DNA of 54,477 nucleotides from Myxococcales bacterium (GTDB taxonomy: Bacteria; Myxococcota_A; Polyangia; Fen-1088): NCBI GenBank assembly GCA_003158455.1, contig PMJO01000165.1, forward strand, positions 20,941 through 75,417, written 5' to 3'. Every line of letters starts with the position of its first letter. Positions within the stretch are counted from its first letter, which is position 1. The position numbers and the translations under genes are program-made. Below are positions 1 to 54,477 of this stretch, in pieces. Below the pieces are notes generated by a model. It was given only the letters and a program-made list of their open reading frames with translations, did not search any database and was not told the DNA's origin.

Positions 1-205
1 TCTCGACCGCGCCAGGGTGGATGGACGGATCGCGATCGTTGCAGTCGGGCCCGGCGGCGCAGCCGATGCCATACCCGTCACCATCTTGATCGGTGCAAAC
101 CGATTCGCCCCTGCCTGCCAGGGAATTCGCCTTGCTGCCCGAACGCGCGAGCAGCGCGAAGCCGGCGACACCCAGCAAGACCAGCACAACGCACTTGTTC
201 TTCAT
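1..205 (-). CDS. Secreted MopE-like metal-binding-motif protein (partial, 5' end only)
   Basis: Only the first 68 codons are inside the window; the gene runs off the left edge. ATG at 205 follows a purine-rich ribosome site (GAGAGG, then AGGGG). The product begins MKNK and a hydrophobic stretch (VVLVLLGVAGFALLA), consistent with a signal peptide. A Cys/Asp-rich motif follows, reading CTDQDGDGYG then DCNDRDPSIHPGAVE. This is the pattern of the 'putative metal-binding motif' repeats found in MopE-type and many myxobacterial secreted proteins, where the Asp residues are thought to bind Ca or Cu. The full size and function cannot be seen. It is divergent from trpS. Confidence 0.7.
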   Translation of the reverse strand, partial: MKNKCVVLVLLGVAGFALLARSGSKANSLAGRGESVCTDQDGDGYGIGCAAGPDCNDRDPSIHPGAVE

Positions 206-576
206 GGTCCCCTACCTCTCTGCAGGGATATTGCCAGCGAAAGCGAGCGAGTGAAACGAAAACCAGCTATTTCGCACAGCAACACGCGTGCCACACCGAA
301 ACCTCACGGAATCACTTGCCCTGTCTGCCCACCACACGACATGGGCACGACGCCATTGTCAGGGTCAACGAAAGAGGGAACCGGTCTGCCATCCACGTGA
401 AGACGACGGGCAGCGACAGCACGCACCCGGCGTTTTGGGGGTAGACGCCGGCGCGAAACCACACGGTTCCGCCGTCGTTCTCAACAGTCGCATTCCTTGA
501 GCAACTTGTGTGATTCCGTGCTCGCTCCCTCGGCGTGGTCTTGCATCCTATTCCCTGTTTCGGCTAGCTTGGAGCC
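206..576. other. Divergent intergenic region between the MopE-like gene and trpS
   Basis: This stretch separates two divergent starts. The short open frames in it have no convincing start, composition or recognisable product. Promoters for both genes are expected here. Near trpS a TTGCAT hexamer lies 17 bases from CTAGCT, but the match is too weak to call. A GGAG ribosome site at 571-574 precedes the trpS ATG. Confidence 0.5.
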
Positions 577-1560
577 ATGCGAATTCTATCCGGCATCCAG
601 CCGTCCGGCACCCTGCATCTCGGAAACTATTTCGGGATGATGAAACCGGCCATCGAACTTCAGGAGAAAGGCGAGGCTTACTATTTCATTGCCGATTACC
701 ATTCGATGACAACGTTGTTCGATCCAGCCGAGCGACGCCGGAATTCGCTCGATGTCGCCTTGGATTTCCTCGCCTGCGGACTCGATCCCAAGAAGGCCGT
801 GTTTTTCCGCCAATCGGACGTGCCGGAGGTCTGCGAACTAACATGGATTCTCGGTACCCTAACACCGATGGGTTTGCTGGAGCGATGCACGTCCTATAAG
901 GACAAGATCGCCAAGGGAATTCCTGTGAACTTTGGCCTGTTTGCTTATCCCGTCCTGATGGCTGCGGACATTTTGATCTACGATTCGAACATAGTCCCCG
1001 TCGGCCAGGATCAGAAGCAGCACGTCGAGATCACCCGTGACATCGCCATCAAATTCAACGAACAATACGGCGAAACCTTCGTCATTCCCGAGCCGCAAAT
1101 CCGCGGCGAAACCGCCAAGGTGCTTGGCACGGATGGCGAGAAAATGAGCAAGAGTTGCGGCAATACTGTCGAGATCTTCGGCGACGAAAAGACGCTCCGG
1201 AAGAAAGTAATGGCTATCAAGATGGACAGCCGCACGCCACAGGAACTGAAGCCGGATGCCGATCAGAATCTCGCGATTCAGCTTATGAAAGTGGTCGCTC
1301 CGGCAGACGTGGCAAAGGATTCTGAGGATCGTTTGCGGGCCGGCGGCCTTGGTTACGGTGACCTGAAGAAAGGGCTCTTCGAACACTACTGGAACTATTT
1401 CGCCGCGGCCCGCGCCCGCCGTGCCGAACTCGCAGCGAACATGGATTACGTTCACCAGGTTCTGCGCGATGGCGCCACAAAGGCCCGCAACAAAGCCGGC
1501 GAAGTTCTCGATCGCGCGCGCAAGGCGAGCGGGCTCGCCTTGCAGCCTGAAAAAGGCTGA
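577..1560 (+). CDS. trpS: Tryptophan--tRNA ligase
   Basis: This cytoplasmic class I aminoacyl-tRNA synthetase charges tRNA-Trp with tryptophan using ATP. At 327 residues it has the usual bacterial TrpRS length. The N-terminus has the class I signature region (SGIQPSGTLHLGNYFG, where HLGN is the HIGH equivalent). The KMSKS loop (GEKMSKSCGN) and the TrpRS segment PVGQDQKQHVEITRDIA are intact. The ATG at 577 has GGAG a few bases upstream, and the Rossmann core begins immediately (MRILSGIQPSG). It is a single gene that converges on murG, 130 bases away. Confidence 0.97.
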   Translation: MRILSGIQPSGTLHLGNYFGMMKPAIELQEKGEAYYFIADYHSMTTLFDPAERRRNSLDVALDFLACGLDPKKAVFFRQSDVPEVCELTWILGTLTPMGLLERCTSYKDKIAKGIPVNFGLFAYPVLMAADILIYDSNIVPVGQDQKQHVEITRDIAIKFNEQYGETFVIPEPQIRGETAKVLGTDGEKMSKSCGNTVEIFGDEKTLRKKVMAIKMDSRTPQELKPDADQNLAIQLMKVVAPADVAKDSEDRLRAGGLGYGDLKKGLFEHYWNYFAAARARRAELAANMDYVHQVLRDGATKARNKAGEVLDRARKASGLALQPEKG

Positions 1561-1690
1561 CGTGCGCTGTAGCGGTGGCCAATGACCGGAAGCGACTGCC
1601 GGTCGTTGCTTCGGCTACTGGCGGTTTGCTCTCGGGGCGGGCATGGCGACAGCCACCCGGCCACGTCTGCGGGATGCCCGGGCCGCAGCC

Positions 1691-2776
1691 CTACACGCCA
1701 AGCCTCTCCAACCTGTCGACAATATCCGCGGCCGCATTGGGCCGCGCCAGACTGCGCATGGCTGCGGCCATCGCTTGCCGGCGGCCAGAATCGGCAAGCA
1801 AGTCGGACAGCAATTGCGCTAAGTCGGCGCCAGTGGAGGTGCGCTGATTGAGCACGATGGCTGCGCTGGCTGCGGCAAAGCGGGCGGCGTTCTTGCTCTG
1901 GTGGTCGTCGGCCGCGGTGGGCAGGGGAATCAGAATGGCGGGCCGGCCGGCAATGGCCAGCTCGGCCAGGGTCAAAGCACCAGCGCGTGCAATGACCAGG
2001 CTGGCCCGACGATATTCGGCAGCCATGTCGTCAATGAAGGGTCGCACCTCGACTCGGTCGGCCGCGCCCATGGCTCGATAGCGTTCGCTGCAACGGTCTT
2101 GATCGCTGGGGCCGGTCTGGTGGACAAGGGCGGGCAGCGAGTTCTTGTTGGCCAGCACCTCGACGGCAGCCAGCACCAGGTCATTGACCGCGCGGGCGCC
2201 CTGGCTTCCACCCACCACCAGAATGCGCGGCGATGCGCTTCGCTCGTCGTTGCCCGCGCCGGCGGTCAAAGTCGCCACCAGCTTGCTGCGCACGGGATTG
2301 CCGATGCTCTCGGTCTTGCCCGTCGGGAAGAATCGTCGGACTTCGTCAAAGGCGATCAGCACGACCCGAACCAAACGGGCAAGAATCCGATTGGTAATTC
2401 CGGGCACGCTGTTTTGCTCTTGAATCGCTGTGGGGTAACCCCAAAGAGCCGCGGCCAGGACCACCGGACCCGACGCGTAGCCACCCACGCCCAAGACCAC
2501 GTCAGGACGGAACCGCCGCAGAATCGCCAACGAGCGAAAGAACGCCTTGGGCAAACGGGACAGGCCGCGCAAAGTAGCCAGCAGTCCCACCCGTTTGAGG
2601 CCGCTCACTTCCAGCAGTTCCAGCGCATATCCGGCGGCCGGCACGGCGCGTACTTCCAATCCGCGCGAAGTTCCCACGAACAGTACCTGGCCACCGCGCC
2701 GGACGATCTCTTCCGCAACTGCGATGCCCGGATAGAGGTGCCCGCCGGTCCCGCCGCCAGCAATCAGCAGGCGCAT
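1691..2776 (-). CDS. murG: UDP-GlcNAc:undecaprenyl-PP-MurNAc-pentapeptide GlcNAc transferase
   Basis: MurG adds GlcNAc to lipid I to make lipid II at the inner face of the cytoplasmic membrane. The 361 residues match the family length. Motifs seen are the N-terminal GGGTGGHLYPGIAVAEEI loop, the G-loop region GVGGYASGPVVLAA, IQEQNSVPGITNR (usually HEQN) and the donor-binding ARAGALTLAELAIAGRPAIL with downstream HQSKNA. It is the last gene of the nine-gene operon, one base after the ftsW stop. In many bacteria murC, murB, ddl and ftsQAZ follow murG; here trpS follows, convergent. Confidence 0.96.
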   Translation of the reverse strand: MRLLIAGGGTGGHLYPGIAVAEEIVRRGGQVLFVGTSRGLEVRAVPAAGYALELLEVSGLKRVGLLATLRGLSRLPKAFFRSLAILRRFRPDVVLGVGGYASGPVVLAAALWGYPTAIQEQNSVPGITNRILARLVRVVLIAFDEVRRFFPTGKTESIGNPVRSKLVATLTAGAGNDERSASPRILVVGGSQGARAVNDLVLAAVEVLANKNSLPALVHQTGPSDQDRCSERYRAMGAADRVEVRPFIDDMAAEYRRASLVIARAGALTLAELAIAGRPAILIPLPTAADDHQSKNAARFAAASAAIVLNQRTSTGADLAQLLSDLLADSGRRQAMAAAMRSLARPNAAADIVDRLERLGV

Positions 2777-2777
2777 G

Positions 2778-4037
2778 TCACGACTTGGCCTCGACCACTA
2801 CCTGCACGTCCGCGCCGTCGGTACGACGGTTTTTCGACACGCGCCCGCGGGTCCAGCGCAGGGATTGCCAGATCGACATGGGCACAGGCTCGGGATTGCG
2901 CGCTGAAATGTTGGCCAGTACGCCCGCCATGAACAGACTCATCACCAAAGCCGTACCGCCATAACTGACAAGAGGAAGCGGCAATCCCTTGGTGGGCAGG
3001 AGGCCCAACACCACACCCATGTTGACCAGGGCCTGCAGACCGAAAAGCAGGGTCACGCCGAACGCCAGGTAGCAACCAAGGGCATCGCGCGCCCGCGCGG
3101 CTGCGCGCAAACCACGCCACACCAACACGGTGAACGCCAGCAAGACCGCCAGCACGCCGCAAAGGCCCAGCTCCTCGCCGATGATGGCCAGGATGAAGTC
3201 GGTGTGGGCCTCGGGAAGGAAGAAGAGTTTTTGGTGGCCCTGGCCCAACCCTTGCCCCCAAAGACCTCCCGAGCCCACGCTGATGAGAGATTCGTAGAGC
3301 TGGTAGCCGGTGTCGCGCCGAAATTGCCAGGGATAGAGAAAGGCGAGAAAACGCCGCATGCGCCAGGGTTCGCCGGCAATGAACACTTTCCAGCCGATGG
3401 GCGCAGCCACCAGCACCGACAATAGAATGTAGCTGGTGCGCGTGCCGGCCACGAACAGCAGGCCCAGCGCGGTCACGCCAATGATGACCGCGGTGCCTAG
3501 ATCGGGCTGTTTGAGCAGCAGCACAAGGAAGATACCCGTCATTACTAGGGGCGGCAGGAATCCCATGGAGAAGTCCTTGACCTTCTCCGCTTTGCGCGCG
3601 AGCAGCACGGCCAGGTACAGCGCCAGGGCAAACTTGGCCAGCTCGGAAGGCTGGAACGACAGTGCGCCCCAGCGGAACCAGCGCACGGCCCCATTGATCG
3701 CCGGGCCTACCTTCAACACCACGGCCAGCATGGCCATGGACAGGAACAGCAGGGGATAGACCAGGCGGCGGTAGTGCGAATAGTCGAGTCGCATGCCGAG
3801 GGCAAAGGCCAACAGGCCGACCGCGCCGTAGATCGTTTCGCGTTTGAGGAAGTAAGTCCAGTCGCCATAGGTCTTGGCCGCGAAGGCCGCGCCTGCCGAA
3901 AACACCATAACCACGCCAAATCCGGTCAAGCCCAGAATGGTCGCGACCAGCAAACGGTCCGGTCCTTGCGGCGGAGGTCCGCCGACGGCATGAGTCGCCG
4001 GTTTGAGTCCAGCCCGTCCGATTCCACGCAGGGTCAT
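2778..4037 (-). CDS. ftsW: Peptidoglycan glycosyltransferase FtsW (SEDS family)
   Basis: FtsW is a polytopic inner-membrane SEDS glycosyltransferase that polymerises lipid II at the division site, working with the PBP encoded by ftsI. The 419-residue product has about ten hydrophobic segments. Family motifs are GAVRWFRWG followed by SFQPSELAKFAL, LLKQPDLGTAVII, and the C-terminal LPTKGLPLPLVSYGGTAL. The ATG start overlaps the murD stop by 4 bases and the stop is one base from murG, which implies translational coupling. The C-terminus has a basic cytoplasmic tail. Confidence 0.95.
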   Translation of the reverse strand: MTLRGIGRAGLKPATHAVGGPPPQGPDRLLVATILGLTGFGVVMVFSAGAAFAAKTYGDWTYFLKRETIYGAVGLLAFALGMRLDYSHYRRLVYPLLFLSMAMLAVVLKVGPAINGAVRWFRWGALSFQPSELAKFALALYLAVLLARKAEKVKDFSMGFLPPLVMTGIFLVLLLKQPDLGTAVIIGVTALGLLFVAGTRTSYILLSVLVAAPIGWKVFIAGEPWRMRRFLAFLYPWQFRRDTGYQLYESLISVGSGGLWGQGLGQGHQKLFFLPEAHTDFILAIIGEELGLCGVLAVLLAFTVLVWRGLRAAARARDALGCYLAFGVTLLFGLQALVNMGVVLGLLPTKGLPLPLVSYGGTALVMSLFMAGVLANISARNPEPVPMSIWQSLRWTRGRVSKNRRTDGADVQVVVEAKS

Positions 4038-5443
4038 GGGGATCCCTCCGGTAGTCCACCGCGCACGCCGTGCCTTTGGGTGATGAGACTATCGACCGCG
4101 GCCCGGAATGCCTCGGCGCGATGCTCGTAGTTGCGAAACATGTCGAAGCTGGAGCAGGCAGGAGAGAGCAGGACGGCATCGCCGCTACGGGCCATGGTCG
4201 CCGCCTGCGCCACGGCTTCTTCCATGCTGCCCGCGATCTCCACCGGCACCGTCGGCGCCAAAGCATCGCGCAACTTGGGCGCGGATTCGCCGATCAGCAC
4301 TGCACCGCGACCGACTTGCTTCATGACCTGGGCCAGCGGCTCATACGAGCCACCCTTGTCGCGGCCGCCCGCAATCAGGACCACCGGGTGAGGGAAGCGA
4401 TCGAGCGCCGCCACCACCGCACCCACGTTGGTGCCCTTGGAATCGTCGTAGAAGAGAACCCCGTCCAACTCGCCCACCAGCTCCATCCGGTGGGGCAGCG
4501 ACCGGAAAGCCAGCAGGGCATGCCGGGCTTCCGCGGGCAGGGCTCCGGCCAGGCGTCCTGCCACCAGCGCGGCCAAGGCGTTTTCCAGGTTGTGCCGGCC
4601 AACCAATCCCAGCAGGTGGGCGGGATAGTATTCGATGGGTCCGCCGGTGAGGCGCACGCACAGGGCGTCGCCTTCGATCCAGCCCCCGATGGTCAGCGCG
4701 TGCCGGGTCGAGATCAACACACAATGGCTGCTAATCCGCTTGGCCGCTACTTCGACCAAAGGATCATCCATGTTGATGACCGCGAAGTCCGCCGGGGTTT
4801 GCGCGGCAAAGATGCGCGCCTTGGTCGCTGCGTAGGCCTCCAGGGTGCCGTGGCGATCCAGGTGGTCAGGCGAGATGTTGAGCAGGACCGCCACCTGAGG
4901 GCGGAAGGACTCGACGGTCTCGAGCTGAAAACTCGACACCTCGAGCACGCACGCGCCGCCCTGATCAGCGGCCGGCGTGCCCACCGCCTCGGCGAGAGGC
5001 ACGCCCAGATTCCCGCCCACGAAGGTTGGCCGGCCGTTGGCCGCGAGAATAGCACCACACAAGGTTGTGGTGGTCGACTTGCCGTTGGTCCCCGTGACGG
5101 CGACGATGGGCGCGTCCACGAACCATGACGCCAGCTCCAACTCGCCGGTGACTGTGATGCCTCGTTTGCGCGCGGCTTCCACCTCGGGCAGGCGCGGCAC
5201 GCCGGGCGACAACACCACTAGGTCGGCGTTCAGGAAGGTCTCGGCCCGATGTCCGCCCACTTCCCGCTTGGCGGCCGCGGGTAACTGGGCCAAGGCTGCG
5301 CCGAGTGCCTCGGCCGGCTGTGAATCGGTTACGGTGACTTGGGCGCCGCGGGCGGCACACAGGCGGGCTGCCGCCACACCCGAGCGTCCCAGTCCCACCA
5401 CGAGCACTTTCTTGCCAAACAGGGCACGCTGGTAGAGCTGCAT
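4034..5443 (-). CDS. murD: UDP-N-acetylmuramoyl-L-alanine--D-glutamate ligase
   Basis: MurD is the cytoplasmic ATP-dependent ligase that adds D-Glu to UDP-MurNAc-L-Ala. The start chosen is ATG 5443, which forms an ATGA overlap with the mraY stop. A longer in-frame start at 5533 would run 30 codons into mraY. The 469-residue product begins MQLYQRALFGKKVLVVGLG, with a Rossmann-like UDP-binding domain, then the Mur ligase P-loop VAVTGTNGKSTTTTLCG, the central-domain DSKGTN segment and C-terminal LLSPACSSFDMF, a MurD hallmark. Its ATGA overlaps with mraY and ftsW place it inside the operon. Confidence 0.96.
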   Translation of the reverse strand: MQLYQRALFGKKVLVVGLGRSGVAAARLCAARGAQVTVTDSQPAEALGAALAQLPAAAKREVGGHRAETFLNADLVVLSPGVPRLPEVEAARKRGITVTGELELASWFVDAPIVAVTGTNGKSTTTTLCGAILAANGRPTFVGGNLGVPLAEAVGTPAADQGGACVLEVSSFQLETVESFRPQVAVLLNISPDHLDRHGTLEAYAATKARIFAAQTPADFAVINMDDPLVEVAAKRISSHCVLISTRHALTIGGWIEGDALCVRLTGGPIEYYPAHLLGLVGRHNLENALAALVAGRLAGALPAEARHALLAFRSLPHRMELVGELDGVLFYDDSKGTNVGAVVAALDRFPHPVVLIAGGRDKGGSYEPLAQVMKQVGRGAVLIGESAPKLRDALAPTVPVEIAGSMEEAVAQAATMARSGDAVLLSPACSSFDMFRNYEHRAEAFRAAVDSLITQRHGVRGGLPEGSP

Positions 5444-6558
5444 CAACGGACCTTCAGGGTGAGAAGCAACCCCAGTACAGCGCAGGAGAAGGAAACGATC
5501 CAGAAACGCACCACAATGCGCGACTCGGGCCAACCCATTTTTTCAAAATGGTGGTGGATGGGTGCCATCAGGAAGATGCGCCTGCCCGTGGCCTTGAAGT
5601 AGCCAACCTGGATGACGTCGGAGAACAACTCCACCACGAAGACACCGGCAATAACCGGAAGCGACAGCTCGGTCTTGGTCGCCAGCGCTACAAACCCGAT
5701 AGCCCCGCCCAGGGCGAGCGCGCCCACGTCGCCCATGAAGACCTGCGCCGGGTGGGTGTTGTACCAGAGGAATCCGATGCTGGCGCCAACGATGGATCCG
5801 CAGAAGACAGTCAGCTCGCCCGCGCCGCGCACATGGGCTAGGCCGAGATAGTGGGCGATGTTGAATCCCGCCAGGGTCTGGCCGGCCGCATAGCTGAGCA
5901 ACATGAAGGTGAAGGCGCAGGCGATCACCGGGCCGATGGCCAGCCCGTCCAGGCCATCAGTCAAGTTGACCGCGTTGGAAGTGCCCATCACCACCAAGAC
6001 CAGGCCGAAAAGGGCATAGGCAATCGCCGGAATCTCCGGGGAATGGCGTTCGAAGTTGAGCAGGGGAACCGCCAGCCGCTGTCGCACCGACGGGTCCAGG
6101 GCATCGCCAAAGAACAACCAGCCCACCGCCACTGCCCCCACCAAGAATTGGACCAGCAGTTTGAGCTTGCCAGGTACCCCGCGCTTGTTCTTGCGCGTGA
6201 TCTTCAAGTAGTCGTCGACGAACCCCAGCGCGCCGTAGCCCACGGTCACGAACAGCGCCGGCCACACTAGCGGGCTGGTCAGATCGCACCACAGCACCGT
6301 CCCGGTGACCAGCGCCATTATGATGAGGGCGCCGCCCATGGTCGGGGTGCCTTGCTTGGCCGCGTGGGTGGAGGGGCCGTCGTCGCGGATGATCTCGCCC
6401 AACTGTCGCGCGCGGGCGCGGCGAATGAACCAGGGCGCGAGCGCGAAGGTGATGAGCAGCGAGGTCATGGTCGCCAACATGGTCCGCGTCGAGACGTAGC
6501 GGAAGACGTTGAGGAATCCGATCCTGCCGCGCAGATGTACGAAGAGATGAAACAGCAT
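5443..6558 (-). CDS. mraY: Phospho-N-acetylmuramoyl-pentapeptide-transferase
   Basis: MraY transfers phospho-MurNAc-pentapeptide to undecaprenyl phosphate to form lipid I. It is an integral membrane enzyme of about ten helices. The 371 residues are typical. Motifs are KQGTPTMGG, the catalytic GFVDDYLK aspartates, NLTDGLDGLAIG, VFMGDVGALALGG and the cytoplasmic PIHHHFEKMGWPE. The start is 3 bases after the murF stop. The start region encodes MLFHLFVHL and leads directly into the first membrane segment, so ATG 6558 is well supported. Confidence 0.97.
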   Translation of the reverse strand: MLFHLFVHLRGRIGFLNVFRYVSTRTMLATMTSLLITFALAPWFIRRARARQLGEIIRDDGPSTHAAKQGTPTMGGALIIMALVTGTVLWCDLTSPLVWPALFVTVGYGALGFVDDYLKITRKNKRGVPGKLKLLVQFLVGAVAVGWLFFGDALDPSVRQRLAVPLLNFERHSPEIPAIAYALFGLVLVVMGTSNAVNLTDGLDGLAIGPVIACAFTFMLLSYAAGQTLAGFNIAHYLGLAHVRGAGELTVFCGSIVGASIGFLWYNTHPAQVFMGDVGALALGGAIGFVALATKTELSLPVIAGVFVVELFSDVIQVGYFKATGRRIFLMAPIHHHFEKMGWPESRIVVRFWIVSFSCAVLGLLLTLKVR

Positions 6559-6561
6559 GAG

Positions 6562-7998
6562 CTAGAGCTTCCTTTGCAGCGCCGCTACCGCGCGTTCGAG
6601 ATGCATACCACGCGAGGCTTTCACCAAGATCCAGTCGCCCGGCGCAGACCAAGCCGAGACGACTCGCGCGGCAGCTTCCGGATCGTCCAACGCTACCGCG
6701 CGGCTGGCCAGCAAACCTGCCGCGATGGCGCCTTCTGCAATATTTGCCCCGAGGGGTCCAACGGCAGCCAGGCCGGCTACTCCGAGCTTGACCGCCTCTG
6801 CACCGATGGCCCGATGCAAAGCTGCGGCTCCATCGCCCAACTCCAACATGTCGCCCAAAATGGCGAAGGCCCGGCCGAACCGGCCGGCCGAGCCCACCAG
6901 CGCGCGCAAGGCGGCAGACATGGACGTCGGATTGGCGTTGTAGCAATCGTCCAGCAGGGTGCGGCCGCCCAGCGAAAGCACATGCGATCTGTGCGGCGGA
7001 AGGGTCGCACCCTGCAGAGCCGCGGCCGCCGGCAAGAGCGGAACCCCGAGCGCCTGTGACACGGCCAGCGCCGCCGCAGCGTTGCGCGCGTTGTGCTCGC
7101 CCGCCAGGGGCAGGCGTACCACGATCGGCTGGTATCCGACAGACAGGCGCACCAGCGAGCCGGCTACGCCGGCCGGGATGAACTCCATGATTCTCACAAA
7201 GTTGCGCGCAAGCGCGAGCGGCGAGCCCGCGCCGGCAAACCCGAAGCGCCGCTTGCGCGCCTCGGGCAGCCCGGCCACCTCGGGTTGGAGACGGGGTTCG
7301 TCGAAGGGCAATACGGCAATTCCGTCGGCAGCGAGGCCTGCAAAGATCTCGCCTTTGGCGCGCGCCACCGCATCGAGCGAGCCCAACCGTCCCAGGTGCG
7401 CGGAAGCCACGTTGGTCACCAGCGCGACGTGAGGCTGAGCGATGTGAGCCAGAAAAGCGATCTCGCCCGGCGCTCGCATGGCCATCTCCAGCACCCAGAA
7501 ATCTTCCTTGCCGGTCGCCTCCAGCACGGTGAGCGGCAGTCCCACGTCGGTGTTCAGGTTGCCCTGGGTGCGCAGCACCTGGCCCGCGGGCGAAAGCGCC
7601 GCTGCGATGAGCTCCTTGGTCGTGGTCTTTCCGTTGGAACCGGTGACGCCCACCACCCGGCCGCCGTACTGCTTGCGCACGGCCGCCGCCAAGTCCCCCA
7701 GTGCTTTGCGCGGGTCGGCCACGGCAATGACCGGAACTCCGCTGCAGCCGGTCGGCCGGCCACGCCCGCTAGCCACCACCAACCCGGCCGCCCCGGCGTG
7801 GGCCGCGGCAGTGCAGAAGTCGAAGCCGTCGACCCTCTCCCCTGCAAGGGCGAAGAAAAGCCGACCGGGTTTGACTTCACGGCTGTCGCTGGCGGCCCCG
7901 ACGAATCGAGTCGCCGCGCGTACGGCTGGCGCACCCACAACGGTTCCGCCCATGGCCTTGCAGGCAAACGCCAAGGTTCGCTTCGCCGGTCCGCTCAC
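6562..7998 (-). CDS. murF: UDP-N-acetylmuramoyl-tripeptide--D-alanyl-D-alanine ligase
   Basis: MurF adds D-Ala-D-Ala to the UDP-MurNAc-tripeptide in the cytoplasm. The 478-residue product has an N-terminal substrate domain (TRFVGAASDSREVKPG), the ligase P-loop GVTGSNGKTTTKELIAAAL and the C-terminal domain with DDCYNANPTSM and FAILGDMLELG, both typical of MurF. The start is GTG at 7998, overlapping the murE stop in GTGA, the kind of 4-base overlap seen throughout this operon. Confidence 0.96.
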   Translation of the reverse strand: MSGPAKRTLAFACKAMGGTVVGAPAVRAATRFVGAASDSREVKPGRLFFALAGERVDGFDFCTAAAHAGAAGLVVASGRGRPTGCSGVPVIAVADPRKALGDLAAAVRKQYGGRVVGVTGSNGKTTTKELIAAALSPAGQVLRTQGNLNTDVGLPLTVLEATGKEDFWVLEMAMRAPGEIAFLAHIAQPHVALVTNVASAHLGRLGSLDAVARAKGEIFAGLAADGIAVLPFDEPRLQPEVAGLPEARKRRFGFAGAGSPLALARNFVRIMEFIPAGVAGSLVRLSVGYQPIVVRLPLAGEHNARNAAAALAVSQALGVPLLPAAAALQGATLPPHRSHVLSLGGRTLLDDCYNANPTSMSAALRALVGSAGRFGRAFAILGDMLELGDGAAALHRAIGAEAVKLGVAGLAAVGPLGANIAEGAIAAGLLASRAVALDDPEAAARVVSAWSAPGDWILVKASRGMHLERAVAALQRKL

Positions 7999-9533
7999 GT
8001 GGCACCTCCGGGAGCCGTGCAGCCCTGGCGGGCCGCAAAAGCGGCCGCGGCAACCTCGCGATCATCGAAGTGGATCTTCTGCGTGCCCAGGATCTGATAG
8101 TCCTCGTGGCCCTTGCCCGCAATCAGCAGGGTGTCGCCTGGTCGTGCGAGGGCCACGCCGAGCTCGATGGCAACCCGGCGGTCGGCCTCCACGCGGTACC
8201 CGGACAGGCCCTGGCGCAACTCGGAAGTCATCCGGCGAACGATGCCGGTCTTCTCGACGCCGGCCACAATCATGTCAAGGATGGCGACCGGATCTTCGGT
8301 GCGCGGGTTGTCCGAGGTGATCAGCACCACATCGGCACGTTCGGCGGCGGCTTTGCCCATGCGCGGCCGCTTGCCCTTGTCGCGGTCGCCGCCACACCCG
8401 AACACGACCAGGACACGGCCCGGGCTGAGCGGACGTAGTACATCGAGTGCCCGCTCCAGCGCGTCCGGCGTGTGCGCGTAGTCGACCAGGCAAAGCACGC
8501 CGACTGCGTTGCTCACACGTTGCAGTCGGCCGGGCACTCCGCCCACCCGGCTGATGCCCGCGGCGATGGCGTCGCGGTCGATGCTATGGGCACAAGCCAT
8601 GCCGGTGGCCAGCAGGATGTTGGCCAGGTTGAACTCACCCACGAGAGGTGACGTGACGGTGAGCGGCCCCGAGGGAGTAGCGAGTCGCAGGGTCGTGCCG
8701 TCGGCTCCCAGCTTGCGGTCGAGCACGGCAACGTCCGCGCCATGCGGCTGTCGCGTCATGGTCAGTGCCCCGCCACGCACCTCGCGGCGCATGGCTTGCC
8801 CATCTTCATCGTCGGCGAACAACACCGCAATTCCGCTCTTTGAAGACAACAACTCGCGGAAAAGAATCGCCTTGGCCGCCCGGTAGCGCTCCATGGTGCC
8901 ATGGTAGTCGAGGTGGTCCTGGGTGATGTTGGACAGGCCGGCCACGCGGAAGCAGCAGCCGTGCAGCCGTCCCTGATCGAGGGCGATGGACGACGCCTCC
9001 AGCACCACGTCCGAGCAGCCCTCGTTTTTCATCTGAGAGAAGAGGGCGTGCAGCTGCAGAGCGCCGGGCGTGGTGAGCAGCGCTTCCTGGTTCTTGCCGG
9101 CAAAACGGTAGCCCACCGTCCCGATGACGCCGGGTCGTCGGCCGGCGGCGGCCAGGATTGCCTCCAGCAGGTACGTGGTCGTGGTCTTGCCGTTGGTGCC
9201 GGTCACCGCAGTGAGAGTCAAATCCTGCGCCGCCTGGTAGCGATTTGCGGCCACCACGCCAAGTGCCAGCCGGGCGTTCTGCACAACGACCAAGGTGGTC
9301 GTGCCGTCCGGCAAAGCGCCGCTCTCTTCTGTGAGAATGGCAGCCGCTCCCTTGGATTTTGCGTCGGCAATGAAGCGCCGGCCATCGAGCTTGGTTCCCG
9401 GAACCGCGACAAAGAGATCCCCTGGCTGCACCAGGCGAGAGTCGTCGCGCACTTCGCGGATCAAGACTTGCCCGTCACCCGCCGCGATGCGCGCGTCTGG
9501 AATTCCCTGCAACAGATCCGACAGACGCAGCAA
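7995..9533 (-). CDS. murE: UDP-N-acetylmuramoyl-L-alanyl-D-glutamate ligase (meso-DAP type)
   Basis: MurE adds the third stem-peptide residue. The 512-residue product has the ligase P-loop AVTGTNGKTTTTYLLEAIL and the sequence SDNPRTEDP. In this family DNPR is the signature for meso-diaminopimelate as substrate, so the organism should make DAP-type peptidoglycan. The start appears to be TTG at 9533. GGAGG lies 7 bases upstream and the frame has no usable ATG nearby. The TTG is 3 bases past the ftsI stop. Nothing else in the protein is unusual. Confidence 0.94.
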   Translation of the reverse strand: MLRLSDLLQGIPDARIAAGDGQVLIREVRDDSRLVQPGDLFVAVPGTKLDGRRFIADAKSKGAAAILTEESGALPDGTTTLVVVQNARLALGVVAANRYQAAQDLTLTAVTGTNGKTTTTYLLEAILAAAGRRPGVIGTVGYRFAGKNQEALLTTPGALQLHALFSQMKNEGCSDVVLEASSIALDQGRLHGCCFRVAGLSNITQDHLDYHGTMERYRAAKAILFRELLSSKSGIAVLFADDEDGQAMRREVRGGALTMTRQPHGADVAVLDRKLGADGTTLRLATPSGPLTVTSPLVGEFNLANILLATGMACAHSIDRDAIAAGISRVGGVPGRLQRVSNAVGVLCLVDYAHTPDALERALDVLRPLSPGRVLVVFGCGGDRDKGKRPRMGKAAAERADVVLITSDNPRTEDPVAILDMIVAGVEKTGIVRRMTSELRQGLSGYRVEADRRVAIELGVALARPGDTLLIAGKGHEDYQILGTQKIHFDDREVAAAAFAARQGCTAPGGAT

Positions 9534-9536
9534 GGC

Positions 9537-11621
9537 TCATCCTCCGTTCCGGAACGAGACCCGACAGGGCGTGCCGCGCGCTCCCGGGCCGGGCGCGGGA
9601 GTCTGCGTGGTGGCTATTCCACTGCCCTCGGGCACAAGCTCGACCCCCGCACGCCGGGCGGCGCGCACGGCTTGGCCGAGAGTCATGCCGAGGAAATTCG
9701 GAACGGCGGCGTCCAGCTTGCACGCGGTCGCCGGTTGTCCGTCGGTGGTGGGTCCTTCCTGCTCCTCGCCTGCTGGCAGCTCGGGCCCATCCTCGTCCTG
9801 CGCCTCGCCCACCGACGCCACGGGTTCGTCGACACCCAGGCCCTCCACTTCGTTGGAGTCGGCTTCGTCCCGCCGGGCCCGCTCGATGTTTGCGTCGCGT
9901 TTGCGAGCCGACCGAGCGGCGCTCGCGGCCAACGCGCTCGACGGCGGCACGCCCAGGTAGCGCAAGGTCGCCTCGGCAATTTCTTTGAACACCGGAGCGG
10001 CGACCACGCCGCCGTAGTGAACGCCGTGCGGCTCATCGACCATGACCGCGATGACCACGCGAGGGTTGTCGGCGGGCACTATTCCCACGAAGGCGGCCAA
10101 GTACTTGCTGGGATCGTAGCGGCCATTGCTCACCTTCTGAGCTGTGCCGGTCTTGCCCGCGACAGGATAGCCGGGGATCGCCGCCAGCTTGGCGGTTCCA
10201 TCCTCGGTCACGCCCTGCATGATGGTCAGCATGGTGCGCGCCGTGCTTTGGGAAAGCACGCGTGCTTCTGGACGCGCCTCTGCCGTCAGAGGTAAGGGCT
10301 CACTGCGGCCGTCGGGGCTGACCAAGCGAACCGCCAGCCTGGGCGGGTGATACACGCCGCCCGAAGCGATGGTCGCATAGGCGGCTGCCATCTGCAGCGG
10401 CGTGACGGTCAGGCCCTGGCCAAAGGCTTGGGTGGCCAACTCGATCTCGCCCCAGCGCGCAACCGGCCGCACCGTCCCTCGTCGCTCGCCGGGCAGGCCC
10501 ACCCCGGTGGGCCGACCGAATCCCAGTCGGTCGATCATGCGCGCCAGGGTTTCCTTGCCGATGCGCCGGGCGATCTTCACCGTGCCGATGTTGCTAGAGT
10601 ACTTGAAGACTTCGGCCGCGGTCAGCACTCCCTTGGGGTGGTCGTCGCGGATGTGGTACTTGCCGACTTGCATCTGCCCCAACTGGCAGTCGAAACGGTC
10701 TTCGGGCCTCAACTTGCCGGCGTCGAAGGCGGCGGAAAAAGTAACCGTCTTCATGATGGACCCCGGCTCGTATGCATCCGCGATGGCTCGGTTGCGCGCG
10801 CCCCGCTCCGCTGCGTCCGAGGGAGCATTGGGGTTGTAACCAGGCACGCTGGCCATGGCCAGGATATCGCCCGTGTGGGGATCGATCATGACCGACGTGG
10901 CCGCCTTGGCGTTGTGCTTCTTGACCGCTTCCTCAAGCGCACGTTCGGTCACGTAGGTGAGGTACTTGTCCAGGGTCAGCACCACGTCCTTGCCCGCGCT
11001 GGCCGACGCATCGACGGTTCCCTCCATGAGCAAGTCCCGGCCAAACCGGTCGTGGATGCCGGTGACTTCCATCCCGCTGCCGCGCAAAGCCTCGTCGTAT
11101 GCCAGCTCCACCCCCTCCAGGCCGTGGCCATCCATGCCCGCGTGGCCGATCACGGTCGAGGCCAACTCGCCGTTGGGGTACACGCGCCGGGGCTCCTTGC
11201 GCACGCTGACCCCCTGCAAGCCCAGGGCCAGCGCGGCTGCGCTCTCTTCGGGCGACACGCGCCGCTTGACCCAGGCGAAGTACTGCGCCTTTCTGGCGGC
11301 AATCGTCTTGTCGAGCTCACTCGGGTCCAGGTGGACCGCCTTGGCGAGCCGGGAAACCGAGTCGGGCCCGATCTGGCGTGGGTTGCAGAAAACAGAATCA
11401 AGATCAGCCGTGGAAGCCAACTCGGCCCCGCGTCGGTCGAGAATGCGTCCTCGGCGGGGCGCAATTTCGACTTCGCGCAGGTAGTTGCTCTCAGCCCACT
11501 CCCGAAGCTGCACAGCTTCGCGAACCTGAAGTTGGAGAGCGCGTCGGCCCACCTGAGAAGCGAGTCCGAGCAGCACCAGCCCGCACAGGACAATCCGCAC
11601 GCGTGTCCAACGAGTCGGCAT
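9537..11621 (-). CDS. ftsI: Division-specific D,D-transpeptidase (class B PBP) with C-terminal PASTA domain
   Basis: This class B penicillin-binding protein cross-links septal peptidoglycan. The 694-residue product has one N-terminal membrane anchor (about residues 8-24), the dimerisation/pedestal domain (RRGRILDRRG), then the transpeptidase domain. Its motifs are S288-I-M-K (catalytic Ser), S342-S-N and K490-T-G-T. An acidic low-complexity segment of about 70 residues follows. The C-terminus is a single PASTA-like domain (VPNFLGMTLGQAVRAARRAG). PASTA domains are usual in Gram-positive PBPs and also occur in some deltaproteobacterial FtsI. It starts 3 bases after the ftsL stop and is followed by murE. 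Confidence 0.95.
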   Translation of the reverse strand: MPTRWTRVRIVLCGLVLLGLASQVGRRALQLQVREAVQLREWAESNYLREVEIAPRRGRILDRRGAELASTADLDSVFCNPRQIGPDSVSRLAKAVHLDPSELDKTIAARKAQYFAWVKRRVSPEESAAALALGLQGVSVRKEPRRVYPNGELASTVIGHAGMDGHGLEGVELAYDEALRGSGMEVTGIHDRFGRDLLMEGTVDASASAGKDVVLTLDKYLTYVTERALEEAVKKHNAKAATSVMIDPHTGDILAMASVPGYNPNAPSDAAERGARNRAIADAYEPGSIMKTVTFSAAFDAGKLRPEDRFDCQLGQMQVGKYHIRDDHPKGVLTAAEVFKYSSNIGTVKIARRIGKETLARMIDRLGFGRPTGVGLPGERRGTVRPVARWGEIELATQAFGQGLTVTPLQMAAAYATIASGGVYHPPRLAVRLVSPDGRSEPLPLTAEARPEARVLSQSTARTMLTIMQGVTEDGTAKLAAIPGYPVAGKTGTAQKVSNGRYDPSKYLAAFVGIVPADNPRVVIAVMVDEPHGVHYGGVVAAPVFKEIAEATLRYLGVPPSSALAASAARSARKRDANIERARRDEADSNEVEGLGVDEPVASVGEAQDEDGPELPAGEEQEGPTTDGQPATACKLDAAVPNFLGMTLGQAVRAARRAGVELVPEGSGIATTQTPAPGPGARGTPCRVSFRNGG

Positions 11622-11624
11622 GTC

Positions 11625-11996
11625 TCAGTGCGGTCCTTTCCCAGGCAGCGCGGGCGTGGCTCCGATTTGCCGGATGTTTTCTGGTGCGGCGGGGTGCATG
11701 AGCAGTCTGTCCCGCGCAATGGCGATCACACGCCCCGGGTCCTTCAACATCCCGATCTCGATCTCCAGCTGACGCCGCTGTTCAGCCAGCTCGCGGTGAA
11801 TGCGTTCCGCTTCCCCGAGCGCCAGCGCGACCTCCAGACGCTTGGCGTGCACGGCCACGTGGCCGAGGGCGCCCAGAGTCAGACCCAGGACTACGAAGCC
11901 GATCACGGCAAGGCTCGCGCGCTGTCTGCGCCGGCCAAGATCCAGCAGGGTGGGTGCGGTCTGGGGCGAGGTGCCTGGAGAAAGCGGCGATCTCAT
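11625..11996 (-). CDS. ftsL: Cell division protein FtsL-like
   Basis: This small bitopic protein is 123 residues long. It has a basic cytoplasmic N-terminus, one membrane helix (about residues 29-50: ASLAVIGFVVLGLTLGALGH) and a heptad-like helical stretch (HRELAEQRRQLEIEIGMLKD) followed by RVIAIARDRLLM, the typical FtsL/DivIC layout. Sequence identity in this family is low, so position is the main evidence: it lies between rsmH and ftsI, with a 4-base overlap with rsmH. Its expected role is to recruit and activate the FtsWI synthase together with FtsB and FtsQ, which are not in this window. Confidence 0.85.
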   Translation of the reverse strand: MRSPLSPGTSPQTAPTLLDLGRRRQRASLAVIGFVVLGLTLGALGHVAVHAKRLEVALALGEAERIHRELAEQRRQLEIEIGMLKDPGRVIAIARDRLLMHPAAPENIRQIGATPALPGKGPH

Positions 11997-12910
11997 GCAG
12001 GCAGCCTTTCTGCTGCGCGCAGTTTTGCGGAACGGGCACGCGGGTTGTGCGCCACCTCGCTCGCAGAGGCGGTGATCACGTGCTTGGTGAGGATCTGAAA
12101 GCGTGGCGCGCTGGCCGCGTCCCCCGCTGCCAGGGCCCTGAATCTGCGCTTGACCACGCGGTCCTCCAGCGAGTGGAAGGCGATGACAACCAAGCGGCCG
12201 CCAGGGCGCAGACAGCCGGGCGCTTCTTGCAGGAAGCGATCCAGCTCGCCCAGCTCGTCGTTGACGGCGATTCGCAACGCCTGGAAGACGCGGGTTGCGG
12301 GATCCTTGGCCTCTCGCCGGGGAACCGAGCGGGCCACCAAGCCGGCAAGGGCTCCCGTGCTGGTCAGTTCGCCGCTCGCGCGCGCACGGGTCACGGCGCG
12401 CGCGATCTTGCGGGCGAAACGCTCTTCGCCCAGGTCATGCAGGACGCGCGCCAATTCTTCCTCGTCCACGCGTTGCAGAAGCTCGGCTGCGCTCTCGCCT
12501 TGCGACCGGTCCATGCGCATGTCCAGCGGGCCGGATCGGCGGAAGGAGAAACCCCGCTCGGGCTGGTCGAGTTGGACTGAAGAGACGCCCAGATCGGCAA
12601 TGCATCCATCGAGCGGAAGAGCAGAGGCTTGCTCCAGCACGGAGCGAATCTGGGAGAAGGGAGCGTGGACCAGGCGTACGCGGTCACCGAAGGATGCCAA
12701 ATTCTCGTTCGCCAACTTGAGCACCTCAGCATCCCGATCGATGCCGATCACTCGACCGTGGGGAGCTGAGCGCTCCATGATCGCGTGCGCATGGCCGCCA
12801 ACGCCCACCGTGGCGTCGCAATACTGGCCCGAGTCTCTCGGACACAGAAAGTTCATAGCCTCCTCAAGAAGAACCGGAAGGTGCGCAGCGTCAGGAGCGG
12901 CTCGGATCAT
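11993..12910 (-). CDS. rsmH: 16S rRNA (cytosine-1402-N4)-methyltransferase
   Basis: RsmH (formerly MraW) is an SAM-dependent enzyme that N4-methylates C1402 of 16S rRNA. The 305-residue product has HLPVLLEEAMNFL, the SAM-binding DATVGVGGHAHAI motif, VIGIDRDAEVL, the DLGVSSVQLDQPERGFSF signature and C-terminal IAFHSLEDRVVKRRF. It is the first gene of the minus-strand operon; mraZ, which often precedes it, is absent here. A candidate promoter lies about 130 bases upstream (13040-13067). Confidence 0.97.
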   Translation of the reverse strand: MIRAAPDAAHLPVLLEEAMNFLCPRDSGQYCDATVGVGGHAHAIMERSAPHGRVIGIDRDAEVLKLANENLASFGDRVRLVHAPFSQIRSVLEQASALPLDGCIADLGVSSVQLDQPERGFSFRRSGPLDMRMDRSQGESAAELLQRVDEEELARVLHDLGEERFARKIARAVTRARASGELTSTGALAGLVARSVPRREAKDPATRVFQALRIAVNDELGELDRFLQEAPGCLRPGGRLVVIAFHSLEDRVVKRRFRALAAGDAASAPRFQILTKHVITASASEVAHNPRARSAKLRAAERLPA

Positions 12911-13039
12911 GGGTCCGTCGTCATGTTCTTGGAGCTCCGCGGCAGGTAATGGTGGTTGCCACGGCGCGGTAACTAGTCAAGTCACTGGAATACTGCGAAG
13001 CCGCTGTGAGTTGATGCAAAGGCCTCGCAGGCACGTCCG

Positions 13040-13067
13040 ATCATCTCGCCCGAGCCCCCCATGTCAA
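13040..13067 (-). promoter_or_regulatory. Candidate sigma-70-type promoter for the dcw operon
   Basis: Reading the minus strand there is a perfect TTGACA (13067-13062), a 16-base spacer and GATGAT (13045-13040, 4 of 6 matches to TATAAT). Transcription would start near 13033, giving a leader of about 120 bases before the rsmH ATG at 12910. No other strong candidate was found in this intergenic stretch. Confidence 0.4.
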
Positions 13068-13224
13068 GTTTTGATACCAAGATTTCCCCAATAATTGCGC
13101 ACAGATTGCGGAATTGGAGAATGGAAGATCCGAGGACCCGAACGAGGTCAGTTCCGCTCAATTTGTTGGTTATTTTGGTATCTTGGATCACAGCAAGTTA
13201 TCGGTGCAAATCCGCTAACCATGC

Positions 13225-13253
13225 TTGACTAAAGGACTCTTTTGGGCGATAAC
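13225..13253 (+). promoter_or_regulatory. Candidate sigma-70 promoter for the Fic-like gene
   Basis: TTGACT (13225-13230), a 17-base spacer and GATAAC (13248-13253) form a good sigma-70 match. The predicted start of transcription is near 13260, only about 12 bases before the first ATG (13272). It is divergent from the candidate dcw promoter about 160 bases away. Local AT content is higher than in the flanking genes. Confidence 0.5.
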
Positions 13254-13271
13254 GCGGATTGAACGGAAGGC

Positions 13272-14066
13272 ATGAGCCAGGAGAAGGAGTGGTTGTCAAT
13301 GGAAGCTAGGTTGTTTGAGCTGGACGCCAAGATGGAAGCGCTCCGCGCAAAGGTCGGAGGCTTTCCGGACAAATTGAAGAGGGACTACGAGAGCAAGCTC
13401 GACGTCTCTTGGATTTTCCACGACAACGCCCTCGAAGGGGTCGTCCTGTCCTATTCGGAGCTCAAGGCCGCGATCGACCAGCGGATCATCAGCGATGTGT
13501 CTCTCATTCCGATGTACGAAGAGGTGAAGAACCACAAGCTGGCGGTTGACTTCATCCGCGAGACTGCGCAGTCGAAGAAGGCCCCCGACGTGGACCTGGA
13601 GTTCATACGCAAGCTCTACGCCATGGTCACGCCCGATGCGGTACCCAAGGGCTGTCCCTATCGCAAAGAGAACCCGCTCCATCGACTCTACTACCATGAG
13701 ATCGTGCCTCCCGAGAAGATCGGGTACAAGATGCGCAAGCTCGCGGAATGGTTGGAATCGACGGAGTTCTCTCGCATGCACGCCATCGTGCAAAGCGTGA
13801 AGGTTCAGTTTCGCCTGCTACAGGCCTACCCCTGGACTCGCAATTCGGGCAAGGTGGCGCGCCTACTGAGCAACTACATCCTTTTGCGCGGCGGTTACGT
13901 GCCGGCAGTGGTCCACTCCATCGATCGGCAGCGCTACTACGAAGTCCTGCGCCATGAGAACGACGGCCTCATCACGCTCATGCTCGAGTCGCTGGAGAAC
14001 AGCATCGACACCACGGCCAAGTTCTTCGACGAGCTTTCTGGCCTCCGAGTCCGCTGCGCCAGCTAG
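13272..14066 (+). CDS. Fic-fold protein with degenerate catalytic motif
   Basis: This 264-residue all-helical protein resembles Fic/DOC proteins, which usually transfer AMP or another nucleotide to target proteins. The N-terminal part has NALEGVVLSYSEL, like the (S/T)xxxE(G/N) inhibitory helix that precedes Fic domains. The central LLQAYPWTRNSGKVARLL aligns with the Fic core HPFx(D/E)GNGRxxR, but the catalytic His is Tyr186, Phe is Trp, and the GNGR part reads NSGK. Canonical AMPylation is therefore doubtful. A second start, ATG 13299, has a better-spaced ribosome site (AAGGAG) than ATG 13272. The gene has its own likely promoter and stands between the dcw operon and rpiA. Confidence 0.65.
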   Translation: MSQEKEWLSMEARLFELDAKMEALRAKVGGFPDKLKRDYESKLDVSWIFHDNALEGVVLSYSELKAAIDQRIISDVSLIPMYEEVKNHKLAVDFIRETAQSKKAPDVDLEFIRKLYAMVTPDAVPKGCPYRKENPLHRLYYHEIVPPEKIGYKMRKLAEWLESTEFSRMHAIVQSVKVQFRLLQAYPWTRNSGKVARLLSNYILLRGGYVPAVVHSIDRQRYYEVLRHENDGLITLMLESLENSIDTTAKFFDELSGLRVRCAS

Positions 14067-14109
14067 TTCTTTCTCTTTGCTGGGCGGGGCGCTATAAGCC
14101 CGCTCACGC

Positions 14110-14820
14110 ATGAAGAGCAACAGCAGCAACGAAGCTCTCAAGAGGTCGGTGGGCATTGCCGCCGCAAGGCTCGTCGCCGACGGAATGGTGTGCGGGATGG
14201 GTACGGGTTCGACAGCTCGCTTTTTCGTGGAAGAGGTGGGCCGGAGGATGAGGGAAGAGGGGGTTCGGGTCACCGGCGTGCCCACTTCTTTTCAATCGCG
14301 CCTCCTGTGCCAGCAACAGGGTATTCCCCTTTGCGACGCCCAGGACTGCCGGCGGATTGACCTGGCGGTCGACGGCGCGGATGAGGTCGACCCGGATCTC
14401 AACGTCATGAAAGGGGGTGGGGCGGCCCACACGATGGAGAAGCTGGTGGCCACCATGGCGAGCCAGTTCGTGGTCATCGTGGACGAGAGCAAGCTGGTCC
14501 CTCGACTGGGGACGACTATCGACGTCCCGATCGAGGTCATTCTTCCCGCGCTTGGGTACGTGACCGCGGTGGTGAAACGTCTTGGCGGCGAGCCCCGGGT
14601 GCGAATGGGTACCAACAAGGATGGCCCGGTGGTGACTGACAATGGCCAGCTTGTCATCGACGCCAAGTTTGGCTCCGAGGTCGACTTGCGCGAGGTCGAC
14701 GATCGCCTGCACCACACTCCCGGCGTGCTCGACACGGGTTTGTTCTTCGATCTTGCGACCAAGGTTCTAGTTGGCGTTTCCAACAGCATGAGCGTCAGGT
14801 CCATGGAACGGAAGGCCTGA
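14110..14820 (+). CDS. rpiA: Ribose-5-phosphate isomerase A
   Basis: RpiA interconverts ribose 5-phosphate and ribulose 5-phosphate in the non-oxidative pentose phosphate pathway. The 236-residue product has the family motifs MGTGSTARFFVEEVG, the catalytic VDGADEVDPDL and MKGGGAAHTMEKLVA, plus C-terminal HHTPGVLDTGLFF. Its length is typical. It begins 44 bases after the Fic-like gene on the same strand and may be transcribed with it; nothing suggests a shared function. Confidence 0.96.
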   Translation: MKSNSSNEALKRSVGIAAARLVADGMVCGMGTGSTARFFVEEVGRRMREEGVRVTGVPTSFQSRLLCQQQGIPLCDAQDCRRIDLAVDGADEVDPDLNVMKGGGAAHTMEKLVATMASQFVVIVDESKLVPRLGTTIDVPIEVILPALGYVTAVVKRLGGEPRVRMGTNKDGPVVTDNGQLVIDAKFGSEVDLREVDDRLHHTPGVLDTGLFFDLATKVLVGVSNSMSVRSMERKA

Positions 14821-14914
14821 GCACGCGCGCCAGGGTTGGCGGCGAACCGTTCTCGCGTTCCAGACATCTTACCAACATAGAGCCCAGCTAAAGAAGCAGG
14901 GCGGGAGGTGTCTT

Positions 14915-15484
14915 ATGTTTGCTCAAGTCATCCTGATGGCCCTGGCGCAGGCGGAGGTGCCGTCGATGCTGGAATCTTGGGAGGTTCCTGGCTTCGAGGT
15001 TGTGGACGAGACTCCGCAGGTCTTTTTGATTTCTCGCGACCAGAAGCGAGATTGTCCGCAGCTCGGTTCGGTTTGCGTCGTCCCGGGCGGTAGCGCCACT
15101 ATTCTCGGTGTGGAAATTTCAGAGGATCGGCCGCCGGTGACGGTCCTGGCGCGGGGAACCCAGGTCGCGGCGAAAGCAGGCCTTGCTGCGGCTGTCGCTG
15201 ACCAACCATGGCAAGTGGAGATGGTCGCTCGGTTCAAGGAGCGATCCGATTCTGGGCCGATCATCGTGGCGGTCTTCGATCGCGACGATCAGGAGAGCAT
15301 TGCGCACAAGGAAGCCAAGGTGTTGTGGAACGTGAGCATGAATCCCGGCCGCGACCTAGGCATGCGCTTCTTGCTTTCACCCGAAGACGGATTCGAGCCC
15401 TCACGCACCTATCTTCTGCGCGTAGTCCAGGTCCAGGGCGCGCGCGATCGGGTCTTGGCCGAGGGCGAATTCCACCTAGAGTGA
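14915..15484 (+). CDS. Hypothetical protein
   Basis: This 189-residue protein is not recognised. A GGGAGG ribosome site precedes ATG 14915. The N-terminus (MFAQVILMALAQAEVP) is mildly hydrophobic and could be a short signal peptide, but the call is uncertain. The rest looks like a soluble beta-rich domain with two cysteines close together (DCPQLGSVCVVPGG) and no membrane segment. It lies between rpiA and a thioredoxin-fold lipoprotein, which makes an envelope role possible. Confidence 0.6.
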   Translation: MFAQVILMALAQAEVPSMLESWEVPGFEVVDETPQVFLISRDQKRDCPQLGSVCVVPGGSATILGVEISEDRPPVTVLARGTQVAAKAGLAAAVADQPWQVEMVARFKERSDSGPIIVAVFDRDDQESIAHKEAKVLWNVSMNPGRDLGMRFLLSPEDGFEPSRTYLLRVVQVQGARDRVLAEGEFHLE

Positions 15485-15543
15485 CCGAACCCACAGCCGG
15501 TGAGGGTGGCGGTTTCTGTCCTGGCCTGCTAGTAGCTTGAGGT

Positions 15544-16167
15544 ATGGCCAACTGGTTTCGCTTCATGAGCCTGTTGGGCAGCATTGCCCTCTGTCTTGGG
15601 TGCACATCCACATCTGGGAGAGGCGGATCGTCAACCTGCGGCGATGGTGGTGTGCTGGTTACGTCGGCATACGATCCGCGTCGAGGGCCAGATTCGGCGC
15701 GGGTGACCATGGTGGAGTTCGGTGACTTTGAATGCCCCTACTGCGGTGCCGCCGAGCCCACGGTAAAGAAGGTTCTAGCCACCTACTCCGACGATGTCGC
15801 GTTGGTCTTCGTGAACTTCCCCATCAGTTTTCACCAATACGCAATGGGTGCGGCCGAGGCTTTCCTGGCCGCGGCCATCCAGGGCAAGGGGTGGGAGATG
15901 CACGACCAGATGTACGCCAACCAAGCTGCGCTGTCCGACGCCGACCTCGACCGCTACGCTCAGATAATCGGCCTCGACATGGGGCAGTTCGACAAAGACC
16001 GGTCGAGCCCCGAAATTGCCGGTGAGGTCACGCAAGACAAGAACCTGGGGCTTTCTTTGGGCGTCAATTCCACGCCGACTTTCAACATCGGCGGGTGTTG
16101 GATCGTAGGGGACCAGCCCTTCTCAGATTTCCAGCAAGTGATCGTCCCGCAACTCGCTCAGCATTAG
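15544..16167 (+). CDS. DsbA/thioredoxin-fold lipoprotein
   Basis: This 207-residue product starts with a lipoprotein signal (hydrophobic stretch ending LCLGC, predicted lipidated Cys near residue 19). The mature domain has the DsbA-like active site EFGDFECPYCGAAEP (CPYC), followed by FVNFPISFHQYAMGAAEA and a C-terminal cis-Pro segment (VNSTPTFNIGG). It resembles the DsbA_4/thioredoxin_4 group of periplasmic oxidoreductases (DsbG/BdbD-like). It probably catalyses thiol-disulfide exchange on exported proteins, which fits the many Cys-rich secreted proteins in this window. The ccmE-like gene follows 118 bases downstream. Confidence 0.88.
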   Translation: MANWFRFMSLLGSIALCLGCTSTSGRGGSSTCGDGGVLVTSAYDPRRGPDSARVTMVEFGDFECPYCGAAEPTVKKVLATYSDDVALVFVNFPISFHQYAMGAAEAFLAAAIQGKGWEMHDQMYANQAALSDADLDRYAQIIGLDMGQFDKDRSSPEIAGEVTQDKNLGLSLGVNSTPTFNIGGCWIVGDQPFSDFQQVIVPQLAQH

Positions 16168-16285
16168 CCAGCATTTGCGGAGGGGACAGCCTCTCGATCT
16201 GAGCGTCTGGGTTCGAGAATGACACGCTCTAGGCAAGACAAGCCGCATCTCTGCGAACTTTGCGAATTTCATATGTCATTCTTGC

Positions 16286-16753
16286 GTGATGTCTTCACTC
16301 GACGACCAGCCCGCTGGCGGGGAGCGCGCCAAACAACAACAAGCGGCAACTAGCAGACGCGGGGCTTGGAAGATCGTCATCTCGGTGGTCGTGGTGGCAG
16401 TGGCCTTGGGCGGGCTGCTGTGGGCGTCGACGCGGGAAGGTGCCGAATACTACAAGTACGTCGACGAAGTCCTGGCCGACGCTGCCCGCTACCAAGGCAA
16501 GCGCCTGCGCGTGCACGGCGACGTGGTCGAGGGCTCGCTGGAATCTGACAAGGCGTCGCTGCACTATCGCTTCAAGATCGCCAGCCGAGCTCCGCGCCCG
16601 CCGGCGGTAATCAGCGCCGAGTTCCATGGCATTCCGCCCGACACCTTCAAGGCGGGCGCCGAAGTCATTGCGGCCGGGATGCTCGCTTCTGACGGACGCC
16701 TTGTGGCCGACAAGATCGAGACCAAGTGTCCGTCGAAGTATGAGGCGAAGTAG
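16286..16753 (+). CDS. ccmE: Cytochrome c maturation protein CcmE, CxxxY type
   Basis: CcmE is the membrane-anchored haem chaperone that holds haem covalently before it is passed to apocytochrome c. The 155-residue product has a cytoplasmic N-terminus, one membrane helix (about residues 29-48) and an OB-fold periplasmic domain with the GIPPDTF and IAAGML segments typical of CcmE. The usual haem-binding HxxxY near the C-terminus is replaced by C148-P-S-K-Y152. The CxxxY form is known from archaea and some Desulfovibrio. The start may be GTG 16286 or the adjacent ATG 16289. No other ccm gene is in the window, but a tetrahaem protein is (22927). Confidence 0.88.
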   Translation: MMSSLDDQPAGGERAKQQQAATSRRGAWKIVISVVVVAVALGGLLWASTREGAEYYKYVDEVLADAARYQGKRLRVHGDVVEGSLESDKASLHYRFKIASRAPRPPAVISAEFHGIPPDTFKAGAEVIAAGMLASDGRLVADKIETKCPSKYEAK

Positions 16754-16771
16754 ACAGACAAACCGGCACTG

Positions 16772-18004
16772 TCAATGCGAAGCCCGCGTTGCCCGGACGC
16801 GCCCTGCCCGTTGCGCGAGCTGCTCGGGAACTTTTGCGCAACAAACCCCGCCTTCGCGATCCATCTCGGCCACGCATTGATTGCAGGGCACGCAGCCGCT
16901 CTCATGCGCCGAGCCGGCAACGTACTTCGCGATCAGTTCCGGGTCGTGGATCAGCGCGCGCCCCATCGCGGCCAGCTCGAAGCCTTCGCGCATCGCCGTG
17001 TCCAGATCTTGTTTCGACTTGATGCCGCCCAAGAGGACCAGCGGCACGCGCACCGCACGCCGGATCTCGCGCGCCAGGGGCAAAAAGTAGAGCGGCGCGA
17101 AGGGATAGGAGTGGATCAATGCCGGGCCAAAGACCGCCAGCGCCAGCTTCTGTGCCCAACTCTTCTCCACGGCGATCATCTGGCGCAACGGCCGCTCGCC
17201 GCGGAACAGGTAGAAAGGATTTCGGCTGACGAACCCACCTGACAGCACCAGCGCGTCCGCGCCCCGTGCCTCCAGCCAGCGCGCCACCTGCACGCTCTCG
17301 TCGACTTCAAGGCCGCCGCGGTATCCATCGCGCAGGTTTACCTTGGCCAAGACCGGCATTTTGGGCGGCAGGGCTGCTCGTACTCGCTCAACCACCGAGA
17401 GAGCAAAGCGCGCGCGGTTCGCCAGCGATCCGCCGAAGCGATCGCGGCGCGCATTCGTGCCCGGGCTGAGGAACTGGCTGAGCAGATAGCCGTGCCCCAG
17501 ATGCAATTCGACGGCGTCGAACCCGGCCTCGCGCGCTAGCCGGGCCGCGCCCACGAAAGCGCCAGTCACCTCCTCGATCTCCGCCTCGGTCATTGCATCG
17601 GCCAGCACCCGGCCGCCGAGTGCCCCGACCAGGTTGAGCGCACGTGAGGGGCCCATGGGCCTTCGCCGTACTAGATCGTGATTGTTGCAAAAGGCGCCGC
17701 AGTGGCCGAGTTGCAACGACGCGGCTGCGCCCGCGGAATGTACCGCCGCGGTGAGTGCGCGCAGATCCGGGACCAGCTCGGGTCGCATGTGCAACTGATC
17801 GGCAAAGGTGCGGCCGTCGGCTGCGACCGCACAGTAGGCCACTGTGGTCATCGCCACCCCGCCCACGGCCAACGCGCGATGGTGATCGACTAGAGCTTTG
17901 CTCACGCAGCCACCTGGGCTCATGCCCTCGAAGGTGGCGGTCTTGATGATCCGGTTGCGCAGGGAAAACCCGGCCAGCCTGAACGGCGAAAAGGGATCGG
18001 TCAC
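16772..18004 (-). CDS. NADH:flavin oxidoreductase (old yellow enzyme family)
   Basis: This is an FMN-dependent TIM-barrel oxidoreductase of the OYE / 2,4-dienoyl-CoA reductase group. The start is taken as GTG 18004 (protein MTDPFSPFRLAGFSLRNRII), which makes a GTGA overlap with the SDR stop; a longer start at 18088 would run into the SDR gene. The 410 residues include LQLGHCGAFC, the conserved HLGHGYLLSQFLSPGTN and RDRFGGSLANRARF, and the phosphate-binding GGIKSKQD and ALIHDPEL. The C-terminus keeps a cysteine cluster (CVPCNQC...CC) like the Fe-S motif of the larger reductases, but the extra NADPH/FAD domains are absent. The substrate is unknown. Confidence 0.88.
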   Translation of the reverse strand: MTDPFSPFRLAGFSLRNRIIKTATFEGMSPGGCVSKALVDHHRALAVGGVAMTTVAYCAVAADGRTFADQLHMRPELVPDLRALTAAVHSAGAAASLQLGHCGAFCNNHDLVRRRPMGPSRALNLVGALGGRVLADAMTEAEIEEVTGAFVGAARLAREAGFDAVELHLGHGYLLSQFLSPGTNARRDRFGGSLANRARFALSVVERVRAALPPKMPVLAKVNLRDGYRGGLEVDESVQVARWLEARGADALVLSGGFVSRNPFYLFRGERPLRQMIAVEKSWAQKLALAVFGPALIHSYPFAPLYFLPLAREIRRAVRVPLVLLGGIKSKQDLDTAMREGFELAAMGRALIHDPELIAKYVAGSAHESGCVPCNQCVAEMDREGGVCCAKVPEQLAQRAGRVRATRASH

Positions 18005-18828
18005 GGCGCACCTCCGCGTTTGGGCAACCACGGAGCGCGCCTGCGCAAGAGATCGATCACCCACTGCGGGACCAGCACCGAAAACCAAGTCATCACACGC
18101 GCAAGCAGGCCCGGAATGTGCTCGGCCCGACCCGCGAACATGGCACGCAGGCCGGATTCGGCCACAGTGGCCGCCTCCATCATGATGCCCAGGCGCTGCG
18201 CTCGCTTCACCGGAACCACGTCGGTATCATAAAGGTTCGTTGCGGTGGGACCGGGGGCCAAACAGGTGACGTTCACCCCGTACACAGCCATCTCACTGCG
18301 CACCGCTCGGGCGAACCCGCGCAAGTACTTCTTGCTGGCCCCGTAGTAGCTGATCCCAGGGAAATCGCGCCAGGCCGAGATGCTCGACACGATGAGAACG
18401 TGACCGCGCCGTCGCTCGCGCATGTCGCGGCCGAAGCAGGTACAGAGCAAGGACGGCGTAACCACGTGAAGCTGCAACATCGCCTTGGCCCGCGCAGGCG
18501 ACGCATCCACCGCCTCACCAAAAAAGAAGAATCCCGCATTGCTGACCAGAATGTCGACCTGCAAACCCTTGTCGCGCACCGCCCGGTACAGTTCCTCGGC
18601 CGCCTCGGGCCGCGCCAGGTCCGACACGATGGTGTGCACCACCACAGTGTGCGCCGCGCCGATCTCCTGCGCGGTGGCTGCCAATTCAGCGGGTCGATTG
18701 CTTACCAAGATCAGTTCGTATCCGAGCGATCCCAGGCGTGTCGCCAGGGCGCGGCCAATGCCGGAGCAGGCCCCGGTGACCAGGGCCACGCGAAGTCGCT
18801 CATCGGCGCGCCGAAGTTCTCTTGCCAC
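18001..18828 (-). CDS. Short-chain dehydrogenase/reductase
   Basis: This classical SDR is a Rossmann-fold NAD(P)-dependent oxidoreductase. The start is taken as GTG 18828, 3 bases from the upstream stop, giving 275 residues; the longer alternative at 18933 overlaps that gene by about 100 bases. Motifs are VTGACSGIG (cofactor loop), VSNAG, the catalytic Ser in IVSSISAW, and YYGASKKY (YxxxK). A hydrophobic C-terminal tail (VMTWFSVLVPQWVIDLL) suggests membrane association. It overlaps the OYE-family gene by 4 bases, so the two probably act in one reductive pathway on a lipid-like or unsaturated substrate, which is an inference. Confidence 0.88.
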   Translation of the reverse strand: MARELRRADERLRVALVTGACSGIGRALATRLGSLGYELILVSNRPAELAATAQEIGAAHTVVVHTIVSDLARPEAAEELYRAVRDKGLQVDILVSNAGFFFFGEAVDASPARAKAMLQLHVVTPSLLCTCFGRDMRERRRGHVLIVSSISAWRDFPGISYYGASKKYLRGFARAVRSEMAVYGVNVTCLAPGPTATNLYDTDVVPVKRAQRLGIMMEAATVAESGLRAMFAGRAEHIPGLLARVMTWFSVLVPQWVIDLLRRRAPWLPKRGGAP

Positions 18829-18830
18829 GG

Positions 18831-19853
18831 TTAGCGACCGTAGACTTTGATCTCGGTGAGGACCACGCACCCACCTGGGTGGCCGTGAACGCGGACAAAG
18901 CGGGCGGACGCGGCGCGCGGGGTGAAGACCCAAGGTTTGGAACCCGTGAAGGCCACGGTCCGCCGGTCGACGGTGTGGTAGTCGGTAGCGTTCCGGGAGA
19001 ACTCCAAGGTGAGCGGAAGCGAGATTTCGTAGTGCCAGTCGGTGCGGTTGTAGATCTTTACCGTCGAAATTTTGTGAACGGCACCGAGGTCGACCACAAT
19101 CCAGGGATCTCGTTCAATGGTAGTATGGGCTTGATAGGGAGTGACGATCCTTCCATCCGTCGCTCCCTGCGGGTTGGGTGTTCCCGGAGACTGACTGCTC
19201 ATCGTGACTCGCTTGTGGAGCGCGATGTTCTTGGCGGAGAGGATCGAAACTAGCCCCCACGCGATCAGCCCGAGAACCGCTGCACCAGCCAATACCAGGC
19301 GCAGAGCGCGCGTGACCCGAATTCTTCGCAGGCTGCGCGGCTCGACCTGAGCGCGCAACCAGTGCACGAGCGTCTCGACCAAGGCGCGGTCCTTTGCCGC
19401 CCGTCTCGGGCGCAGCCGATCCAAAGCCAAGAGGTCAGGCGCGTCGAGAATCGCCATCGCCTCCGCGTAGCGCTTCGGCAATGCCGGCAGCGCTTGCGCC
19501 TGCACGAGCTCCTCGAGCTTGTCAGCACCAGCTCTGAGTTCGAGTGGTACTCCCGGCAGGGTAGCATCCTGCGAAAGGAGTACGGCGGAGATCAGGAAAC
19601 GCACTGACTCACGATGGAGTGCAACCGTGGCCGCCGCGTACCGTGCATCTGTGGTTTGGTCCGCCAAGGCGATGCGGGCGATTGCGGCACGGTAGAGCTG
19701 CCGTATCACTGCCTGCTGCGTGGGAGAGTGGTCCCGGACCACTGCCTCCGAGCGTCTGAGCAAGAGCGCGTCCTGGAGTTGTCTTCCCAGATGGGCGAAA
19801 GTTGCTATCCGCAGTCTCAGCACGTGCAGCTCCAGAATAGCAAACCACAGCAC
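18831..19853 (-). CDS. Membrane-anchored discoidin (F5/8 type C-like) domain protein
   Basis: The protein has a helical N-terminal half with no recognised domain, one membrane segment (LVLAGAAVLGLIAWGLVSIL) and a C-terminal domain of about 125 residues. That domain has discoidin/F5-8 type C features: NIALHKRVTMSS, ATDGRI, WIVVDLG, KIYNRTD and a final FVRVHGHPG...EIKVYG. Such domains usually bind carbohydrate or lipid outside the cell. The start is uncertain. The frame is open to 19955, but that end lies inside a palindromic repeat, so GTG 19853 (340 aa) is preferred; GTG 19823 is also possible. It lies 3 bases upstream of the SDR gene. Confidence 0.7.
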   Translation of the reverse strand: MLWFAILELHVLRLRIATFAHLGRQLQDALLLRRSEAVVRDHSPTQQAVIRQLYRAAIARIALADQTTDARYAAATVALHRESVRFLISAVLLSQDATLPGVPLELRAGADKLEELVQAQALPALPKRYAEAMAILDAPDLLALDRLRPRRAAKDRALVETLVHWLRAQVEPRSLRRIRVTRALRLVLAGAAVLGLIAWGLVSILSAKNIALHKRVTMSSQSPGTPNPQGATDGRIVTPYQAHTTIERDPWIVVDLGAVHKISTVKIYNRTDWHYEISLPLTLEFSRNATDYHTVDRRTVAFTGSKPWVFTPRAASARFVRVHGHPGGCVVLTEIKVYGR

Positions 19854-19930
19854 GCGACGCCGACGGGCATAGGCATTAACCGGGTTCTGGCCCTGAAAAT
19901 CGTAGCTTCCGTGGCGAGAGCAGAATGCTT

Positions 19931-20056
19931 TTCCACCACAGAGAGCACAGAGCACACGGAGCCCGGAAAGGCAGGGGGTTCGGATTTTGGATCCGATCTC
20001 CTTCCGCTTCCGTACTCTCTGTGTCCTCTGTGCTCTCTGTGGTGAACCCAGCTAGC
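19931..20056. repeat. Palindromic CACAGAG repeat, copy 1
   Basis: The left arm (19931-19960) reads TTCCACCACAGAGAGCACAG and onward. The right arm (20014-20046) is its near-perfect reverse complement, ending GTGGTGAA, followed by GCTAGCC. The arms would form a hairpin of about 30 bp around a loop of about 55 bases. A second copy with the same arms and the GCTAGC edge lies at 50551-50689. It sits between the discoidin gene and the GT-C-like gene. Its role (REP-like element or terminator) is unknown. Confidence 0.8.
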
Positions 20057-20136
20057 CAAATTCTCGGAGGACATCCGCTTAGCGCCTATGACGCTGCGGG
20101 ATGGGGCGACCATCGCAAGTCGGGTGCTCACGCTGT

Positions 20137-21711
20137 TCACTCACCCTTTCTTTGGTACAGCGCTATCGCGCCGCCCCCGTCCGCGATCAAATTCGCGGGA
20201 CCTTGCAGCGCGAGGGTATAGGACCTTTTCAACAGTTCGGTAAGGTGCGGAGTCGTGGTGCCAAACAAATTCCCTGGATCAAGCATGGCTGCGATGATGA
20301 ATGGCGGGGGGTCGCTCAACAGGGTGTTCACGTAGCTCAGATAGCTGCGGGTCAAGTCCTCGCCGTAATAGCGGGAACTCGCGATGACGTCTACCGTGTC
20401 ACCCGTATCCACGACTTCGTCGTAGTATTCGCTTTTGAACAGGTGCGCGTCCTCTCCGAACACGAACTGACCCCCAGCTCGGCTGGACACATCCCGCAAG
20501 AAGGTTCGGCTTCGCGTCCCCAGGTCGGCAAGCTCGCGGCGTTTATCGACTAGTTCATTCCAGGGGAGTAGGACGACAACCAGTCCAGCCACAATCAGCT
20601 GCGCCAATGGTCTCCACTTGCTCTTCGGGGGCAAGGCGTGCAGGACAAGAAACCAGACGGAGAAGAAGAAAGCGCAGAAGTACTGTAGCCCGCCGCCGCC
20701 CTGGTTTATGTAGAAGCCGTAGGAATAGGCGAGCCAACCAAGTGGCAGCAGCAGGAACCAGGCGACAAACTGGGCGCGCTCCCTTCGCAATCGGAAGAGA
20801 GCGACCAGCATGAGCGCCACCAGCAGCAGAAGGATGCCCTGGCGTTGGCGGATGAGTTCGGTAGGAAGAATGCGAAACTTGGGTCCGGCGAAAGAGCCCC
20901 AGCCGCTCTCTTGCGAAAAGAAACCGAAGAATCTTTGGTAGTAGAGCCGGATATTGCCATGCAGTTCGAATAGGAAAGTCGGCACCCATACCACTGCGAA
21001 ACCTGTGATGGACAGCGCGAGCGAGTAGATCAGACACCGCAAGCGTCCGGATGTCGACTCGGCCAACTGTTTCGCGAGCACGACGATATATATCGTCGCC
21101 AGGGTAGGCACAATCCGCCAAGAGGTAAGGAAGACCACGGCAGACGAAGCACCGAACAGGAGCTGGTGGGCGACATAGACGCGGTTGGACCATTCTCGGT
21201 GACGGTTCACGAGTAGTACGTGGGCGAAAGCAGCGCAGACGGCCAGGCCGCAGAGAGCAGTGGCATCGCTGCGACCGACAACCATCATGGCGGTGAGTTT
21301 CAGCAAGAAGAGATGGAGCGCGGCCGCAGCGAAAAGGGCATCGGTCAGATTCCTGCGAACAACAACGTAGGCCGCGCCCAGCAGGAAGAAGGGGAGGAGG
21401 AAAACAAAGCAACGTGTGACCACGCAGCCAGGGAGGGACGGAACCAGGGTCGCGAGCCATCCCTTGAGGATCGCGTCCATTGGGCCGTGGTTCATGTTCA
21501 CGAATGCCAGTCGGTTCGTGTCGTAGATGTCCACGCCCGCCCGCTTGGCCAGGGCATAGATCCAGACAGTTCCCTCACGGATCTCGAGTTCGACCGGAAC
21601 TCGACAGGCGGTCCAGACGTACCAGACGGAGAATGCGAACATCCCGCTGGAGACCAGGAAGGCAAGTACTTTCAAGCCTACGGCTATGTCGAACCGGAAG
21701 CGCCAGGCCAT
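20137..21711 (-). CDS. Multi-pass membrane protein, GT-C glycosyltransferase-like
   Basis: This 524-residue product has about ten to twelve hydrophobic segments and a soluble C-terminal region of about 110 residues. The first loop after membrane segment 1 carries acidic residues (LEIREGTVWIYALAKRAG) and a DIYDTNRLAF segment. This is the layout of GT-C/PMT-like transferases that use polyprenyl-phosphate sugars, but no diagnostic motif is clear. It could instead be an O-antigen-ligase-like or other polytopic enzyme. The ATG at 21711 begins a basic stretch before the first helix. It is a single gene upstream of the repeat. Confidence 0.6.
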   Translation of the reverse strand: MAWRFRFDIAVGLKVLAFLVSSGMFAFSVWYVWTACRVPVELEIREGTVWIYALAKRAGVDIYDTNRLAFVNMNHGPMDAILKGWLATLVPSLPGCVVTRCFVFLLPFFLLGAAYVVVRRNLTDALFAAAALHLFLLKLTAMMVVGRSDATALCGLAVCAAFAHVLLVNRHREWSNRVYVAHQLLFGASSAVVFLTSWRIVPTLATIYIVVLAKQLAESTSGRLRCLIYSLALSITGFAVVWVPTFLFELHGNIRLYYQRFFGFFSQESGWGSFAGPKFRILPTELIRQRQGILLLLVALMLVALFRLRRERAQFVAWFLLLPLGWLAYSYGFYINQGGGGLQYFCAFFFSVWFLVLHALPPKSKWRPLAQLIVAGLVVVLLPWNELVDKRRELADLGTRSRTFLRDVSSRAGGQFVFGEDAHLFKSEYYDEVVDTGDTVDVIASSRYYGEDLTRSYLSYVNTLLSDPPPFIIAAMLDPGNLFGTTTPHLTELLKRSYTLALQGPANLIADGGGAIALYQRKGE

Positions 21712-21819
21712 AAGTGCGCGAATCGTACTCTACTGCAGACCAAGGCGCCAACCGGCGCCCCAGCGCCCCAGCGCGGTTCGGGTCTCAGTTGCTGACTAAC
21801 GAAAGTCGTCAGTTGCGGC

Positions 21820-22680
21820 TCACATGCCGCAGGGACAGCAGTAAAACCCGAGGCCTCCCGGAGTATACATGCCGGGCCCACATCCAGCGGGAAGGTCGAT
21901 TGACGGCGGCGGCGCCGAAGGACCTACTCCGCCGTAGCTTAGGCCGTATTCGTTCGCCGCACATCGGTCGCTGCAGCCGACCAAGTCTCCATCACCTGTC
22001 ACGACGGGTCCAGGGCAGCCCGTGGCGTCGTTGCTGATGCAACCCTCGGTGGTCCCGTCGGTGTACTTGCACTCCAGCCACATTCGTCCGGCGCCCCACG
22101 AAACTGCCGCAGCGTCGGTGGAATTCAGGCTTGCCAGCATCGGGCACGCCGTGGGTGGGCCAGCGTCTTTCGCTACACCAGCATCAGGAGCCGGGCTGCA
22201 GAGGGGACAGCCGCAGGGGTCGGGGTTCGGATGGGTTCCGCCCACGCAGGCAATCGCGGGGCACGCGACCGGTACGCAGGTGGGCGTGGTGTCGGCGCTG
22301 CCAGCGTCCTTCGCCAGGCCTGCGTCGGGAGTCGGCACGCAGATGACGGCACAGCCGCAGGGGTCGGGATTCGGCTGGAACTCTCCAGCACAGGCCGGCA
22401 CGCCGCAATCGATACGTGAGCACGTGCCTGTTCCTCCCGTGCTACCGCTCGCCCCAGCCGTGCTGACACCGCCAGTTTCACCTGCCCCGACTCCGCCGGC
22501 ACCGGTCACGCCACCGAATCCGCCAGCAGTTCCGCTGCCGAAGGTGCTGCCTGCCTGGCCGCCACTTGCCCGGCCGGCATTGCCGCCACTTCCCTCGCCA
22601 GAAGTCAGAGCAGGTTGGCTACCACAGCCCACCAGGCTCGCTATGAAAAGGGCTACGACGCCCGTAGACATCTTGCACAT
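21820..22680 (-). CDS. Cys-rich lipoprotein with Gly/Thr-rich linker
   Basis: This 286-residue lipoprotein has a signal ending SLVGC, with lipidated Cys expected near residue 19. A GGAGGT ribosome site lies 5 bases before ATG 22680. A linker of about 60 residues of Gly, Ala, Thr and Ser follows. Two imperfect Cys-rich repeats come next, each containing PNPDPCGC and ending PDAGxAKDAG. The C-terminal Cys-rich part (CSDRCAANEYGLSYGG, FYCCPCGM) is probably disulfide-stabilised. No enzyme motif is visible; a surface-displayed binding or structural role is a guess. It is divergent from the multihaem gene. Confidence 0.75.
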   Translation of the reverse strand: MCKMSTGVVALFIASLVGCGSQPALTSGEGSGGNAGRASGGQAGSTFGSGTAGGFGGVTGAGGVGAGETGGVSTAGASGSTGGTGTCSRIDCGVPACAGEFQPNPDPCGCAVICVPTPDAGLAKDAGSADTTPTCVPVACPAIACVGGTHPNPDPCGCPLCSPAPDAGVAKDAGPPTACPMLASLNSTDAAAVSWGAGRMWLECKYTDGTTEGCISNDATGCPGPVVTGDGDLVGCSDRCAANEYGLSYGGVGPSAPPPSIDLPAGCGPGMYTPGGLGFYCCPCGM

Positions 22681-22926
22681 TTGGACCTCCGTGTGCTCAA
22701 CAGGATAGCAATCTGCGTGCCGAATATCGCACCGATCTTCTTGACCAATTCCCTCGCGAGGACGCGGATATCGATGCAGTGCGGGCTCAGAATTCTGAGA
22801 CCGCGACGTGGAGATCGGCGCAGTGTGGGTTCAAGATCCTGTGGTCCGCGGGCTGAGCCCATTCGATGCTGCCGTTTCGATTGTCAGGTTTCCCTCAACC
22901 TCCGCGAACCAGGTAGATTCGGCTTC

Positions 22927-25239
22927 GTGCCTGTCGTCCTTACTCGCTTCACTGACCTCGTCCGCGCCGCCCTGTGCCTCGCGCTCGCCACCGCGTCCTG
23001 CGCGCGCAAGCCCGCAGCCCCGCCACCCCTTCCCGACCGCCCCGCGCGCAAGCTCGATCCCCTGCGCCCCGAGCTGATGCCCGGGGTCTTCGCCCCATAC
23101 TTGTTGCCCGCGGCCAAGAACGCCTCCGTGCGCGAGCAGGCCATCGAGAGCATCGGCACCTATGAATGGCAGGATTGGACTAGGCCTGGCTCGCCCCTGG
23201 TCAATACCAACGGCCACTATTGGTCACGTCTGGCTGACCTGGCTTGGAGCCGCGACATCGAGATCCACCTGGATAATGTGCCGGTAGATCTCGACCAGGA
23301 CGGCACTGTCGACACCCATGTCACGCGCCACATTTCGCTGAAAGGCGGGATCTTCGCCAACCCCGAGGTGTTCGGCTTGGCCGCTGATCCGGATCAACCG
23401 GCAGGCACACGCGGGTACACGTCGGCCAGCACGGGCTTCTCTGGGTTGCGAGATGCGCTCGACCTTGAAACCGGCGAGCCTACGGGCGACATTGGCATGA
23501 CCTGCTGGCTGTGCCACAGCGGACACAACCCGGTGGACGGCAAGACGATTCTCGGCTTGCCCAGCGCGCGCCTCGACTACGGGCTGCTGCTGGCCACGTC
23601 TTCGTTTTTCGATCCCAAACACGTCATCGACCTCGACAAAGACGGCCAGCCTGACAGTGAGACGGAGATTCGGCGGCGCACCCGCCTGCCTGACTCGCTG
23701 GTGCTCGATCTTGATCACGATGGCCGGGTGAGCGTGGCCGAGTATCGCAAGGCCCTCAAGCTGCCCGACGCGCAGCAGAGCATGGCCACCCTGCTGCTGG
23801 CTGGCCCAGGCCGCGCCGATTTGACCAACGAGTTCGGCCTGGACATGACTGTGCCGGGCTTGCACTCGCGCCGCTACAGTGACGCCGGCGCTATGCGCAC
23901 AGGCGCGGAAGGCGTGTTCAATCCCAAGAGTATCCCCACTGCACTCGGCGTGCGCTCGCTCTCGGTCATCAATTGGGCCTCCACCTATCCGACCCGCGCG
24001 CCGGATCTATTGGGCCGCTACGCGGAACGCACGGAAATGAGCCGCAGCCAGGCCATGGCCGAGCTGGGCATCGATCTGCCCGCCAGATTTGCGGGCGATT
24101 TCGACCTCATCAACCGCGCCATGGTGCTCGACACGCGATCGATGGGGGCAATTGGGTTACAAGCCGATTCCTTTGTCGGCATCATGCTGGTGCGGGTCCT
24201 GCACCATGACTCACCCGCGCCGCCGGATCTGGTGCGCAGCCTGCGCATGGCCTACGAAGCCACTGCCATCCGCAAGTTGCTCTACGACACGTCGCTGGAC
24301 AGCGTGCAGAAGCCGGCGCTGGACGCGGCCGCAGTGGAACGTGGCCGCCGCCGGTTTTTCGACCAGGCTGCGGGAGACATCATCAATCAGCAGATTCTGG
24401 TAGACCTTCCGCGCGCCTATCGGGGCAGCGAGCTTGCACCGCCCCTGCTCGCGCCCATCGACGAGATGCAGCCGCTGACCGCGCGCATTCCCGTCCGCTG
24501 CGTCACCTGTCACTCGGCCACCACCCTCAGCACGCAGAAGCCTATTCCCGCCGAGGGCCTGGCGATTGCACGCTGCAACGACTGCCACTTCTCGCACCCG
24601 CCAACCGGGTTTTGGGCCAAGCTGGGGCTGCGCAAGGGCGAAGGTCCGGGCGGCGTCACGTCGATCTTCGATGAGTTCGGCATCTCGCGCACCACTGGCG
24701 CGGCCACAGATGAGCACTGCGGTCGCTGCCACGCCATGCACCCAGCCCTGGCCGAACCCATAACCTACACCAGTTGCCTCATTTTGCCCTTTGATGCCGA
24801 CGGAGACGGCCGCACGCAGGGCGACGAGCGCGATGATCTGGCCGCGGGTGGCATCGGCACTGACAGCCTGTTCGGCTTCGAGGTGGACCGGCGCCAGCTG
24901 GCCGACAAGAACGTGCGCGTGCCCATTACCCGTATCACGGCATTGCACAGTCGCGGGCCAGCCCAGGCGGTGGAGATCGCCGGTCCGTGGGTGCGCACCC
25001 CGCCGCTGATTACCTTGTTGGCCTCGGCGCCCTATTTGCACAACGGCTCAGTGCCGACCCTGGAAGCACTGCTGCTGCCGTCCGATGAACGACCAAGGAG
25101 TTTCGTGCTCGGCCAAGGCCAGGGGGCGTTCACCTTTGATACGCGCCTGCCGGGCAACCGCAACCTGGGCCACGAATTCGGCACCCACTGGACAGGGCAA
25201 GACAAGCGCGACCTGCTGGAGTTTCTCAAGAGTTTGTAG
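22927..25239 (+). CDS. Tetrahaem RoxA/cytochrome c peroxidase-like lipoprotein
   Basis: The start is taken as GTG 22927, which gives a lipoprotein-like leader (FTDLVRAALCLALATASC); the frame is open further upstream without a signal. The 770-residue protein has four CxxCH haem motifs at Cys193 (CWLCH), Cys525 (CVTCH), Cys550 (CNDCH) and Cys598 (CGRCH). The C-terminus (APYLHNGSVPTLEALL, FDTRLPGNRNLGHEFGT, DLLEFLKSL) is typical of the dihaem peroxidase / RoxA rubber-oxygenase superfamily. Four EF-hand-like loops are present: DLDQDGTVD, DLDKDGQPD, DLDHDGRVS and DADGDGRTQ. It is probably a periplasmic or surface redox enzyme; the substrate is unknown. It is the first gene of a long plus-strand run. 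Confidence 0.82.
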   Translation: MPVVLTRFTDLVRAALCLALATASCARKPAAPPPLPDRPARKLDPLRPELMPGVFAPYLLPAAKNASVREQAIESIGTYEWQDWTRPGSPLVNTNGHYWSRLADLAWSRDIEIHLDNVPVDLDQDGTVDTHVTRHISLKGGIFANPEVFGLAADPDQPAGTRGYTSASTGFSGLRDALDLETGEPTGDIGMTCWLCHSGHNPVDGKTILGLPSARLDYGLLLATSSFFDPKHVIDLDKDGQPDSETEIRRRTRLPDSLVLDLDHDGRVSVAEYRKALKLPDAQQSMATLLLAGPGRADLTNEFGLDMTVPGLHSRRYSDAGAMRTGAEGVFNPKSIPTALGVRSLSVINWASTYPTRAPDLLGRYAERTEMSRSQAMAELGIDLPARFAGDFDLINRAMVLDTRSMGAIGLQADSFVGIMLVRVLHHDSPAPPDLVRSLRMAYEATAIRKLLYDTSLDSVQKPALDAAAVERGRRRFFDQAAGDIINQQILVDLPRAYRGSELAPPLLAPIDEMQPLTARIPVRCVTCHSATTLSTQKPIPAEGLAIARCNDCHFSHPPTGFWAKLGLRKGEGPGGVTSIFDEFGISRTTGAATDEHCGRCHAMHPALAEPITYTSCLILPFDADGDGRTQGDERDDLAAGGIGTDSLFGFEVDRRQLADKNVRVPITRITALHSRGPAQAVEIAGPWVRTPPLITLLASAPYLHNGSVPTLEALLLPSDERPRSFVLGQGQGAFTFDTRLPGNRNLGHEFGTHWTGQDKRDLLEFLKSL

Positions 25240-25333
25240 CAAACATGCGAAAGTCAACCGCGGTTTCCGCTGACGGGCAACCAAGCCATGCAGGCGGGCG
25301 AGTGCGAACCGCAGGGGGGTTTGCGGTAGGATA

Positions 25334-26317
25334 GTGCGGGGCGTCCTTCTCATGCCAATCTCCGCTGCGCTGGCTTCTGCCTTCATGGTCGCGCAGGCTG
25401 TTCTCGCAGCCGCGCCAACGCCGGTCGCCGTGCGACTCTCATCGAATGTCGCCGAGTGCCCGGCGTCGGCAGAGGTGCAGTCCGCGCTGCGACAGGTTTT
25501 GGGAGACGGCGAGCGTTCGGCCGGCGGGTGGGTGCTCTCCTACGGCCGCGATCTTTCTGTGGCAGAGGAGGAACGCGATGCCAGCGTGTTGATGGAGCTT
25601 ATCGACCCCGCAGGTGTCCGCTTGGCAGTGCGGCGAATTCCGGCATCGTCGGGTGATTGCCCGGCCGTCGCCAGTGCCATGGCGGCGGTGGTTGAACGCT
25701 CGTTGCGCACACTGGGATGGACAAAGGGCGAAGCCCTGCCCGAAGCAGCCCGGCGGCCGAGCGCCAGCGCGCCCAGCACGCCAACTGCGCGGCAGCGAGG
25801 AGAACGCCTGGTGCTCGGCCTGGGGCCGTCGATCGGGAGCTCGCCGCGCGCGGGAACGAACCTGCTGCTCGAAGCACGGTTGCGCGTGCTAGGTCCGGTG
25901 TTCCTGCGTCTGGGCGGCGGACTTTTTTCCGGCAGTGACAGTCAGAATGTGGGTTCCTCGGGAAAGGCCAACCTCACCACCCGCTATTTCACCGTGGCCC
26001 CGCTGGCGGCCTTTGCTCGCGGCTCGCTCGAACTTGCGGCTGGACCCAGCCTGCTACTCAGTTTCGATCACGGCGGCAGTGCAGCTCTCGCCCAGGTCGG
26101 AAGTGGCGATCGTGAGGTATTGGCCGTCGGTCTCGGGCTCGGCGTCGCCGTGCGGCTGGCAGCGCGCTGGCGGGTCGGTTTGGGACTTGAAGGATATCGC
26201 GTGGCAGTCGGCGCAGACTACTTCGTGGCGCTCAACGGGGTGAGAACCGTGGTCCTTTCGCCTTCCCCCTGGCAGGGAATCGCTTCCGCGAAGTTGGAGT
26301 TTGTCGCGTGGCCGTGA
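25334..26317 (+). CDS. Outer-membrane-like protein of a sigma/FecR cassette (copy A)
   Basis: This 327-residue protein begins at GTG 25334 with a signal peptide (AALASAFMVAQAVLAAA). The first mature domain, about 100 residues, has two conserved Cys (ECPASAEVQSAL, then GDCPAVASAMAAVVE). After a Pro/Ser linker the second half has alternating hydrophobic and polar strands rich in Gly (LLLEARLRVLGPVFLRLGGG), like a small outer-membrane beta-barrel. The protein at 53178 has the same plan. The stop overlaps the start of the sigma factor gene. The name is not known. Its likely role is sensor or output of the cassette, which is an inference. Confidence 0.65.
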   Translation: MRGVLLMPISAALASAFMVAQAVLAAAPTPVAVRLSSNVAECPASAEVQSALRQVLGDGERSAGGWVLSYGRDLSVAEEERDASVLMELIDPAGVRLAVRRIPASSGDCPAVASAMAAVVERSLRTLGWTKGEALPEAARRPSASAPSTPTARQRGERLVLGLGPSIGSSPRAGTNLLLEARLRVLGPVFLRLGGGLFSGSDSQNVGSSGKANLTTRYFTVAPLAAFARGSLELAAGPSLLLSFDHGGSAALAQVGSGDREVLAVGLGLGVAVRLAARWRVGLGLEGYRVAVGADYFVALNGVRTVVLSPSPWQGIASAKLEFVAWP

Positions 26318-26931
26318 ACATTCGGCTCGGAGCTGGCTCCAATGTAGAAGAAGTGACTCCGCAGACCGCCAATACCGGAACCCTACAGCCGCTCATTGCT
26401 CGATGCGTCCTCGGCGAGGATCGGGCATGGCGCGATTTGCATCGGAATTACTACCCAGTGGCATCTCGATTCTTGCGGCGCATGGGTATCTTTGCCAGCG
26501 AGCTGGACGACGCCTGCCAGGAGGTGTTCGTGCAGGTCTTCCGCTATCTGGCTCGCTTCGAGCGGAGGGCCGACTTCCGAACCTGGCTATACAAGCTGTG
26601 CTTGAGCCAGGCCAGTCGAGTGCGGCGGCGCCGGCGCGTGCACGACGCGCTGGATTGGTTGCTCGGCCGCGACCCCGCGCTCCGAGAGGCCGCTGCCGAA
26701 CCCGAATGGAGTGACTCCATGGTGGTGGAGCGGGTGAGGCAAGCCCTGAAGCAGATGAAGCCCATGCACAGAGAGGTCTTCGTGCTTTTTGAATTTGAGG
26801 GAATCGAGGGCGAGGAGATCGCGCGCATCTTGGGTTGCCCTCCCGCCACAGTTCGCCGACGACTGCACTATGCACGTCAGGAATTCGAAACCTTGTTGCG
26901 CACGGAAGCTGCGGAGGACGGGAAGTCATGA
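26308..26931 (+). CDS. RNA polymerase sigma factor, ECF/sigma-70 family (copy A)
   Basis: This 207-residue sigma factor lacks regions 1 and 3, like ECF sigmas. Region 2 includes DDACQEVFVQVFRYLARFERRADFRTWLYKL. Region 4 includes MKPMHREVFVLFEFEGIEGEEIARILGCPPATVRRRLHYAR, a helix-turn-helix that reads the -35 element. The start is GTG 26308 or GTG 26314; the latter would give a GTGA overlap with the preceding stop. The stop overlaps the FecR start as ATGA, so sigma and putative anti-sigma are translationally coupled. It is a paralogue of the partial gene at 54149. Confidence 0.92.
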   Translation: MAVNIRLGAGSNVEEVTPQTANTGTLQPLIARCVLGEDRAWRDLHRNYYPVASRFLRRMGIFASELDDACQEVFVQVFRYLARFERRADFRTWLYKLCLSQASRVRRRRRVHDALDWLLGRDPALREAAAEPEWSDSMVVERVRQALKQMKPMHREVFVLFEFEGIEGEEIARILGCPPATVRRRLHYARQEFETLLRTEAAEDGKS

Positions 26932-28496
26932 CGTCGAACACGCCGAAGAACACCAATTGGCCGGTTCGGTTGCGAACACGGGAGAATCACCTCGGGGCAG
27001 CCGTGCGCGAATACGGGCAAAGCACGGAAGAGACGCGGGGAGAAGTGGCTGCTTACGCGCGCGTGCTGGCCCGCGTGGGCCGGCGGTCCCGACGTATTCC
27101 CATGCTGGCCGCTGGCCTGGCCATGGCGGGAGGGTTGACGGTAGTGGCGCTGGTCGTGCTTCATCGAGTTGCCGCCGTGCCTGCACCCGGTGTCACGGCC
27201 GCCTCTCGCTCCGAGCTGCCCGTCTCGGCACCACCCCGTCCGGCATCCACTGAAACATCGCTGCCCGCGGCTCAGCCTTCCCAGACGCCACCAGTACCCA
27301 CGCCGCCGACTGCATCGGTTCGTCTCGGGACGCTGCCCGCTTCGCTGCCCGCGGGAAGGGTTGATCTAGTCGGGCAAGCCACGGCGGTCCTTTCCGCCGA
27401 TGCGGTGGCCAGTGGTCGAGTGCAGGCTGGAAACACAGAAGTCGTGCTCAGCAAGGGCAGTATCGAGCTTCATGTGCTCCCCCGTGCTTCCGGACAACAA
27501 TTCGCGGTCGCGGCAGGCCTCTACCGGTTCACGGTAGTGGGGACTGCGTTCACGGTATCGCAAACCCGATTGCGCCTGGAACTTGTCGTCAGTGAGGGTA
27601 CGGTCGCGGTGTGGCGCGGGACAAGACGTCTCGCCACGGTTGCGGCTGGGGACGAGTGGGCGGTGGATCTCAAACCCGGCGCTTCCTCGGATGAACGACC
27701 GCAAACGGCTCGCACACAGTATGTGCAGCCTGGGTTTGTGGCGCGAGGGGAGCCGCCCTCGCCCGCCGCGACCCCGGCGGCCCCTCCTCCGGCAAGGCCC
27801 GTGCCGGCTGCCGCCACGTTCCCATCTCGCGCAGCAGCGCCCACCGTTGCCTATTCGCCGGTAATCCCGGTGGCGGTTGCAACCGCCCCTACCGCCCGCG
27901 CAGCCACGCCCACAGCGCCGGTTGCCGCGCGCCGCGATTGCGGGCAGTTCGCGGCGAGCCCGCGCGATGCGCTTCCCTGCTATCAAGATCAGGCGGCGCA
28001 GAGCGGACTGGCTGGCGAAACCGCGCAGCACGAGGTTGCCCGACTTTGGCGTGACTCGCTTGGCGAGCCTGATCGGGCGCTTGCCGCATTTCAGACCCAG
28101 CGGTCCCGTTTCCCCAATGGCGTGCTGCGAACCGAGGCGGATCTCTCCATAATCGAACTCCTGCCGCGTCTCGATCGCCACGCCGACGCTTTGGCCGAAA
28201 GCGAGCAATTCTTGACCGCCCATCCCAAGGCCGAACGAAACGGCGAGATTCACCTACTGCGCGGGAACATCTATCGCGAGGTCTTGCGTGACCTTGATCA
28301 TGCCGAGCGCGAGTACGCCCGCGCGGCCGAATCGGGCGGACGGGTTGGCGATGACGGCCGGTTTTTGCGCGCCGTGTGTCTCGAGGCCCTGGGGCGGGTG
28401 GACGAAGCGCGCAGAGCCTATGAAGCGTATCTGCTCAAGCCGGGATCCACCCACGCGCAAGAGGCGAAAAAGCGCCTGGAAGGTCTTCGCCCGTGA
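26928..28496 (+). CDS. FecR-domain transmembrane protein with C-terminal TPR-like region
   Basis: The start is ATG 26928 (ATGA overlap with the sigma stop), giving 522 residues. The N-terminal part is cytoplasmic and helical, then one membrane helix (about 57-79), a Pro-rich spacer, a FecR domain (about 145-250: LSKGSIELHVLP, FTVVGTAFTVS, VSEGTVAVWRG, VAAGDEWAV), a second Pro/Ala linker and tetratricopeptide-like helices (about 340-522). FecR proteins usually bind the cognate ECF sigma through the cytoplasmic part and sense an envelope signal outside. The TPR end suggests protein contacts in the periplasm. Confidence 0.88.
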   Translation: MTSNTPKNTNWPVRLRTRENHLGAAVREYGQSTEETRGEVAAYARVLARVGRRSRRIPMLAAGLAMAGGLTVVALVVLHRVAAVPAPGVTAASRSELPVSAPPRPASTETSLPAAQPSQTPPVPTPPTASVRLGTLPASLPAGRVDLVGQATAVLSADAVASGRVQAGNTEVVLSKGSIELHVLPRASGQQFAVAAGLYRFTVVGTAFTVSQTRLRLELVVSEGTVAVWRGTRRLATVAAGDEWAVDLKPGASSDERPQTARTQYVQPGFVARGEPPSPAATPAAPPPARPVPAAATFPSRAAAPTVAYSPVIPVAVATAPTARAATPTAPVAARRDCGQFAASPRDALPCYQDQAAQSGLAGETAQHEVARLWRDSLGEPDRALAAFQTQRSRFPNGVLRTEADLSIIELLPRLDRHADALAESEQFLTAHPKAERNGEIHLLRGNIYREVLRDLDHAEREYARAAESGGRVGDDGRFLRAVCLEALGRVDEARRAYEAYLLKPGSTHAQEAKKRLEGLRP

Positions 28497-28560
28497 ACAT
28501 TTGGCAGGCCTGCGGCTCTAACCGAACAGATTGCCTAGCATTTCTCATGGAGGTTCAGTC

Positions 28561-31254
28561 ATGCAGAGAGCTCTCTTCTTGTTGATGGTGGCCTGCTTCG
28601 CCCTGGCATCGTGCAAGGATGTCAACCTAGGGGGCGACGGCGTAGGTGCGGGCGGCAGAATTTGGGGAAACGCTGGTGGCACCACCGGCGCAGGGGGCGC
28701 GGGCGGAAGCGCAAGCACCCCCGGAACAGGTGGGTCAACGCGAACCGGCGGCACCACCGGCGCGACAGGCGGCACAACATCTTCCCAACCAAATTGCGCG
28801 ATGGTCGGCTGCAGCCCACCTCCGCTCTGCAGCGAGGGCTGCACGGCACCATGCGGTTGCTGTCCCTGTACCACGGGTCAACGCAGCGGCGACCTCATCT
28901 GCACCAAGAACGGCTGCTACGCTTCGGCCGTAGCGCCCGACGCAGCCGGGCTTGACCAAGCCGTCGACGCGCCTCAGGCCGACGCACGGCAAGGCGGGGC
29001 GGGCGGCGGCGGAGGCATCACCGGCGCGGGCGGCAGCGCAGCCGGTGGCACGACCGGTATCGGGGGCGCGACCGAGGTATGCCCCAAGCCGCAGGCCCAA
29101 GCCTGCTACTACGTATCACCATCCGGCAGCGACACCAATGACGGGAGCGTAGGTGCGCCCTTCCAGACGATCACCAAAGCCCGTGACGTGGTTAGCACGG
29201 TCAATACCAATATGACCGGCGACATCTACGTCTATCTGCGAGGCGGCGACTACCGGATCACCAGCGCCATAGCCTTTGCAGTCAAGGATTCAGGCACGGG
29301 CAACCACCGCATCTACTATCAAGCCTACCCCGGTGAAACGCCTGTTATCAACGGTGCACAGAAAGTCACGGGATGGACCGTGAGCAGTGGCAGCGTCTAC
29401 AAGGCTACCCTCGCCCGCACGACGAAGTTGCGGAACCTCTATGTGAACGACGCGAGGGCCAATATGACCAGCAAGACCGTCACCTCCAAAGGCGGGACCG
29501 GGACCTACTCCGTTACCGCCGGACAAGCTGCGTGGGCGTGGAACAGTGGCAGCGGCAGCGACGGGATCACGTACGGCGCCTCGGATATTCCGGACATGAC
29601 CACCAACAAGGACGACCTAGAGATAGTCAACAGCACCACGTGGAACGAGAACATCGTGTGCAGCCGTGACGTGACGACCGCTTCCGATGGCAGCAAGGCG
29701 GTGATGTTGCAGCAGCCCTACGGGGCCATTGCCCAATTGCCAGGATGGAGTTCCGGCTTCAGCGTTTCCGGTAGTCACAAGGTCTTCAACGCGTTCGCCT
29801 GGCTGACTTCTGCGGGGCAGTTCTACTTCGACAAGACCACAGGAACGCTCTACTACTATCCGCGCTCGGGTGAGGACATGAGCACCGCGGATGTGGAGGC
29901 GCCGGTGGCGGAGAGCCTGATTAGTATCGCCGGGACTTCGAACACGAGCAGGGTCAAGAACATCACCATCCAAGGTATCACCTTCGCCAACACGGACTAC
30001 AGCCTCGTCAATGTCGGAAACTCCTACGGCAAGGCGAGCGTACAGGGGGCCACGGCATTCATCGCCTACGGTACTGGTGACTGGCACGCCTCCAAGTACG
30101 AGATCGTCGACACGTTCCCAGGGATGATCATGGTGAGTAGCGCCGATTCGATCAACATCGTCGGCAATGTGGTCAAGCACAGCGGCAATGAGGGAATTTC
30201 GATGATCAACGACGTCATCAACTCCAACATCATTGGCAACTACATCACCGACGTTGCTGGCAGCGGCATGACGATAGGCCACCCGCAGCATGTCTACATA
30301 GGAGACGGGGGCACCCACGAGAAGTACGCCAAGGGGGTAGAGGGAGCTTGCACCAAAGATACGATCAACAACAACGTCGTCTACAACGTGAGCACTCTCC
30401 CCGGGTTCGGCGGACATTCGGGGATCACGGCGTTCTTCGTGGACACGCTCACGATTACCCACAACCTCATCCACTCGACCGCCTACAACGGGATCAATCT
30501 AGGATGGGGATGGAAGAATTTCACCGACTCAACTACCTGCAAGAACAATACGTGTAGCTTCAATCGGTTCAACAACATGATGACCCGATTGCACGACAGC
30601 GGTGCGGTCTACACCATCGGGCAGGAGCCGGGGACCAACATCAACCAGAACTACGTCAAAGGGATTCCGAACAACTCGTCAGGGCCCACGTATGGTCTGC
30701 ACAACGACGAGGGGAGCGCGTACATCACGGAGAACGACAACGTCCTCGACATCGACAAGGGCGTCACGTACACCATCAACTGCGAGGACTACGGGGCGAA
30801 GCACGACCTGACCATTCTGAGGACGTACGCGACGGTCAACAAGATGGGGGCCCCCCCGCCGACCAGCACGATCGACACGCCGATCGTGGTCGCCGACGCC
30901 GTGTGGCCCGTCACACAGTATGGCTATTGCGTGGCCTCCGGAGTTGAGGACACCTACCGAAGCATCGTACCGAGCGCCCTGGTCTCGACACCGGACTTTG
31001 TTTTTCCGGCCAGTTGCTCTGCGCCTAAAGGGACCGCAACGCTCACCATCAGAAGCAGCGGCAGCGCCTCGAACACGGTTTGGTTCGCCCCCGCCGGTAC
31101 GACGACTTTTACTGAGGGCGCCACCATGACGAAGGCGGCGGGAGATGCGACATCGATTGCGGTTCCTACGACGGCGGGAAGCTACAAGCTGTCTGTCGTG
31201 GATTCCCAGGGCAAGAAGCTGGGCGAATCGGCTGCCCTGTTGCGGGTGAATTGA
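28561..31254 (+). CDS. Secreted lipoprotein with right-handed parallel beta-helix
   Basis: The start is ATG 28561, set by GGAGGT six bases upstream; an ATG at 28531 lacks a site. The 897-residue product has a lipoprotein signal (CFALASC), a Gly/Thr-rich linker, a short Cys-rich segment (CSEGCTAPCGCCPCTTGQ), a second Gly-rich linker, then a large domain starting CYYVSPSGSDTNDGS. Repeated short turns (KNITIQGITFANTDYSL, INIVGNVVKHSGNEGI, SNIIGNYITDVAG) are typical of PbH1 beta-helix proteins, many of which bind or cleave polysaccharides. No catalytic triad was identified. A small beta domain ends the protein. Confidence 0.85.
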   Translation: MQRALFLLMVACFALASCKDVNLGGDGVGAGGRIWGNAGGTTGAGGAGGSASTPGTGGSTRTGGTTGATGGTTSSQPNCAMVGCSPPPLCSEGCTAPCGCCPCTTGQRSGDLICTKNGCYASAVAPDAAGLDQAVDAPQADARQGGAGGGGGITGAGGSAAGGTTGIGGATEVCPKPQAQACYYVSPSGSDTNDGSVGAPFQTITKARDVVSTVNTNMTGDIYVYLRGGDYRITSAIAFAVKDSGTGNHRIYYQAYPGETPVINGAQKVTGWTVSSGSVYKATLARTTKLRNLYVNDARANMTSKTVTSKGGTGTYSVTAGQAAWAWNSGSGSDGITYGASDIPDMTTNKDDLEIVNSTTWNENIVCSRDVTTASDGSKAVMLQQPYGAIAQLPGWSSGFSVSGSHKVFNAFAWLTSAGQFYFDKTTGTLYYYPRSGEDMSTADVEAPVAESLISIAGTSNTSRVKNITIQGITFANTDYSLVNVGNSYGKASVQGATAFIAYGTGDWHASKYEIVDTFPGMIMVSSADSINIVGNVVKHSGNEGISMINDVINSNIIGNYITDVAGSGMTIGHPQHVYIGDGGTHEKYAKGVEGACTKDTINNNVVYNVSTLPGFGGHSGITAFFVDTLTITHNLIHSTAYNGINLGWGWKNFTDSTTCKNNTCSFNRFNNMMTRLHDSGAVYTIGQEPGTNINQNYVKGIPNNSSGPTYGLHNDEGSAYITENDNVLDIDKGVTYTINCEDYGAKHDLTILRTYATVNKMGAPPPTSTIDTPIVVADAVWPVTQYGYCVASGVEDTYRSIVPSALVSTPDFVFPASCSAPKGTATLTIRSSGSASNTVWFAPAGTTTFTEGATMTKAAGDATSIAVPTTAGSYKLSVVDSQGKKLGESAALLRVN

Positions 31255-31283
31255 GGCATCGATGGTGGATGCGGGCCCCAATG

Positions 31284-31526
31284 CTAGCGAACTCGGCCGC
31301 GCGTTCGTCGCAAGCGAATCGCGCAGACTGCGGCGAGCGCGAGCAGCACTCCCGGGCAGTCGGAATTGCGACTGGTGTTGCACGAGCAACCCCTGTTGCT
31401 CTTGCTGAGAGGCGTGGTGGCGGCGGCGACTGCTACCGCCGTAGAATCTACTGTGCCGGTTGAACCTCCGGAGCCCGAGTCGGGATCGCTGGCTACCGGA
31501 GCATCACACCCTGAAGAACAATCAAA
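31284..31526 (-). pseudogene. Orphan MYXO-CTERM-like C-terminal tail
   Basis: On the minus strand, within the gap between two plus-strand genes, an open frame of 81 codons ends in TAG. It encodes a Gly/Ser/Thr linker, then RGCSCNTS, a Cys-Pro and a hydrophobic helix (PGVLLALAAVCAIRL), then RRTRGR. This is the layout of the MYXO-CTERM sorting tail of myxobacterial surface proteins. There is no start codon in frame and no upstream coding body; the frame meets a stop just inside the S41 gene. It looks like the leftover 3' end of a lost gene. Confidence 0.55.
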
Positions 31527-31547
31527 CGCGACCGGAGACCACCTCGT

Positions 31548-33581
31548 ATGAAGAAGCCGTTGGTGACCTATTGGGCATTGATCATATCATCGTCATTCGC
31601 AGCATCGGCCGCAGCGAAGACCTCGGATCCGTGTGACTTCGAATCGAGCGGGAACAGCGCTTTTCCCTACGCGCAGGTCATGAGCTGCTATCGGCAGGTT
31701 CCATTCTCCGCAGCGGCACTGCACAATATCGTGCAGGTCGTAGAACAACATCGGTCATTCTCGGACTTGGGAGAAATCTACGACGCTCGCATCCACTGGA
31801 AGCGCGCCTTGGCGGCGCTCGATGCCGCGACGTCGGAGCATGCCTATCCCAATGACTTTGCGCTGCACGAGGCGTTGAAGCGCGAGCACAAGGAGTTCCG
31901 CGACGCACACGTCGCATACGAACCGCCGGCCTGCTACTGGCGCATGCTCAACGCCTTCATGCCTCTGGAGTTTGGTTCGATGGTGCTGCGAGCGGAGAGC
32001 GGCCAGGAGCAGATCGTGTTCGTCGAAGATGCTCCCGTCTTGCCCGATCTGTACCACGCGACTGCCGGTATCGACGCCCGCAACTTCGTCGGGCTGCGCG
32101 TGATTAGTATCAACGGGGTACCGGTACTCGACTATTTCCGTCAGTACGCCGAGCAGCAAAAGAACCATGAGGATGCCGGCGGCGCACTAAACGGCGTCCT
32201 TGCCGATTTCGACTACTCAATTCGGTTTGGCGGGTCGTATGACTCCGTGCCTGATCGTGGCGAGGATACGTACGTATTCGAATCCGTCGACGGCAGGCGC
32301 CAGGTGGCGACGTTGCCCTGGGTATTCGCGTTGAGCAGCCAGATCCTGGGAGATTTTGCCGCGCCACTGCCACCAAGCACAAGCACTGAGGAGTTCGTTC
32401 GATTGTGTGAGCAAGGTCCAGCAGGTGAAGCTCGCAGTGCGACCGGCGTCGCGCAAAGGGCCCACGCTTGGGGCCTGCACCTGCCTGTGGACCGCTATAG
32501 GCACGAGGCCGTGCGCCGCCTGCGCGCACAACGGCATCCGCACGTGGCACGGAACGGCTACTTCGAAGTGGCTCCTGAGCGACTCGGTGAGAATGTGCAG
32601 GAGATCATCGCGCTCACCCAGGGGGCGCGCGTGGTTCAAGTGGACCATCACGTGACCGCACTCCAATTGGGCGATACCTTGGAATGGGCAGATGTGGCGC
32701 GCCAGGGTATTGAGTATGCGTGCGCCCACAGCGATCGACTGGTCATTGACGTGCGGAGCAACCATGGCGGCGGCGATACCGTCATTCGCTGGCTGCACCA
32801 CTTCCTGTTTCCGGAAGATGGGACGCTGGTTGCGGCCGGGCTGCTGCCCGTGCGCCTGCGTAACGACAATCCAACCTTCAACGAAGTCCTCTCCAACTTC
32901 GCCAGAGCGACGGCGGAATTCTTGCCCGAGCTGGGCAATGACCCCTGCGCGTTGTTCTTCGTCCCAGGATGCCTTGCGGACGTCGACCGTGGCACACCAC
33001 TCTCGAGCAGTCGATATGACTGGTTCCTGAGGCCGACCCAGGACGAGTGGCGTGGCGGGCAGCTCGTGACATTGAGCCGACAGGTCGGGTTGCCCAATTA
33101 CTTCGACCCCACGTTCGACAGTGCGAGCTGTGTCGGGCGATTCGCTGGGGACGATCTGGTCATCGTGACCAACGGTTCGAACGCGAGTGGGGGCTACTTC
33201 TTGCCGGCGGCCTTCAAGGGCGACGGCGTGATCGTCAATACAGGGGGCATCCTCGGTGAGCCGATGGCAATGGGGCGTGCGCGCGGCGGAGCGACGATTC
33301 CCGGCTCGATTTGGGCCGAAGCGGCGCAATGGGTCGAGATCGTGTCGAGCGGCCAGATCACGTTCAAGCATCGGGTCGCTGGCTTTCAACGACCGGTCGA
33401 GAGCCAAATGGAAATGCTGGGGGCCTATCGCAAAGACCGCAAGACGTTGCACATCAACGATCCGGTCGAGGCGGATCTGCGCGTCTATGTCTGGACGAAT
33501 CAGGCGGGATCCGAAGACTTCGTCTATGACCGCGTGCTACGGGCGGTGGAGGAGCGACGCGGAGCCAATTCGCGGAAGTGA
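31548..33581 (+). CDS. S41 family peptidase-like exported protein (CPAF-like)
   Basis: This 677-residue protein has an N-terminal signal (LIISSSFAASAAAKT). A middle PDZ-like stretch reads NFVGLRVISINGVPVLDYF. The C-terminal half has the S41 core: LVIDVRSNHGGGDTV (near residue 401) and IVTNGSNASGGYFLP, where Ser547 sits at the expected nucleophile position. The long N-terminal region and split core resemble CPAF-type and fungal S41 enzymes more than CtpA. It probably cleaves proteins in the periplasm or outside the cell. The catalytic base was not identified, so activity is inferred. Confidence 0.72.
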   Translation: MKKPLVTYWALIISSSFAASAAAKTSDPCDFESSGNSAFPYAQVMSCYRQVPFSAAALHNIVQVVEQHRSFSDLGEIYDARIHWKRALAALDAATSEHAYPNDFALHEALKREHKEFRDAHVAYEPPACYWRMLNAFMPLEFGSMVLRAESGQEQIVFVEDAPVLPDLYHATAGIDARNFVGLRVISINGVPVLDYFRQYAEQQKNHEDAGGALNGVLADFDYSIRFGGSYDSVPDRGEDTYVFESVDGRRQVATLPWVFALSSQILGDFAAPLPPSTSTEEFVRLCEQGPAGEARSATGVAQRAHAWGLHLPVDRYRHEAVRRLRAQRHPHVARNGYFEVAPERLGENVQEIIALTQGARVVQVDHHVTALQLGDTLEWADVARQGIEYACAHSDRLVIDVRSNHGGGDTVIRWLHHFLFPEDGTLVAAGLLPVRLRNDNPTFNEVLSNFARATAEFLPELGNDPCALFFVPGCLADVDRGTPLSSSRYDWFLRPTQDEWRGGQLVTLSRQVGLPNYFDPTFDSASCVGRFAGDDLVIVTNGSNASGGYFLPAAFKGDGVIVNTGGILGEPMAMGRARGGATIPGSIWAEAAQWVEIVSSGQITFKHRVAGFQRPVESQMEMLGAYRKDRKTLHINDPVEADLRVYVWTNQAGSEDFVYDRVLRAVEERRGANSRK

Positions 33582-33692
33582 AATTGCGCTGTCCGCGAAT
33601 CGCAGGAGCCAGCACCAGGCGCACGGCATATCTGTGCCGGGCTGCGAACCGCAACGACGTGGTATCATAGGAAAATGGCAAGGAGGCCCGTG

Positions 33693-35204
33693 ATGACGAG
33701 ACTGGCGAGGACCCCGGCGATTCTCGGGATTGTTGCAGGTGGCATGCTTGCGGCAGGCTTGCCCACCGGCTGCAGCAGCAACCAATCGGGGCACGCACCT
33801 GCGCTTGACGCGGCTGCGGGCCATGGCGGTGCCACTGCGGCCCCCGGGAGCGGAGGCAGCGCCGCTGGGGGCGTCGTCAGAACTGGCGGCATCATGGCAC
33901 CCGGTGGATCCACGACAACCGGCGGCGTCGTAGGAGGAGGTGGCACGACCGGACTTGGGGGAGCCGGCGGAGCGACGGGAACTGGCGGCACCACGCGAGC
34001 CGGCGGTGCGACGGGAGCCGGCGGCACCACGCGAGCCGGCGGTGCGACGGGAGCCGGCGGCACCACGGCATCTGGCGGCGCCAGCGGCATGACGGGATCC
34101 GGCGGTACCACGGGAAGCGGCGGCGCGATCGGAGCGGGAGGAGCCACGCAAACCGGCGGCACCACCGCATCGCCACCCGTCGACGCTGGCGCCAGCAGTT
34201 GCAACAACCCCTTGCCGCTCCAGTGCGGCGACCGGCTAAACCACAGCACGCTCATTCAAGGCCGGGCCAACGTCTGGTACGGCTACAATTGTACGCAGCG
34301 CTATGAATCGGGGCGAGAAGCGATCTACGCTTTTCAGACCACAGCGGCCTGCCAGGTGGCCTTACAGCTCAAGAACCTCACCGTGGATCTCGATTTGTTC
34401 GTGCTGACAGGCTGTGTTCCGGGGCCCTACGACAAGTGTTCTTCAACCCCCCTGGATCTCCAGACCATCGAAAAGGTAAACTTCACTTCGCAAGCAGGCC
34501 AGCCGTATTTCGTCGTGGTGGATGGCTACGACGATGCTGCGGGAACCTATACCCTGCAGGTCGATTGCACGTGCAACCCGGATGCGGGAACCAGCGACGC
34601 ATCTCGAACCGACGCCTGGGGTGACAGTGCGGTCGCTCCTGGCTGCGATCTCGATGTCGCCGCGAAGGCCATCGCCGCTAGTGGTGTCAACGCCGTAGGA
34701 TCTCCGCAGACGCTCAATGTCACATTGCCAACAACTATGGCGACAGACGACAATTGGGGGCTTAAGGAGACCATCTGCCAACAAGGGGGCTATGACATCG
34801 CACCGCTGGCCGGCAAGACAGTCTGTTTGGTTGAGCAAGGCTCCACGCAGTTGTGCCAGGGTGCCCCGTCGGACGTCTGGGTCGTGATGAACGACGGCGC
34901 GGTGGCGTGCATCTACAAAGCCGTTCGTCAGGGAGTTATGTTGGCGCCAGGAGTCTACTCGGTCACTGATCCGAACTGTTCGCAGGATGCCGGAACCAGC
35001 GACAATGCTGCCGGCTGTCCTCAGAATCCACCCGGAGTCGGCCTGTCCTGCAGCAATGAGGGCACGACGTGCGTCTACGACGGCTGCCCCACTGGTGCCT
35101 ACGCGAAGGCCACCTGTACCGCCGGCGCTTGGACAATCAACATCGGGTATTGCCCCAACGACGTCTGCCCGTCGGGAAACTGTTCAACCAGCACCGGTGG
35201 GTAG
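33693..35204 (+). CDS. Lipoprotein with Gly-rich repeats and PPC-like domain
   Basis: The start is ATG 33693, six bases after AGGAGG (33681-33686); the in-frame ATG 33675 lies upstream of that site. The 503-residue product has a lipoprotein signal (ending GLPTGC), a low-complexity linker of about 115 residues with exact 12-residue repeats, then a domain with FQTTAACQVALQLKNLTVDLDLFVL and YFVVVDGYDDAAGTYTLQVDC. This is the pattern of the bacterial pre-peptidase C-terminal (PPC) domain. Two more Cys-rich modules follow, each introduced by DAGTSD. No catalytic domain is present, so it may be a surface-binding or structural protein. Confidence 0.75.
   Translation: MTRLARTPAILGIVAGGMLAAGLPTGCSSNQSGHAPALDAAAGHGGATAAPGSGGSAAGGVVRTGGIMAPGGSTTTGGVVGGGGTTGLGGAGGATGTGGTTRAGGATGAGGTTRAGGATGAGGTTASGGASGMTGSGGTTGSGGAIGAGGATQTGGTTASPPVDAGASSCNNPLPLQCGDRLNHSTLIQGRANVWYGYNCTQRYESGREAIYAFQTTAACQVALQLKNLTVDLDLFVLTGCVPGPYDKCSSTPLDLQTIEKVNFTSQAGQPYFVVVDGYDDAAGTYTLQVDCTCNPDAGTSDASRTDAWGDSAVAPGCDLDVAAKAIAASGVNAVGSPQTLNVTLPTTMATDDNWGLKETICQQGGYDIAPLAGKTVCLVEQGSTQLCQGAPSDVWVVMNDGAVACIYKAVRQGVMLAPGVYSVTDPNCSQDAGTSDNAAGCPQNPPGVGLSCSNEGTTCVYDGCPTGAYAKATCTAGAWTINIGYCPNDVCPSGNCSTSTGG
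33984..34055 (+). repeat. 36-bp tandem repeat inside the PPC-lipoprotein linker
   Basis: Two exact copies (33984-34019 and 34020-34055) of a 36-base unit beginning GGCGGCACCACGCGAGCCGG encode GGTTRAGGATGA twice. A third, partial copy follows. Flanking DNA contains looser versions of the same unit, so the linker probably expands and contracts by replication slippage. Confidence 0.85.
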
Positions 35205-35229
35205 AGCGCACGACCGACTGTATCAGAAT

Positions 35230-35627
35230 ACGCCAATGCGAGCTCGGCCCGATGTCTGGAGCGCTCGCGATTGCACGCAGTGCCATATGTCACGGCCAGA
35301 GGCGATCTGCCTGCTTCGGTTCCCGACGGGCCGTCAGGCAGCCGTGCCCACGCCTGACGGCAATCCACGGTTTGCCCGATGGCGCTGCCGCTGGTCGACA
35401 ACTACCCGACCCTGCCCGAATACAGCATGGTCACCGTCACCCCACCGATTTCGGCGAACCAGGGGTTTGCTGCCCTGGCGCCCATCACCGCAGCGCAGGT
35501 GCAGTACCAGCCCGATGGCACCTACGACGGGCACTTCGTCGCCACCAAGAATCCCAACGCCCGCACGGCCATCCAGAAGATGCTGGTCACCCTGGTACGC
35601 GATCTGAACCCGATCATCGATCCATAA
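35230..35627 (+). pseudogene. Frameshifted gene remnant
   Basis: One frame encodes a stretch with a CxxCH-like motif (RDCTQCHMSRPEA) running to VPTPDGNPRFAR near 35377. The next frame continues with MALPLVDNYPTLPEYSMVTV and stays open to a stop at 35627 (82 codons from ATG 35379). Joined by a single frameshift they give a plausible protein end, but neither part is recognised and the start is missing. The 82-codon part could be translated on its own. It lies just upstream of the malic enzyme. Confidence 0.35.
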
Positions 35628-35651
35628 GTGATACGATTGGGCAGGAGTTGC

Positions 35652-37010
35652 ATGATGCAGATTGAGAAGGGCATCGACAAGATCGTCAAGACCATCCGGC
35701 TCATGATCCTGGACCAGCCGGGCTATTTGGGTCGCGTCGCCACCGCGGTCGGCAATGCCGGCGGCAACATCACTGACCTGCACCTGGTTTCCTACGGGGT
35801 CGAGTACAACACCCGCGATCTGACCCTGTTCATCGACGACGAGGCGCAGCTGCAGGAGGTGCTGGCCGAGATCGGCAAGGTCCAGGGCGTGATCATCTCA
35901 GAGATCATCGACCCGGTCCTGGAAATGCACCGGGGCGGCAAGATCCAGGTCACCGGCCGGTTTCCGCTCGACGGCCTGGCGACCTTGCGCAAGATCTACA
36001 CCCCCGGCGTGGCCAAGGTGTGCAAGCTGATCGAGCAGACGCCCGAGCTGAAGTACGAGTACACAACCATTGGGAACACGGTGGCCATCGTCACCAACGG
36101 CACGGCCATTTTGGGCCTGGGCGACATCGGGCCAGTGGCCGGCATGCCGGTGATGGAGGGAAAAGCGGTCCTCTTCGCTGCCCTGGCCGGCATCAACGGC
36201 GTGCCCATCCTGCTGGCGAGCAAGGACACCGAAGAGATCATCCGCACCGTCTCGATCATCGCGCCCTCGTTCGGCGCCATCAAGCTGGAGGACATCAAGG
36301 CGCCAGAGTGCTTCGAGATCGAGAGGCGCCTTGATGAGATGCTGGACATTCCGGTCATGCACGATGACCAGCACGGCACCGCCACCGTGGCTCTGGCCGC
36401 GCTGCTCAATGCCACGAAATACGTGGGCAAACCCTTCCGTAACGACTGCGTCGGCGTGGTGGGGCTGGGCGCCGCCGGCATCGGTATTACGAAACTACTT
36501 GTCGCCTACGGTGCCAAGCGCATGGTGGGAACCGACCTCAACCCAGGCGCGATGGAGATCTTCGCGAAAGCGGGCGGCACGCCCATGTCGCTTGACGAGG
36601 TCATGCGGACCGCGGACATCGTGATTGGCGTGACCGGCGCGGCCGGTCTGCTCAAGCCCACCATGATCCGCAAGGGGCAGATCATCCTGGCGATGTCCAA
36701 CCCGCGCCCCGAGATCTCGCCCGAGGACGCGCGCAATGCCGGCGCGGCCTTCGCCGCCGACGGTCGTAGCGTGAACAACGGCCTGGCCTTCCCCGGCATC
36801 TTCCGCGGCGCGCTCAACGCCCGCGCCCACTCGATCTGCAACCGCATGAAGATCGCCGCCGCGCGCACCATCGCATCCTTCGCCGCCACCGGCGAACTGG
36901 TGCCATCGATGCTGAATCTGGACATGCACAAGGCGGTGGCCCAGGCGGTGGAACGCGCCGCCTTCGAGGCCGGCGTGGCCCGCGCCCGTAGCGCAGACTT
37001 GCCCGAATAG
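35652..37010 (+). CDS. NAD(P)-dependent malic enzyme with N-terminal ACT domain
   Basis: Malic enzyme decarboxylates malate to pyruvate with reduction of NAD(P). GCAGGAG precedes a double ATG (35652, 35655), which is preferred to the upstream ATG at 35628. The 452-residue product has an ACT domain (about 1-80: IRLMILDQPGYLGRVATAVG), a common amino-acid-binding regulatory fold. The malic domain follows (YTPGVAKVC, TNGTAILGLGDIGP, GKAVLFAALAGIN, HDDQHGTATV) and then the NAD-binding domain (VVGLGAAGIGITKLL). Length and motifs fit the short bacterial malic enzymes. It stands alone, without a clear operon. Confidence 0.93.
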   Translation: MMQIEKGIDKIVKTIRLMILDQPGYLGRVATAVGNAGGNITDLHLVSYGVEYNTRDLTLFIDDEAQLQEVLAEIGKVQGVIISEIIDPVLEMHRGGKIQVTGRFPLDGLATLRKIYTPGVAKVCKLIEQTPELKYEYTTIGNTVAIVTNGTAILGLGDIGPVAGMPVMEGKAVLFAALAGINGVPILLASKDTEEIIRTVSIIAPSFGAIKLEDIKAPECFEIERRLDEMLDIPVMHDDQHGTATVALAALLNATKYVGKPFRNDCVGVVGLGAAGIGITKLLVAYGAKRMVGTDLNPGAMEIFAKAGGTPMSLDEVMRTADIVIGVTGAAGLLKPTMIRKGQIILAMSNPRPEISPEDARNAGAAFAADGRSVNNGLAFPGIFRGALNARAHSICNRMKIAAARTIASFAATGELVPSMLNLDMHKAVAQAVERAAFEAGVARARSADLPE

Positions 37011-37042
37011 ATTGGGCCGGATCGCGGCTGAGCAGGGTCGTG

Positions 37043-38218
37043 TTACTGAACCCAATCGCTGGTTGCTTTGGCGGCAAGCCAGTTCTTCACCACCGTGCCG
37101 AAATCCGTGAGTTGCGTGAGCCCGCCGTCCGAGAAGATGTTCGGCAGCCAGCTATTGTCTGTGACCCATGCCGTCCAGCTCGCACCGTAGGTGTCGACGA
37201 GCGTCTCGAAGTCTGTTCCGTAGGTCGTGCTCGACGTGCCCATCGTGCGGTCGCTGCCGTTCAGAACGTACCCCCACTCGGTGATGAACACCGGCGCTTT
37301 TGCCACAGCAGTGGTCACTTGACTCTTGAAGGTCGCGTTCCAATTGCCCGGATAGATATGGGCGGTGTACATCAAGTTGGTTCCTGTCGGCGGATTACTG
37401 GCTGCGTCGCCGGGGCGTTGGTCGTAGATCGTGGATGGAACGATGATAACGTTGTTGGGCGCTGCCGCGCGAATGTGTTCGATCCAGCCCTGCACAACGG
37501 GCTTTAGAGTGGTCCACGATGCGGAGGTGTCGATTGGTTCGTTGAAAGGTTCGTAAATGACGTTGGGGTAGCCCGCAAATTGCGGGGCGATGTCGGCCCA
37601 GAATGTCGTCGCATCGGCTGCCGACGTTCCTGTGGTGGCGTTGTCGATCTGATGGTAATCGATGATGACGTACAGGTTCTTGCTGGTGGCGTAGTCAACC
37701 GCTGGCTTGAGCACCTTGCTAACGTAGTCGCCTGCCGACATTGGAGTGGTTGGGGTGCAGCTTGTGCTCGGGCCGCTTCCGACTGGGTAGGGCAACGGCG
37801 AGCAAGTTGGGTATCCCGCGTTGTAGTCGATCTTCGGGTACACTGGCAGGCGCACCACGTGGCCTTGTACGCCCGCGGCAGCTACCTTGTCCAGTCGGGT
37901 CGTGATCGCCGTGGCGCTATTGCCACCATAGGCGTAGAGCGCACCAATGTCGATCAATGCCGATCCGCGCAGGACGATGGTCTTGCCAGTCGGGTCTTGC
38001 AATGTGGTGCCATTGACGGTGAGCGCGGGCAAGCTGCCGTGGTTTCCGCCAGGGCCAGTAGCCCCGCCCGTGCCCGTTGTCCCGCCCGTGAGTACGCCGC
38101 CCGTTCCGCTGCCGCCAGCTTCGGTCGAGCCTCCTTCGCTCGGGGGGGCTTGTGCGCAACCAGACATATAGGCTGCGCACAAGATCACTATTTCAACAAA
38201 GTTATTGCCACTCTTCAT
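37043..38218 (-). CDS. Glycoside hydrolase family 5 lipoprotein (cellulase-like)
   Basis: This 391-residue secreted lipoprotein starts at ATG 38218 (an in-frame GTG lies at 38221), with an AAAGG site upstream. A signal ends in C (AAYMSGC). A Gly/Thr-rich linker of about 35 residues precedes a GH5 TIM barrel: GSALIDIGALYAYGG, VVRLPV, VIIDYHQ, the catalytic acid/base in VIYEPFNEP and the nucleophile Glu in VFITEWGYV. GH5 enzymes cut beta-1,4-glucans, mannans and related polymers; the exact substrate cannot be read. It is convergent with the malic enzyme, 32 bases apart. Confidence 0.9.
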   Translation of the reverse strand: MKSGNNFVEIVILCAAYMSGCAQAPPSEGGSTEAGGSGTGGVLTGGTTGTGGATGPGGNHGSLPALTVNGTTLQDPTGKTIVLRGSALIDIGALYAYGGNSATAITTRLDKVAAAGVQGHVVRLPVYPKIDYNAGYPTCSPLPYPVGSGPSTSCTPTTPMSAGDYVSKVLKPAVDYATSKNLYVIIDYHQIDNATTGTSAADATTFWADIAPQFAGYPNVIYEPFNEPIDTSASWTTLKPVVQGWIEHIRAAAPNNVIIVPSTIYDQRPGDAASNPPTGTNLMYTAHIYPGNWNATFKSQVTTAVAKAPVFITEWGYVLNGSDRTMGTSSTTYGTDFETLVDTYGASWTAWVTDNSWLPNIFSDGGLTQLTDFGTVVKNWLAAKATSDWVQ

Positions 38219-38631
38219 CACACGACCTTTCTAGGATGGTTCGTCGTAGGTCGGTGGTATGGTGACGTCTGGTTGGCATTTCGTCAACAAGTGGGGAGCT
38301 GATCCCAAGCTCTACATGGTCACGCGGATCATGGCATCGCTGCCAACGATCGTGCGGCGATACCCAAAGCCAAGGGCACTCGATGGCTGACTTAGGGCAC
38401 CCGAGGGACTAGCGGAGGACGACGCCCGGCTGAAGCTCAAGCATGGGGCCAGCCCCACATGAGGGCGAGGAAATACGACTGAGCCGGCGGCGCGCCAGGA
38501 AGTCCAGCCATGCTGCCCGGCCAGTCATCACGGGATCACTCATTCGGGACGTGGATTTGCGAATTGACGAAAATCCAGTTCCGTAGCTAGTCTCGTGCCC
38601 ATGAAGAGGGCCTTGCTTCCGTTTCGGAGCA
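38219..38631. other. Intergenic stretch holding a deacetylase 3'-end fragment
   Basis: Apart from the fragment annotated at 38396-38509, this gap contains a 43-codon plus-strand frame (38259-38390) that has no ribosome site and no recognisable product. It is not called as a gene. The GH5 promoter probably lies at the left end. Confidence 0.4.
38396..38509 (-). pseudogene. Fragment of the deacetylase-like gene 3' end (copy 1)
   Basis: About 114 bases match the last 30 or so codons and the stop region of the gene at 46833 (WLDFLARRRLSRI, then LELQPGVVLR). Identity is high up to the sequence CCAGCCAT at its right edge, where it diverges abruptly. It cannot encode a function alone and marks one of three copies of this segment in 9 kb. 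Confidence 0.8.
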
Positions 38632-38805
38632 ATGGCGGAGGTGCCTCCGGATGCCACGCCCGTGCCGAGCCTGGGCCTGTTGGTGGAGGCGCTGCGCCGC
38701 ACGCGCGGCCGCAACGTGACCTTCCTGCTCGACGGCGACGCGCACGAGGCGGGCGAGCTGATCGTCTGGCCGGGCCGCAAGGTCCCCGGCACCCCGTCGC
38801 CCTGA
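38632..38805 (+). CDS. Possible small ORF of 57 codons
   Basis: ATG 38632 follows CGGAGCA, a weak ribosome site. The product begins MAEVPPDATPVPSLGLLVEA and contains GRNVTFLLDGDAHEAGELI. It has high third-position GC and no signal peptide or membrane segment. It is not recognised. It may be a remnant of a larger protein or a spurious frame just upstream of the lipoprotein gene. Confidence 0.25.
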   Translation: MAEVPPDATPVPSLGLLVEALRRTRGRNVTFLLDGDAHEAGELIVWPGRKVPGTPSP

Positions 38806-38849
38806 GCGGCGACGCTTTCGCGCGGCGCCGGCTCGTCTATCATCACCGC

Positions 38850-40184
38850 GTGCGGCTTCGCTTCGTGTTGTGGTTGACCGTCGGGGCTTTGTCTGGCGGG
38901 AGCGTCGGGTGCGGAGGTGGGCACGCCAGCGGTGCTGATGCGTCGGGAACCGGCGGCGGCGCAGGCAGCGAAGGCGGGACCACGGACACGGGCGGCGTTG
39001 CGGGCATTACCGGCACGGGCGGGACTACCAGCGCAACGGAGACAGGCGGCATCGCGGGCGCGTCGGGCACGGGCGGGCAGGGCGGCACGGGAACGGCGGG
39101 CACGACCGGCGCCGCGGGGACGAGCGGTGGCGGCGGTGCGAGCGGCGCTGGCGGACAGCTCGCGCCCCAATGCACGCAAACGATCATCGACCTCCCCGGC
39201 ACGGCGCTTCCGCCGCCGACGCTGGTGCCGACGAACGACGGGATCGCAGTGGTCTGGATGAACATGACGGGCCGCACTCTGCAAGGCGGCCGCATCGTCG
39301 GTGGGGCGTTCACCAGCAACTGGATGTCGACGTTCATGGTCAGTAGCACGACGGTCCCCGCGACCTGGAACGGAACCGATCTGGCGCTGACGTACATCAC
39401 GCCCGACGCCGACAAGCCCGTCGTCAACCTCATCACCGTGGCCGCCGACGGCTCGGTGACGTCCGGACCGTTTCCGCTGCCGGGCAATTCCGGGCTGCCC
39501 GTCGCCGTCGCATGGAATGGCAGTGAGTACGGGCTGGCGTGGTCGGATCTGACAACGGTGACGTTCCTGCGCGTCGGGACCGACGGCGGCATCCGCGACA
39601 GCAAGGTCCTCGACGGATTCCGATCGCCGCCGAGCGTTCAATGGGACGGCGCCGCCTGGCTCGTTGCCTCCGCGATGATCTGGACCATCAACGAGCCTGC
39701 GCGCCTCGACGTCACACGCCTCGATACGACCCTCACGTCGCTGGGAAAGCAGAGCACGCCGACGACGGGCGCCCTGCGCGCCGCGCAGGTGATCGAGGTC
39801 GGTAACACGATCTTCGCCGCGTTCGGCAACTCCAACGAGGTCAGGTTCGCGCGCTTCGATCGCGGGCTGACCAGCGCGCCGGTCGCGGCGCCGCTGACCG
39901 CGCCGCCCCAGATGGGGGCAATCGGTATCGGATCCCGCGGCGCGACGCTCGGGATCGCGATGATCACTCAGCCCACGACGCTCGGGTTGTCGACGTATTT
40001 CCTCGAGGTCGATCAGAACGGCCACCTCGTGCGCACGACGCAGCTGCTCGGCTCGAACACAGTGGGCAACCTCGGCTCGCCTCCCGTCTCCGTCGTCCCG
40101 ACGGCCACCGGCTGGGCGATCGCCTGGACCGATTGGACGAACAGCTACTGGGGTGCGAAGGTCAGCCTTCTCGACTGTCCCTGA
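38850..40184 (+). CDS. Secreted lipoprotein with Gly-rich linker and beta-propeller-like repeats
   Basis: GTG 38850 is chosen because it starts a lipoprotein signal (FVLWLTVGALSGGSVGC); the frame is open upstream without a signal. The 444-residue product has a Gly/Thr/Ser linker of about 80 residues, then a domain with recurring short strands (GIAVVWMNMTG, DLALTYITPDADK, YGLAWSDLTTV, GAAWLVASAM, GWAIAWTDWTN). The repeated 'x-A-x-x-W' strands suggest a beta-propeller or similar beta-repeat fold. There is no catalytic signature. It shares the N-terminal plan of the other lipoproteins in this window. Confidence 0.7.
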   Translation: MRLRFVLWLTVGALSGGSVGCGGGHASGADASGTGGGAGSEGGTTDTGGVAGITGTGGTTSATETGGIAGASGTGGQGGTGTAGTTGAAGTSGGGGASGAGGQLAPQCTQTIIDLPGTALPPPTLVPTNDGIAVVWMNMTGRTLQGGRIVGGAFTSNWMSTFMVSSTTVPATWNGTDLALTYITPDADKPVVNLITVAADGSVTSGPFPLPGNSGLPVAVAWNGSEYGLAWSDLTTVTFLRVGTDGGIRDSKVLDGFRSPPSVQWDGAAWLVASAMIWTINEPARLDVTRLDTTLTSLGKQSTPTTGALRAAQVIEVGNTIFAAFGNSNEVRFARFDRGLTSAPVAAPLTAPPQMGAIGIGSRGATLGIAMITQPTTLGLSTYFLEVDQNGHLVRTTQLLGSNTVGNLGSPPVSVVPTATGWAIAWTDWTNSYWGAKVSLLDCP

Positions 40185-40514
40185 CCACCGCGGACAGGGT
40201 CCGGAAAACCTATACTGCGCCGGGCCCTCGAGAGCCTCCGCAAGGTGCATAACCGTTTCGATGGGGGTATTTCCGGTGCGAGGACCCCTTCGTCGCCGCG
40301 CCGCCACGCCATCGCGCGCGCCTGGACGCGTCGGCGGACTCCGCTGCCGCGCGCCTTGTCCGGCCACCCGCCCCGGCATCGACCGGGTCCGGATCACTGG
40401 CGATGCGCCCACAAACGCAACCTCGGTGGGGAACTATCGAGGATCTTAACACCCGGCACGAAAGAGGCGATCGCCTTATTTTGACGGGCGGGATCTCCGG
40501 GCCATGATCCAGCA
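40185..40514. other. Gap between two lipoprotein genes
   Basis: No convincing gene was found. The stretch includes a 29-base sequence at 40343-40371 that matches 46479-46507 in 28 of 29 positions. The latter lies upstream of an IS91-type transposase fragment. Antisense open frames here have no recognisable product. Confidence 0.4.
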
Positions 40515-41276
40515 ATGAACCGCCGTTTCGCTCTTCTCAGCATGGTCGCCCTTGCGGGGTGCAACAGCCAGTCGGGGCCGTTGACTCAAACCGAGTATTG
40601 CAACCAATACGCACAGGATGTGTGTGCCGGAGTCGTGCCTGCGTGCCTCATGACGGAGACCGATTGCACGGCCGCCCGTCTCACCGAGTGCACCCAAGTG
40701 GGGCAGAGGAACGCAGGCCTGAACCGAAAGTTCATCCCTGCCAACGCGGAAGCCTGTCTCAGCAAGGTGAGCGCGAACTACAGCAAGCTGAACCAAGGCG
40801 CGGTTGCCCTTGACGCGGCGGACTACCAGGCCATGAACCAGGCTTGCAGCAACGTCTATCGGGGAACGGCCATCGCCAACGATCTATGCCCTAACGGCGC
40901 CGATGCCGATTGCATAAACGACCTGGTCTGCGACAAGGGCTATTGCGGGACAGCGAGACTGGTCGCGCAGGCGGGCCTTGGTTGCGCCAATATCGGGGAG
41001 TACTGTTCGCAGGGCCTCTACTGCAGCAACGCCACCGGTATCTATTTTTGTACGAGCAAAGTGGGCCTGGGTGGCGCATGCGGAGATTCTCTTCCTTGCA
41101 TGGAGAACCTACGCTGCTCGGCGGGGATCTGCGACGTGCAGCTTGGAATCGGCGAGGTCTGCTCCGTCGATCAGGACTGCGGCAGCGGTTTTTGCGAACC
41201 CTACGCGGCCCTGTGTGCACAGGACATACGCTTCGCCCGCGGCACCGCCGCTTGCAACTTCATGAGCGGCACCTGA
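40515..41276 (+). CDS. Cys-rich secreted lipoprotein
   Basis: This 253-residue product has a short lipoprotein signal (FALLSMVALAGC). The first half is helical with spaced cysteines (YCNQYAQDVCAGVVPAC). The second half is a chain of Cys-rich modules (CPNGADADCINDLVCDKGYC, SQGLYCSNATG, CMENLRCSAGICD, CSVDQDCGSGFC) like the Dickkopf-type or EGF-like disulfide modules common in myxobacterial lipoproteins. No function is known. A short GC-rich inverted repeat (GCCGGC at 41292 and 41303) follows the stop but has no T-run, so a terminator is not called. Confidence 0.75.
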   Translation: MNRRFALLSMVALAGCNSQSGPLTQTEYCNQYAQDVCAGVVPACLMTETDCTAARLTECTQVGQRNAGLNRKFIPANAEACLSKVSANYSKLNQGAVALDAADYQAMNQACSNVYRGTAIANDLCPNGADADCINDLVCDKGYCGTARLVAQAGLGCANIGEYCSQGLYCSNATGIYFCTSKVGLGGACGDSLPCMENLRCSAGICDVQLGIGEVCSVDQDCGSGFCEPYAALCAQDIRFARGTAACNFMSGT

Positions 41277-41395
41277 TCGCTTGAGGTTGGAGCCGGCTCT
41301 CCGCCGGCGAGGTTCATGTCCAGTAGGGGGTCACTCTTCTATTCTCGTAGCTGTACTCTGGGTCGCTCTGGCACTCGCTGTCACCTGTGTACCTT

Positions 41396-41674
41396 CTACG
41401 CCCTCGGGTTGGCGTTGGCGGTAGGCGTAGCTCGCGCACATTCCGCCCACGCCCCGCCCTCACGGTTGCTCGAAGGCCCCGGACAGACGATTTCAAAGCC
41501 GAAGGTTTTTCTCAGAAGTTCTGCCCACGGGATGTACTTCGACTTGCCAGCGGGCTTGCCCTTGTCGTGGGCGGGGGTGGGCTCGGTGAGCGCGGGAACG
41601 ACTTCGCTGCGTGAGGTAGCGTGCGACGAAAGTACGCCAGAATATCGCCTGAGATTCCACTTCGGAGGAGGCAC
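41396..41674 (-). pseudogene. C-terminal fragment of an IS91-family transposase
   Basis: The first 70 or so codons encode PPPKWNLRRYSGVLSSHATS and KSKYIPWAELLRKTFGFEIV, then CPG. These match the conserved C-terminus of IS91-type transposases (PPPRxxxxRYxGVLAP, then WAELLxRxFxxD and a Cys motif). The frame then becomes nonsense, so the zinc-binding end is lost. The N-terminal part of such a transposase lies in the same orientation at 45776-46342. Confidence 0.7.
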
Positions 41675-41709
41675 CCCAAATAGAGGTGACGATCGGGCCC
41701 AATATGAAC

Positions 41710-42735
41710 CTAGCGGAGGACGACGCCCGTCTGAAGCTCAAGCACGGGGCCAGCCGCACATGAGGGGGAGGAGATGCGGCTGAGCCGGCGGCGCGCCAGG
41801 AAGTCCAGCCATTGCTCGGCGGAAATCACCTGTACGTTCGCAGCAAGCAAAGGCTTGATCCAGTCCGAGGCCACCGGGAAATAGACCGGGTGGGCGTTGA
41901 TGACCAGCGGGGCCTGCACCGCGGCTGCCCGCGGGAGAAGCTGCGCGATGCGATCCCCCAGAACCACGGCGGCTCTCTTCGCCTCGGCCGGCGACTGGGT
42001 TCGCAGCGAGGTATCGTCGACGGCGGTCGGCTGCTGCAGGATGGGCAGCGCGATCCCCGCCGGGTCGACGAAGCGCACCGGCCGGGCCGCCCAAGAACTC
42101 GGCGCAAGGGCCGGCGCTACCGCACACGGGCAGGAAGTTGAGATCCATCGCAATCCCAGCCCCGGCCTCGGCTGTGGGAACGTCCAAGTATCCGGGCCAG
42201 CGCGCCCAATGGTTGCGCGCTATCAATGGCCGGCTCGCGGTGAGCTCCGCTATCGCCTCAGTCACCCGGCCCACATCGGCGACGGTGCGCAGGGAAGGGT
42301 GCACGCCCAGGCCATGCCCCGCCGCCAGCAACTCGGTCACTGTGTCGCGCGCAAGCGTGGCCGGCTTGCCTGCGCCCAGGTTCAGGTCCGGCGGGGCGCC
42401 GAGGCCGCGGTGGGTGAGCATGAAGGTAGCCCTGAACGAATTCCTCTCCAGCACATCAGCCATGTGCAGGACAAACTCGTCGTCCACGTAGTCCTGATCG
42501 CTGGTCAACACGACAGTGGGGCGGCCAGCAGGCAGGCCCGCGCTGCGGGGCAAAGGGCAGGCGAGCCCAGCGTCCAGCGTAGCCAGCAGATCGTCGATCA
42601 TCTCGTCGGCAAAGGGACTTTCGAGCAACTCAGGCGCCAGCGGTGGGAGAAGATCGATCGGCTGCACAGTCCCATTGTGGTCGCTGTCCTGTCCGACCCG
42701 CGCGGGGTCGTCCTGGCGCAGGGTGTACAGCCAGG
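41710..42735 (-). pseudogene. Truncated, frameshifted copy of the deacetylase-like gene (copy 2)
   Basis: About 1.03 kb nearly identical to 46833-47867, covering roughly the last 340 codons of the NodB-like gene. It lacks five bases present in the full copy (near 42090), which shifts the frame, and it has no 5' part. Homology begins exactly at the stop codon (41710) and ends near 42735, where transposase-like DNA starts. A few dozen scattered substitutions separate the copies, so the duplication is fairly recent but not brand new. Confidence 0.88.
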
Positions 42736-42739
42736 GCGA

Positions 42740-43596
42740 GGAGTTGCAACCTGCACCGGGCAATGGACTTCCTGAAGGCGCACAAGGAACACGTCGAGCG
42801 CGAGGTGTACTTCCACGTGGCGGACCTGATGAACGCTGATGTGGACGTGATCTTCTACGACACAACATCGCTGCAATTCGAAATCGACGAAGAGGATAGC
42901 CGCATCAAGGAAGTCATCGTGGGCGACGGAGCCCGCCGACGGCGGTACGTGGTGTGTGTCAATCCCGTCGAGGCCGAGCGGCAGCGACAGCACCGGCGAG
43001 CTTGCGGCCGAACTCAAGACGCTGCGCAAGCCACGCGCGGCGAAAGCCACTCGAAGCGAACATCCGCGCTTCTCTCGACGCCACGGTTTGCGCGCTACCT
43101 GCGCGCCAGGCCCCTGGGGTGGGCTGAAGATCGACCTGGGCGGGTTCGCAGAGAATCGAAGCTCGACGGCAAATGGGTCATCATCTCGAACGACGATACG
43201 CTTTCCGCCGAAGACCTGGCACTGGGCTACAAGCAACTCATGCGCGTCGAGCAGTGCTGGCACACCGTCAAGGGTGGGCAGCGCACGCGGCCGCTCTTCC
43301 ACTGGACGCCACACCGGAATTGCGCGCACGTCTCACTGTGCGTGCTGGCCCTGCTGGTCGAGCGCATCGCCGAGATCCGCGCGAAGGACACCTGGCGCAA
43401 CCTCCGCGACCAACTCGAAACCATCAAGGTGGTCGAGTACCAACGCGGTGAAGTGCATGTACTGCAGACCACCGAGATCCGTCCCGCCGCAGCCGCACTG
43501 ATTGGCCGCCTGAAGGTCGAGCTGCCACCAAAGATCCACGGGGTCACGCCCAGCAAGACGGCGGCCCCCTCGGAGGCTCTCGCTGCCAGGTCCTGA
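42740..43596 (+). pseudogene. Decayed IS1634/IS4-type DDE transposase
   Basis: The translated pieces match the C-terminal half of IS1634-like transposases: VIFYDTTSLQFE (second catalytic Asp region), RRYVVCVNPVEAER, HSKRTSALLSTPRFARYLRA, LDGKWVIISNDDTLSAEDL and KQLMRVEQCWHTVKG with the downstream HWTPHRNCAHVSLCVLALLVER. The conserved pieces alternate between two frames, so there are several frameshifts between 42960 and 43150. The N-terminus and part of the catalytic core are missing. No terminal inverted repeats were identified. It abuts deacetylase copy 2. Confidence 0.75.
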
Positions 43597-43964
43597 GCCG
43601 GCTGTACAGGCCGGGCGCCTAGTAACACGATAATCACCGCGTCATGTGGCCGATCTGCCTGCGATTACTGTCGAAATGCGGTCTGACGTAACGAGTCTGC
43701 CGTCAAAGTCGGGCGAGAGAAGTCCCTGCGTTTCCCGTGGTGTAACGGTGGTCTTGAAAAATCGCCCCTCGCTCGCGACGCCGCTAGGCTTGAGTTCGAA
43801 CTTCTTGGACAGTGAGAAGAGCTCTATCCGGTGGGGGTGATCTCCACCGAATCAGGATCGATATCGATGCCGACCTCATGATTTTTGGCCTTGCCACTAG
43901 CTTCGAGCGCGTTTCCGCATTGTTCAACGTGCATTGGCAAGACCGTGTGATAGTTGATGGCTGG
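43597..43964. other. Gap after the transposase remnant
   Basis: No gene is called. On the minus strand, the frame of the GIDE/EF-hand gene stays open for about 44 codons beyond its TAA stop (MHVEQCGNALEASGKAKNHE and onward). This could be chance or a former C-terminal extension. Confidence 0.35.
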
Positions 43965-45269
43965 TTATCTGGGGTCAGTCTTCTCCGTTTGCGCCTTCTC
44001 GACTTTGGCGGCTATGTCGTGAAACAAGCTATTTGCCACTGGGACAGGGCCAACGCCCCTTAGGACGGATACAATGCCGGCGGCGTCGTCTGGCGCAATT
44101 GTCTCTTTGAACCCTGGGATCCACCCTTTCCGGACTTGCCCATTTGGTAAAATCTCAAACGAATCACCTAGCGGCCAATCTTGGTAATGGGTCTGGATTT
44201 CGATCTTCTCACCGTAGGACTTAATGCGTATGGACTGATTTGGGGGACCCTTGCCGACCTTGATGCCCTTTCCTTGCGGCTCGATATTCATCTGCAGTTT
44301 AAAGCCGGGAGTTTTGGGAAAGGCGGGACCTCCATCGTTACTCATAGCGCTCCTCACGCCGCCAAATAGAAGAACCGTTGCGACGATGCAAAGCGCTGCG
44401 CCGGCGAATATTCCCAAGAAAGAATACAGGCCCAAGCGGGTGCGAAATCGTCTTTCGCTGCGCTTTGAAATGATGAAGTCCCTATCTTTCTCGCCCTGGT
44501 CGATGACGGTGTCGGGAAAACCAGCAACCTGCGAATTTTGCAATTCTTCTTCGAGTAGATCCTGGCGTATGGCATTGACTGCCGCATTCCATTCGCCGAC
44601 GCTTATCTGGCCGTCCTTGTCGGTGTCTACCTTTCTCGGGTCTTGGGGATTGGATTTCAGTTCGTCTATCGCTGCCTGGAGGCGTCTATTGAAATCGGAA
44701 ATCGAGAATGCCTCTTTATGCGCAGTTCCCAGGACAAAAAGCTCGTCCTGCTCGTCAATCGTCCACTCCTTGAACTGGATGCTATATCCTTCGAGCCAGT
44801 TCTTGTACTTTATGCCTCGGCCTTCCAAGAAGGCAATCAGGTTATCCGGCAAGTGGCGTTCAAATGAGCCTCCACCTCTGCAGTGAAAATGGGGGGCTTC
44901 AAGATCAAACTCAGCTCCGGCCGGATTAATCAATGCTTGGCCAGTACCATCATCAATAAGGAAGAAGACATGAGAGGAATCGTCTTCGGCCACAGTGTGC
45001 CAGGAGACGCCACGAGAACCCGGAGAACCTTCATAGCGCTCGACCAAGTATTTGTAGAAAACGCAAGGCGCGTTGCTTAAGGGACCTCTCAGAGGGTTAG
45101 TACGGGGCCTTGCCTTGCAGTGTATCTTGCAGAGCCCGGAGACTATCGATCGGACCTTGGAAGCGGGGATGTCGACGATGAGGCGCTTTTCAAGCCGAGC
45201 ACCCCAACCCGCGAGTAAGACAAAGACCCCGAGGCCGAGGAGAAGGACAATACTCAGTATGTAAGTCAT
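43965..45269 (-). CDS. Membrane protein with GIDE-type domain and EF-hand
   Basis: The 434-residue product has an N-terminal helix (ILSIVLLLGLGVFVLLAGWG) and a second near residues 285-305. The region between them begins with a GIDE/MUL1-like domain: GLCKIHCKARP, NPLRGPLSNAPCVFYKYLVERYE, HVFFLIDDGTGQALINPAGAEFD. A canonical EF-hand loop follows (DTDKDGQISVGEW). The C-terminus after helix 2 is beta-rich. In eukaryotes the GIDE region is the intermembrane domain of the MUL1 ligase; bacterial forms lack the RING finger, as here. GAGGA precedes ATG 45269. Codon use is more AT-rich than in the neighbours, which suggests transfer. Confidence 0.72.
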   Translation of the reverse strand: MTYILSIVLLLGLGVFVLLAGWGARLEKRLIVDIPASKVRSIVSGLCKIHCKARPRTNPLRGPLSNAPCVFYKYLVERYEGSPGSRGVSWHTVAEDDSSHVFFLIDDGTGQALINPAGAEFDLEAPHFHCRGGGSFERHLPDNLIAFLEGRGIKYKNWLEGYSIQFKEWTIDEQDELFVLGTAHKEAFSISDFNRRLQAAIDELKSNPQDPRKVDTDKDGQISVGEWNAAVNAIRQDLLEEELQNSQVAGFPDTVIDQGEKDRDFIISKRSERRFRTRLGLYSFLGIFAGAALCIVATVLLFGGVRSAMSNDGGPAFPKTPGFKLQMNIEPQGKGIKVGKGPPNQSIRIKSYGEKIEIQTHYQDWPLGDSFEILPNGQVRKGWIPGFKETIAPDDAAGIVSVLRGVGPVPVANSLFHDIAAKVEKAQTEKTDPR

Positions 45270-45775
45270 GTATTTTCCTCACTGCTACTTGTCGCCGAGC
45301 AACTGGTCGGGTCTGGCCGAGTGTGTTGCCATCGATCCGGATTGTAAGAATATGAGGCACCGAAAGTCCATATCGGCCGGTGGATCGGCGCCGAGGGTGA
45401 GGTGGTCGAGGGCGATACATCGGTACCACGGCGTGACCGCTAGGTATCCGTTCGTCGCTGCCATGATCGCTTCGCCGCAGCTTCAACGCACGCGCCAGTG
45501 GGCGTGCCCGCGAGTCGTCCCGTCACGGACGTCGAGACGGCAACCCGTTCGGCCGCTGCCAGCCGATGCGTGCCCACGGACCGGTGCCTAAGCGATTCGA
45601 ATAGGTTTGTTCTGCGTCAGGGAGCCCATCGGTCGCGATCCGCCATCGCCGTTGGCGTTCCACTCCGGGGTGAGCGAGGCGTTTCTGGGTGCTCGCGGAC
45701 GGGCTTGCAAGGGTTGACCTGATCACGAGGCACAGTCTACCCCATAGCAGCCCGTCCGAGAACGCCGTGGTCAGT
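45270..45775. other. Stretch between the GIDE gene and an IS91 remnant
   Basis: No supported gene. A 59-codon minus-strand frame (45285-45464, starting MAATNGYLAVTPWYRCIALD) ends just upstream of the GIDE gene, but it has no ribosome site and no recognised family. The rest shows no coding signal and is probably debris from insertions. Confidence 0.35.
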
Positions 45776-46342
45776 TCAGCCGGTCTTCGGTGGGCTGTCC
45801 GTCCCGGAGTCCCGTGGGACGGCAACACGAGTTGCAGCGTGCAGATTGAATCCGTGGTCTTGACTGCACAAGGTGCCTTTGCTCACGGGGCGATCGTCGG
45901 GGTCAAGCACGATGCGCACGGGTTTGCGCTTGCTGGCCCACCTAGCGGGCGACGGAAAGGGCACGGTCAAAACCCACTGCCGGATCGGGACCTCGGGCAA
46001 CACGTGATCCACCAACTCGGCCGCGCCCTCACTCATGCGCCTGCCCAAACAACTTGGACACACTGCCCTGGCCTTGCACGAGAACGCCACAACGTGGTGC
46101 TGGCCACACGCCTCGCAGTAAAGATGCGCAAAACCTCGTCCCAAAATCCCACACGCCGTGAATCCGTGCAGTTCGTCGGTCACGAAGCTGGGCAGCATCC
46201 GACCGTCGGCTGCGTCGGTCCACTGTTGCTCGAAGGTCAGCAGGTGTTGCTGGACTACCTGGAAAAGCGCCGTCTTTTCGGGCTGCCGGCGCGTGTACAC
46301 CGGTCCCGCTGTTGCGGGTGTTGCGAGTGCCGCTGCCCCCAT
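45776..46342 (-). pseudogene. N-terminal fragment of an IS91-family transposase
   Basis: The 188-codon frame encodes the IS91 N-terminus: YTRRQPEKTALFQVVQQHLL, the zinc ribbon CEACGQHHVVAFSCKA with VCPSCLGRRMSEGAA, and VPIRQWVLTVPF. It then jumps to FNLHAATRVAVPRD, which in intact enzymes lies well downstream, so an internal block of roughly 140 residues, including the HUH/Tyr core, is deleted. The matching C-terminal fragment is at 41396-41674, same strand. Confidence 0.8.
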
Positions 46343-46832
46343 GATGGAGGGTTGTCGGCAAGCGACGTCCGGTTGTTGCTTCGGCTACTCGCGCCTCGCT
46401 GCTGGGCACTTCGGGTTCACGCCTGGCTTGCACGCAGGTCCAGCGCCCCCGCAGGTCGCCCGCCCCTTCCCTTACTCTGCTGCCGCGCGCCTGGTCCGGC
46501 CACCCGCGCTCTTCCACGGCACCAGCTCGGCGACACTGCTGCTTGCGGTGGCCCCTCTCGCCAGCGGCACCGACATCACCATTGGCATGGGCACCATTGG
46601 CGTGGGCAGTCTGACTTGGACTGGCGCGGAAGCAGTCGTGGTTTGCGGGCTTCTCGCCCACGACCTCCTACTGTCAAAGGAGCCGCTCGTTTGGCGCTGT
46701 CGTGGCTTGCGGTGTCGGTGACGTGCACGGCGCGCGGTTGGGCCTCCGGGTCTACGCCATCACGCCCCGATTGGACGTCCTGTCAGTTGCGCAACTCCCC
46801 GTCGTCCTCCGGTTCAGAGGGCGCCCGAGGGA
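46343..46832. other. Stretch between the IS91 remnant and the deacetylase gene
   Basis: It probably contains the 5' end of the IS91-type element. It holds the 29-base motif shared with 40343-40371 and a segment of about 41 bases near 46353-46393 resembling 1582-1622 downstream of trpS. Open frames on both strands lack recognisable products. Confidence 0.4.
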
Positions 46833-48431
46833 CTAGCGGAGGACGACGCCCGGCTGAAGCTCAAGCACGGGGCCGGCCGCACATGAGGGCGAGGCGATGC
46901 GGCTCAGCCGGCGGCGCGCCAGGAAGTCCAGCCATTGCTCGGCGGAAATCACCCGTACGTTCGCAGCAAGTAAAGGCTTGATCCAGTCCGAGGCCACCGG
47001 GAAATAGACCGGGTGGGCGTTGATGACCAGCGGGGCCTGCACCGCGGCTGCCCGCGGGAGAAGCTGCGCGATGCGATCCCCCAGAACCACGGCAGCGATC
47101 TTGGCCTCGGCCGGCGACTGGGTTCGGAGCGAGGCATCGTCGACGGCGGTCGGCTGCTGCAGGATGGGCAGCGCGATCCCCGCCGGGTCGACGAAGCGCA
47201 CCGGCCGGGCCGCGCCGCCCAAGAACTCGGCGCAAGGGCCGGCGCTACCGCACACGGGCAGGAAGTTGAGATCCATCGCAATCCCAGCCCCGGCCTCGGC
47301 TGCCGGAACTTCCAAGTATCCGGGCCAGCGCGCCCAATGGTTGCGCGCGACTAGGGGCCGGCTCGCCGTGAGCTCCGCGATCGCCTCGGTCACGCGGCCC
47401 ATATCGGAGACGGTACGCAGGGAAGGGTGCACGCCCAGGCCATGCCCCGCCGCCAGCAACTCGGTCACTGTGTCGCGCGCAAGCGTGGCCGGCTTGCCTG
47501 CGCCCAGGTTCAGGTCCGGCGGGGCGCCGAGGCCGCGGTGGGTGAGCATGAAGGTAGCCCTGAACGAATTCCTCTCCAGCACATCAGCCATGTGCAGGAC
47601 AAACTCGTCGTCCACGTAGTCCTGATCGCTGGTCAACACGACAGTGGGGCGGCCAGCAGGCAGGCCCGCGCTGCGGGGCAAAGGGCAGGCGAGCCCAGCG
47701 TCCAGCGTAGCCAGCATATCGTCGATCATCTCGTCGGCAAAGGGACTTTCGAGCAACTCAGGCGCCAGCGGTGGGAGAAGATCGATCGGCTGCACAGTCC
47801 CATTGTGGTCGCTGTCCTGTCCGACCCGCGCGGGGTCGCCCTGGCGCAGAATGTACAGCCAGGCCGCCAAATCGAAACCAAGTCGCAGCACGATGCCGTT
47901 GCCGGCCTTGCGCCAGGCGGCCACTGTCTCGCCGTTTTCACTTTGCAGCCAAGGCCGCTCGTCCTGCGCGAGGTCGAATCGGTGAACCGACGCACCGGCC
48001 AGTGGCAACCGGAGATCCCTCCAGTGAATCGCGGCTGCTTGCAATTGAGCGCCTCTCATGTCGAGCAAGACCACGGCCTTGCCTTGGCCTGCCATGGCGT
48101 CCGCCTGAGCAGGGATTGCCACCACCAGCAAGCGATAGCCAGCCGGGTCGAAGCCCGGCTCGCCGGTCGCGAGCACTGGAAGCGGGACGCCTGCGCTGGC
48201 CAGCAGCTCGACCCAGCGGGCGCCGCCTGGCACTGTGACCGCAGCGTAGCTTGATGTCGGATTGACGGCAGCGCCCAGCGCTGCGGTCCAAAGCCTGCGC
48301 GTGCTTTCCAGGCGCGCCCGGGTTCGAGTTGCGGCGGCGGCCGGCCCGCGCATGATTTGCAATGCCAGCACTGCCCCCAACCCGACCAGCAGGGCCAACC
48401 CGGCCAGCAGGCGCGTGCGACGCATTTTCAC
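46833..48431 (-). CDS. NodB-fold polysaccharide deacetylase-like membrane protein
   Basis: GTG 48431 overlaps the stop of the glycosyltransferase gene (GTGA) and has AAGGGG five bases upstream; ATG 48425 is an alternative. The 532-residue product has an N-terminal helix (LLAGLALLVGLGAVLALQIM), a beta-rich middle and a C-terminal domain with NodB-like motifs: LTSDQDYVDDEF (Asp pair), HGLGVHPSL (metal His) and RNHWARWPGY. Such enzymes remove N-acetyl groups from sugars on the membrane or wall. The divergent motifs make the substrate, and even activity, uncertain. Truncated copies lie at 41710-42735 and 38396-38509. Confidence 0.75.
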   Translation of the reverse strand: MKMRRTRLLAGLALLVGLGAVLALQIMRGPAAAATRTRARLESTRRLWTAALGAAVNPTSSYAAVTVPGGARWVELLASAGVPLPVLATGEPGFDPAGYRLLVVAIPAQADAMAGQGKAVVLLDMRGAQLQAAAIHWRDLRLPLAGASVHRFDLAQDERPWLQSENGETVAAWRKAGNGIVLRLGFDLAAWLYILRQGDPARVGQDSDHNGTVQPIDLLPPLAPELLESPFADEMIDDMLATLDAGLACPLPRSAGLPAGRPTVVLTSDQDYVDDEFVLHMADVLERNSFRATFMLTHRGLGAPPDLNLGAGKPATLARDTVTELLAAGHGLGVHPSLRTVSDMGRVTEAIAELTASRPLVARNHWARWPGYLEVPAAEAGAGIAMDLNFLPVCGSAGPCAEFLGGAARPVRFVDPAGIALPILQQPTAVDDASLRTQSPAEAKIAAVVLGDRIAQLLPRAAAVQAPLVINAHPVYFPVASDWIKPLLAANVRVISAEQWLDFLARRRLSRIASPSCAAGPVLELQPGVVLR

Positions 48432-49936
48432 GACGGCCCCTTCACCAACCAGAAGGCTTCGTTGCGCGCGATCACCTCGACGCCCGCGACTCGCGCCACC
48501 AGGGCACGCGCCACGGGCACCGATGCGATGGCCAGGTTGCCGCCCGCCAGAAGTCCGTCCCGCCAGGTCACCACATTCTTGGCGTAGCGCAGGTAGGGGA
48601 TGCGCAACAACATCCGCTGCACGCGTTCGTCGTGGACGGCGTAGATCACCGGTCGCTTGCTGTAGAACTGCGGCGCGGCCAGAAATACGTCGAGGCCGAA
48701 GACCGGGCGGCCGGGCGGGGTGAGCATCTCTGCTTGTTCGGCGAGCGGCCGCAGATAGGTAGATTCGCAGGCGTCGACGTCCGGGTGGAGCAGGGGGCCA
48801 CAGGTGGCGACGAAGGCCGCGGCCAGCAAACCGAAAGCGAGCTTGATCCGGCGCGGCTCGCTGCCGAACAGCCGGTGCACGGCCCACGCCCCGAGGATGG
48901 CGGCGAAGGGGTAGGCGGTGAGTACATAGAATGGCTTCTTGGTGGCCGACAGGCTGTAGAGCAGGAGTTGCAAGACCACGGCGACGGCCATGACCAGCAG
49001 GGGCAGCGGACGGTCGTCGCGAAAAATTCTTGCTGCGAGCAAGAGCCCGACCAGCATCATCACGCCCAACAGTGGATCGTTGCTCGCGATAGCCGACAGG
49101 TAGAAGAGCGGTCCGCCAGTCGACCAGGGCTGGGGGTTGGCGATCTGATCCACGAAATGCAGGCGCAGGGTGAAGTCGAGGAAAGTCGCAGGGTCGTGCA
49201 GGTAGGCAAGGACATGCCAGGGCACGCTCACTGCCAGGGCCACGCCGGCAGCCACAAACACTCCGCGCGGCAGGCGCTTTTTCAGCAGAAGCGCCAGTAC
49301 CAGGCTGGCGACCCCCAGCAAACCCACCACGTTTTTCAGCAAAAAGGCCAGCCCCGCCCATAGGCCCGCGCTCTTCCAGCGTTCGCGCAGACCAAGCTCG
49401 CAGGCGTACAGTCCCGCCACTGCCACGGGAACCTCCATGTACACCCGGCGTGCGTATTCGAAGTAGGTCGGCGCCGAAAGCAGCAGGCACGCGGCCAGAA
49501 AACCCGCCGCACGCGAATCGGTGAATCGCCGGGCCATGCGCGCCACCAGCACCGCGCCCAATACGCCGGCCACCATTGCCGGCAGGCGCAGCACAAACGC
49601 GCTTTCCCCGAAAACTGCGCTAACCGCTGCGCCCAGCCAGAAGAAGAGCGGCGGTTTGTCCAGAAACGGCACGCCGTTTATCTGCAAGGCAATGAAGTGT
49701 CCCTGGCGGACGGCGCGGATGACGTCGGCGTAAATGGCGTCATTGTCGTTGGGCAGGGGCTCACGCCAGGCGAAGGCCGCCAGCAGTACCGCCGCACCGA
49801 TGGCGACAAGCGCATCGTCGGAAAGGCGCGGCCAGCGTTTCCCGCCGACGCCGGCCATGAGCAGCAGGCCGAACCCAGACAGCGACACGACGCCGGCCAG
49901 CCAGGCCGGCGGGAAGGTGAACCCGGCCGCGGTCAT
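48428..49936 (-). CDS. ArnT-like glycosyltransferase (GT-C, PMT_2 family)
   Basis: This 502-residue polytopic membrane protein has 11-12 predicted helices. The first periplasmic loop has NDNDAIYADVIRAVRQGHF and GVPFLDKPPLFFWLGA, matching the family that moves sugars from undecaprenyl phosphate onto lipid A, proteins or other acceptors (ArnT, PMT_2). The catalytic Asp is expected in the NDND segment. The start ATG 49936 overlaps the PEBP stop by 4 bases and the stop overlaps the deacetylase start, so the three genes form a small operon. The deacetylase partner supports a role in modifying an envelope glycolipid or glycan. Confidence 0.87.
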   Translation of the reverse strand: MTAAGFTFPPAWLAGVVSLSGFGLLLMAGVGGKRWPRLSDDALVAIGAAVLLAAFAWREPLPNDNDAIYADVIRAVRQGHFIALQINGVPFLDKPPLFFWLGAAVSAVFGESAFVLRLPAMVAGVLGAVLVARMARRFTDSRAAGFLAACLLLSAPTYFEYARRVYMEVPVAVAGLYACELGLRERWKSAGLWAGLAFLLKNVVGLLGVASLVLALLLKKRLPRGVFVAAGVALAVSVPWHVLAYLHDPATFLDFTLRLHFVDQIANPQPWSTGGPLFYLSAIASNDPLLGVMMLVGLLLAARIFRDDRPLPLLVMAVAVVLQLLLYSLSATKKPFYVLTAYPFAAILGAWAVHRLFGSEPRRIKLAFGLLAAAFVATCGPLLHPDVDACESTYLRPLAEQAEMLTPPGRPVFGLDVFLAAPQFYSKRPVIYAVHDERVQRMLLRIPYLRYAKNVVTWRDGLLAGGNLAIASVPVARALVARVAGVEVIARNEAFWLVKGPS

Positions 49937-50472
49937 TTCTGCTTCTGGTAGGTGCCAACCAACTCGGCCCGAGCCAGGACATGCCCTTGCATGGCTTTCT
50001 CAACCTGCGCCTTTGTCGGCCGCTTGAGGTCCGGCAACACGATATCGAGCGCGTACAGTTTGAAGAAATAGCGATGGCGGCCGATGGGCGGACAAGGACC
50101 GCGCCAACCGCTGCGCTTCCAGTCGTTGAGACCTTCCAAAGTGCCCGCCGGCAAAGTGGCCCCTGGCGCCAGGGCACGCGCTGAGGCGGGCAGGTTGTAG
50201 ATCACCCAATGCACCCAGGTCATCCTGGGTGCCGTTGGATCCGGCGCGTCTGGATCGTCGACAATCAGCACGAAACTCTTGCCGGCCGTGGGCGGCTCGG
50301 TCCACGCGAGTGCGGGCGCGCGGTCCGGCCCTTCACAGGTGTGGACACTGGGGATCGGTCCGTTGGGCGAAAAGTCGGGCGAAGTAAGTTGCATGGCACG
50401 ACCTCCCGGAGCGGCAGCCGCCGCCAACGTGAAGAGCGAGAAAGCTAACCCTGAAAAACACCGCTTCATCAT
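49933..50472 (-). CDS. YbhB/YbcL-type PEBP family protein
   Basis: This is a phosphatidylethanolamine-binding-protein fold, Raf-kinase-inhibitor-like. The 179-residue product has a signal peptide (CFSGLAFSLFTLAAAAAPG). The PEBP core has ALAWTEPPTAGKSFVLIVDDPDAPDP, the MTWVHWVIYNLP motif (ligand-pocket His) and GPCPPIGRHRYFFKLYALD. The bacterial function is uncertain; ligand binding in the periplasm is most likely. Two ATG codons (50472, 50469) are possible. It overlaps the glycosyltransferase gene by 4 bases. Confidence 0.92.
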   Translation of the reverse strand: MMKRCFSGLAFSLFTLAAAAAPGGRAMQLTSPDFSPNGPIPSVHTCEGPDRAPALAWTEPPTAGKSFVLIVDDPDAPDPTAPRMTWVHWVIYNLPASARALAPGATLPAGTLEGLNDWKRSGWRGPCPPIGRHRYFFKLYALDIVLPDLKRPTKAQVEKAMQGHVLARAELVGTYQKQK

Positions 50473-50550
50473 CAATCACCCACGGCCAAGGATACCGCGA
50501 TCGCGGTCAGAATCATCATTAAATCAGGCTACGGAAATCACACGCGGCTG

Positions 50551-50689
50551 GTTAGCTTTTTCACCACAGAGAGCACAGAGGTCACAGAGCCGGATCGGAA
50601 TGGCAAGGGTTGGTTTCCGCTCGGTCCGAACTACTTCTTCCTATCCGATCTCTGTGTTCTCTGTGCTCTCTGCGGTGAAAAAGCTAGCC
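50551..50689. repeat. Palindromic CACAGAG repeat, copy 2
   Basis: The left arm (50551-50596: GGTTAGCTTTTTCACCACAG and onward) and right arm (50642-50689) are inverted copies over about 46 bases with few mismatches. They share the CCACAGAGAGCACAGAG core and GCTAGC edge with copy 1 at 19931. The right edge reaches the stop codon of tex. It may end tex transcription through a long hairpin, but no such function is shown. Confidence 0.85.
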
Positions 50690-51528
50690 TATTTCCCGCG
50701 CAGCTTTCCCAACCCCGCGAACGGGTTGTTGAAGGGCTGCTTGGGCTGGGGCGGCGGCACCGGCGCGCGCGGGCTTTGCGGACGGCCACCGCGATGGTCG
50801 TCGGGTGGGGCGCCGCTCTTTGCGTCGTGCCCACGCGCCACCTCCGCACCGGATTTCATGGAGAGCGCGATCTGTTGCTTGTCCGGCTTGACCTCGATCA
50901 CGCGCACGCTCACCCGATCGCCGGCGCTCACCACCTCGCGCGGGTCTTTGACGAAGTGGTCGGCGAGCTGCGAGATGTGAACCAGTCCGTCTTGGTGTAC
51001 GCCGATGTCGACGAAGGCGCCGAAGTTGGTGACGTTGGTGACGATGCCAGGGCACACCATGCCAGGTTGCAGATCTTCGAGGGTGTGGATGTCCTGGCGG
51101 TAGGAAAAGGGCGCGAAGCTTTCGCGCGGGTCGCGGCCAGGCTTTTCCAGCTCGGCGATGATGTCGGCGAAGGTGAAGGCGCCCAGCTCCTTTTCCAGCT
51201 CGCGCGCCTGCTTGACCAGCTTGACCCCGGGGCCCAGCAAACCGGCGACGGGCACGCCGAGCTGACCCGCCAACTTTTCCAGCGTGGGGTATCGCTCGGG
51301 GTGCACGCCGGTGTTGTCGAGCGGGTGCTCGGCCTCGGAAATGCGCAGAAAACCGGCAGCTTGCTCGAAGACCTTTGCGGAAAAACGCGGCACCTCCAGC
51401 AGGGCGGTGCGCGAGCGGAATAGACCCTTGCTACCCCGGTGCTCGACCATGGCCTTGGCCAGGCCTGGGCCGATTCCCGACACGTGGCCGAGCAAATGAT
51501 ACGAAGCCGTGTTCAGGTTCACCCCCAC
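50689..51528 (-). CDS. tex: Tex protein, C-terminal part (after the in-frame amber)
   Basis: These 279 codons continue the reading frame of the upstream half directly after the TAG at 51531-51529. They encode the helix-hairpin-helix region (VSGIGPGLAKAMVEHRGSKG), the VPRFSAKVFEQAAGFLRI segment and an S1 RNA-binding domain (GMVCPGIVTNVTNFGAFVDI and DGLVHISQLADHFV), then a Pro-rich tail. The first codon is GTG, next to the stop, with no ribosome site, so independent translation is unlikely. Tex binds nucleic acid and acts in transcription or stress tolerance in other bacteria. Confidence 0.85.
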   Translation of the reverse strand: MGVNLNTASYHLLGHVSGIGPGLAKAMVEHRGSKGLFRSRTALLEVPRFSAKVFEQAAGFLRISEAEHPLDNTGVHPERYPTLEKLAGQLGVPVAGLLGPGVKLVKQARELEKELGAFTFADIIAELEKPGRDPRESFAPFSYRQDIHTLEDLQPGMVCPGIVTNVTNFGAFVDIGVHQDGLVHISQLADHFVKDPREVVSAGDRVSVRVIEVKPDKQQIALSMKSGAEVARGHDAKSGAPPDDHRGGRPQSPRAPVPPPQPKQPFNNPFAGLGKLRGK

Positions 51529-51531
51529 CTA
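51529..51531 (-). other. In-frame amber codon within tex
   Basis: Minus-strand codons here read AAC TAG GTG GGG GTG AAC. In Tex orthologues the position is Tyr, so a single TAC or TAT to TAG change explains it. Possible causes are a real nonsense mutation, amber readthrough, or a sequencing or assembly error. Confidence 0.85.
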
Positions 51532-53067
51532 GTTCACGCAGGAATCCACTACCACATCCAGGCTCTTCTTCAGCGCGGTGGCCGAGACATCGTGCTGGTA
51601 CTGACCGACGCCGATGCTCTTGGGATCGATCTTCACCAGTTCGGCCAGCGGATCCTGCAGCCGGCGCGCAATGGAGATGGCACCACGAACCGTGACGTCG
51701 AGATCGGGGAATTCCTCGCGGGCGGCGTCGCTGGCGCTGTACACGCTGGCGCCCGACTCGCTGACCATGACCACGGGCGCGCGCAGGCCTGCCTCGTCCA
51801 GCACCTTGCGCACGAAGGCCTCGGTTTCGCGGCCCGCGGTGCCATTGCCCACTGCCACCGCACGGATGCCGCCTTCCTTCACCAGCTTGGCCAGGATACC
51901 GCCCGCCGCAGCCAGGCCTGACGGCGTTTCCAGGTGCATGACCGTGCTGCCCAGGTATTTGCCCGAATCGTCCACCACTGCCAGCTTGCAGCCGGTGCGC
52001 AGCCCTGGGTCCACGCCGAGGACCGACTTGGGCCCGAACGGCGCCGAGAGCAACAGCTTGCGCACGTTTTCGGCGAACACCTTGATGGCCGCCTCGTCGG
52101 CGACTTCGCGCAGGGCCTTGTGCACTTCGTTCTCGATGGCCGGGATCACGTGCACCCGCAGGGCGAAGCGCGCCGCCTTTTTCAAGAGCGCCGCGCCCGC
52201 GAAATCCGGCTTGCTACACGCGGCGGCCTCGAAACCATGCAGCAGGTGCTCGACCAGCGGGTCGACCGGGGTGCCGGCGCGGGGCTTGGCCGGCTCAGCC
52301 GGCGCGGGCGGCGTGGGTCCGCCCAGGGACATCACCAGTTCTTCTTCCATCCAGCCCCGCCGCATGGCCAGGTAGCGGTGCGAGTTCTCCGCTTTCATTA
52401 GATTGCGCACCGGCTCCTCGAAGTTGAAGTAGTTCTCGAACTTGCTGGCGGGCTTGGCCTTCTCGCCTTGGCGAGTCTTGGCAAACCCGTCCGCGAAGAA
52501 GCGCGTGCGCACCGTGCTGCGCAGACCGGCGTCTTCCGAGAGGCGCTCGACCAGGATCTCGACCGCGCCGTTCAAGGCGGCGTCCACGTCGGGCACGCCC
52601 TTTTCTGGATCGCAGAAACTGCTGGCGTGTCCGTCGGGGGTTTCGCCGTGCGCGGGCGTGATGACTCCGTGGCCGCAGTCCCACAGCCAGTCGGCCAGGG
52701 GCTGCAGGCCCGCCTCGCGCGCGATCACTGCCTTGGTCTTGCGCTTCTGCTTGTAGGGCAGATACAGATCCTCCAGCATCGTCATGTCGAAGGTGCCGAG
52801 GATCTTTTCGCGCAGCTCAGGCGTCAGCTTCCCCTGCCGCTCGATCTCGCCGACGATATACGCCTGCCGCTTGACCAGGTCGTCCCAAGACTCCTTGCCG
52901 TCGATGACTGCGCGGATGGCCACCTCGTCGAGCGCCCCGGTCTGCTCCTTGCGATAGCGCGCGATGAACGGCACCGTGGCCCCGCCCTCGGCTAGCCGGA
53001 GCACCGCCGCGGCACCCGCGACCGGAATCTGGGGATGGCGCGCAGCGAACCAGGCTTCGAAGGTCAT
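51529..53067 (-). CDS. tex: Tex protein, N-terminal part (ends at in-frame amber)
   Basis: The start ATG 53067 (MTFEAWFAARHP) is preferred to an upstream start at 53157. The 512 residues contain the Tex N-terminal domain (VPFIARYRKEQTGALDE), LYLPYKQKRKTKA, the YqgF-like nuclease-fold domain (SVLGVDPGLRTGCKLAVVDD), GNGTAGRETEAFV, and end DPKSIGVGQYQHDVS...SCVN. Normal Tex proteins continue Tyr-Val-Gly-Val-(D/N)-LNTAS; here the Tyr codon is TAG. With the downstream part, total length would be about 792 residues, normal for the family. Sequence outside this codon looks intact. Confidence 0.9.
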   Translation of the reverse strand: MTFEAWFAARHPQIPVAGAAAVLRLAEGGATVPFIARYRKEQTGALDEVAIRAVIDGKESWDDLVKRQAYIVGEIERQGKLTPELREKILGTFDMTMLEDLYLPYKQKRKTKAVIAREAGLQPLADWLWDCGHGVITPAHGETPDGHASSFCDPEKGVPDVDAALNGAVEILVERLSEDAGLRSTVRTRFFADGFAKTRQGEKAKPASKFENYFNFEEPVRNLMKAENSHRYLAMRRGWMEEELVMSLGGPTPPAPAEPAKPRAGTPVDPLVEHLLHGFEAAACSKPDFAGAALLKKAARFALRVHVIPAIENEVHKALREVADEAAIKVFAENVRKLLLSAPFGPKSVLGVDPGLRTGCKLAVVDDSGKYLGSTVMHLETPSGLAAAGGILAKLVKEGGIRAVAVGNGTAGRETEAFVRKVLDEAGLRAPVVMVSESGASVYSASDAAREEFPDLDVTVRGAISIARRLQDPLAELVKIDPKSIGVGQYQHDVSATALKKSLDVVVDSCVN

Positions 53068-53177
53068 TTGCACAGCCCGACGATAGCCAAAACCACGTTT
53101 CGGGAAAGGCTTGATCTTTGGAAAAGGCAGATCACAGCGTTTCTCACCGCGCCCCAACCGGGTGTACTGTGGATTGC

Positions 53178-54149
53178 GTGAACCGGCTACCAGCGAACCT
53201 CTTGCGCCTCAGCGCCGTGCTCAGTGTGGCTGTGCTGGGGAATGCGCGTCCGGTTTGCGCCGGTGAGGCGGGAGCATTGACATTCTCTTGGCAGGCCCCT
53301 GCCGGCTGTCCTTCGCGCGACGACCTGCGCGCCGAGATCGCGCGCCTGCTGGGCGGGGACACCCGGGTACCCCAGAACGGCGATATCAAGGCGCGCGCGG
53401 TGGTGGCGCATGGGCAGACCTGGTCGCTCGCGATCGAAACCGAACTAGCAGGCCGACCCGGACAGCGGTCGATTGAGGCTGCCTCCTGCCAGGATCTCGC
53501 CGATGCTACCGCCCTCATCATCGCACTGATGATCGATCCCGACGCGGTCGCCGCCCATGCGACTCCGCCGAAGCCGATACCTGCGACGCCTTCCGTGCAG
53601 GCCGGTCCCGTGCCCGCAAAGCAGCCCCGATCCGTGGAGTACCTGGTGGGCATTCACGCCGCGGGCAGCTACGGGACCTTGCCTTCCGTCGACGTGGGTC
53701 TGGGCGGCGGGGTAGGGCTGGCCGGGCGACGCTGGCGGGCGGAACTGCGGGGAACGTACGGTTTGCGGCGCGAGCAAAAGGCCATGGCAGCGGCACCCGC
53801 CGGTGCCTATGGCCTGTTCGGCTTCACCAGCGCGACGCTCGCGGCTTGTTTCAACCTCGGGCGGGAGGGTTCGGCCTTTGGTCCTTGTGCGGACTACGAA
53901 CTGGGCGTGATATCGGCCAGGGGGTTTGGTGTCAGCGAGAGCTTGCCTGCGCAAACCCTGTGGTCGGCCCTGGGCGCCGGCGCCTACGCTGCGATCCGGC
54001 TCGGCTCTCATTTCAGCCTTCCCCTACATGTGGACGTGTTGGCTCCCTTGCGGCGTACCGAGTTCGTGTTCAAGAACGAGCCAGGCCGGGTCTTCCAGGC
54101 CCCGGCCGTGGGGGTCCGCATAGGCCTCGGGGTCGAGTTGCATTTCTGA
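53178..54149 (+). CDS. Outer-membrane-like protein of a sigma cassette (copy B)
   Basis: GTG 53178 starts a clear signal peptide (LLRLSAVLSVAVLGNARPVCAG). The 323-residue product has an N-terminal domain with two Cys (AGCPSRDDLRAEIARLLGG, then EAASCQDLADATALIIALM), a Pro-rich linker and a Gly-rich beta half ending VRIGLGVELHF, a plausible outer-membrane beta-signal. The plan matches copy A at 25334, though identity looks low. It is divergent from tex, 110 bases apart, and its stop overlaps the start of the next sigma gene by one base. Confidence 0.65.
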   Translation: MNRLPANLLRLSAVLSVAVLGNARPVCAGEAGALTFSWQAPAGCPSRDDLRAEIARLLGGDTRVPQNGDIKARAVVAHGQTWSLAIETELAGRPGQRSIEAASCQDLADATALIIALMIDPDAVAAHATPPKPIPATPSVQAGPVPAKQPRSVEYLVGIHAAGSYGTLPSVDVGLGGGVGLAGRRWRAELRGTYGLRREQKAMAAAPAGAYGLFGFTSATLAACFNLGREGSAFGPCADYELGVISARGFGVSESLPAQTLWSALGAGAYAAIRLGSHFSLPLHVDVLAPLRRTEFVFKNEPGRVFQAPAVGVRIGLGVELHF

Positions 54150-54477
54150 TGACGGATCTGCGCGCACCCGGGAACCAAGGGATCAGTATGAGATCTCCTG
54201 CCGGGAACGCGCTTCAAACCGCGGCTTCGCCGAGCGGCGCGTCTGTCCCGGACTTCGATGCCGTGTACGAGGCCCACATGGATTTTGTGTGGCGGGCGGT
54301 GCGTCGCATGGGGGTCCGGCTGGCGGACATGGACGATGTGGTGCAAGAGGTGTTCTTCGTCGTGCACCGCCGTCTGGCCGAGTTCGAGGGCCGGGCGCAG
54401 CTCAAGACCTGGGTGTTCAAGATCCTGGTGCATGTGGTGAGGCACTACTGGCGCACCCACCAGCGCAAACCCGGAGA
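54149..54477 (+). CDS. RNA polymerase sigma factor, ECF type (partial, copy B)
   Basis: ATG 54149 shares its A with the TGA of the upstream gene. The 109 visible codons encode a non-conserved start and sigma region 2: FDAVYEAHMDFVWRAVRRMG, DMDDVVQEVFFVVHRRLAEF and LKTWVFKILVHVVRHYWR. The gene runs off the right edge, so region 4 and any anti-sigma gene are not visible. By analogy with copy A a FecR gene would be expected next. Confidence 0.88.
   Translation, partial: MTDLRAPGNQGISMRSPAGNALQTAASPSGASVPDFDAVYEAHMDFVWRAVRRMGVRLADMDDVVQEVFFVVHRRLAEFEGRAQLKTWVFKILVHVVRHYWRTHQRKPG

Follow-up and report, generated by a model that had tools for sequence, protein, structure and literature searches.

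A small outer-membrane barrel protein encoded with an ECF sigma factor and a TPR protein: a candidate signalling cassette of Myxococcota

Introduction

How might a sigma factor be linked to the cell surface when the outer-membrane protein encoded beside it has no look of a TonB receptor? Two loci, here called cassettes A and B, raise this question in the 54,477-nucleotide stretch of a Myxococcales contig that we analyzed (the window). A first-pass annotation, made from the letters alone, had seen in both an exported protein followed by a sigma factor, and had likened the arrangement to Fec-type surface signalling. Our analysis suggests that the barrel, sigma, and TPR proteins, which soil bacteria related to Sorangium encode in many copies per genome, probably carry signals from the cell surface to genes without a TonB-type receptor. 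In the version that we regard as moderately probable, they form a Fec-like, trans-envelope ECF signalling cassette in which the place of the TonB receptor and its STN domain would be taken by a new periplasmic domain joined to a small barrel.

Organization of the two cassettes

The coordinates of both cassettes are given in Table 1. Open reading frames, Pfam, and TIGR02937 confirmed that the loci have the same order, a gene for an exported barrel protein and then one for a sigma factor. The reported overlap between the sigma start and the preceding stop was found in each: the GTG at 26314 of cassette A shares the motif GTGA with the stop of the barrel gene, and in B one base is shared at 54149. 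The sigma factor of A matched Sigma70_r2 (9.5e-9) and r4_2 (3.6e-12) in Pfam and TIGR02937 (6e-22); it ends at its own stop and is not fused to the FecR-TPR protein. The continuation of copy A with a FecR-TPR gene was borne out by Pfam matches to FecR (7.3e-6) and TPR and by the overlap with the sigma stop. This cassette is flanked by a RoxA-like cytochrome gene (22615-25239 of the window) and by a gene for a Gly-rich lipoprotein with GH141/beta-helix domains (28531-31254).

The end of the window is the end of the contig (G000:C124, 75417 bp), and the gene to the right of B lies beyond it. In four orthologues from within the genus (L082, L083, L085, and L086), the sigma factor is full length and the next gene, with ATGA over the sigma stop, encodes a helix-TPR protein without FecR.

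Table 1. Features of cassettes A and B (positions of the window)
Feature	Position	Strand	Remarks
Cassette A, whole	25334-28496	+	barrel gene, then ECF sigma, then FecR-TPR; genes overlap
A, barrel gene	25334-26317	+	ORF; GTG start, in-frame ATG 25352; stop TGA 26315-26317
A, barrel protein, signal peptide	N-terminal, in 25334-26317	+
A, barrel protein, periplasmic domain (predicted)	about 25424-25711	+	AlphaFold2 model
A, barrel protein, Pro-rich linker	25712-25807	+
A, 8-strand barrel (predicted)	25808-26311	+	AlphaFold2 and Foldseek
A, ECF sigma	26308-26931	+	GTG 26308 or 26314
A, FecR-TPR gene	26928-28496	+	ATG 26928; ATGA overlap with sigma stop
A, third protein, cytosolic N-terminus (predicted)	about 57 aa	+	hydropathy
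A, third protein, TM helix (predicted)	27096-27164	+	hydropathy
A, third protein, FecR domain	27375-27605	+	Pfam
A, third protein, TPR domain	28071-28463	+	Pfam; Pro/Ala linker ahead of TPR
Cassette B, whole	53178-54477	+	barrel gene, then sigma, cut by contig end
Conserved block upstream of B start	53140-53177	+	about 38 bases; aligned in 6 species of the genus
B, barrel gene	53178-54149	+	GTG start; stop TGA 54147-54149
B, barrel protein, signal peptide	N-terminal, in 53178-54149	+
B, barrel protein, periplasmic domain (predicted)	53277-53555	+	AlphaFold2 model
B, barrel protein, Pro-rich linker	53556-53636	+
B, 8-strand barrel (predicted)	53637-54143	+	AlphaFold2 and Foldseek
B, ECF sigma, partial	54149-54477	+	ATG 54149, 1-base overlap with barrel stop; TIGR02937 1e-11

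Homology and predicted fold of the barrel proteins

BLASTP gave almost no signal between the barrel proteins of A and B. Their profiles, 37-member for B and 8-member for A, aligned over 268 columns (hhalign 98%, E = 5.7e-14). An HMM built solely from B sequences recovered the A protein (6e-9) and, in the same genome, the first genes of two more FecR loci (7e-6 and 6e-5); the best other proteins scored 0.0086 and weaker. The AlphaFold2 models (pLDDT 86 for B and 78 for A) share one domain order, in which a beta-alpha-beta-beta-beta-alpha domain (N-domain) is followed by a Pro-rich linker and an 8-strand barrel of the OmpA/OmpX type. On these profiles and models the two proteins are remote homologues with the same predicted fold, in keeping with the pairing of the loci in the first-pass annotation; unrelated folds were not found.

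In both models eight antiparallel strands close the barrel (AlphaFold2 and Foldseek), which has about 170 aa and no plug. Foldseek related the A barrel to OmpA/OmpX (E = 2e-6) and the B barrel to OmpA/Ail/OmpX (E = 4.5e-7 and weaker). Across the two lists the matches were 8-strand barrels (OmpA, Ail, OmpX, NspA, and OmpW) that covered the barrel part, with identities of 10-16% that indicate likeness of fold and not a sequence family. The N-domain had no match of its own in these whole-protein lists. Its Cys pair, which had been noticed at the outset together with the barrel-like C-terminus, is C42/C109 in A and C44/C104 in B and is invariant in the respective alignments (37 members for B). No family model of Pfam or NCBIfam covered either barrel protein, and a search of the PDB with the sequence profile gave no match. 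Because both ends of 8-strand barrels face the periplasm, the N-domain should be periplasmic; the barrel topology of the models likewise suggests an outer-membrane location.

Sequence models found no STN match at E <= 1 in A, B, or the 37 barrel-protein members, and no TonB-receptor Pfam match was obtained for the barrel proteins. The identity of the barrel protein as a TonB receptor was refuted by the AlphaFold2 model, from which the plug and the large barrel are missing. The first impression of a Fec-type likeness with the outer-membrane gene in first place and no TonB-receptor look held. The FecR domain of copy A could still speak for classic Fec-type iron-uptake signalling with an unrecognised TonB receptor. 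However, a plugless 8-strand barrel of this size with no STN match, a reversed gene order, and B-type cassettes without FecR leave that explanation a negligible probability.

The third protein and the FecR domain

In the third proteins of B-type cassettes, about 50-60 cytosolic aa precede one hydrophobic helix (near residue 50-90; L114 has it farther along). A Pro/Ala linker then leads to a TPR-like C-terminus, where 10 of 13 members carry two Cys 31-32 residues apart. The C-terminal part of the A FecR protein is homologous to this TPR part (hhalign 97.7%, E = 1.6e-12; hmmsearch 1.2e-12), which indicates that cassette A is a B-type cassette with a FecR domain inserted between helix and TPR. 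In Fec-type anti-sigmas, the periplasmic part is known to be a FecR domain. A protein with this domain adjoins the sigma factor in A and in its intact homologues (L044-L047, L049, and L050), and B-type relatives are without it; the A form is narrow, occurring in 9 of 144 genomes, all within the genus and family. Of the barrel/sigma/FecR-TPR cassette first described, the order stood, but FecR did not prove to be a constant part. The constant third part is a helix with a periplasmic TPR, FecR belonging to the A-type minority, so the gene to the right of B is predicted to encode a helix-TPR protein without FecR.

Two species of the genus carry damaged versions of cassette A. In one (L048:3114-4222) the N-domain of the barrel protein runs directly into the FecR ORF, and barrel and sigma are missing; in the other (L051) the match is a stop-containing remnant alone.

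The best family match of the TPR part was BamD/YfiO, and it was weak (TIGR03302 in 11 of 13 members, PF13525 in 9 of 13). BamD TPRs and DegS/RseA recognise outer-membrane proteins before assembly. The barrel protein might then be a sentinel of outer-membrane assembly, its unassembled barrel being recognised by the TPR, and the sigma factor would answer envelope stress and not an outside ligand; a barrel gene at the head of the operon suits this. We consider it unlikely, since TPRs are generally alike, the conserved N-domain would be left without a role, and the approximately 25 diverged barrel paralogues of Nannocystis suggest many inputs and not one assembly check.

No anti-sigma model matched the cytosolic N-terminus (about 50-60 aa) of the third protein. 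With so short a cytosolic part, this protein could serve to anchor the sigma factor in position at the membrane without inhibiting it, activity being set by proteolytic release alone or by synthesis. Sigma and helix-TPR form one ORF in 10 of 83 unique cassettes and, by the census of Nannocystis poenicansa FL3, in 9 there, and these fused forms are membrane-tethered sigmas, for which there are precedents in IutY, released by proteolysis, and SCO4117 (PMC8999054). However, sigma and anchor are separate in most cassettes, so a binding site would be needed. FecR proteins, as found in the A type, usually regulate sigma factors, and an anchor function of this kind appears distinctly improbable.

Conservation of the gene order

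The B-type barrel protein was present in 67 of 144 related genomes and absent from the plasmids searched. Leaving aside the random stretch L119, every barrel locus from L082 to L121 has a sigma gene immediately 3' of the barrel gene and in the same orientation; the one exception is L117, with a distance of about 2.4 kb. Among 80 sigma loci chosen regardless of their neighbours, 66 had the barrel gene directly upstream, 72 had a helix-TPR downstream or fused, and 60 had both; because the query alignment was built from cassette sigmas, these counts show that the cassette is kept by that clade and do not extend to sigmas in general. Several of the exceptions are contig ends, and L127 has a divergent barrel gene alongside. 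Nearly all of these loci are titled Myxococcota or Deltaproteobacteria; two come from a MAG titled 'bacterium' and one is titled 'proteobacterium'.

Counted from the barrel side in complete genomes, 22 of 25 barrel genes of N. poenicansa FL3 had a sigma and a TPR gene, and in Sorangium cellulosum So0157-2 a sigma gene accompanied 9 of 16 barrel loci and was absent from 7. The expectation that the outer-membrane gene and the sigma gene would keep together in relatives was thus upheld. Further named carriers are Minicystis rosea, Polyangium fumosum, and Paraliomyxa miuraensis, and the same order occurs in other classes of the phylum (L210, L211, L213, L215, L216, and L218). The window's own genome has nine barrel genes by profile, most in cassettes and some with rearranged order, and further A-type loci at C3 and C201. 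With 62 Sigma70_r2 genes in a genome of 6.36 Mb, sigma density is low and chance adjacency would be about 1%; the barrel-sigma order is above chance and recurs in dozens of genomes.

Variant arrangements were also seen. A tandem barrel-sigma-barrel-sigma-TPR set lies at L206:2512-7871 (minus strand), and the order at L209:4280-6797 (minus strand) is sigma-TPR-barrel. Directly upstream of the sigma/FecR pair at L021:1501-2112 (minus strand) is the gene for a 653-aa protein that looks Omp85/BamA-like by eye, with no small barrel there.

Proposed mechanism and relation to known systems

The ECF sigma gene adjoins the barrel gene, as Fec-type signalling requires. The domain architecture shown by profiles and models would place a small 8-strand barrel in the outer membrane, with a Pro-rich tether from which its two-Cys N-domain hangs in the periplasm. 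The third protein would cross the inner membrane once, its cytosolic N-terminus being short and its periplasmic TPR sitting at the end of a long tether; FecR is an extra of the A type. We infer the signal and the direction of control as follows. The cytosolic part of the third protein would keep the ECF sigma inactive, and the periplasmic domain of the barrel protein would touch the TPR or FecR-TPR part. This contact would shift when the barrel or the cell surface changes, and the sigma factor, freed or cleaved as a result, would transcribe its own operon and nearby surface-protein genes.

In favour of this mechanism we counted the gene order, the sigma/helix-TPR fusion, the homologous parts, the FecR of the A type, the stop/start overlaps, and co-variation; against it, the short cytosolic N-terminus without an anti-sigma match and the barrel genes without a sigma factor (7 of 16 in Sorangium). 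The partial correlation of distances was 0.24 between N-domain and TPR, against 0.25 between N-domain and barrel of the same protein, a co-variation that also fits inheritance as a block.

Fec-type systems (FecA-FecR-FecI; FoxA-FoxR-FoxI, PMC11637429) have in common with the cassette an outer-membrane barrel with an N-terminal periplasmic domain, an ECF sigma, and an anti-sigma-like protein that crosses the membrane once and has its sensor part in the periplasm, as well as FecR in the A type. The periplasmic domain of FoxA binds the anti-sigma FoxR and shields it from proteolysis (PMC11637429). Those systems use a large TonB-dependent receptor with STN, whereas here an 8-strand barrel has no STN match, the TPR is the constant periplasmic part, the barrel gene comes first, and FecR is usually absent. 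In the Dma proteins, reported from Bacteroidota only, anti-sigma, helix, tether, and barrel form a single chain (PMC13088901), and the partner sigma is of group ECF21. In the cassette a separate gene encodes the barrel, complete with periplasmic domain and tether, and contact in the periplasm would be between two domains, each on a tether. By analogy, the cassette resembles a Dma protein split in two, its two tethers meeting in the periplasm, or else a Fec system whose receptor is reduced to a minimum.

Sigma/anti-sigma fusions (IutY; ECF48, ECF52, and ECF53; PMC8999054) join sigma and membrane regulator in one chain, as about 10 loci do here, but without a dedicated small barrel; the partner of IutY is a TonB receptor, and the periplasmic parts differ. 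RpoE/RseA/DegS with BamD also ties an ECF sigma to the state of outer-membrane proteins, and the TPR is weakly BamD-like, but the cassette has no RseA or PDZ protease and has one dedicated barrel protein per sigma.

No such cassette is described in the literature on myxobacteria that we searched, though the main 2021 ECF classification may list some of these neighbours; there is a real chance that the cassette is a distinct class of signalling system. We see roughly an even chance that the system is phylum-wide and heavily multiplied in Myxococcota and that its 8-strand barrels, each dedicated to a private ECF sigma and bearing a new periplasmic domain, control that sigma through TPR proteins on tethers. 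Such a system would add a third architecture to those of TonB transducers and Dma, and it would explain part of the many myxobacterial sigmas without a recognised anti-sigma. S. cellulosum So0157-2 is annotated with 109 sigma factors and 6 anti-sigma proteins (PMC3696898). For a set of such sigmas the cassette supplies candidate partners, and the prediction for each is a surface barrel and a TPR regulator. Small barrels are usually seen as adhesins or porins. If the contact between N-domain and TPR is real, they become receptors, and each genome would hold many parallel channels from the outside to the genes, open to study in culturable Nannocystis, Sorangium, Minicystis, and Polyangium.

Upstream sequences and neighbouring genes

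Strong conservation in six species extends about 38 bases 5' of the B start and not farther upstream, and the block is likely a promoter or leader. A regulon search of the genome with this block matched its own site alone, so no regulon was inferred. The comparison was also made for A, where the upstream spacing is not conserved, and we therefore claim no promoter there.

The conserved block, like the first-gene position, which suits an autoregulated operon, could mean that the barrel protein is output alone: the helix-TPR or FecR-TPR protein would sense the periplasm itself, and the sigma factor would drive an operon that includes the barrel as a surface product. We judge this to be quite unlikely. 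Across the family, the N-domain and its two Cys are conserved together with the barrel, the N-domain distances track the TPR, and most of the sigma clade keeps the barrel gene, beyond expectation for a mere target.

Gly-rich lipoproteins of a similar kind, one or two per locus (MTRLTTTPAI... / MTKFAITPV...), are encoded about 1 kb past cassette B in L083, L085, and L086, and their genes are possible targets. At other sigma/FecR pairs of the window's genome, in L022 (7082-8044), L025, L028, L032 (6867-7904), and L033, an N-domain-plus-barrel-like gene with weak profile scores, possibly related, lies 3' of FecR, and in several of these loci Gly-rich lipoprotein or glycoside-hydrolase-like genes are found just 5' of the sigma gene.
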